In this document: in pieces, positions 1 through 41,215 of the stretch | Layout of the letters: each line of letters starts with the position of its first letter | How positions within the stretch are numbered: position 1 is the first letter of the stretch | Source: Mesaphorura yosii | Taxonomy: Eukaryota > Arthropoda > Collembola > Poduromorpha > Tullbergiidae | Assembly (NCBI GenBank): GCA_009869945.1 | Contig: WIXG01000539.1 | Span: 1-41,215, forward strand | Reading direction: 5' to 3' | Length of the DNA stretch: 41,215 nucleotides | Translations under genes and position numbers: made by a program | Notes under the pieces: model-generated | The model's input: only the letters and a program-made list of their open reading frames with translations | Database searches by the model: none | What the model was told of the DNA's origin: nothing

Positions 1-592
1 TGTCACAAACAAATTTTACAGCATCAAGCCAAGTCCCCCATCTGGTCAAAACAGGTTTGGGTGGCAACCCCAGTGTGGGGCAAAGCTCCCTATACTTTAG
101 GACTCTGTTTGGGGCATTAACAAAAACTTTCTTTGTGTTCGAAATAAGAGAGTCAACATCAGAGAAATTTCTCCTAATTTCCCCAGTCAAAAGATGCAGT
201 GCATGAGCTATGCAAGTTACATGGATAAGGTTCGAATACATAACGGACAAAGTGGAACCACTCTTTTTCATGTAATTTACGGAGTCGGTTAAAAGAAGGA
301 GTACATTCTCCTTAACTAATTTTTCAGGCCAGAGGGCATGCAAGCTGTCATTGACGAAGTTGGTAATTGTTGTGTTGAAAAATTTCGACGCAACTAAGTG
401 AGGAGTGCTCGGCTCCTCGCGCAGAGGTCCAACGATCAAGTGTGCTATGTAGCGTCCAGTGAAATCGGTTGTCTCGTCGACACCAATCCAGATAGGCGAT
501 CTTGCCAAATCTGACAGAAGTCGATATTTCTTAATCAACTCCTGACCAGGGCAGATTTCCGGAAAGCAGTGCAGAAGCGGCTCCGGGCATGA
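1..592 (-). mobile_element. hAT-like transposase fragment (runs off the window start)
   Basis: The minus strand is open without a stop from 592 down to base 1 (197 codons). The translation looks like the catalytic core of a hAT-type transposase: a first-Asp block reading IWIGVDETTDFTGRYIAHL, a second block reading VLLLLTDSVNYMKKSG, then HVTCIAHALHLL and VLTRWGTWLD. The order and spacing match the group of hAT proteins often annotated in arthropods as CGG-repeat-binding-like or DUF659 proteins. No start codon is visible; a stop lies just upstream (593-595), so this is either an internal exon or the surviving part of a decayed copy. The 3' part, including the dimerisation region, would lie outside the window. 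Terminal repeats are not visible. Confidence 0.75.
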
Positions 593-1078
593 TTAAATGA
601 ATCGCAATTACAACACATTCAGTAAAAACTACGGCACAGAATTTTTTCCTTTTGAAAAAAGACTCCAAAACTCGGTCAGAGTTATTAAAATATTCATTTT
701 ATAGTCAAATAATTGATATGCAGTAAAAAGCGGAAATATGCAAAATAAGCAAAACAAAACCAAGACTTTTGTACTCCTTATGTCATAATTCGTACGCATA
801 TGAAGTTTCACGGGCCTGGGAACAAGCGAAAAATATATGCCTTTGCATACGATGGTGAACCTTAGTTATCAGAGACTCTGCCTTATCAAGTCATGTAAGC
901 AGATGTGTTGAATATTAGCATGATTGGTGTGCAATTGCTTATTACAGATTGTTTCGCAGGGTAATTGGGCCAATCCGTTCATATCATATTTGAAGAAGAT
1001 AGCCACAATAATTTTACCTTAGCAATCTCATCCTGTGATTTCTTCATTTTATGCAGCGTGGCTACAAGTGCATCAAAA
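593..1078. other. non-coding region upstream of FUT8-like gene A
   Basis: AT-rich sequence without a credible gene. It holds the GATA-type element at 866-890 that is shared with the paralogue's upstream region, and a stretch around 985-1005 (ATTTGAAGAAGAT) that is also present upstream of gene B. No clear TATA box was found. Confidence 0.6.
866..890 (+). promoter_or_regulatory. shared upstream GATA-type element of gene A
   Basis: TTATCAGAGACTCTG is identical, 15 of 15 bases, to 7221-7235 upstream of gene B, and a second CCTTATC follows at 881-887. TTATC is a GATA-factor core on the opposite strand, and CAGAG-A-CTCTG is a small inverted repeat. It lies 213 bp before the start codon. The regulatory role is inferred from conservation between paralogues whose surrounding upstream DNA has diverged. 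Confidence 0.4.
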
Positions 1079-2602
1079 ATGTCTGTTTGCCATCAGCGCA
1101 CGGTGCTTCTGCTCTCGCTCTCTGTGTCTCTGCTTGTGTACGTGGTGATCACTTACGTGCCCATGGACACATGGCACCAGGTCACTGCAACATGGCAGCT
1201 GAACCCACGCCCACCTCCCCGTCCTGCGCCCGTATTCAGACCAAGGCTTGGGGCCAAGGCGATCCATGTACAAGCCAGAATCGGCGACATTTGGCCTCCA
1301 CAACCGACGCAGAAGCAAATGGAGAGGCTGAGGGCCGTGTTAGCGCCCATAGCGACGGCAATTCCCACGCCCTTCTATTGGGGTGATCTTGCCGCCACGG
1401 AGCCCCTGCAAATGAAGAACGTTAACCTAAGCCAGGGGGGCCGAGCCGCAGTTCTCGCCGTCGTGTCGGCGATTGTACAGGAACAAATCAGTACACTTCA
1501 GTCGACTCCACAGTCGCCTGAAGAATGTTCGGAGCTCCCATCCATCAAGTGTGGACATCCAAACTCTGGCTGCGGGTTTGGATGTCAGTTTCATCAGCGG
1601 ATTGCATGTGTCATCGCATCGTACGCGCTTGGAGTACCGCTCATCCACGACTTGACTCCCTGGGTGTACAAGCCACAAGGTTGGAACGACGTGCTTGAGC
1701 CGTTGGGAATGCAAGACTGCGAACCCGGACGAAACACGTACATCATTGAGTGGAGAGACAAGAACAAAATACCTCAGATCTGTAAGATGCTATTATTTAC
1801 CTAGTACATAATTCCCACATGTGCGAAATTTGTGTGTTTATCATTCACAGACAGGAAAGATTGTATAGGCTGTACGCCCAATGATACGTTCAGGAACCCA
1901 CTGCTCGTTGGACTCCACGTTCCAGCCGCACTTGGCTCAGTCGTTGAGCGTCTGCATCCGAACCCATTTATGTGGTGGATGGGCCAGTTTATCAACCACG
2001 GCTTCAAGCTCAGGCCTGAACTGCGAAAGCAGATCGAAGAGGATAAGGAGCGAATTGGATTCGCCGCCGCCGCCACGGCGACTGGTAGTGGTCCAGTCAT
2101 TGGAATGCACGTGCGCCGGACAGATAAGCTCCATGAAGGCCATGCCAGAAGTCACAACCTGACAGAGTACTTTGTAGTGGCCGGCGAGATTTTTGCCAAG
2201 TACACCTATGCCAATGGCCAAGACGACGGCTCAGCACGCCCAAGACCGCCACGATCAGTGTTCATCGCTTCTGACGACCACACGGTACTTGACCAAGCCC
2301 AAGGCGAGTACGCAGCCCCACGATGGAATATCATGGGTTTCACCAGCAATAAGACCCTACGATATGCACACGAACGAAAACACGAGCTGTACTCCATCTT
2401 GCGGGACGTTGCCGTGCTGGTGGAATGCGACTACGTCGTTTGCACGACGTCATCAAATATTTGTTGGCTCGCGATAGAGATGATGGCTGCCCGGTTCGGA
2501 GCGGAGGATCCTCGTGAGCGTGTTTACTCTCTAGAGAACAGTACCAAATATAGTTTTATGTTCTCAATGAAATCATTTCCAGAGAAAATCAACAAGTATT
2601 AA
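1079..2602 (+). CDS. FUT8-like alpha-1,6-fucosyltransferase, copy A (GT23)
   Basis: Two exons, 1079-1781 and 1851-2602, joined in phase 1 across a 69-bp GT-AG intron; 484 aa. The protein is a type II Golgi enzyme by layout: a short N-terminus, one membrane anchor (about residues 8-27), a proline-rich stem, then the catalytic domain. Family motifs are present: CGFGCQFHQ matches the CGYGCQLHH block of FUT8, and HVRRTDK (H321-K327) is the GDP-fucose-binding signature of alpha-1,6-fucosyltransferases. ASDDHTVLDQA and ECDYVVCTTSSNICWL give the later donor-site blocks. FUT8 adds core fucose to N-glycans; the exact acceptor here is unknown. At 484 aa it is shorter than vertebrate FUT8 and ends soon after the catalytic domain, so the C-terminal SH3 domain appears missing. 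The ATG at 1079 was chosen because the paralogue starts at the same residue and in-frame upstream sequence does not align. The tandem paralogue starts at 7395. Confidence 0.88.
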
Positions 2603-3180
2603 AATACAACGGATAGCAGCGCATTGTGTTACTTATAAAAATTTGTACTGCATCAGGCAGGCAGCTGTCCTGGGTCGGATTTTCTCCTGGTTCTAGAACA
2701 ACGACCTGCCGAATAGCGATTACCGTTCATTAATGGTTACCATTCGTTCTTTACCAGCATTCTTACTTAGTGATAAGGAGTAAAATAAACTCGCACAAGG
2801 ATGATATCGTCACGAAAATTTCCATTTGTCATCTGTCTTACGGAAACCGCATATCAGCAAGCCACCAGAGCCGCCCATCAGGTTCATGATTTGCCGCCAA
2901 GTTCCGAAGGAGCACGACCCGAAGAATCGCCTCCAGGAAAAGAGTCTCTATCAGCTGACCCTCCAGCGGAAGAATTAGCGCCTAAGGCGAATGCAGAGCC
3001 GAACCCTCTCAAAGAAGAAACCCCATACCCTGTCGCTGGCGTTAATGACCCCGGGAGCTGGGAACGAACATAAGCGCGCACACCCGTCCTCCGGAAGCGA
3101 AGGCAAGATGAACCCAAGTCCAACCGCGGACCGTTATGAGAGCTTTTAATAAAATATTTGTAAAGTAGTAGTACGTTTTG
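2603..3180. other. intergenic region with one doubtful small ORF
   Basis: Separates gene A from the MULE remnant. It contains GATAAGG at 2772-2778 and an AATAAA-like signal near 3150 that flank the small ORF described separately; otherwise nothing recognisable. Confidence 0.5.
2801..3073 (+). CDS. possible small Pro/Glu-rich protein
   Basis: A 90-codon ORF with an ATG start. Its last 60 residues are rich in Pro, Glu, Ser and Ala, which suggests a disordered chain; the N-terminus (SRKFPFVICLTETAYQ) is only weakly hydrophobic and is not a convincing signal peptide. A GATAAGG site and an A/T-rich TAAAATAAAC lie 15-30 bp upstream, and AATAAA follows about 75 bp after the stop, so the layout of a small gene is present. 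No family was recognised and the ORF could be chance. Confidence 0.2.
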   Translation: MISSRKFPFVICLTETAYQQATRAAHQVHDLPPSSEGARPEESPPGKESLSADPPAEELAPKANAEPNPLKEETPYPVAGVNDPGSWERT

Positions 3181-3272
3181 GGGTTTCGCACACATAAAAC
3201 TTTTGATTTCATGAAAACATATTGCAGGAAAAAAATATAAATGTGTAAAAATATAGCACATTTAATATCGCA

Positions 3273-3286
3273 GTGTAAAAATATCG
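3273..3286 (+). repeat. left arm of candidate MULE terminal inverted repeat
   Basis: GTGTAAAAATATCG here is repeated in inverted orientation at 7108-7121. Both copies sit in AT-rich stretches with further TATCGCA and AAATATGG echoes, just outside the two MULE halves. They probably mark the degraded termini of the MULE, but no target duplication was found. Confidence 0.35.
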
Positions 3287-3357
3287 ACAGTCAACAAATA
3301 TTCAACATGAAAAATTATCGTCGTGCTTAAATATGGCAATACAAAATGTCGCATGAA

Positions 3358-4075
3358 TTAAACAGGCAGGTCCTCGGTATTGCCAGTAGTTGCGTCTGCA
3401 TCTGCATGATTGTCATTCTCAGTGTATCCAGATGAGAACGAAATGCAAGACGACATCCCCTTTAAAAATTTATCCAATGTTTTGCCGTCCCAGTCTTCTA
3501 CAATTTTCTTAAGACGATCAGCGATTTGAGAGTATTTTCTCCTCTTATGAGGTGTCTCCGGGTTCCCAGCGTTGCTCTTATAAATTTTTACCTCAGTTAA
3601 TGTTTGATGAGTCTTCAAGGGTTTTATCATCTTCCAAATACTTGGATGCGCCACATTGAGAGCTGATGACATGGATCTGTGGAATCCACAGACTGTTCGT
3701 CTTTCAATGAAGCTTTCTCATAATCACTCAGAACTGTAGTAAGCTCATACTCGCCCATGAGTTTGGAAAGCTTTTCGAATACAGTGTCATATGACTCTTC
3801 GGTCTTGTTGGGAATCAAGCAGTATACAAGTGGGACAAGGGTTCCGAAGATTGAGAAGAGCTGGAAAAATATTTTTGGAGCGCTATTAAAAATCCCGCCG
3901 TAGTATCATTGCTGGCATTGCTTCATGACTTCGAAGTTGGCTTGTGTAGCAAAAATCAGAATCCGATTCTCGTCTTTTGAGTCAAAAAGCAGAAACTCTT
4001 CACCTTTCGCTTGTACTCGTCCAGAATTTCCAAGTTAGACAAATCTGCAGGATTGGCGGGCTTTTTTGGGCGATT
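3358..4075 (-). pseudogene. MULE transposase, catalytic and C-terminal part, broken
   Basis: Reading the minus strand, NPADLSNLEILDEYKRK leads, after a frameshift, into FLLFDSKDENRILIFATQ, then a TGA where the family usually has Trp, then APKIFFQLFSIFG, LVPLVYCLIPNKTEESY and TTVLSDYEKASLK. After another frameshift and an internal loss, NVAHPSIWKMIKPLK and a C-terminal tail follow. Each block matches the order seen in MULE transposases with FLYWCH domains. At least two frameshifts, one stop and one deletion make it a clear pseudogene. Confidence 0.75.
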
Positions 4076-4418
4076 GTTCTTTACCAGTTATTAGTTTATA
4101 TTAGCCGTAAACCCTCTCTTCCGCAAAAGTCATATTCGTAAAATCGCGAAATCGCAGAGTCGCAAACGGAATTCTGCGACGTCGCAAAAGCCCTCCTACT
4201 GCCACCATGTAAATTATTTTGCGATTTCTGGTTTGCGAATTTACAATTTTGCAGCAGTGCAGGGAGCGGTAAATGTGTAAAATCTTTGCAAGAAAGACAA
4301 GCCAAAAGTTTCTTATCAGCAAAACTCATCTAAATTAGTGATTAACGTTGTGAATAAGAATAATTATTGATAAGACGTGGCAAAAGTGCCAATTTGGAGC
4401 CAATCATCACTGAGCAAA

Positions 4419-5390
4419 ATGCCCAAGGTAAAGACTTCGACTTCGAAGGCCTCCGAGGGACATCTGAAATGGAAGGAAGAGGAAATTGTCACAATGCTGG
4501 ACCACTGCTTGACTACTATTCAAGAAAATAGATTTATCGAGGTAGGCACAACCATTGCTAGACAAGATGTACATGTTTGGCGGGCCAGGAACCAACCAAA
4601 TTTCCCAATTTCAGAAACCGACTGCCCTTCGCTATTGGAATGACTTTCTCCAGACAAATAAGTTCGAGAATTGCCTGCCAATGTGTTGAGGCACAAATTC
4701 CGTATGCTGAAGGACAAGTACAACAAATTTAGTAATTGGCTCAGTCATACCGGACAAACAGCAGAACCCGACCAAGTCGATGGTAAGTAAAATCATGTCA
4801 AACCAGTGCACTATAATCTATACGCTATAATCGGTAAATTTCTTTGCTTCAAAGCGATGAAGCAGAAGATCTGTCCCTTCTATGATAAGCTGCACGAGCT
4901 TTTGTCAGAGAAATCAAGTGTGCACCCACCCGCTGGAGTAGAACTTGGTACAGCGGACGCATCAGTAATCTTGAATGGGGATCCCGACTTGCCAATTTCA
5001 GATGTATTCGACGAAGAAGACCTACAAGAAATCATGGGAAACCAGGACCCGGCAGGTCCTGAAGTGAATCTGGCTCATTCGTCAATGAACTCAAGATTCC
5101 CTTCATCCTTCGAATTAAATCAGCGAGTCACTAGTACTGAGCGAGGCAAGGCAAGCAAACAGTCGAGAATATTGGAAACGTACGAAGCAAAGTCGAAGGT
5201 AAAGTACGAGGAGCTTCAAGTTGAACCGAAGAAGCTGGAGTTCGAAAAAAATAAGTGGATGGATGAGTGTCAATGGCGAGAGCGCCAACTTGATATGGAG
5301 GAATCTAGGGAGAAGCACCGAATGGACATTTCCTTCAACATTCCAAACACATGTTCGACCTTGACCCGGTACTTGATAACTTTTTGTTGA
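4419..5390 (+). pseudogene. Harbinger Myb/SANT-like DNA-binding protein, frameshifted
   Basis: Three exons are visible: 4419-4541, 4615-4782 and 4855-5390, with short GT-AG introns of 73 and 72 bp. Exon 1 begins the trihelix domain (GHLKWKEEEIVTMLDHCL). Exon 2 continues it, with KPTALRYWNDFLQTNKFE in one frame and LRHKFRMLKDKYNKF in another, so a frameshift lies near 4665-4675. Exon 3 has an acidic linker and then a Glu/Lys-rich helical tail, as in accessory proteins that bring the Harbinger nuclease to DNA. Its 3' end overlaps the 3' end of the nuclease gene on the other strand. Confidence 0.65.
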
Positions 5391-6488
5391 ATCTTCGCCT
5401 TCCTCTCACGGACCCAAGCGTGGCATTTGATCTGGAGTAAAAAAAATCATTACAAATTACCATTACCATTAAGCCATTTCATTATATGTTCATGCATACA
5501 TACCTAAATGGGACAATTACTGCGCTGGTGTTTTTGTAAGCCGAATCTCCTGCAATCCACTCTCCAGGGGACAAGTAATTTTCGACTGAACGCCCGAAGT
5601 CATTTTCTGCAAATACTCGAGCGTCATGCACACTCCCAGGGTACTTGATAAATGCATTAAGGATTTTCTTGTCATGTCCAACGGTACATTGCATTTGAAT
5701 GGAGTACTCCTTGTTGCGGTTAAAGTATGACTCCGGGTCACTCAAAGGCTTCTCTTCTAAGGGGACATGAGTTCCATCAATGAAGCCAATACTATTGGGA
5801 ATCTTGTCTCGTACTTCGTTCCGAATTTGTCTTCTTTCTTCAGGATTCGGCCAAAGGATGAACTTATCAGCAAGACTTAGAATTGCCTGATAACGAAGAG
5901 CAATTGTTAGGAATAACAATCCTGATAATAATGCACTCACTCTTACGAGAAATGGCGTACCTTAATTACACGGTCTGTGACTCGACTGACGCTTGATCGG
6001 TCGCCCATACCGAATTCCCTCGCCAACTTATAGATGGATGTTGAACTTCCATAATGGCCCAGTCTGTAAAGTGTTGCTGCTAGTTGCACGTGGACAGGAA
6101 ATTGCTGCATCTCTTTCTCCGTATGAAATACTGGATGATCTTTAATGAGGATGAGAATCTCATTGAACTTTTGTCTGCTTACTCGGAGCTCCTGCTTAAA
6201 GCGATGGTCGTCTATTTGGTACAACACAATTCAATGAGTAGTGCTCGATGGATAAATATGGTTTACTAAACCTGACTTACCATATCTCGCCAGCAAGTGG
6301 ATTAAGCAGTCAGTACCATTGGGCACACTCGGGATTGGTTCCAGATAAATGTAAACGCATTTATCGACAACTATTTCTAGCGCTTCTTCCAGACCACCTT
6401 CATCTTCACTACTTAAGTATTCCACTAGAATGTCGAATTCTTCGAACACTCCGTCGAAAGATTGCTGTCTTAATGATTTTCGGGGCAT
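5311..6488 (-). pseudogene. Harbinger DDE nuclease (transposase), frameshifted near the C-terminus
   Basis: Exons on the minus strand: 6488-6281, 6211-5961, 5886-5504 and 5431 to about 5311, all with GT-AG borders and short introns; the first two junctions and the third keep the frame. Exon 2 carries a helix-turn-helix-like region (QFPVHVQLAATLYRLGHYG). Exon 3 carries the nuclease core: IGFIDGTHVPL gives the first Asp and YPGSVHDARVF the second. In exon 4 the final Glu block (KVEHVFGMLKE) is one base out of frame. This is the HARBI1 family domain order. Length and order are near complete, but the frameshift predicts loss of the last catalytic residue. Confidence 0.75.
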
Positions 6489-6698
6489 CTCGTTAATGTG
6501 CAGATCACAAATATCAAGAAAATGTGAAACTTTTGTGATAGTTAATGAAAAGAAACAAAGTGAAAAGCGGAAGACTTCTGCGAAGAAAGTGCGCGAATGG
6601 TACAGCATCACAATTGCAGCGCAAAATTGTAAAATTGCAAAAATTATTTGCGAATTTGAGATTTTACCATTTTGCGAGAGAGGTTTACGGCTATTGTC

Positions 6699-6893
6699 AA
6701 TATTTGGCAGTTGCATGACAACTTTCCGTTCAGAGTCTGACATCGACCCCCAGCACTTCTTCGGAGGGACTCATTTTGTACACTTCCACCTGATTTTCAA
6801 ACTTTTAGCAACTCTTTCTTGCGTAAATGAGTAGCCATTGTACAACAGCTTGATTTTGCCCTTTTGTGAATTTATGAACTGTGGACCTGACAT
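6699..6893 (-). pseudogene. MULE transposase, N-terminal FLYWCH zinc finger, broken
   Basis: Starts with MSGPQFINSQKGKIKLLYNG, then GYSFTQERVAKSLKIRWKC. This matches the F..S.KGK.KL.Y.GY...(9-12)..W.C opening of FLYWCH domains. A TGA follows WKCTK and interrupts the domain. It is the 5' half of the MULE; its 3' half lies beyond the nested Harbinger element. Confidence 0.65.
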
Positions 6894-7107
6894 TGACTCC
6901 ACAAAACTGCACCGTCAAACAGCGTATAAGACAATGAGAGAATGACAAAAGTGAATACAAAGAACAAATGACCGTATTTTATTTATAATAAACATTTCCA
7001 TATTTCGGACATGCGATGTTTTTGATAGCGATAATATTCATAGAACATAAATATCCTTATCCGTATTTTTTACCCTGCGATATTTGTTCACTTCTATATT
7101 TCTGATG

Positions 7108-7121
7108 CGATATTTTTACAC
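7108..7121 (-). repeat. right arm of candidate MULE terminal inverted repeat
   Basis: CGATATTTTTACAC is the exact complement of the 14-mer at 3273-3286. See that entry for the interpretation and its limits. Confidence 0.35.
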
Positions 7122-7218
7122 ACCATATTCTTTCATGCTATTTTTAATCCTGTAACGCAAACTTTAGCATGTTCAATGACTTTTGTAATGGCCGCTATAT
7201 TGGATCAATCACAAGCAG

Positions 7219-7235
7219 CCTTATCAGAGACTCTG
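7219..7235 (+). promoter_or_regulatory. shared upstream GATA-type element of gene B
   Basis: CCTTATCAGAGACTCTG, of which 15 bases are identical to the element upstream of gene A. It lies 174-176 bp before the start codon, a position similar to that in gene A. The 9-mer CCTTATCAG also occurs at 32774 and 33163 by the ABCC gene. Confidence 0.4.
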
Positions 7236-7394
7236 TGCGACGCGCCTTCTCAACTCGTGCGACTAAAGAGTGCTTTCGGGGAATTGAGTTAATCTGCCCA
7301 CCTCGCGCATCGTATTTGAAGAAGATATGAGGTTTAGCACATTTTATGCTGTCATTCAGCACCGAGTGGTCCCGAGTGGCAAGCTAGATTAAAA

Positions 7395-9276
7395 ATGTCT
7401 GTTTGCCATCAGCGTTCTGTGCTTCTGCTCTCGCTTTCTGTGTCTCTGCTTGTGTGCGTGGTGGTCACGTACTTGCCCATGGACACATGGCACCAGGTCA
7501 CTGCAACATGGCAGCTGAACCCACGCCCACCTCCCCGTCCTGCGCCCGTATTCAGATCAAGGCTTGGGGCCAAGGCGATCCATGTACAAGCCAGAATCGG
7601 CGACATTTGGCCTCCACAACCGACGCAGAAACAAATGGAGAGGCTGAGGGCCGCGTTAGCGCCCATAGCGACGGCAATTCCCACGCCCTTCTATTGGGGT
7701 GACCTTGCCGCCACGGAGCCCCTGCAAATGAAGAACGTTAATCTAAGCCAGGCGGACCGAGTCGCAGTTCTCGCCGTCGTGTCGGCGATTGTACAGGAAC
7801 AAATCAGTACACTTCAGTCGACTCCACAGTCGCCTGAAGAATGTTCGGAGCTCCCATCCATCAAATGTGGTCACCCAAACTCCAACTGCGGGTTTGGATG
7901 TCAGTTCCACCAGCGAGTTGCGTGTCTTATGGCGTCGTACGCGCTTGGAGTGTCGCTCATCCATGACCTGTCCTCCTGGACGTATCAGCAAGGATGGAAC
8001 GACGTGCTTGAGCCGCTGGGAATTAGCGGGTGCGACCCAGGACGAAACACGTATATCATTGAGTGGAGAGACAAGAGGAAGATCCCTCAGATCTGTAAGG
8101 CAGCTTCATTTTAGCTAGTGTAGAATCCCTCCTTCCCAGACAAGGAAACATCACCGGCTCGCCGACACAAAACTTCCGTTATCTTAATCCACAAACGATT
8201 CGTTATCTTAGTCCTAAGAACATGATCCTGAATCTGGGAGGTGGCCATATTCGCCAAGATATGAGCGTTTGAAGATTTTGATCTCAAAGGGAATTTATAG
8301 GAAATTTATCGTAAACAAAATTAATTGCTTAAGATTCCTTTGGTTAATTTCCATTAGGAATCCTTGAAAATTCAACCTCAAATGCTCGTATCTCAGTGAA
8401 TATTGGCTATGAACCCCCCCCCACCTTCAGGATCTTGTTTTTAAGAATGAAATAACGAGTCATTAAAGTTTGAGAAAAATCTGAGTCGAATAGCTCGTGA
8501 TGTTTCCTCGTGACTCACTGTCAATCGTATTGTTAGACAGGAAGGACAACAGAAACGACACCTTCACGAACCCGCTGCTCGTTGGATTGCACGTGCCAGC
8601 CACGCTTGGGTCTGTCGTCGAACGCTTACATCCAAGCCCTTGGGAATGGTGGATGGGCCAGTTTATCTCGCACGGCTTTCGGCTCAGATCGGAGCTCCAT
8701 CAACAAATTGACCGGGAGAAAGAGCAGATTGGGTTCAGCGTCGCCATTGCGTCCGACGCCGGAGGACCTGTCATTGGAATGCACGTGCGCCGAACAGACA
8801 AGCTCCACGAAGGCAAGGCGGGCAACCACAACGTGACCGAGTACTTTGAGATCGCCGAGGGAATTCTTGCCACCAAGTATGCTGCTGCCAAGTTCAGCCA
8901 GGACTCTGGTCCCGGCCGATCACGGGCATCAGTGTTTATTGCCTCAGACGATCACACAGTGCTCGACCAAGCTCGCCGGGAGTACCCGGCCCCAGAATGG
9001 AATGTCATGGGGTTCGAGACTAACAAAACTCTGGCCAGGCAACGGGAGCGTGTAACCGAGCTGTACTCCATCCTGCGAGACGTTGCTGTGCTCACAGAGT
9101 GCGATTACGTGGTTTGCACGTTCTCGTCAAATATTTGTTGGCTAATCATGGAGCTCTTCGCTGCTCGCTTCGGAGCGGAAGACCCTCGCGAAAGAGTGTA
9201 CTCTTTGGAACACAGCACAGCATACGGGTTTATGATGGCAATGAAATCATTTCCAGAGAAAGTCAACAAGTATTAA
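7395..9276 (+). CDS. FUT8-like alpha-1,6-fucosyltransferase, copy B (GT23)
   Basis: Two exons, 7395-8094 and 8537-9276, phase 1, 479 aa. The layout is the same as copy A: N-terminal anchor, Pro-rich stem, CGFGCQFHQ, HVRRTDK (H316-K322) and ECDYVVCTFSSNICWL, ending at almost the same residue (FPEKVNKY). The intron sits at the same codon as in copy A but is 442 bp instead of 69 bp because of a foldback element inside it. The first 160 or so residues are nearly identical to copy A even at silent positions, whereas exon 2 differs at roughly three residues in ten. Both copies keep the catalytic motifs, so both look functional. They may differ in acceptor choice, since the differences concentrate in the catalytic domain between the conserved motifs. 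Confidence 0.88.
8201..8457. repeat. foldback MITE-like element in intron of gene B
   Basis: The two halves are complementary. CGTTAT at 8201 pairs with ATAACG ending at 8457, GATCCTGAA (8224-8232) pairs with TTCAGGATC (8426-8434), and the inner stretch at about 8244-8273 (GCCATATTCGCCAAGATATG) pairs with 8376-8407 with mismatches. There is no coding capacity. A run of nine C lies at 8414-8422. Copy A has no such element in its intron. The target duplication is unclear. Confidence 0.6.
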
Positions 9277-9570
9277 AAGTATGTCTCGCATCCTCAATTT
9301 CATGGCACACATGTGCTTATCATACGCCGTGCGTTAGAACTCTAAATGAAAAAATGAACTCATTCTTGATGCATGAGAATATTTGCATGCGGATTTATTG
9401 CAACATACATATAGAGCGATAAGAGCCTGATATCATCATTCCATGCCCAAGAGTTGCGAATACTCGTATCGGGTTTCTCGAGCCCTCATTCGGCTTAATT
9501 TTATTTAAATTTTCTAGTCAATGGGCAATATTAATAGGGGAATTTTCTAATTAAATTGACATTTGGCAAG
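9277..9570. other. short intergenic region upstream of the methyltransferase gene
   Basis: About 290 bp between the end of FUT8-like B and the METTL24-like start. It contains GATAAG at 9418-9423, about 150 bp before the start codon. No TATA box was seen. Confidence 0.5.
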
Positions 9571-10634
9571 ATGATTACTGCAAATCAATCGCTTTGGCGA
9601 ATTTTTGTTCCACTCTTCCTAGTTATCTGTGTTTTCTGGCTCCTCGTCAAGTACTCGTCCATCCAGACTTCGATCGGTAACGAGAACAATGAGCTTATCC
9701 GTCTTAATGAAGGTACGCCTCCGTTTTTTGACAATTCATGCAAGGTTTCACCTAAAGTTTCCTTGCTTTCTTCTCAGCCATTTCAAAGGCAAATTCAAAC
9801 AACCCCGGGCAGTCTGCATCTGAATCCGGTGCTCATTTGATCCATCAACTGCTCAAGGACGCTGAAGTCGTGTGGCAAAAGGCCAAGACGAAGCGCGTGG
9901 CCGCAATCAAGGATATCGGCGAACAATTTAGCAAAGATCCTTGGCAAGCAAACCATGCGAACAACGCGTGGACGATATTCTGGGATTTTTTCACGCCCGC
10001 ATGGCATTGCCCGCGACCTATCGAGCGCATCGGTCGTATAGGCGACGGAGGTAAGTGGGTTTGCGGGTTTACACACATCGCGAAAAGGCCCCAATGCGTC
10101 GTATACAGCTACGGAATCAGCTCAGAGATCACGTTCGAACAAGAAATCCTAGAAAAGTCGGCCTGCATCATTCGGATGTATGATCACACGATTAACATCA
10201 CGAAAGGAGCGCCAGCTCAACTCGCCGCCAAATATCCTGAGCGGACGCAACTCAACAAACTCGGGTTGGGCGCTCAAGACAAGGATCAACTGCGTACTCT
10301 ACGCAGTGAAATGGACCGCAATGGTGACCAATTCATCGACATCCTGAAGATTGACGTTGAGGGGGCTGAATGGAGTGTCATGAAGGCCATGCTTGAAGAT
10401 TTTCCTGGCACGCTCCCATTTGGTCAGCTGCAGATTGAACTGCACCTTAGAAGTCTGAAGGGAAATGTTCTGGACTATTTTAGCAAATGGTTTGGCCAAC
10501 TTGAAGATGCTGGGTTGCGCGCATTCTGGTCCGAACCGAATCAAATCCCGACCATACATAAGAAAACTAGCCGTATCGACTTCATCGAATATAGTTTCTT
10601 TAATTCTAAAATTTATGTCGATTATTTTGTGTGA
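9571..10634 (+). CDS. METTL24-like membrane-anchored methyltransferase (Methyltransf_22)
   Basis: Two exons, 9571-9712 and 9778-10634, phase 1, 65-bp intron, 332 aa. Residues about 8-29 form a single membrane anchor (FVPLFLVICVFWLLV) with a short N-terminus, so a type II orientation, probably in the secretory pathway. The C-terminal domain has the family blocks: RIGDGGKWVC (D137-C143), YSYGISSEITFEQEI for the SAM-binding strand and ILKIDVEGAEWSVM (I236 onward), the second-half motif shared with FkbM-type methyltransferases. The usual FDP after the second strand is replaced by MYDHTI. Substrate unknown; METTL24 itself is poorly characterised. The donor-like GGTAAGT at 10048-10055 lies inside the conserved domain and the frame stays open, so it is read as coding. 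The ATG at 9571 is preferred because it gives a complete anchor. Confidence 0.8.
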
Positions 10635-10741
10635 GACAAAAAGGTTGATTACGCAGCAGCATGTCGAAGGCACTGAAGGCGTAGAAAATTGCGTGCACGC
10701 CTCGCAAAGCCCGAAGGCGCTTCGGCAGAATTAATGAGTGA

Positions 10742-10747
10742 AATAAA
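10742..10747 (+). terminator. polyadenylation signal of the METTL24-like gene
   Basis: AATAAA about 105 bp after the stop codon, repeated once just downstream. Confidence 0.5.
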
Positions 10748-11345
10748 ATAAAATGACTTTCGCAGATTACCTCTTAATGCAGTGTTTTTTGTTCTCGATG
10801 TTAAATGCGTTAGTTATACAAATCCTTTAAAATAAATTATATTTGTGTCCAACAAAAAAAAGTGTATTATAGACATCCACGAGTTCACTTCACACACATT
10901 AACCATTAACATAACATTAAAATGTGCAACAGCATGCGTCATCCAAGCTGGCGTCACGATAGCACCCAGGGCAGTGGGATCGGGACGGTGAAACAGAAGA
11001 AATCTCCCTACCTGCAGCTGCATCCAGATTCGCTCACTGAGCTCCACCAAGAAATGCGACGGCAAATATTGCCACGGTGACGTAGTACGAAAAGAACTTC
11101 AACGTTGTCTCCTCTTTAAACCTTAATGCAGCAAAAACCATAAATCTAAACGTATTTATAGCCCATCCATCAGGCTGATTTTATATTCAATTCCAATCTT
11201 CATAAAATTTGAACTCCAAATTCGCAGGTTGGTGAAGTTAGAATTGAATTCTATTCTCACCACTGCAGGTGCAGCTGTCAAAGTTTTTATGAATACATAA
11301 AATAGGAAATTCCAAAGAATCAATGAAGGAGTTGAAAGATGATAG
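10748..11345. other. gene-poor region
   Basis: AT-rich. A minus-strand open stretch at 10814-11065 has no recognisable domain and is interrupted by a donor-like site. I see no supported gene here. Confidence 0.4.
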
Positions 11346-11981
11346 GTGAAGTTACAGGACCACGAGCTGATCAAGCAAGAGTTGTTCGTGATGGCCGATT
11401 CGACTGGCACGTATATCAGCAACGTGCAGTTCAAAGTACTGGGGCTTCCCGAGTGTCTCGGACCATCCCTTGGTGGGGAAATAGACCTATTCACGAAGCC
11501 GGAGGAGGTGCGCATCCTAACAGTCTCAAATGGGATGAGACGATTTCCATGGACAGGGGTGTTAAGCGTTCGCTTTCGGGAATAACACTTTGCCAGTACG
11601 AGCCTGAGTTGAGTGCTCGCACTGCAGCTTTCACAACAATGGTCAAATGCTAGGGTGGCTGCTCCGGGCCGTGACACATGGATCTCACTATCATGCCGAT
11701 GATGCGGGAGCATCAGGCTTCCGCGAGTTGCTCGTAAATTACCTGGAAGTTGTCTCAACGGTTTGACCCTTTTGGAGACCGAAGGCGTTGACTAAGCCTC
11801 TGAGTGGAGTGAGAACCCTTTCGAATTCATCCAGAAGATGTTGTCGTAGCTGTCCTCGTTGGCGTGTGCATTACATTTGGCGGTGCTCGTCCCGAAGCCC
11901 ACCAGCGCATGCTTCTTGGTGGTAATATTGGTGGCAGTGGAGCCCCGTGTAAAGTGCAAATGTCAATCCAAATCTTGGGTA
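11346..11981 (+). pseudogene. unrecognised coding-like fragments, possibly a decayed gene
   Basis: Three protein-like stretches follow each other on the plus strand in different frames. At 11346-11585 the text includes GTYISNVQFKVLGLPECLG and IDLFTKPEEVRILTVSNGMR; at 11649-11765, GWLLRAVTHGSHYHADD and FRELLVNYLEVVST; at 11829-11981, VVVAVLVGVCITFGGARPEA and HQRMLLGGNIGGSGAPCKVQ. Their composition looks like real protein and not random translation, but no intron borders join them cleanly and I do not recognise the family. A degraded transposable element, an old viral insertion or a dead host gene are all possible. Confidence 0.3.
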
Positions 11982-12769
11982 GGTGAATCGACAAAAACAC
12001 GATGGGAATTGAGAGTGGGGCAATTGTCACGAGCAAAGGTTGCCCGACTCTGGAGTCAGCCGGTCAGCAGGAGAGAGTCCGTGTAGATCATGCATGTAGC
12101 TTCTTTATTATTGACTCCTTGACTTCTTCTTTATTACTCCTTCTTCCTTTTGTCATATTATTCGATTAATTCTGGATGTTTTCTCCGGAAAAAATCACTG
12201 CAGTAAGTATGATACTATTTGCTGCTAAAGATGCAAGATGCCTTATTACTCACCTTCAGGTATGTCAGGAAATTCGTCATAGAGTTTAAGATTCCATGGT
12301 ACATCGTATCACCAGTGCAACAATTGCATTTTGTAGATATTTTGTCACTATTGTTGGTAAGAGCAGTGAAATAGGTTCCACCGAGCAGCACGTGGAATAT
12401 TTCAGTGTTTGCATCTTGCGGCTAAGGCGCTGGTACCTGATCTTGGGTTATTGGGACAATGTTGAAACTCCAACAGGAATTTGTCAGTCAAGTAAGAGAG
12501 TAACACTTTAGGGATCTACGTAGAAAAATTTAACACTTTACTGGTGTGTTAATCTGTTAATTTTTCTAAAAATGTGGAAATGTTTAAATACATTTGTATA
12601 TTTTTTCTTATATAAATTTACTAAATATTTACAAAAAATAATTTTGATTCGGGTCAGGGTTCGGGTTGATGGTTCAAGTTATAAAATTTAATAAACCGTT
12701 ACAAACACCCAGACAGACAGACATTTGCAAATGCACAAGCATATGAAGATGTGCTAATAAGTCTTACTT
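11982..12769. other. AT-rich non-coding region
   Basis: No supported gene. It contains a T-rich stretch at 12530-12640, a short GGGTCAGGGTTCGGGTT run near 12650 and an AGACAGACAGACA microsatellite at about 12711-12722. Confidence 0.4.
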
Positions 12770-13385
12770 GTCACATTTGTGTTCCTTGAGCTTATCAGCT
12801 CGATGAAAAGACTTTTAGCACCTGTTGCAACGAAACTTAGGTGGCCCGTGAGTACTCATATGACTGTTCAGTGATTGTGGAAAGGAAAAGACAGCTCCGC
12901 ACACCTTGCATTTGAACTTTCTGATTTTCTCTTTGCCACTGTTACCTCCATTTTCATCTTCGCTTTTGTTGTCAACGTTTTTCTTTTCCTCTTCTGGTGT
13001 TCTTCCCTTCCTTCATTTCTGCTTTCCTCCTTAGAATTGGGGTTTTCCGACTAGTTTTCATTTAAATCTTCTTTCGCTTCTTTCTGTCTCTTTTCTTGTT
13101 TCCTGTCCTCCCTTCCGCTGTTACTTCCCGCATTTCTCATTTTAATTTCTTCTCTGTCCCTCGCTAGTTTCCACCTTTCTCTGCGTAGCGCTTCTCTTTC
13201 ATTTCTTATTGTAGCTCTTTCTTTTGCTATTTCATCTCTCTCTCTCTTGATCTCTCCTCTCTCGTTTGTCAATTCCATTCTTTCCTGTGCTATTTCTTCT
13301 CGTTCCTGTTTCAGGGCTTTCCTTTCTTTTGCGATCTCTTCCCGTTCCTTTTTCAGTTTTTCATTTTTGCGTTTGCTTCGTTTCT
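12770..13385 (-). pseudogene. coiled-coil plus C2H2 zinc-finger gene, broken
   Basis: On the minus strand, a long Glu/Arg/Lys-rich helix (13384-13054) repeats variants of a ten-residue unit, such as KEREEIAKER, QEREEIAQER and NERGEIKRER. A C2H2 block follows in another frame: FKCKVCGAVFSFPQSLNSHM and then FRCNRC-stop-KSFHRADKLKEH. The stop lies inside the second finger and at least two frame changes separate coil and fingers, so this copy is dead. An upstream open stretch (13558-13361) rich in Lys may be its 5' part. Nuclear DNA binding would be the ancestral role. A similar zinc-finger fragment lies at 23190-23536. Confidence 0.55.
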
Positions 13386-13657
13386 ATAAAATTCGTCTTT
13401 CCCTTTCCTAAAGTCCTTTTTTTCGGCTCCTTTACTTTTTCTTTGATAATCTCGTGGGGACGACGTGGATGAAAGAGTTGACTTGACTGCTCCTTCATGA
13501 CCTTGACTACGATGCCGCGATGGTTAACTCGTCGCGGAATGAAATGCTTAAAAACCAACTTGTCGGTTTACCTCGGCTACTACTCGTGCATTTAAACGGA
13601 AAGTGAACTATATTTAATAAAACGGAAGAGTGAGACACGGAGCAGTCGGAATGTGAA

Positions 13658-13663
13658 TTTATT
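13658..13663 (-). terminator. polyadenylation signal of the DUF229 gene
   Basis: AATAAA on the minus strand only about 12 bases after the stop, implying a very short 3' untranslated region. Confidence 0.5.
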
Positions 13664-13674
13664 TGCTTCATCTG

Positions 13675-15880
13675 CTATCTCCGCACAGTTTTCTTCTTTC
13701 CCTTCTTGCCCTTGACGAGTTCTGCGCAGACGCAGAGCTCCTTCATTTCCTTGTCCTTGTCCGTGTCCGCCGCGATGCAGGCGCTCTGTTCGCCGTAGGT
13801 GTTGATCCGCGTGAAGGTGCCTAGCAGCTCCGCCCCATCAAACTCGCTCTTCACATGCGCGATCCGAACCTTCGCCTCAAAGTGGGCCTCGAGCGGCTCC
13901 GCGCTGAACTTGAGGAGGACGTCTGTGGAGGCGCTATCGTTGGAAAGCACCTGGGAGGAGAGGACCGAGTCCACGTCGGTGCTCCAGCGGGCGCACTTCC
14001 CTGCGTAGCCACCCATCTGCACGACCTCGTTCAGCGTCTTCTGCATGAAAGGCATCAGCTTGTTCAGCACGAAGGGGTTCCTCATAGGCTCCCCGTGCGC
14101 CGCCGTGTTGCACGCGCACGACTCTCCCAACAGATGCAGCTTCTCACACGTGCGTGTCCCCGCCAACCTCACAAACAGGCTGGACCGGTCCTCCAGCACG
14201 GGGCGGAAAGACTCTTCCTCAGTTCCACGTCCATCCAGGTGCAGGAGGTGCCTCAAGGTGTGGTGCAGGTCGAACGGCGTCACGAGCCTCCTTCCCGCGT
14301 TGAACCTCAGCGCCTCCTCGAATTGAGGGAAGCGTCTCTTGAGGGCTTCGGGCACCCTGACGAAGAGGGGCGGTAGGGCCCGTTCAATGTAGGCCTCGAT
14401 GGAGGCGGAGTGGAAGAAGCTCGTCCGGTCGCCGTGGTCGCTGAGGAGGACGATGAATGTCCGCTCGAGGAGTGCTGAGTTACCTGCGAGCGCCTTCATG
14501 AGGGCCAGGAAGTCGTCGTCCATGGTGGGGAGAGAGTAGATGTCGTCGTGGAAGGGGTACGCGAAGAAGGAGAAGCCGAAGAACGGCACCCCCGCCGCAC
14601 TGAACTTCTCCGCGAACCGTCGCGTGTAGCGCGCCATGAACTGGGGCACCGTTTCGTTGGACGAGCAGTAGGCGTGCAAGTCGTCGTTCCACTTCTTGGC
14701 GGGTCCGCCCGGGGCGACAGCGTGGGTGGGCGAATGCTTCTTGCGGAGAGGGAGCATCGCGTTGAAGAGCGGGTGGGCGTAGAAGTCGGTGGGGGGCTCT
14801 GCGAAGCCCGACTGGCCGCCCCAGTTAAACGTCTGCGTCCCGTCCTCCACGTACATCGTCACGTAGCGCGCCGCCCCAAACTCCTGCCAGATGAGGGGGC
14901 AGCGGTCGAAGGTCGAATGCCAGTCGGGCGCGCACGTCCGCCGCACATCGCTCCTCGTCGTCCCCATCAGGAACGCCATGAAGTTGGTGAGGGTGGAGCC
15001 GGAGGTAGAGTGGTAGCCCTGGAAGTCCACAAACTCCAGGGCGGAGGTCATGAAGTCGAGGGTGCGGGGAAGGGAGCGGTACGCGTGCGAGCGCGACACC
15101 GAGTCGATGCCCAGAAACAGCACGCTGATGGGCTCCACCTCCGCATCTCTCCCGTTAGTCTCCGGCTGAGTGTTCCAGTGCTTGAACTTCTCCACAACCG
15201 CCGGTTTGTTTGTGGGGAAGGTCGTCTCGAAGTTGAGGCGGTCACCGCAACGGACGAGGAGCAGCTCCTTCCCGTACACGTGCGTGGAGGTGCGGAGGGG
15301 CTCGCACTCGCCCAGTGTGTAGCCTTGGTCAGAGTGCGCACCTTTCCGCGTTATTTCGTGTACGCAGCAGTCCTTGGCGCCCTCCTCGGCGGGGAGCAGT
15401 CGCAAAAACTGGGAATGACGGCAGAATTTAAATTAAATTTGCCTGCGGAGAATGCGTAAACGTAGAACTCACTTCGTCGTGCTCGAGCGTCGCGAGCTGT
15501 CGTTCGTAGTCGCACTTTGGGCTCCAGTTGGTGTGCCAGGCGCCCTTGCTACCCTTCTGGAAGTACGCGGGCAAGATTTCTGTACGTGGAATCTTGCAAC
15601 TTGCCTGGTTGACGATGAGCGTCGGGTCGTCGGGCGGGTCCTCGTCCGCAAGCACAGGCGTGGTCGGCTCGGACTCTGCGTCAGTGGCCGGCTTCCACGG
15701 AGCGGGGACGAGGGGCACGGGTTGGCGGGCACGCGCGCCTCCGCCCGAGTAGATGGTGATCTGGGTGAAGTTGTAGCTGACGACGTCGTGGAAGGAGTAC
15801 AGGAGGAAGAGGAGCGAGACGCAGATGAGCCCCAGGAGCAGCGCCTTTCCCCGCTGCGGAGTCGGAGGCAGGCTGAGCAT
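13675..15880 (-). CDS. DUF229 family membrane protein (sulfatase/alkaline phosphatase-like fold)
   Basis: Two exons on the minus strand, 15880-15473 and 15408-13675, phase 0, 64-bp intron, 713 aa. Residues about 13-30 (ALLLGLICVSLLFLLYSF) form a type II anchor, so the large C-terminal part faces the Golgi lumen or the outside. The ectodomain has the DUF229 core: VLFLGIDSVSRSHAYR with the metal-site Asp (D238), STSGSTLTNFMAFLMGTT, DWHSTFDRCPLIWQEFG, YVEDGTQTFN and LLSDHGDRTSFF (D460, H461), the second metal motif of the alkaline phosphatase superfamily. The Cys-containing tail (TRTCEKLHLLGESCACN) is also typical. The family is expanded in nematodes and arthropods; the substrate is unknown, and hydrolase activity is inferred from the fold. 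Codon third positions are strongly G/C. The GTG-initiated upstream extension was rejected in favour of the ATG at 15880. Confidence 0.88.
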
Positions 15881-16504
15881 CGTCAAATCGTCCCAGGTAA
15901 GGCTTTCCACTTTTAGTTTAGGTTAGTGCGTGCAAATGCAAATGCCGAATGAGGTGAGTAACAGCAATTCACACTCGCGATTAATCCCGCTGTTGTTCGG
16001 TGTCATGCGTCCAATCCTCGCCTCTTTCGCAGTGCAAAGCCGGGCACACATTCAATCCTCGATAAGCCTCGCTCTTTTATCAGCAGAAGTCAACAGCGAA
16101 GAGTGCGCATAAGTCAAGCAGAACAGTGACATCTGCGTTTGGCACGACTAAGTCAAACCATGCACTAAATTTGGATGTGGGGCATGCTGATACCGAGATT
16201 CTGTCACCCGCTCCCATTCGCGTGCCTTCTCCAGCATGACTCGTGACTCAGCCAGGATTATTTCGCATGCTTCCCACTTGAGATGTCCTGAATCGCTCGC
16301 AATTTAAAAATACGATCGTAGTTGCATGGCGAGAAGATTTTCTTCCACGGATTTTTGAGTTGAGCTGAAAGCCCCTGACTCACCTTTCAACCACGTTGTT
16401 ATCATGTCCGCTAATTTGATAATTAACCACAACCTCATTAGTGATGATTGTACCAAGGAAATTTGCTTGCTAACAGGCAAGTCAATCTCGAGGCACTACT
16501 CAAA
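15881..16504. other. divergent intergenic region between DUF229 and lipocalin genes
   Basis: About 620 bp shared by the two divergently transcribed genes. It holds GATAAG at 16061-16066 and TTATCAG at 16077-16083 on the DUF229 side, and GTTATCAT and TTGATAA near 16398-16422 on the lipocalin side. No clear TATA box. Confidence 0.5.
16061..16083. promoter_or_regulatory. paired GATA-type sites upstream of DUF229 gene
   Basis: GATAAG and TTATCAG face each other 10 bp apart, 180-205 bp before the DUF229 start codon. This is nearly the same distance as the conserved elements of the FUT8-like genes. Function inferred. Confidence 0.35.
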
Positions 16505-17249
16505 ATGTCGACTTGCTGCTCTCTTCTCGCTGTCGTGTCTGCCATTGTCACTGGCGCCTTTCTTTTCGGGCCACGGTCCCTGCTTGTGGGAGCGCAGGTG
16601 GGGGCTGACTGCCACGCGGCCCGGCTCACGCCCCGGCACTTTCTCTCGCTCCGTCACCTGATGGGCACGTGGTTCCTCCACGAGTTTGCCTCCAGTGACA
16701 GGAACTTTGACGGGGTCGACCCGGGCGCCGACTTTCGCTGCTCCACCGTACTTTACGAACCTACCACTCCGAACGACCTCCGGGAGAGAGTCGGGCACTT
16801 CGTGGCGACCGAGACGTAAGAAAAGCAAACGAACATAAGCGAAACTCATCCTGCCTATTGACACTTTTCCTGTCTTACTTTGTTCCAGGTACAAGAATGC
16901 AAGTGCAAAGGCGCGCGCGCACTCGTTCAAGATGGGCGTGACGGTGCCGGACAACCGAAACGTCGTGAACGCCATCTGGAACGCGAGCACCGCGAACGGC
17001 CCGGCGACGATGATGGTGCTCGGCGTCGACTCTAAGTACGCGTCGTGGCACCTCGTCTACTCCTGCACCCTCACAGCACCACCGCCCTCGGCGCCCTCGC
17101 AGGAGCCGTACAGGTGGGAGACGGTCGCCGTCTGGGGCCGCGGACGTGCGCTGAGCCCCGAACTGCGAAGCACCCTGAAAGCCCTCCTCGTGGGCCTCGG
17201 CTTCCCCCTCCGCTCGCATAAAGCCCACGTGCAGGCAGATTGTGAATGA
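16505..17249 (+). CDS. secreted lipocalin, apolipoprotein-D-like
   Basis: Two exons, 16505-16815 and 16889-17249, phase 2, 73-bp intron, 223 aa. The N-terminus has a hydrophobic signal segment (LLAVVSAIVTGAFLF). Mature sequence shows LMGTWFLHEF with the lipocalin G-x-W (G54-W56), then a strand-rich chain with VLGVDSKYASWHLVYSC, which fits the YxxW/L-type conserved central block, and ETVAVWGRGRALSPEL, the conserved Arg block before the C-terminal helix. Cysteines at 36 and in LVYSC may form disulfides. Lipocalins carry small hydrophobic ligands outside cells; the ligand is unknown. Identity to well-known members is low, so the call rests on motif order and length. GC-rich third positions, like its neighbours. 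Confidence 0.72.
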
Positions 17250-17256
17250 TTTTGTG

Positions 17257-17262
17257 AATAAA
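17257..17262 (+). terminator. polyadenylation signal of the lipocalin gene
   Basis: AATAAA 8 bases after the stop codon. Confidence 0.5.
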
Positions 17263-17891
17263 GCACATCTCCTAGGATGCCGCCGATCTTAATTACTCCA
17301 GGCACGTGAGCCAGCCTCTTCTCTCTTTTGCAGACGGCATAGTCCGCACGAATTCCCTCATTTGTAATTCCGATCAGGCACGAGAGTGCTGCTGTACTGA
17401 ACTTTGGAATTTGGTGATAATTTGAGCGAGCAATTAACAGGAGGAGCGAGGAAATGAGATGCGCATTTCGATCGACACGATTAGCACGATCGACTACGTC
17501 GTTTGGTGGAGACGAGCAATGCCAACTGCTGACTCAGCACAGCTAAACAGAAACTTAATTGTGATTTTGTGGCTTGTGCGTCACAGGCAACATAATTCGC
17601 AACCTTGTATCGCTCCTGCTTTGTCGGGGTGATTCCCATAGACCACGGTGGTAAACAGACAATTACAATTACTGGCAGCCAATCTGCAATTCAGATTCGC
17701 AAATGACCGCACAAAAAGCGGTCTGGTCGGGACTGCACCGAATGGAATCACACAGCCTCGCACTGTCGTACAATTCCACTGAATTTCAAATTGAAAGTCT
17801 CCCTCCGGCAGACATCGTGCCAGAAAGTTATAAAAGCGCCTGCGAACGCAAGCCAGACATTCAGACTTCTCCGAGTCGACTGCTTTGAAGG
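17263..17891. other. upstream region of the sugar transporter gene
   Basis: About 630 bp without a gene. It ends with a TATA box and a short leader before the transporter; GATAA occurs at about 17413. Confidence 0.5.
17829..17835 (+). promoter_or_regulatory. TATA box of the sugar transporter gene
   Basis: TATAAAA 57-63 bp upstream of the ATG at 17892, followed about 27 bp later by ATTCAGAC, a plausible initiator. Spacing is right for a core promoter. Confidence 0.55.
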
Positions 17892-19740
17892 ATGGCGCCT
17901 GACCCGACTACCGCGCCGACCCCGCCGAGCCCGAACCCCGGGCAGGCAGAGCCCGTGATTCGGGAGCGGAAGATCTCCAACATCAACACGATTCGCGTGT
18001 GGGAGGAGGAGCAGCACCAGCACGCCCCCGGAGAGAAGCATCACCCCGAGAAACACCCGGTCGAGAAACCCCCGCCCGATCACTCGGAAGTCAAGAAGGC
18101 AAAGGTCAGGAAGTCGGCGCAGTTCCTCTCCGCCGCAGCCGCCAACATGGGTGCCTTCACCCTCGGCACCGTCATGGCCTGGTCAGCAACAGGTGGGCGT
18201 CCACTTCCTAACACCCACTTGGGCGTGGCTGATTGCAATTTCTCTTTGCAGCGCTTCCGTCCCTCCGCGCCTCCCACGGGGATATCAGCAAGAGTGAGGA
18301 GGCCTGGATCGGATCCATCGTCACGGTAAGGCTTCTGAATGTGAATGTCTTGGGTTGCCCCCCCCCCCCAATTAACGACTGAGCATCATCTTTGCATATC
18401 GAATTCCGCAGCTCTCGGCAGCGGCGGCCTGCCCCCTGGCGGCGTATGCGATGACGGCCTACGGGCGGCGTCGCTCGATGCTGTGGCTGACGCTGCCCGC
18501 AGTGGCCGGGTGGCTCTGTATCGCCTTCGCCGAGCTCCTCCCCTTCAACACCGTCCACGCCATTTACGCAGGGAGGGCGGTCACAGGTGAGACCCCATTG
18601 CTCTTTCCTTGAATTCCCCACCCCTTCTAACCTTTTACTCTTGTTCAGGCCTGTCGGCGGGTTCGTACTCGGTGCTGTCGCCCATTTTCATCTCAGAAAC
18701 GAGTCACGTGAGTCTGCGGGGGGCACTGGCGTCGGGCTTCGACCTGATGCTGAGTGGGGGGATGTTGTTCGTGTATGTGGTGGGCTCCTTCACGAGCTGG
18801 GAGACGCAGGCCCTCGCCTGCGCCTGCGTGCCGCTCCTCGTGCACGGCCTTCTCCTCCTCGTCGTCGAGAGTCCGCTCTACCTCGTGCAGGCGGGGAGGC
18901 TGAAGGAGGCGGGCGAGGCAATCGGCTGGCTCTTCGGCTTCGGCCCTACAGAGGCCGCCCACGAACTAGGCGTCCTGCAGAAGTCGGCCCTCGACTCGGC
19001 CTCGAAGCCCGTCAACTTCGACCGCGTCGTCCTCAAACTGAGCGTGCTGAAGCCCATCCTCATCTGCTTCACCGTCATGTTCTTCTACACCATGTGCGCC
19101 TACGATGCTGTCATCTTCTATACCGTTGACATTTTCAAGTCAACAGGCGCAACCTTAGACCCGCAGGAGTGCGCCATCATCCTCGGAGCTGTCCAGGTGG
19201 TGAGTCACCCTCAGGCGGCACTCTTAAGTTTTGTTGGGAATTTTTACGAAGTGACGAATTTGCCAGGTGGCGACGCTCCCGGCCGCGCTGCTCGTGGAGC
19301 GCTACGGCCGGCGGATTCTGCTCCTCGTCTCCGAACTCCTCCTGGCGGTGAGCCTGGTGGCGCTGGGGACGTACTTCTACCTGCAGAGCCCCTCCTTCCT
19401 CCCTCTCCTCAGCCTCACCACCTTCCTGGTGGGCTACAGCATCGGGATCGGGCCCCTCTCGCTTGTGGTCCTCTCGGAGCTCGTGCCTGGGCACCTAAAG
19501 GGGACCGTCACGTGCGGGAGTCTCGTCATCAGGTGGCTCCTGGGTTTCGCCGTGACGAACCTCTTCGGGAACATGCAGGAGGCGATCGGGGTGGACGTGA
19601 CCTACTGGCTCTTTGGCACTGTCTGCACCGCGGGCGTGGCCTGGGTGTGGTGGGCCATCCCTGAGACGCGGGGAAAGAGCCTCGACGAGATCCAGGGCAG
19701 CTTCAGGTCAAAGAGCAAGATCGCCGTTCCTGAAAAGTAG
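17892..19740 (+). CDS. Tret1-like MFS sugar transporter
   Basis: Five exons: 17892-18192, 18252-18325, 18412-18586, 18649-19199 and 19267-19740; introns of 59-86 bp; all junctions keep the frame; about 524 aa. A hydrophilic, Pro/His/Glu-rich cytoplasmic N-terminus of about 75 residues precedes twelve predicted membrane segments. Sugar-transporter signatures: YGRRRS after the second helix, GLSAGSYSVLSPIFISE in helix 5, a VESPLYLV loop after helix 6, VERYGRRIL between helices 8 and 9 and PETRGKSLDEIQ at the end. This places it with arthropod Tret1/GLUT-like facilitators that move trehalose or glucose across the plasma membrane; the exact sugar cannot be read from the sequence. The GTGAGT donor at 19200 was preferred over the alternative at 19197 because it gives VQVVAT, the usual family wording. 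A 13-base C run sits in intron 2. Confidence 0.88.
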
Positions 19741-19762
19741 AGCCACAAGCATCAAATCTAGT

Positions 19763-19776
19763 AATAAAGCAATAAA
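19763..19776 (+). terminator. polyadenylation signals of the transporter gene
   Basis: Two AATAAA hexamers, 19763-19768 and 19771-19776, about 25-35 bases after the stop. Confidence 0.5.
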
Positions 19777-20159
19777 AGCCAGAAGTAAATACGCACGTGC
19801 TGAGCACAAATAATTGCTAGTTCTCGGCTTTGCAGAGCACAGTGAAATAAATGACGCCAAGTCGGTGCACAGTACATTTTGCAATGTACGAGACGACCAA
19901 ATTTGACCGGCTACTGCCGGTCAAAGCCGTCAAGTTGACGTAGAACAATGAGATTTGCATCACTGGATTGCCTATAGTCTGAGAGTTCCAACGACACCTC
20001 ATTTCGCCGGGATCGTTGTAGAACCCTCACCCCCAAAATGGCGTCCACCCTAAATTGGCGGCTCCATTGCTCCTCGACCCCGAAAAAGTGCACCCTGCAA
20101 TTCAACACAGGGCAGTCCGAGGGGTGTACTCCTTGTATGCGGAACTCGAAACTGCACTC
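19777..20159. other. non-coding region with short hairpins
   Basis: Two perfect small inverted repeats: GTACATT-TTGC-AATGTAC at 19872-19889 and TTTGACCGG-CTACTG-CCGGTCAAA at 19902-19925. The right part (about 20030-20160) may belong to the outer end of the neighbouring transposon; a hairpin GTACTCCTTG/CAAGGAGAGTAC spans its edge. No gene. Confidence 0.45.
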
Positions 20160-20374
20160 ACAAGGAGAGTACACGGCTCGTCACATATTAAACTCGGTCC
20201 AAAATTGTTGTGGCGATTACCCATACCTCCAAACCTCCAAAAGTGCTCTCATCTCGAGCAACGCCCAAAAGGACCAGAGTTATGGCAAAACAAATTTTCG
20301 CGAATGTCAGAGTACGGATTTCCTTATGGGAATTAACACGAGAAAAAAGACAAAACACAGGGTCCCCCCTTACA
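20160..20374 (+). repeat. left terminal inverted repeat
   Basis: Inverted copy of 22655-22868; from CAAGGAGA on the outer side to ACAAAACACAGGGTCCCC on the inner side. Confidence 0.75.
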
Positions 20375-20527
20375 CTTTTATGAAAACACGGAAAAATTTC
20401 TAAACATAAAATCTTGACTTTTATTTAATCAGGTTGCTTTCTAGATTAAATTCATAGTTCTAAAGCTAACACTTTTTGTATAAAAAGTATTCTGAATAGT
20501 ATGAGCCAACATAAATTCTGGACTTCA

Positions 20528-22299
20528 CTACAATGTAATGCAAGTTTCTATAACGCCATGATAATTATAAAAGAAGCAGTCGAAACAAAGAATTTTCCTA
20601 CAATGAGCACACTTTAAAAACCGTTCTTTCTTACACTCGGAGTTAGATAAGTCACAGACAGTCGAATCAGAGTCTGTGAAGGAAAAACAAGCTTCTTTGA
20701 CTGTTTGAAAGTTTTCGGATTTCTTCGCAAGCCCAGCAGTGACCCAACAATATTTGATCATCGGCTTAAATGTCTTTGACTTAAACTGGTGGTGAATCAA
20801 CGACTGCATTCTTATAATGCTGTCCCTCGTCGTTAACTGCAATGCATGGAAGAGTTTTACGAAAAATCCAAACCGAAATATAAATGTAATTACGGTTTTC
20901 TACCTCATCTTGTGGATGTAATGCCTGGAACGATGCGTAGGAAGTGATTTGCTTGGCAAAATACTTCAACTGCAGGTGAAACGTTGTATCCAAAGGTTGA
21001 CACATGGACGTTGTCTTTTCTGGCACGTATAGCGTGGTGCAACTTATGTCTTCATCAAATACATTTTGATACAGCGCAGGGTCAGTCTGACCAGTCCAGC
21101 AGTCCAGAATGTAGAGGAAGTGATCCTTAAGTGCAGGCTTCAGTACATTATGTAAAAAGTACTGGACGTGCGTTGAAGTGAGCTTTCCAGATTTGCTGCA
21201 GGTGACTATTACATTTGGTGCGCCGAAAATATTTTCTTCAACGATGGGGCCCAGTCTTCCTGACTTCTCTTGTAAGCAGAGAAATAAGTCACCCACAACG
21301 TCTCCAGCTAGGCTAATCACGTACTGGACGGTATACGAATGTGTAGCCAAGTTCTTCGGCGATTTTGCTAGGGCAAATGTTGCTTTCTCTCCAATGTGTG
21401 ACAGAGTCCTTTTCGGTATCAGTTCGTAGGTAAAACCGGCCTGGTCTGTATTCACAACGCAATTGGGTGCAAAATGTCGGGATTGGTCTTCAAATTTCAG
21501 GCGGAATGCTTCTGCTGATTGTAGAATAGAATCTGACGATTTAACTTCTCTTCTGCTGACGACTTTTGTAATTTTTCGAGAGCGTATGGCGTGTCGATCT
21601 TTGAATTTTTGTGTCCAGGCTGTACTTGCACTGAACTTGAAACTTTTGTTTTCTAGTTGGTTATATTTTTGAAGCGCCCAACTGCGAAGATGATTGTCGG
21701 TGATACAGTTGAAGGCTTCTCTTGCTTGAAGGAACATGGTCCATGTGTATTCGTCTATTGACTGGTACTTGTCAAATATTGTGCCACCTGCATCGATTTG
21801 ACCTTGCCACTTCTTTTTGTACTTCATGTCTTTGAATTCGGTGGCACCATTTTTTCGTATAGTGTTAAGACTCCAATTTGGATGATCACGGATAAGTTGA
21901 AGTATTTCCATCTTCCTTTTCAAGGGCACCTGGGACTTGCTGGGGAAAATTTCTTGGCCTTCGTCATTAAAGCAGGATCCTTGGCTTGCCGATGACATTT
22001 CACTGCTAGCCTGTGAGTCATCTGGAATACAACAATGGAAGTGTCGGAATATCATAGTCGTCAATTCATTGATCAGTTTATGAGTAGTGGAACTTACCAT
22101 CTAAATACAATTCTGCCTCCTCGATCAGTTTTGAGTCCGACAATACATCCAAAAATCTGTTCAGCAGCTCCTTCGCTATCAAAGTTTCTTGCTTGGAGGC
22201 GTCTCGAGGTTTAAAATTAGGAAATTCCTTCTCTACCAAAATCACGAACTGTTTCGCAACTGAAGAAGGGCTTATCTGAACTTCTTCCGGGCCCTCCAT
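20528..22299 (-). CDS. pogo/Jerky-like transposase (CENP-B HTH plus DDE domain)
   Basis: Exons on the minus strand: 22299-22098, 22021-20904 and 20836-20528, GT-AG borders, phases 1 and 0; 542 aa, or 551 aa from an upstream ATG at 22326. Exon 2 has an N-terminal DNA-binding part, then a CENP-B-type HTH (SASTAWTQKFKDRHAIRSRK), then the DDE nuclease: NTDQAGFTYEL (first Asp), LYILDCWTGQTDP (second Asp) and VPEKTTSMCQPLDTTF, the conserved block before the third acidic residue. Exon 3 ends in a Cys-rich finger-like tail (FLKCAHCRKILCFDCFF). No stop or frameshift was found, and AATAAA (minus strand, 20425-20420) follows the stop, so the gene may be functional. Confidence 0.78.
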
Positions 22300-22654
22300 T
22301 CTGGTTCTGTGGTAACAAGCATGCATGCGTTAGATACACAATTAGATGGCTTTGGAAATAGAAAAGGAGGAACCTCACCTCACCTGTAGTAAGTCACGAG
22401 TTTGTCGTGCACGTAACCAGCCAATGCGTCAGTTCAGTGAGAGTCTCACTAATCAATCAGCTGCAGGTCATTTGCAATTACTAATTGTACCAGCCGGACC
22501 TGATTCCCAAATGAGCAGGCACAAGAACAATAGTGCGCACGCGCATTACTCTATTTGTACAGAGCGCCTGCAATGCCACATTGCTCTACAGAGAACTAGA
22601 ATCCTTGCCTGCCTTACTTGGCATCCAAACAGAAAAGAGAGTAAACATAGGAGA

Positions 22655-22868
22655 AGGGAGGGGACCCTTTGTTTTGTCTGTTTTTCGCGTGTTAATTCCC
22701 ATAAGAAAATCCGTACTCTGGCATTCGCGAAAATTTGTTTTACCATAACTCTGGTCCTTTTCGGCGTTGCTCGGGTTGACACCACTTTTGGAGGTTTGGG
22801 GACATAGGTAATCGCCATAAAAATTTTGGACCGAATTTGATATGGGACGAGCCGTGTAGTCTCCTTGT
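22655..22868 (-). repeat. right terminal inverted repeat
   Basis: Inverted copy of 20160-20374; ends on the outer side at TCTCCTTG. Confidence 0.75.
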
Positions 22869-23189
22869 CAGTTGGGGCTGACGAGAAATTCAATTTCAAA
22901 GTTGGCGGAGCAGGTGCAGAAATTTGGGAAAGTTGTCTCTGACCTAAAAATGGAGCCATTTGAGGAAGGTTATCAATAAAAGTCTTTGTTTCCAAACTCG
23001 CGTGCGTCTTTCTTCCTTGAATCTAAATTGACAATCCAGAATCCACTTGCAAGTCCTACAGTATCTGCAGCAACTGCACCTCTGCCACCACCACCACGAC
23101 CAGAGCCGCCTAAACCCGACCCGGTCATGTGCCCGAATGTGGTCGCATCTTCAGAGTCGAATACAGCTCTGAAGTGATTACCGAAACGT
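22869..23189. other. region between transposon and zinc-finger pseudogene
   Basis: No independent gene. A Pro-rich open stretch at 23058-23130 (LPPPPRPEPPKPDP) is in frame with nothing else and may be the linker of the decayed zinc-finger gene that follows. Confidence 0.4.
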
Positions 23190-23536
23190 ACACACGGCCC
23201 TGCGGATCGATTCAAGTGCATGCATGAGGGATGCGGGGTCAGATTCAAGAAAAAGAAAGGGTTGGCACGCCATGCAGACGTCCACATCGAGACCGGGTCC
23301 TTCCTCTGCTCCTTCTGCGGAAGTCCTTCAGGACAAGGTTCACTTTTCGAAATCATACCGGGTATATGCACATGAATATTGGAAAAAGGAAGGGCCCATA
23401 CATCTACAATGTGTGCAACTTGCCATTTCCTGGATCCATCCAGCTCCGAAGCCACGTTTTGGAAGCCCACGATTTGCGAACTGAGCGGACTCGGCTCAAG
23501 TGCCTACACTGCCCCCGACAGTGCGTTTGCCATAAA
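23190..23536 (+). pseudogene. C2H2 zinc-finger gene fragment, frameshifted
   Basis: RFKCMHEGCGVRFKKKKGLA and RHADVHIETGSFLCSFCG form one and a half fingers. The frame then shifts near 23315 and continues as KSFRTRFTFRNHTGYMH, a further finger with its first Cys lost (YIYNVCNLPFPGSIQLRSHV), then LKCLHCPRQ. Three or four finger units are recognisable. With a frameshift and a lost zinc ligand it is a pseudogene. Confidence 0.6.
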
Positions 23537-24005
23537 CCTGCGCCGATATGAACCTTTCACACAACCTGAACCTGAACACAGAGTTAATTAGCAGATTGAC
23601 AACATTGATTGCTTCGCCTCATTCCGACCTCTCAAAAATCTAATTTGAGCTTTCTTTGACCTTTAATCCTAAAATTGCTACTTTCATTTCACATTGTCGC
23701 AAATTGTCGAGTATAGAACATATAGAATTCAACCATTGCTATGGTTCAATATAATGGCAATTGTACCACGAATGCATTCATGGTACAATTTGTAAAGACG
23801 ACATGAAATTAGCATGTGCGTAATATTTTCTTGTGTTGTTGGCGCACAACTTTCAATTTGAAGTTGAATTTTAAACCTTGCATTAAAGCCAAGAAATATG
23901 TTTCGGCGAAAGTATTGACATATTGCCCTTCATCTACATTTTGGACGTACAACCCGGTTGTTAAGTTTAGTTGTCGGAAAAAATTTGCGCTCTCATCTGC
24001 AACTA
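23537..24005. other. AT-rich region with a 32-bp palindrome
   Basis: No gene is supported. It contains the palindrome at 23759-23790, listed separately. Confidence 0.45.
23759..23790. repeat. 32-bp near-perfect palindrome
   Basis: AATTGTACCA and TGGTACAATT pair perfectly around a centre that is itself palindromic (GAATGCATTC); only one pair (C/A) mismatches. It could be a MITE relic or a protein-binding site. Confidence 0.7.
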
Positions 24006-24114
24006 CAGTGAGCTTCAAAAGTCGGGGAACCAGAGAAAGTGAAGAGAAAGAAATTATACCGACACCATAACAATATCTTTATTTCTCTGGTTCCCCGACT
24101 TTTGGAGCTCACTG
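24006..24114. mobile_element. 109-bp Tc1/mariner MITE
   Basis: Terminal inverted repeats of about 33 bp (24006-24038 and 24082-24114) with a single mismatch. They start CAGTGAGCT and are flanked on both sides by TA, the Tc1/mariner target duplication. There is no coding capacity. The near-identity of the arms suggests recent activity. Confidence 0.8.
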
Positions 24115-24291
24115 TATGTGCTCCTTTCGCGATGCTTGCCATGAAATATTGTGACCGGAACGGCCAATTTGCTGATTGCGTTTGGGAAACCGTAATAAAT
24201 AAAAATACACTTGCTGGCAATGCATTAACCTATCATTACGGGGTATACAAAGGTTTTAATTGGTCACACATTTAATAGAACAGTGAGTTAA

Positions 24292-26259
24292 TTATGGACA
24301 TTTGTCTTTCAAAGGCATTTCAGAATTCTGCGACTGAAAGTTGTAAGGCACAATTGAAAACCCCGCATTGTGTACATTCATGATTGGCCATTCTTCTGCT
24401 CGCGTGCAGTGCGTGACTCCGTACGTGTACCACACAACCACATCCTCGTTCAGCACCGACTCATTGTCTTGCATGTACTTCGGCAGTCCTTCGCCAGCCC
24501 TTCCTGTCCGTGGGAACTTGTCTGCTGGCGTCTGTTCTTTATCCTTGTAACTTGTAACCCAAACGGGATGCTTGACAAACTGAGCATGTCCAAGAATCGG
24601 GCTTGAATCGGTCAAGTACGTGTACGAAAACGTTTCTGGGCGCAACGCATAACCCCGCGGTGACCCGTGTACATTACGGGAGGCAGCGTTAATCACATGC
24701 CACGAACGCTGTGCCTGGAAATCGTGGTCATGAAACCCCTCAACTGCAACCAGTCTCTTCTTGGCCGAAAACACACCCGGATCAGGATTCTCTGGGCTAA
24801 CGGGATCCGCAGTTACGTCAGTTTCCAAGAAATGATTAGCATGGCCGTCGATATCGAAATCAATACGGTAGTTGAAGAAGTGCTGATGTGGTGGGCCCAC
24901 CAAGTAGTCGTTGATGAAAGTTGTACAGTTCTCTATACAGTCTCCTTCATCCGTGTTTGCTTCGGATACCCCACGTGCCAAAACGATTCCCGTCAGCCTC
25001 GACCTGATTTCCAGGGCACCATCCATTTGGAAAATGTAGTCGAATGTATAGTCATAATTGCCTATTGTCGTCATCATCGTCAACACCAATGCGCGTCCTC
25101 GACGCCCATCCACGTCTCCACTGACGTAGTCCGTATGCTTGTACAAAAGTCCGGAATCTCTTTCATACGCTGCCACGCAGCCTTGGATGATGTATGGTTC
25201 TCCGGTATCATCTTCGACAGCAGTACAGTTGAACAGCACCGCGTTCTCAGGAACATCAAGGCCAATGGTGAGTTGGTTTACATTCTTGCCAATGCCATAT
25301 TCACCCGCATCAAAAGCCGACCGCCACCGCCACGCTCGACCTTTGCCTCCATAGGGTACAAACATCTCTGCCATATTAGCCTTATACAACACCATTCGTT
25401 GTTCGCAGTCGGCGTTGTATGTCACGTGACGAAGCTGTAAACCGAAGATCGGGTCCATGCTGTAATGTAACTTCCATTTGTACCAAGACAGACGTTGGCC
25501 TTCTACTTGAATCGACGTCCCAGAAGGTTGATTTATTTGTAGAGGTTGCAGAAATGGCTTGTCGTCAAAATTTGGCAACTCTTCGATGCCAGATGTCATG
25601 TTGACCCGTTCGTCGTCCCAAACGGAAATCACAATGTGATTATGCAAGTCAACGGTGACGATCAGACCTTCTACAACGCTCCAGTATGAGAATCTAGACT
25701 TCGGGTTGCGGAAATTGGTGATGGCACGCACGAGCCTTCCGTCAGCGCTTTGCTCCTCTGCTGCAAGAAGGCCAGGTGCCCACACATCAAGCACAGCGTC
25801 GTCCGGCTCTAGGCCGCGTGCTTGAATGGCTGCTAGCCATTGTGCATTGGAACGGATGAGCCGCTCAGCCTCATCAAACTCTTCGTTCATCATGGCCGGA
25901 GATACTCCGTCTGGTTGTTGAGTGATGTCGGTAACGCGCCCAGCTTCCAAGTCAATCACCATCTCCACCAGCAGGTTAGAAGTCATGTCGAATAGTGCCG
26001 CGTACGCACGACGCACATATCCTGCAGCGGACTGTGACAGCCAGTCTTCTTTCTTTGGCTCTTGCGTACGAATTATTGGGTATTTGATTGTGCCCGGAAA
26101 TGGACCAAAAGCCTTGATAATTTGCAGGGTCCGACTAATTTCATCGGGGGTCAAATCGTCAAATGGACAACGGTCAAGTCCCTCACACGTTATGACATTA
26201 GACTTGATTGGCGTTGCTAGAAATGAAAAAAGGATGACCAAAGGTACTAAACGCTCCAT
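24292..26259 (-). CDS. secreted copper amine oxidase (intronless)
   Basis: One uninterrupted exon, 655 aa. Residues 1-20 form a signal peptide (VPLVILFSFLATPIKS), so the enzyme is secreted or luminal. Copper/topaquinone amine oxidases oxidise primary amines to aldehydes with release of ammonia and hydrogen peroxide. Key residues are all present: catalytic base Asp317 in FDAGEYG, the topaquinone precursor Tyr402 in IGNYDY, copper ligands His458 and His460 in PHQHFFNY, and His630 in MNVHNAGF. Spacing (85, 56-58 and 170 residues) is like that of animal and bacterial members. The ATG at 26259 is used; codons upstream lack an ATG. It is divergent from the Kelch receptor kinase with about 850 bp between. 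Absence of introns, as in that neighbour, contrasts with the spliced genes elsewhere in the window. The amine substrate is unknown. Confidence 0.92.
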   Translation of the reverse strand: MERLVPLVILFSFLATPIKSNVITCEGLDRCPFDDLTPDEISRTLQIIKAFGPFPGTIKYPIIRTQEPKKEDWLSQSAAGYVRRAYAALFDMTSNLLVEMVIDLEAGRVTDITQQPDGVSPAMMNEEFDEAERLIRSNAQWLAAIQARGLEPDDAVLDVWAPGLLAAEEQSADGRLVRAITNFRNPKSRFSYWSVVEGLIVTVDLHNHIVISVWDDERVNMTSGIEELPNFDDKPFLQPLQINQPSGTSIQVEGQRLSWYKWKLHYSMDPIFGLQLRHVTYNADCEQRMVLYKANMAEMFVPYGGKGRAWRWRSAFDAGEYGIGKNVNQLTIGLDVPENAVLFNCTAVEDDTGEPYIIQGCVAAYERDSGLLYKHTDYVSGDVDGRRGRALVLTMMTTIGNYDYTFDYIFQMDGALEIRSRLTGIVLARGVSEANTDEGDCIENCTTFINDYLVGPPHQHFFNYRIDFDIDGHANHFLETDVTADPVSPENPDPGVFSAKKRLVAVEGFHDHDFQAQRSWHVINAASRNVHGSPRGYALRPETFSYTYLTDSSPILGHAQFVKHPVWVTSYKDKEQTPADKFPRTGRAGEGLPKYMQDNESVLNEDVVVWYTYGVTHCTRAEEWPIMNVHNAGFSIVPYNFQSQNSEMPLKDKCP

Positions 26260-27110
26260 TGTGACTTTACAGAGCAAAATCGTTGCCGTAAATTAATGAT
26301 GGTGCTCTGTATTGAATTGTGGCTCCTTTTAAGTTCCATTTTCATTCCACAAAACGTCCAGATTCGTGCTGTTGAGTGGCCTACATTATGTGACAAAGTG
26401 TACGTCAGGTGCTGCTTCCAGGAATTGCGAGGCACTTGACGGCAGAATTCTGCTGAATTACCTTACGCCGCTTCATAAATGAATTAGCAATCAATCTGTT
26501 CTTGACAAGATCACGTTGCCATTCCGTGGTTGTCCTCAAGTATCTCAAAAGACGCAACTACAGAGTTTTCCACCAATAACATGACAACTTTTTCACGTTA
26601 AGTCCGGTATCCAAATAATACTCTATGGCAATGTGGAATTGAATTATCTACCTCGATAATAATCAGCAATAATTCATCGCTGAATCACAAATTTCTCATG
26701 AAAGTCGAGCAGTCACAAAGCACGTGCCTTATCGTATGACAATGTACTGTGTGTGTATACTATCACAATTGCAAGTGTAAATGGATGGTAAGTGAAACTG
26801 CATGATCAATTTGCTCACCCATTACCTCTCAGAAGATTTACTCGCAAGCTGTCAACTTCAAAGTCTTTTCGGTTTCAATAATAATAGTAGTACAGTAGTA
26901 TTTTATTTACGTTGAAATGCGCGTCTGTCACAATTTGCCCCATTTGCACCTACATAAATCTACACTACCGGCAACGTAATCCACGGATCAGTAAGAACAA
27001 AGTAAATCATGTTGGCTATAGCTCACACTACAAGTACATTGGTCTTAGTACAATTGTGCAAGTTATAAAGGCATCTCTCGGCTTCTCACGTTGTGAATAC
27101 CTGATTAATA
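26260..27110. other. divergent promoter region of amine oxidase and Kelch receptor kinase
   Basis: About 850 bp, AT-rich. It contains CCTTATC at 26727-26733 and a TATA box for the plus-strand gene at 27064-27069. No gene is supported inside. Confidence 0.5.
27064..27069 (+). promoter_or_regulatory. TATA box of the Kelch receptor kinase gene
   Basis: TATAAA 42-47 bp upstream of the start codon, which implies a very short leader of roughly 15-20 bases. Confidence 0.5.
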
Positions 27111-29252
27111 ATGAAGCTCATAATATTACTCATACTCGTACTTAGTAGTACACAAGTGACAACCGGTGAAATATCGTGGATAGACACAGGCACAAGACTT
27201 CCATCCGGATGCTACGGGTTTACGTCATTGTTTGACGGCAATGACACGATTTACACCATTGGTGGATGGACTGGAACTGAAGCCACAAGTGGACAAGTAC
27301 TTCAGTACACAGTCTCAACTGGCGCAATTGAATTCCATGGATATTTTGTGCCAGTGTACAGCGGACAAGCATTGTTCTTTAATGATGATATTTTTTACTT
27401 TGGTGGTCGCAGCACTTCTGGCCAGTACAGCTCAGCCATTTACAAATATTCAATATCAACGCAGAATTATGTTCACATTAACGACTTGCCAGTCGCCATG
27501 TATTCATTCGCATCCGCCTGGGACCCCGACCAGCAACGATTCTTCATGTTTGGGGGAACCAGCTCCGTTGGTAGCATGGATCACATTCTTCAGTACGATC
27601 CATCAAGCAACCAAGTTCTGAATGTTGGAATCCTTCCCAACGCTTCCTATGAAGCGACCGCAGTTTGGACTGACCACTACGCGTTCATATTCGGCGGTTC
27701 TCCGAGATACGACATGTTGAGATTCGATCCAGCTACGAGAAGCGTAATGAAGCTTGCAACAGGGTTACCCAATCCGATCTTCAGTCCGTGCTCCATCTTT
27801 GCCAACAATAGGCACGTATACATTGTCAACTGGTCTGACATGATGAGATTCGACCCAGACGCTGAACAAGCTGTGCAAGTTCAAACAGATGACAATTGGC
27901 CGGTGTCCATGATGTTCCCGGGAATTGCTTACGTCAGTGAATTGAATAGAATTTACATATTCGGTGGATGGGGCTACTTTGGGGGACAGTCCGGGGATAG
28001 GTTCATGGATGAAATTTCTTATTTGGATCTGGACCAGGATAGGCTTGGAGCGTCCAGGGGAAACAATCAAATCACTCTGTACTTACTCAGTATCGGTGTT
28101 CCACTCTTCGCGGTCTTCCTGTTGACTACATTCTGCTGGTATAGATATCGTAGTAGCCATGACCGTCAACGAATTCAGACAATCGGAGTTGCAAAAGTTG
28201 AAGACGATACTGCGTGGGATCCACCAACCGGTGTTGGGCTCAACGATCACGAGATTGAAGAGTTTGAGTCGGGCGTCCCGAAGCTGAACTACTGCCTCTT
28301 ACAAGACCCATTTATCAGTCGTGGAAATGTAATCTACCAGCCATACAACCGTCTGTTTGAGCTTCAGGAAGATGCCGTAAGGGTGGACAGAGCGCACGTG
28401 TTAGGATCGGGACAGTTTGGGGTCGTACTAAAAGGCGAGCTCGTCGCAACTGGAACCCCCGTGGCTATCAAGACCATAAAATTTGCTAACCGCTCTTCCA
28501 AACACTACGTCAAGGCATTACTTGGGGAACTCAAGATTCTGATTTACCTCGGCCGACATCCACACATTGTCAATTTGATTGGCGCGTGTACAGCACAATT
28601 GCGGAAGGGCTCCGTCCTCATCTGCGTTGAGTTTTGTCAACTCGGGGATATGGAAACTTACCTGCGCGTTGGAAAAAGTTCATTCAACAACAAAACTCCA
28701 TCACATTACAAACCGTGGCAGGACGCGGACCCATTCAACATCCATGACCTCTTCCATTGGAGTTGGCAAATTGCAAACGCCATGTCATACATGGCCGAGC
28801 GTAAAGTGATTCATGGTGATCTAGCCACCCGCAACGTGCTTCTCGCCGATCGTAAATGCGCTAAGGTGACAGATTTCGGACTTGCCAAACAATTGTACAA
28901 TTATACCATTTACATTAGAACTTACGACACGCCAATGCCCTGGAGGTCGCTTGCCGTTGAATCGTTGCGAGAAATGAGTTTCAGCACACAGTCAGACGTC
29001 TGGTCGTTTGGTGTCACTCTGTGGGAGATATTTTCACTTGGCGATATTCCTTACACGGCTGTTACACAATTCAGCATGGACTTTGTCACACGCTTACTCG
29101 AAGGCTTCCGCTTACAACGCCCGGCACATGCTCCGAGCGAGCTCTACGATGCGATGCTAGCTTGTTGGAACGTGCAACCAAAGGAAAGACCTTCGTTTGG
29201 AGAACTCATACAGATTCTTCTAGAAATGGAGGGAAAACACTGCCATAGTTGA
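27111..29252 (+). CDS. receptor tyrosine kinase with Kelch-propeller ectodomain
   Basis: Single exon, 713 aa. Signal peptide about 1-19 (LIILLILVLSS). Residues about 25-315 form a Kelch beta-propeller: Gly-Gly pairs at 51, 98, 148, 195 and 285, each after a hydrophobic strand (YTIGG, FYFGG, FMFGG, FIFGG, YIFGG), and a degenerate blade near 239 (YIVNW), so six blades spaced 44-50 residues. A transmembrane helix lies at about 321-343. The tyrosine kinase spans about 425-705: GSGQFG loop (432-437), VAIK with Lys454, HGDLATRN (H568, D570), DFG (588-590) and SDVWSFGVTLWE. The short insert before HGD and the activation loop resemble the PDGFR/VEGFR group. HRD is changed to HGD, and the APE motif reads AVE. 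Ligand unknown. I know of no standard animal receptor kinase with this architecture. Confidence 0.88.
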   Translation: MKLIILLILVLSSTQVTTGEISWIDTGTRLPSGCYGFTSLFDGNDTIYTIGGWTGTEATSGQVLQYTVSTGAIEFHGYFVPVYSGQALFFNDDIFYFGGRSTSGQYSSAIYKYSISTQNYVHINDLPVAMYSFASAWDPDQQRFFMFGGTSSVGSMDHILQYDPSSNQVLNVGILPNASYEATAVWTDHYAFIFGGSPRYDMLRFDPATRSVMKLATGLPNPIFSPCSIFANNRHVYIVNWSDMMRFDPDAEQAVQVQTDDNWPVSMMFPGIAYVSELNRIYIFGGWGYFGGQSGDRFMDEISYLDLDQDRLGASRGNNQITLYLLSIGVPLFAVFLLTTFCWYRYRSSHDRQRIQTIGVAKVEDDTAWDPPTGVGLNDHEIEEFESGVPKLNYCLLQDPFISRGNVIYQPYNRLFELQEDAVRVDRAHVLGSGQFGVVLKGELVATGTPVAIKTIKFANRSSKHYVKALLGELKILIYLGRHPHIVNLIGACTAQLRKGSVLICVEFCQLGDMETYLRVGKSSFNNKTPSHYKPWQDADPFNIHDLFHWSWQIANAMSYMAERKVIHGDLATRNVLLADRKCAKVTDFGLAKQLYNYTIYIRTYDTPMPWRSLAVESLREMSFSTQSDVWSFGVTLWEIFSLGDIPYTAVTQFSMDFVTRLLEGFRLQRPAHAPSELYDAMLACWNVQPKERPSFGELIQILLEMEGKHCHS

Positions 29253-29988
29253 CGTTGTGCTACGACTGCCACAAATTTACAATTTGTTAATTATAGGAGT
29301 TATTAGTATCATTACTGTATAGTTAAAGTCGGAGAGAAATTGCTACAATGTATTATCAAATTAAAACCCAAATTTCATGAATTAACGTCACGGAATATTG
29401 TACGCCACACTTTGTCCTCTCCACCCTATGTTCGCCTGGTTCTGCTAGCCCAACACAAGTGTGAAAGTTTATTGCCATCATTCAACGACCACGGACCGAT
29501 TCCGAAAATTGTCCTTTCGGAGCCGGATCCATAATTAATTATATACACATTCTATACACAGGTGAGCAAGTCACCAAAACAGCCCACGTGCCGAATTGCA
29601 ATTTTGGTGCAATTTCTAAGGCCCCAGGATTTCTGGCTTGGAACTTTGCATGGTAGCAGGGCCTAGTCGCAATGGCGCAAAGTAGAGCCTGCGATTCCGG
29701 GTGTCTCGAGAGAAACGGAGGCACAAAGTCGGCCTGGTGGTGTTCAGAGGGGCGGGGATTCTATGATGACCCCATCCAAGTTTGGTGTCGTTGGAATCTG
29801 AGAACCTTGGCTTTCCAATGCAACACACCGCAAACGCCCACGACGACCAGGGAGCTACAGGAGGCTCCGAAAGTTCCCACTGCACGAGTGCATTTGTCTC
29901 ATTTGCGCCCCGAGAACGAGGCCGTTCATACATAGTGCGGTGAGCTGAAATCAGTCTGACAGTCAATTCTCACTCGAACAAAACACTT
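29253..29988. other. intergenic region without a recognised gene
   Basis: A moderately GC-rich segment at 29600-29940 is open on both strands for about 100 codons, but neither translation resembles a family. It could be a repeat relic. Confidence 0.4.
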
Positions 29989-31570
29989 TTACTCGAAACT
30001 AAAATCTTTGAAATTTGGTCTCCTCGTCCGGCGCCAGTAACTCGTGCAGCTCTCCGGCCAGAGTGTCGTCACTTCGTTCCGTTCGTTGGTGTACCACGAC
30101 CCGCAGTCCTCTGTCCCCCACACAGTGCCCTTCATCTCCGCCTGCATCCCAGCCATCCAGCAGTCCTGTGCCTCCGCTTTTATGCGGCAGACACGTGTCT
30201 TTGTTCGCAGCATCTCGGCGATTACCTTCACGACGAAGGCGACTTGGCACTCGGCCATGAAGACCACCGAGTTGTGGCCCAGCAGCGTGTTGGGACCTAG
30301 CAGCATGAATGCATTGGGCATCACATCACTCACGATCCCATAAAAAGTCCTTGGCACGTCCATCCGCCAGAGGGCGAGCACGTCGACCCCACCCCTCCCC
30401 ACGACCCGCATCGGGGCGAAGAAATCTTGAGTTTTGTAGCCTGTGCACAGGATCAGGGCGTCCAGCTGGGAGCGGGTCCCATCTGGCGTTGTCACTGTCT
30501 GCCCTTCCACCCGCCTCACGCCGCTCGTGTGCAGCCTCACGTTATCCTTCTTGAACACGTCGTAGTAGGACTCCGAGAAGCAGGCCCGTTTGCAGCCGTA
30601 CTTGTACTTTGGCGTCAGAGCCGCCAACAACGTCCCACTCTCGATCCCCGAGTCGTGCAGGTGCTTCGCGCACAGAAAGCGACAAAAGGCGGCGAACCAG
30701 TACCCTTGGGGCTCGTGATCCTTCTCGACCTTGAATGCCTTGATGTTCAGGTCGAAGACCATGAAAATAACGCAGCGGAGGAGCCAAAGAAGGAAGGGGG
30801 CCCAGGCGAAGAGGGTCTTGGCCAGAGGCGAGTAGGCGTGCTGGAGGCGAGGGAGGACGTACGGCGCCTTCCGCTGGAACACGTGGAGCTCCTTCACGAT
30901 GGGCGCGATGGCGGGGATCAGTTGCACGGCGCTCGACCCACTCCCCACCACGCCGACGACCTTTCCCTGCAGGGAGACGGTGGGGTCCCAGGCGCCAGAG
31001 TGTAGGAGCGGACCGGCGAAGGTGAGGAACTCTGGTGGGTAGTGCGGGGCGCGCAGGATCCCACACGCGTTGATGCTGCAGAAGAGAAACCGAAACCTTG
31101 GGGGAAAGAACACCAGGCCAAAAGGTTAGCACGACTTACATGATGTCAAACTGCAGAGTCATGACCTTCGATGGCTCGGTCACGTTGACCGTCTTGAGGC
31201 TCCAATTTTTACACGCCTCATTCCAGACGCACTCCTCGACGCGTGTCCCAAACCTAATCTTCGGGTACAAGTCGTACTTCTTCGCCACTTCACGAAGGTA
31301 TTCGTAGATTTCTTGCTGTGGGGAGTAGGCGTGGCTCCAGCGGGGGTTTGGTTCGAAGGAGAGGGAGTACAGGTGGCTCGGCACGTCGCAGGCGCAGCCG
31401 GGGTAAACATTCGTCAGCCACGTGCCTCCAACGTCCCCATTCGCCTCGAGCAAGGTGAATGAGTCGAGGCCGAGCTGTAGGCGGAGCTGAATGGCGGCGC
31501 AGAGTCCCGAGAAGCCCGCACCGATGATCGCCACGCTGGGCATCGAGCCGTGGGGGTACGTCGGTGTCAT
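29989..31570 (-). CDS. flavin monooxygenase of the Baeyer-Villiger (type I BVMO) class
   Basis: Two exons on the minus strand, 31570-31140 and 31075-29989, phase 2, 64-bp intron, 505 aa. Residues 17-22 (GAGFSG) start the FAD Rossmann fold. GGTWLTNVYPGCACDVPSHL is the conserved block next to FAD in this class. FAGPLLHSGAWD (F163-D174) fits the BVMO fingerprint FxGxxxHxxxW[P/D]. GSGSSA (188-193) starts the NADPH Rossmann fold. Such enzymes insert oxygen next to a carbonyl, using NADPH and O2, to give esters or lactones; hydroxylation and S-oxidation also occur in related classes. Length is usual. No signal peptide. An alternative start is Met10. The family is common in bacteria and fungi and rare in animals; the host-like intron and GC-rich codons like neighbouring host genes argue against contamination. 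Confidence 0.85.
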
Positions 31571-33121
31571 GAATCTGCTAGCTGGCGGAGCGGAGGAAGA
31601 ACAAAGACTGACAGCCAGTACTTCATTTTGGACGTTCCCACGTCATTCATTCACTTTTGGGTTCTCACGGAGGAAGCGATAACTGCAAGCAGAGCAGGGC
31701 TGTGAAGTGATTGTGGGTCAAAGGCGACTCGACTGGTTTGTGGTGGTCGACTCGGCTCGCCTCGTTCCTCTTCACACGGTGCACTGCTGGGGCGAGGTGA
31801 GATTGACTCCTGTGCAGAGCGCGTTGCTTCTCGCCTCCTTTGAGCCCATAACGGCAGGAACGGGGATGTGCACATTTCCGTGCTGTCCGTCATGATGGGA
31901 GAGCGAAAGAATCGGCAGCTGAGAACTCATCGACTAATTGCGATGATAACTTTGCTAATTGACTAGCCAGCCAGCGGGGTTAAGGCTAATCACAGACAAA
32001 TGCAGTTGCTAGCTGAGTTCAGCGCAAAGGCAGAGTTCGATCAGGTGCAGTGAAACTCGCCAGGCGTGAGCTCGACCTGTCGACCCGAATCTCCTGGGCC
32101 ATGAGATCACCCGCACTCTGAATGAGATCACCGAATTCACCAGTTGCGGTCGGCAATGAGCGCTGACTTCACAACGTACAAATAACGAGCTGACAAAGAG
32201 AAACGGTGGGTGAGGAGAAGGCAAGGACGGCTCGGTTCGAAACCAAACTCGAACGGGGAGCCAGCAGCCACGAAGCTCAGCTACGGCTTCTCTCGCTGCA
32301 AACACAACATTAGAAGAATTAAATCGCGCAGTTGAGGAGTTTCTTGAGCCATTTATATAGTTAGCTGTGAGCTGGGCCATCGTGTCCACCGGAAGTGAAT
32401 CAGAAGGACGAATTGAGCTGAATGAGTGACTAGACTTAGGGAACAGAAAAGCAGCAGAATTAAGAGATCAGTGCGTTCTGTGAATAAACGCCCCCGTACT
32501 GCCTCGCCTCGCGAATTCACCGAGCGATAGTGCCGGCATACACGCGTGCTTCATTTTGCGAATGTTATGCAACTGCCAGCTTCGACCCATGCGTTGTGCC
32601 GTGACCTTTCGTCCACGCGAGTTTAGTCTGCTCCATTTAACTGGCTTAACGAGACTGCGAGTGGTTATCGGCCACAGACGGATTACTGATTAGCGCGAAC
32701 ATTGTGTATTGTTTGAGTTATACGTGCCTTAATCTCAGCACGCTCATTCAATTGAGGTACGTCAGCTACGGAGCCTTATCAGTAGCTCATTAAAGTCAAC
32801 AGTCTCCGTGAATGAAGACTGAGAACACAAACAACTAGTCGCAGAGCGAAACGGTGATTACGCCACAAATCAAATACACAAGACAGTTAAAGTTCGACAC
32901 TAGACTCAACCAGCCAGCTCTTTAGCCCATCTTATCTCGAACTTCTCCAGTGCCAGTTGACCAGCTTTACAAGGAGACGCTTGGAATTCAAAATTACGCG
33001 GAGTTTAACAAGCATTTGTTGGACAGGAATCGGAGCATGTGAGCTGGGCATCCAGGAGCAAAACCTAAACAGGAACCTATGAGCCCTGTGGTGGCGTGAA
33101 TTCTCACAGCTTTGAGCAGTC
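31571..33121. other. long intergenic region between BVMO and ABCC genes
   Basis: 1.55 kb without a supported gene; short open stretches on both strands have no family resemblance. It contains GATAAC at 31678-31683, about 108 bp before the BVMO start, and CCTTATCAG at 32774-32782, about 340 bp before the ABCC start. No TATA box was identified. Confidence 0.5.
32774..32782 (+). promoter_or_regulatory. GATA-type site upstream of ABCC gene
   Basis: CCTTATCAG, the same 9-mer as upstream of FUT8-like B; another copy lies in the first ABCC intron at 33163-33171. Function inferred. Confidence 0.3.
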
Positions 33122-36100
33122 ATGCTGGACGAGTACTGTGGGTCGCCATTCTGGGTAAGGCACCTTATCAGTGACTCGAGTGCAGTCGGAGTCACGTCCG
33201 CACTCGGCATCACGCACGCAGTTGATCAACTGTGGTATTGCCCATTTTGCAGAATTACTCCGTGAGCTGGGACACCACCTCGCCCCGCCTGAGCCCCTGC
33301 TTCCGTCACACGGCCCTCGTGTGGGTGCCCTGCCTCTTCCTCTGGCTTTGGGCCCCCTACCACGTCTATACCGCCAAGTCCTCACGCTCCAAGCAGATCC
33401 CATGGACACTCCTCAACGGAGCAAAGTTCGGAGTGGGCGCGTCGCTCCTCATCCTCCAGGCGGCCTACTTGGTCGTCCTGCTCACTGCCTCCGCCGACGT
33501 GGTGGCCGACCGCCTCGTCGTGCACGCCCTCTTCCTGAAATGCGCCACCCTCGCCCTGTCCCTCTACCTCGACGCCCTCTCCAAAAACCACGGCCTCCGC
33601 ACGTCGGGTGTCCTCTTCCTCTTCTGGCTCCTCCTCCTCGGCTCTCAGCTCCTGAGCGTCCTCCTCCAACCGCTCTCCGAGTCGGCGGCGCAGGCTGACT
33701 GGCGCAATACCCTCGAAATTGTGTTCACAGCCCTCATCGGGCTCCAACTCGGTCTGAATTGCTGGGCGGACGCAGAGCCAGTCTACAGTGGGACAGGACC
33801 CGCTGAGGTAAATGCCCAAATGTCGAGATAACTAATTATTCGGCGCTAAGTATTCCTTCTCTCTGCAGAAGCCATGTCCCGAGCTCGCCGCCTCCTTCCT
33901 CTCGCGCCTCTGCTTCTTCTGGTTCGAGGGCCTCGCCCGCCTCGGTCATCGCCGCCCCCTGCAACTGACCGATCTGTGGGACCTCCCACCTGAAAACACC
34001 TCCAAGTTTATCAACCCACCCTTCGTGTCTTACTGGGACCGGATGATGCGAGGCGAGGGGAGGGACGCTGCCCCTTCAAACCCCCATGACAGGAACGGAG
34101 TCCAGGCCCAGGCCTCTTTCAGGCGCAAGACCAGCCTCGTGGACCTCGAAGTCGAGTACAAGCCCGATCTGAGCGACGGACCGTCCGTCGACGTGGTGGC
34201 GCCCTCACCACGCCAGCCGGGGAGCATCGTGGCGATCCTCTGCCGGCAGTTCGGGTCGACCTTCCTCTTCGGCTCCCTCCTCAAGCTGGGCCAGGACCTC
34301 CTCGCCTTCGGCTCGCCCTTCATTCTCAGGCGCCTGATCCGCCACACACAGTCGGAGGGACAGGAGGAGGTCTGGAAGGGATTCTTCTTCGCCGTCGCTC
34401 TCCTCGCGCTGAGCGCCGCCGGGAGCCTCGTGGGAAACGCCTACTTCTATCGGATGTACCTTGTCGGGCTCCGCGTGCGGACGGCCGTTGTGGGTTGCAT
34501 CTACCGCAAGGCGCTGCGTGTCGCTAGCGGCACCCAGCAGACTCCCTCCGGCGAGGTTGTGAACCTCATGAGTGTCGACGCCCAGAAGCTTACTGACATG
34601 GCGCCCTACCTGACGATTCTCTGGAGCGCCCCCCTCCAGATCGGCCTCTCGCTGCACTTCCTCTACGACCTTCTCGGCGCCTCCGTCTTTGCCGGACTCG
34701 GAGTAATGATCCTCCTTCTCCCCGTCTCCGCCGTCATGGGCGTCAAGGTGCGTGCGTACCAGAGCCGCCAGCTCAAGGCGAAGGACGCACGGATACGGCT
34801 CCTCCGAGAAGTGCTGGCGGGCATCAAAGTAATCAAGCTGTACGCCTGGGAGCCGGCGTTCGAGGCGCAGGTGACACGGATCCGGGACGGGGAGGTGGCT
34901 GTGCTGAAGGAGTCAGCCGTTGTCGGTGCGGTGGCTATGTTCGTCTGGACCTGCGCGCCGGTCGTCGTCGCCATCGTCACCTTCGCCGTTTTCGTGCTGG
35001 GCGGTGGAGGGGACCTTGATGCGGAGCGCGCTTTCGTGTCGCTGGCCTACTTCAACATCATGCGCGTGCCCCTCAACCTCCTCCCCATGATGCTCGTCTC
35101 CCTCGTCCAGTCCTCCGTCTCCATCAAGCGCATCAACAGCTTCCTCAACGCGGAGGAGATCCGTCCCGTCCCACAAGAAGGGGGCGGCGACGAACCCATC
35201 AGCATTCGGGATGGCAGCTTCGCATGGCGGAAGGGGGAGGGCGTCACGCTGAGGGGCGTCGACCTCTCGGTGGAGCAGGGGCAGTTGGTGGCTGTCGTGG
35301 GCCCGGTCGGGTGTGGCAAGTCATCGCTCCTCGCCGCCCTCCTGGGCGAGATCGAGAAACTGGAAGGGGGCGTCATCATGCGCGGCTCGGTGGCGTACAC
35401 GGCGCAGACGCCGTGGGTGCAGAGTGGGAGCGTGCGAGACAACATCCTCTTCGGGCGCCCCTTTGACCCCATTCGGTACGCTCAGGTGCTCGAGGGCTGC
35501 GCGCTCGGACCCGACCTCGCCGTGCTCCCCGCCGGAGACGCGACAGAGATCGGCGAGAAGGGCGTCACCATCAGCGGGGGTCAGAAGGCGCGCGTCGCCC
35601 TCGCAAGGGCGGTCTACGCCAACACCGAGGTGTATCTGCTAGACGACCCGCTGGCGGCAGTGGACGCGCACGTGGGCAAGCACATCTTCGAGAGGGTACT
35701 TGGCCCGCGGGGGTTCCTCGGCGGGAAGACCCGGCTCCTCGTCACGCACGGAGTCGCCCACCTACCGCAAGTGGACAGGGTCGTCGTGCTGGAGGATGGT
35801 CTTGTCACTGAGCAGGGCACCTACCGGGGTCTCCTGGAGCAGAAAGGCGCCTTTGCCGATTTCCTCCTCCAGCACCTGAGCACAGTTGAGGAGGAAGACA
35901 TTCTTTCGGACCTCGAAGCCGCCTTGGGGAAGAAGAGGGAGGAGCTTCTTCGCTCCGACTCCAAGACCTCGGCTACCATCGAGACAGAAGAGAACGGAGC
36001 TGTTGGGGAGCCGCATAGTGGAAAGCTGGGAGACTTGCAGAAGAGCCGTGTACGAGGGGAAGAGGCGAAACCATCCGAAGACGCCTCCCGCCTGGTGGAG

Positions 36101-37948
36101 GACGAGTTCGTGGAAGAGGGCGTAGTGAAGTGGGGCGTCTTCCTCTTCTACCTGCGGGCCATCGGCTGGAGGCTCGTGGCGACGGCGGTACTTTTCCAGC
36201 TGGTGTTTCAGGGTTTTGCGGTGGGCTCCAACGTGTGGCTGGCGGCGTGGGCGGACTCGGCTCGGGAGAATGGGACGCACCCGCTGGAGAAGGAGTACCT
36301 CAGCGTCTACTCCACACTCGGCGTCGGTCAGGCGCTGGCCATCATCGTCGCGACGCTCGCCATGTCGATCGGCACGCTCTCCGCCTCGGGCCTCCTCCAC
36401 GCTGAGGTCCTGGCTCGCGTTCTCCGCGCACCCGCCGCTTTCTTCGACACGACGCCCTCCGGCCGGGTGGTCAACCGTCTGGGGAAGGACGTCGAGGTAC
36501 TCGACTCGGCGGTATCCATGTCGCTGACCTCCTGGCTGAAGTGCCTCCTCAACGTGGCCGCCACAATGGGCGTCATCACTTTCACCACCCCCATCTTCGC
36601 CCTCGTCGTCGTCCCCACCGCCGCCCTCTACGCCGCCACCCAGCGCTTCTACATCGCCTCCTCCCGTCAGCTCCGACGCCTCGAGTCCGTTTCCCGCTCG
36701 CCGATCTACTCACACTTCGCCGAGACCGTGGCGGGGGCGACCACCGTTCGCGCCTTCCGAGCCGTCGACGCCTTCACCGCCCGCTCGGAGACGATCGTCG
36801 ACCAGAACGCGGCGGCTGCCTTCCCGTCCATCGTCTCCGCCCGGTTCCTGGCGGTGCTGCTGGAGGGCGTGGGCAACCTCGTTATCTTCTTCGCCGCGCT
36901 CTTCGCAGTCACCCACGCGGGCACCCTGACGCCGGGGCTGGTAGGGCTCAGCCTCTCCTATGCCCTCCAGATCACCGCCGCCCTCAACTGGCTTGTAGAG
37001 ACGACAAACAACGTCGAGAACAACCTTGTTGCCGTGGAGCGTCTGAAGGAGTACGCCGAGATTCCGCAGGAGGCGCCCTGGGACCTGGACGGTGACGACG
37101 CTAAGGAGGGGTCGAAGCCGGGGTTGGAGTGGCCGGAGGCGGGGCGGATAGCCTTCCAGGATTACGGGACCAAGTACCGAGAGGAGCTTGAGCCTGTCCT
37201 CCACGACCTCTCCTTCGAGATTCGGCCGGGAGAAAAGGTGGGCTCAATTAAAAGCTCAGGCTACAGCTACAAACGTTCTACTTGAATCCTTTTCTTTTAG
37301 ATTGGCGTCTGTGGTCGGACGGGCGCGGGAAAGTCATCGTTGGCCCTGGCCCTCTTCCGGCTCCTGGAGCCCACTTCCGGTCGAATCGAGATCGACGGCA
37401 GGGACATTTCTGGGCTGGGTCTGCATCAGCTCCGGCGCCATCTGACTGTGATCCCGCAGGACCCGTTCGTGTTTGGCGGGACGATCCGCTCGAACCTCGA
37501 CCCCTTCGAGTGCCACTCCGACGACGAGCTGCAGATCGCTCTAGGCCTCGCCCACCTCCGAAGAAAAAGAGGAGAGAAGGAGGAGGAGAAGGGCCCCTGG
37601 CTGGAGACGAGAGTGGCGGAGGGCGGCGGGAACCTGAGCGGTGGCGAGCGCGCACTGCTCTGCCTCGCTCGCGCCCTCCTCCGCAAGTCGCGGATCCTCG
37701 TGCTGGACGAGGCGACTTCGGCGGTGGACTTGGAGACGGACGACCTCATTCAGGCGACTATCCGCAAGGAGTTTGCCGGCTCATCCGTTATCACCATCGC
37801 CCACAGGCTGAACACCATCCTCGATTGCGACCGGATCCTCGTGCTCGAGGCGGGCGCCCTCCGGGAGCTCGACACGCCGGCCGCCCTCCTCGCCAACCCC
37901 GACTCTGCCTTCTCCTCGCTGGCGAGGGACGCGGGGCTCGACGCTTGA
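33122..37948 (+). CDS. full-length ABCC/MRP-type ABC transporter
   Basis: Four exons: 33122-33154, 33253-33807, 33869-37237 and 37301-37948; introns 98, 61 and 63 bp; all phase 0; 1534 aa, nearly the length of human MRP1. The N-terminus (MLDEYCGSPFWN) is typical of long MRPs and begins TMD0 (five helices in exon 2), so this is the long form. TMD1 and NBD1 follow: Walker A GPVGCGKSS (Lys680), signature ISGGQ (764-768), VYLLDDPLAAVDAH. A charged linker leads to TMD2 and NBD2: Walker A GRTGAGKSS (Lys1330), signature LSGGE (1431-1435), ILVLDEATSAVD. Such pumps export glutathione, glucuronide and other conjugates and xenobiotics from cells. The last intron falls just before the NBD2 Walker A. Third codon positions are extremely G/C rich. 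The 11-codon first exon was chosen because its sequence fits MRP N-termini. Confidence 0.93.
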
Positions 37949-37961
37949 GAAGTCACAGCAA

Positions 37962-37967
37962 AATAAA
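37962..37967 (+). terminator. polyadenylation signal of the ABCC gene
   Basis: AATAAA 14 bases after the stop codon. Confidence 0.5.
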
Positions 37968-38059
37968 AGAATGCAAAGCGCAAGACAAACCATAAGGCAA
38001 AGTATAAAGCGTGTTTGTATTGACTCGAGAGCTTTAACATTGTAGACGATTTGCTTCAG

Positions 38060-38370
38060 TTGATGGAGCCCGAGAAATTCTGACAGTCGAAATTTCGGTC
38101 GGAAATCGTTCCACCTGAATATTAGTTATAATTAATTAATTATTAATGAAAACTGATAAAGACGGCGGGAAGCTTACTGAATACGTATACACCCACATGG
38201 CCAGCAAGCTCGGATGCTCATAAAACCTGATGTGGTGATAGTAACCATGCTGTGGATCCACTGGACAAGATTTTACTTCACGATTGCACGTGGGGACAAC
38301 ACAGCCCATGTCACAGTGGCCCAAATGTGGGATGCCCGTTAAACCAATACGATACATGCGGCTTCAGGCT
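38060..38370 (-). pseudogene. possible lipase-type C-terminal exons, fragment
   Basis: On the minus strand, an exon-like stretch (about 38360-38182) reads GLTGIPHLGHCDMGCVVPTC and DPQHGYYHHIRFYEHPSLLA, then ends at a GTAAGC donor. After a short AT-rich intron with an ATATTCAG acceptor, a second stretch at about 38119 follows (FDCQNFSGSIN in one frame). GIP..GHCD....PTC and HHIRFYE resemble the C-terminal active-site region of pancreatic-type lipases, where H-x-R holds the catalytic His. No upstream exon with G-x-S-x-G is visible and the junction frame is uncertain, so this is a truncated gene at best. Confidence 0.28.
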
Positions 38371-38400
38371 AATGGCGCGCCTGAGTTTAATGATCACTGC

Positions 38401-38756
38401 TACCGACATTTTCTGAAGGAGACCCGTAATGAGAATACGGCACCGAGGAAGCCTGGTCAACAGGATTGGACTGAAGTGGAACTGGCTTTGTACACTCTGG
38501 TTAATTATATAAGGATAATTCATTCCTTCATTTGGATAAGGATTCTGATTTTGTGTTGTAATCAGTAAAACGGAAAATACAGAATGCTTTGTTTGCTTTG
38601 CACGTCTTTGTTTAAGCTGTGAATGAGAGGCATTATTTCAAGTCAGCTGATGAGTCATTTGAAAACAGATGAATTTTGACTGAGAGCCAGGTAAGTAATA
38701 ATATCCACTTTCTTAACGGTTTCGGTAATAGGAAATATTTAATGATTCACTAGAAG
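38401..38756. other. AT-rich non-coding region
   Basis: Nothing recognisable apart from short open stretches. Confidence 0.4.
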
Positions 38757-39139
38757 ATGACTATGGATCCTGAAATATTGTCATGTTCCTTCTCGAAAAT
38801 GCACGACCGTACCCCTTGCATGAAAGCATTTGACACACAAGAAATGTTACGATTGAACGTGGTTGACTCTTTTGATAACACGCAATGGCCGGGCAATTCA
38901 CCAGATCTTAATCCGACAGAAAATCTCGATGCAATCTTAAATGACCGCGTGAAACGAAAGTTGATCGAAGACTTTCCGAATAATGGCATGAACGAAAACG
39001 ATCTCCGTAACACACTGATTGAGATTCTTGAAGGCATGAAAAATGATACCGATTTGTTTGAGAAGCTCCTAAAGTTATTTCCGAACCGCTTGGATGCCGT
39101 ACGGGCTGCAGGAGGTGGACAAACCAAATATCGAAAGGT
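38757..39139 (+). pseudogene. Tc1/mariner transposase C-terminal remnant
   Basis: Translation contains WPGNSPDLNPTENLDAILND, the second-Asp to Glu block of Tc1/mariner DDE transposases, followed by VKRKLIEDFPNN, an expected helical tail, and FPNRLDAVRAAGGGQTKY, the usual C-terminus. The N-terminal DNA-binding part and the first catalytic Asp are missing: upstream only about 30 loosely similar residues are seen. A dead fragment. Possible terminal repeats were not found. Confidence 0.75.
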
Positions 39140-39336
39140 AAATATTGTTGAAAGTTCGTACTTGTACTACTTTTGCAATAACTCGCCCAAGTATGATCAG
39201 ATCAAGTTGGGAGTAGGCTCATTAGATCCGCATTAAACTCCTCTACAAGATTCATCCGCACAATCACTGTAGAACCTTCCCCAATCTTATGTAGGTAGGG
39301 GGGACAGACATTGTGTTCCACCCTGTACTTGAATAT

Positions 39337-41215
39337 TTAAGAAGATGCTGCGGAATGATTAAATTTCGCACTGCTGTGCATGCTAGCTTCTCGATGAATT
39401 TCGACTACTTTCATAATTCGCCCTGCCGCTTCTGGTTCCTGATGCAGCCGTCCGAATGGCTCAGTCATGGAGTTGGCGGAGACGACGCGGTTTGCTGATT
39501 CATTGATCTGAATTTGTGATTCATTGTCGTTTGAAATTTGACCAGCTGATTTTGTTCCTTCATTGCTTGTCTCACTTGCCTCCACAATTTTTACACGCGA
39601 CCGCCCCCAACATCGGTTGTGCACCCATTTTTGCACACATTCGCAGAGCAGAATAGCTAAGGCAATCATCAGAAGGTACCCTGAAATCGGGAAAATGCCG
39701 ATGATTTCGAATTCCATGGAAATCGGTCGTGTTCCGTCGTTTTGAGCAAACACATCGACGCCATTCCTTTTTTTGTTTGCCTTCCTCTCGAGTAGCCGCA
39801 CACTGTGTTCGTACTCTTCGAGCTCTACATTCATCCAGCGTGTATGTATTCCGTGCTCCACGAGCTTCTGAGTCAGGGCACGACCCTCGTCGCTCAGATG
39901 TGCAATGAACATCATCCAGTTGTGACGAATGTCCTCGTAGGGCTCTGGCAAGACGTGGCAAACCGCTCCATGGTTGTACATGTTCCAATATTTGGCCAAG
40001 GTGGAGGCTTTCTGTCCTCGAACCTAATTATGCAAATATGAGGAGAGGTTTGTTACAATTTATCAAGTAGGAATTGGAGTTTTGTTTGTTCAGAGTTTTG
40101 CTCTTTCGTTTGAATAGACGTGAACTTTTTGTGAGAAAAAACTTGCTGTTTTTTGTGAATGAAATAGACTTCTGCTTTCTATGGGGGAAGTTTCTATGCA
40201 AAATACTGACCAGTCTTGCCATGAATTTCAGGGGTCGCGTTTCGTCGTCGAACTCTGTTTGGTTGTTTGTAATGAGCAGCCCAGTTTTGATCAGCTCCTC
40301 GATGCCTTTCTTAGTGTAGTTAACTGGTGGCAGTTGCTGGCTGTCGTTTGTGTTTTTGTAGATATATAGCTTGTAGCCTGCTTGCAGCAGCTCCTTCACA
40401 GTCCCATACACAAGCGGTGGACTGGGTGCTAGGGCGAGCGTTGTGAGGTTGTTTTCATAGTAACCCGTGATCACGCTTCCTGCAAAGAGTAGCACGAGAT
40501 GGAACTTCGTGCGGACTCGACCCTCTCCGAGAAAGAGGTTTAGTGTACTCAAGAATTCTGCCTTGAAGCGCAGACGCCACTCCTCTGTCAGCTCAAGATT
40601 TGACGCCAGCATAACGAGACCACACACGACGCCGACGAGGATCCAGAAATTCGATTCAAACGGCTGCAGCCACCCAAACTGGTTGAGGATCCTTCGTTTG
40701 TCGTAGTCGCAGTATACAAGCATCCCTTCGTTGTCCGTCAAGAGGAAGAGGCGTGATGCAGAGTTTGGTTGGGATGTGAATATTTGGATGCCGTGCTCAC
40801 CGATGATAAGGCTGCTCGTCTCGTAGTCGCCCTTGATCGTCCTGCCAACCTCAAGTGTTGCATTCCATGCTCGCGCGATGAATTGCGTCATTTTCCAGCG
40901 TGCCGTGCACTGTGCTGCCTGGTTCAGGATTTTAGCGGGGTCAAAATGCTTGTGGATTGGGTACCCTTCTTGCTGGCATTCAGCGCGTTTGCCCATGTCG
41001 GTGTGCACGGCGACGATGAGACGACCGTGCAGATTCGGGTGACCATGCAATCGAGGCAGCGTTTGATTTTGACTGTGGTCGTATTTAAGTGTGTGACGAC
41101 AACTCAAATCGGTCTTCGAGTACAAAAAGCTCGCCTTCACTCGCGCCCAGCCGTCGTCCACCACGAACACATACATTTGAATGTTGTAAACCATCGTGTA
41201 ATCTGCTGGCAGGTC
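39337..41215 (-). CDS. divergent ionotropic receptor (IR), 5' end beyond the window
   Basis: Two exons on the minus strand, from the window edge 41215 to 40211 and 40023-39337, phase 0, 187-bp intron; 563 residues in the window and open at the 5' end. The order of segments is that of ionotropic glutamate receptor relatives: a ligand-binding half (around RWKMTQFIARAWNATLEVG), membrane segment M1 (NFWILVGVVCGLVMLAS), a pore region, M3 (FHLVLLFAGSVITGYYENNL) continuing as TTLALAP where classic receptors have the SYTANLTAFL motif, the second ligand half (VYGTVKELLQAGYKLYIYK), and M4 (ISGYLLMIALAILLCECV) before a hydrophilic tail. Classic glutamate-binding residues are not evident, so it is a divergent, probably chemosensory, receptor. 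The amino-terminal part is not seen. Confidence 0.8.

Follow-up and report, generated by a model that had tools for sequence, protein, structure and literature searches.

A PVR-type receptor tyrosine kinase with a predicted extracellular Kelch propeller in the springtail Mesaphorura yosii

The receptor gene and its surroundings

The stretch of DNA analysed here, termed the window, covers 41,215 nucleotides of contig WIXG01000539.1 (C539) from the springtail Mesaphorura yosii. On its forward strand, positions 27111-29252 form a single open frame that encodes a Kelch receptor tyrosine kinase of 713 amino acids plus the stop. The predicted signal peptide (aa 1 to ~19, 27111-27167) is marked by a hydrophobic start on the Kyte-Doolittle scale and by a helix at residues 2-12 of the structural model. 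It is followed by a six-bladed Kelch propeller (aa ~20-318, 27168-28064), whose ring is closed by an N-terminal strand, and by one transmembrane helix (aa ~319-344, 28065-28142), visible as a hydropathy peak of 2.2 and as a model helix at 308-348. A juxtamembrane segment (aa 345-427, 28143-28391), in which alignments place a NVIYQPYNRLFEL stretch common to sister receptors, leads to the tyrosine kinase domain (aa 428-703, 28392-29219), recognized by Pfam (PF07714, 2e-73), by alignment and by matches to the kinases of VEGFR2, KIT and PDGFR. Within this domain, alignment locates K454, E473, HGD 568-570, N575 and DFG 588-590, and the kinase loop reads IHGDLATRN (aa 567-575). Pattern matches alone mark a TATA-like box 41 bases 5′ of the ATG (27064-27069), a possible core promoter, and a polyadenylation-signal-like hexamer 3′ of the stop (29360-29365), both on the forward strand.

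The preliminary description of this locus as encoding a receptor tyrosine kinase whose Kelch propeller lies outside the cell, contained in one uninterrupted stretch, is borne out by the frame, which is open throughout, by the Pfam search, by hydropathy and by structure prediction, which returns a six-bladed Kelch fold. No stop or frame error lies between the two parts in the window, and two sister loci (L002, L005) and the database protein P0001 are likewise single-frame. The six blades are four-stranded as counted, while the Gly-Gly pair expected in each of them occurs in five of the six. Pfam finds no Ig domain and no C-terminal chitin-binding domain (PF01607) in the window protein. A plain Kelch protein of the KLHL/KEAP1 type is ruled out by the predicted signal peptide, the transmembrane helix and the kinase.

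P0001 (ENA; 597 aa, from a 2151-base contig) is 97% identical to the window protein, and its single frame spans the propeller, the membrane helix and part of the kinase. It differs from the window protein at 15 of these 597 positions: 7 in the signal peptide and propeller, 6 in the membrane and juxtamembrane segments and 2 in the covered part of the kinase. The window propeller contains Cys34 (27210-27212) and Cys227 (27789-27791); in most of its relatives, the residue matching Cys227 is likewise a cysteine and another cysteine lies in the last blade. The window propeller lacks the latter and has Cys34 in its stead, perhaps as part of a rewired disulfide.

The GC content of the window ranges from 38% to 66% per kb. 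Upstream of the receptor gene lie tandem alpha-1,6-fucosyltransferase-like copies (965-2602 and 7395-9276, forward strand; FUT8 domain PF19745), each in two frames, a transposase-like frame (20781-22100, reverse strand) that matches a Tc5 DNA-binding domain and, weakly, DDE, and a copper amine oxidase in one long frame (24292-26277, reverse strand; PF01179, 1e-114), divergent from the receptor gene. Downstream, a long ABC-transporter frame (34025-37285, forward strand; PF00664, PF00005) is situated within a stretch of 62-66% GC. Scanning the window against Rfam and for tRNAs returned nothing, and no relative was found among viral contigs. COX1 has no match in the assembly, so the mitochondrial genome seems to be absent from it.

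Kelch kinases and their sisters in the genome

In the 93 Mb assembly, the propeller query gives 114 matches that merge into 96 loci, the weakest of which may be ordinary Kelch genes, and the kinase query gives 160 matches, the best 150 of which merge into 117 loci; these counts are lower bounds because scoring was restricted to the best candidates. A same-strand kinase lies 250-739 bases downstream at nine of the 96 Kelch loci, for 0.045 expected under an even spread. These nine are on contigs C539 (the window), C578, C654, C1099, C732, C487, C553, C775 and C480; C508, with its kinase 2.8 kb away, is left out. Propeller and kinase share one frame at three loci (the window, L002 and L005) and occupy separate frames at L011, L026, L038 and L039; in L011 and L026 the propeller is present at least twice, in tandem. 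The C553 locus (L037) is scattered across several frames and may be broken, and several matches in sister loci contain stops. Between receptor paralogues, dN is 0.2-0.7 and dS is not estimable or ~2.5, so that no dN/dS ratio is given. Among the eight pairs of propellers and six of kinases compared, only the secreted pair L040/L042 yields a usable value (dN 0.158, dS 0.193), which is near neutral. On the contig of this pair (G000:C795), a GH18 chitinase-like frame (4714-6048) lies between secreted Kelch genes at 525-1391 and 12807-13685.

Judged from its sequence, the window kinase is PVR-type (VEGF/PDGF-receptor-like) and ordinary for this class. The catalytic K, E, D, N and DFG are present in all 22 aligned kinases, and the HRD position reads HGD in 20 of them and HSD in two. 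Outside springtails, LHGDLAARN occurs in 60 of 161 database kinases; 37 have no motif match and most others have HRD. The PVR variation is given as HGDLA, with glycine in place of arginine, in PMC11024359. The idea that a non-RD kinase denotes an immune receptor is rejected: the HGD loop is common to ordinary insect and crustacean PVRs, and therefore marks the class and not immunity.

The kinase tree has 73 rows, comprising 28 of the 117 own-genome kinase loci and 45 database kinases hand-picked from 120 listed; P0078 (a 157-aa piece), the springtail matches P0139 and P0171, and L028 (length cut) are left out. All 28 own-genome kinases fall inside a 59-row clade with a support of 100/100, together with kinases of the Collembola Folsomia, Orchesella and Allacma. 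This clade adjoins Penaeus, insect and Daphnia kinases, and two vertebrate VEGFR3 lie apart. It also contains the insect protein P0130 and two metagenome proteins; the position of P0130, from the fungus gnat Bradysia coprophila, may reflect horizontal transfer, contamination or a tree error. The nine Kelch kinases occur in three separate parts of the tree, and a single clade for them is rejected (AU p 8e-80). The clade of the window kinase holds six of the nine together with four lysozyme kinases. As one clade, the six give a borderline AU p of 0.038, for a group that was itself drawn from the tree, and the four lysozyme kinases give an equally borderline 0.039. Five changes separate Kelch from the rest on the kinase tree, and three separate lysozyme from Kelch within the window clade. 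Altogether, the outside part changes 9 times over 27 labelled kinases, L015 (no named ectodomain) being excluded and the labels of L017 (Ig), L023 (Cys-rich) and L014 (EB-like) being assigned by eye. On the reading of this tree, the kinases of a springtail PVR-derived radiation have swapped their outside part repeatedly. Thus, the new receptor class first proposed holds insofar as no description of it was found in the full-text literature search, and fails as one new class, given an ordinary PVR-type kinase and Kelch kinases in three parts of the tree.

Sister kinases carry a wide range of other outside parts, which are linked to the kinase by distance and strand where the frames are apart. 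C-type lysozyme domains are found in or near the kinase frame on C535, C328 and C297; two weak cases, on C346 and C313, score 21 bits and 27 bits, respectively below and at the Pfam cut-off. Subtilases lie 307-698 bases upstream of a kinase at five loci, on C646 (two), C789, C981 and C793; on C789 subtilase and kinase share one 858-aa frame, the C981 locus has one internal stop and the C793 locus is partial. For the kinase L020b, the subtilase is 486 bases upstream. CLCA-like exons occur 2.7-4.2 kb upstream of the kinase at five loci, and the CLCA-like frame has no match among solved structures. Ig domains are present beside lysozyme and also alone on sister kinases, and knottins resembling antifungal peptides at L012 and L027. 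In other arthropods, the same kind of swap is seen in P0107 of Allacma fusca, with a trypsin and nine LDLa repeats on the kinase, and in P0189 of Daphnia pulicaria, with GH18 and Ig on the kinase.

As far as alignments tell, two lysozyme receptors (L030, L031) and one subtilase receptor (L021) are without catalytic residues. Alignment of L030 with lysozymes of solved structure places Ser at both the E35 and the D52 positions; in the family alignment, L031 has Leu, beside two Glu, at E35 and Ser at D52, and L032 has His and Ser at these positions. L032, a fragment with lysozyme and Ig parts, has no kinase on its contig among the matches listed and is excluded from the receptor count. The D52 residue of L009 was left uncounted because the lysozyme exon starts near this position. 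In L029, a lysozyme of this genome that has no kinase, E35 and D52 are both present as read by eye. In L021, the only subtilase part whose residues were aligned, the catalytic His is replaced by Ile and the Ser by Asn, and the Asp is retained; the subtilase part of L020 was read by eye. In P0189, the GH18 motif has Met where the catalytic Glu would be, and the trypsin part of P0107 retains the His and Asp motifs, with a Ser in an altered GDSGG context. To judge by P0107, some enzyme-derived parts are not plainly dead. An apparent loss of the metalloprotease motif in the CLCA parts, assessed visually, is given no weight.

Origin and putative working of the receptor

The extracellular propeller, which had seemed an oddity in the preliminary description, turns out to have company. 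Ten of the ~87 kinase-free Kelch loci were sampled, mostly the best scorers, a choice that favours relatives of the window propeller. All ten look secreted: each has a hydrophobic stretch (15-residue maximum 1.5-2.7) followed by one propeller in a single frame, and none has a strong transmembrane stretch after it (maximum 1.3; in two cases the frame runs off the fetched sequence). A CBM14 chitin-binding domain is recognized by Pfam in five of the ten, and a sixth (L042) is cut off within a similar Cys-rich stretch. The same plan is found in P0076 of Folsomia candida (‘putative chitinase 3’), a kinase-free Kelch protein with chitin-binding domains. The own-genome kinase-free propellers are 33-41% identical to the window propeller, and in a 24-row propeller tree, which took in 11 of the ~87 kinase-free loci, six of them form a 7-row clade with it (99/98), apart from the other receptor propellers sampled. 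This tree is weak elsewhere: its bootstrap is unsettled, and of 21 inner branches 4 are starred and 12 open. A single clade of all receptor propellers is rejected (p 0.008), as is one for the propellers of the window kinase clade (p 0.0096). The window propeller was apparently taken from this family of secreted Kelch proteins, and repeated capture would be the simplest reading; gene conversion, or kinase loss in secreted lines, could yield a similar pattern.

Clues to the working of the propeller come from its loops. Across 18 propellers, the BC loops, all on one face, vary in length in every one of the six blades (SD 1.5-2.8), and the AB, CD and DA loops have SDs of 0-1.1. Length also varies in four of the 24 strand segments (SD 1.6-2.5), and the entropy of the BC loops is slightly higher (2.35 versus 2.08-2.23 bits in other loops). 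BC loops help to form the binding face in KEAP1-type propellers. Given the length variation on the BC face, the sensor step is thus most likely ligand binding there. A mechanism can be proposed in which a secreted Kelch gene contained in one frame was copied and the copy acquired a PVR-type transmembrane-kinase unit downstream, so that the propeller would bind a ligand, probably through the face of length-variable BC loops. Ligand binding or clustering would then join kinase domains for trans-phosphorylation, as in other PVR/PDGF/VEGF receptors; members of the PVR class whose residues are intact would be expected to switch on when two chains pair. Since the parts of the sisters stem from secreted lysozymes and subtilases, without catalytic residues where aligned, the most likely ligands of the Kelch receptor and its sisters are polymers or proteins outside the cell, of gut, cuticle or microbial origin, and not PDGF/VEGF-like growth factors. 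The secreted Kelch relatives might, as a speculation, share the ligand of the receptor or compete with it in soluble form.

A PVR-type receptor with a captured secreted propeller as its putative ligand sensor is, as a whole explanation, considered probable. Its nearest rival, rated as somewhat unlikely, makes the propeller a module for adhesion, spacing or self-association, with the kinase driven by clustering or by partner receptors. Adhesion can indeed be a role of extracellular propellers, and the tandem propellers of L011 and L026 resemble spacer stacks, but loop indels cluster on the BC face as they would on a binding face, and the very different folds borne by the sisters would be needless for a shared spacer role. 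A different history, in which a single old Kelch-PVR fusion later gave rise to secreted Kelch genes and other ectodomains by loss or conversion, is less probable still. It draws on the window clade, shared by six Kelch and four lysozyme kinases, where the test against one Kelch clade is borderline; it is opposed by the three distant clades of the nine Kelch kinases and by P0076, in which Kelch is combined with chitin-binding domains and is kinase-free.

Two further explanations have little in their favour. That the window gene is a recent chance fusion, functionless and decaying, is highly improbable: the scattered C553 locus and the stops in several sister matches would suit it, yet the frame is fully open, the catalytic residues are intact, only two of the 15 changes in the 97% copy P0001 fall in the covered kinase part, and dN between receptor paralogues is 0.2-0.7 while dS is not estimable or ~2.5. 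Even less credible is a secreted Kelch gene joined to a neighbouring receptor kinase merely by the assembly or by an over-read frame. Some 87 Kelch loci have no nearby kinase and four loci (L011, L026, L038, L039) have separate frames, as two genes would; against this stand the single frame of the window, L002, L005 and the ENA copy P0001, and the transmembrane helix that separates propeller and kinase in the window gene. The best reading of the family, in keeping with the captured propeller, is that a PVR-type unit would have been refitted repeatedly with retired secreted proteins. A broader picture can be offered only tentatively, and with less than even confidence, namely a modular sensing system of springtails that combines the PVR-type unit with retired Kelch, dead lysozyme or subtilase, CLCA-like and knottin-like parts. 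Its repertoire would read microbial, food or cuticle polymers as plant receptor kinases do, and the window gene would represent Kelch in it, derived from a secreted Kelch-chitin-binding family that is diversifying.

Comparison with known systems

The usual view of animal receptor tyrosine kinases is of a conserved repertoire whose outside parts are stable. The present genome offers a case of one kinase class whose outside part has apparently been replaced several times, with Kelch, lysozyme and subtilase among the recruits. If these receptors signal, they constitute a natural experiment in coupling a kinase to new inputs and a possible animal counterpart of the large receptor-kinase repertoires of plants. 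The swapped receptors also provide a direct route to asking whether a PVR kinase accepts any dimerizing ectodomain. A full-text literature search found no description of a Kelch-PVR receptor. The narrow distribution foreseen at the outset agrees with a search of the propeller against 5.8 billion proteins, which reaches only similar-length proteins sharing short words: among its three matches, P0001 alone also has a kinase, and more remote examples could have escaped such a search.

With arthropod PVRs, the window protein shares the HGDLA loop, the kinase insert and the matches to VEGFR2, KIT and PDGFR kinases, but the insect and crustacean matches mostly bear Ig domains (Pfam), in place of which it has Kelch. 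With secreted Kelch-CBM14 proteins such as P0076, it shares a signal peptide and a propeller alike over its full length at 25% identity, whereas those proteins end in CBM14 or a short tail, and neither a kinase nor a transmembrane stretch was found in the ten sampled. LZTR1, KLHL proteins, KEAP1 and attractin have the same six-bladed Kelch fold, LZTR1 being the best structural match to the window propeller, but identity is 14-18% among the structural matches listed. The attractin propeller is also extracellular; none of these propellers is known to be joined to a tyrosine kinase.

Unrelated modules on kinases are known from other systems. The Venus kinase receptor is likewise a receptor tyrosine kinase with a ligand-binding module from an unrelated family; it differs in joining an insulin-receptor-like kinase to a venus-flytrap module, with no propeller. 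For choanoflagellates and Filasterea, the legend to Fig. 3 of PMC6993872 lists Kelch with the domains that are shown alongside Eph-like kinases; the text does not say which protein bears it, and the case differs from an animal PVR-type receptor. P0189 (GH18-Ig-kinase) and P0107 (trypsin-LDLa-kinase), known as database proteins, share with the window receptor's family a PVR-type kinase combined with an enzyme-derived outside part and differ from the window receptor in using modules other than Kelch.
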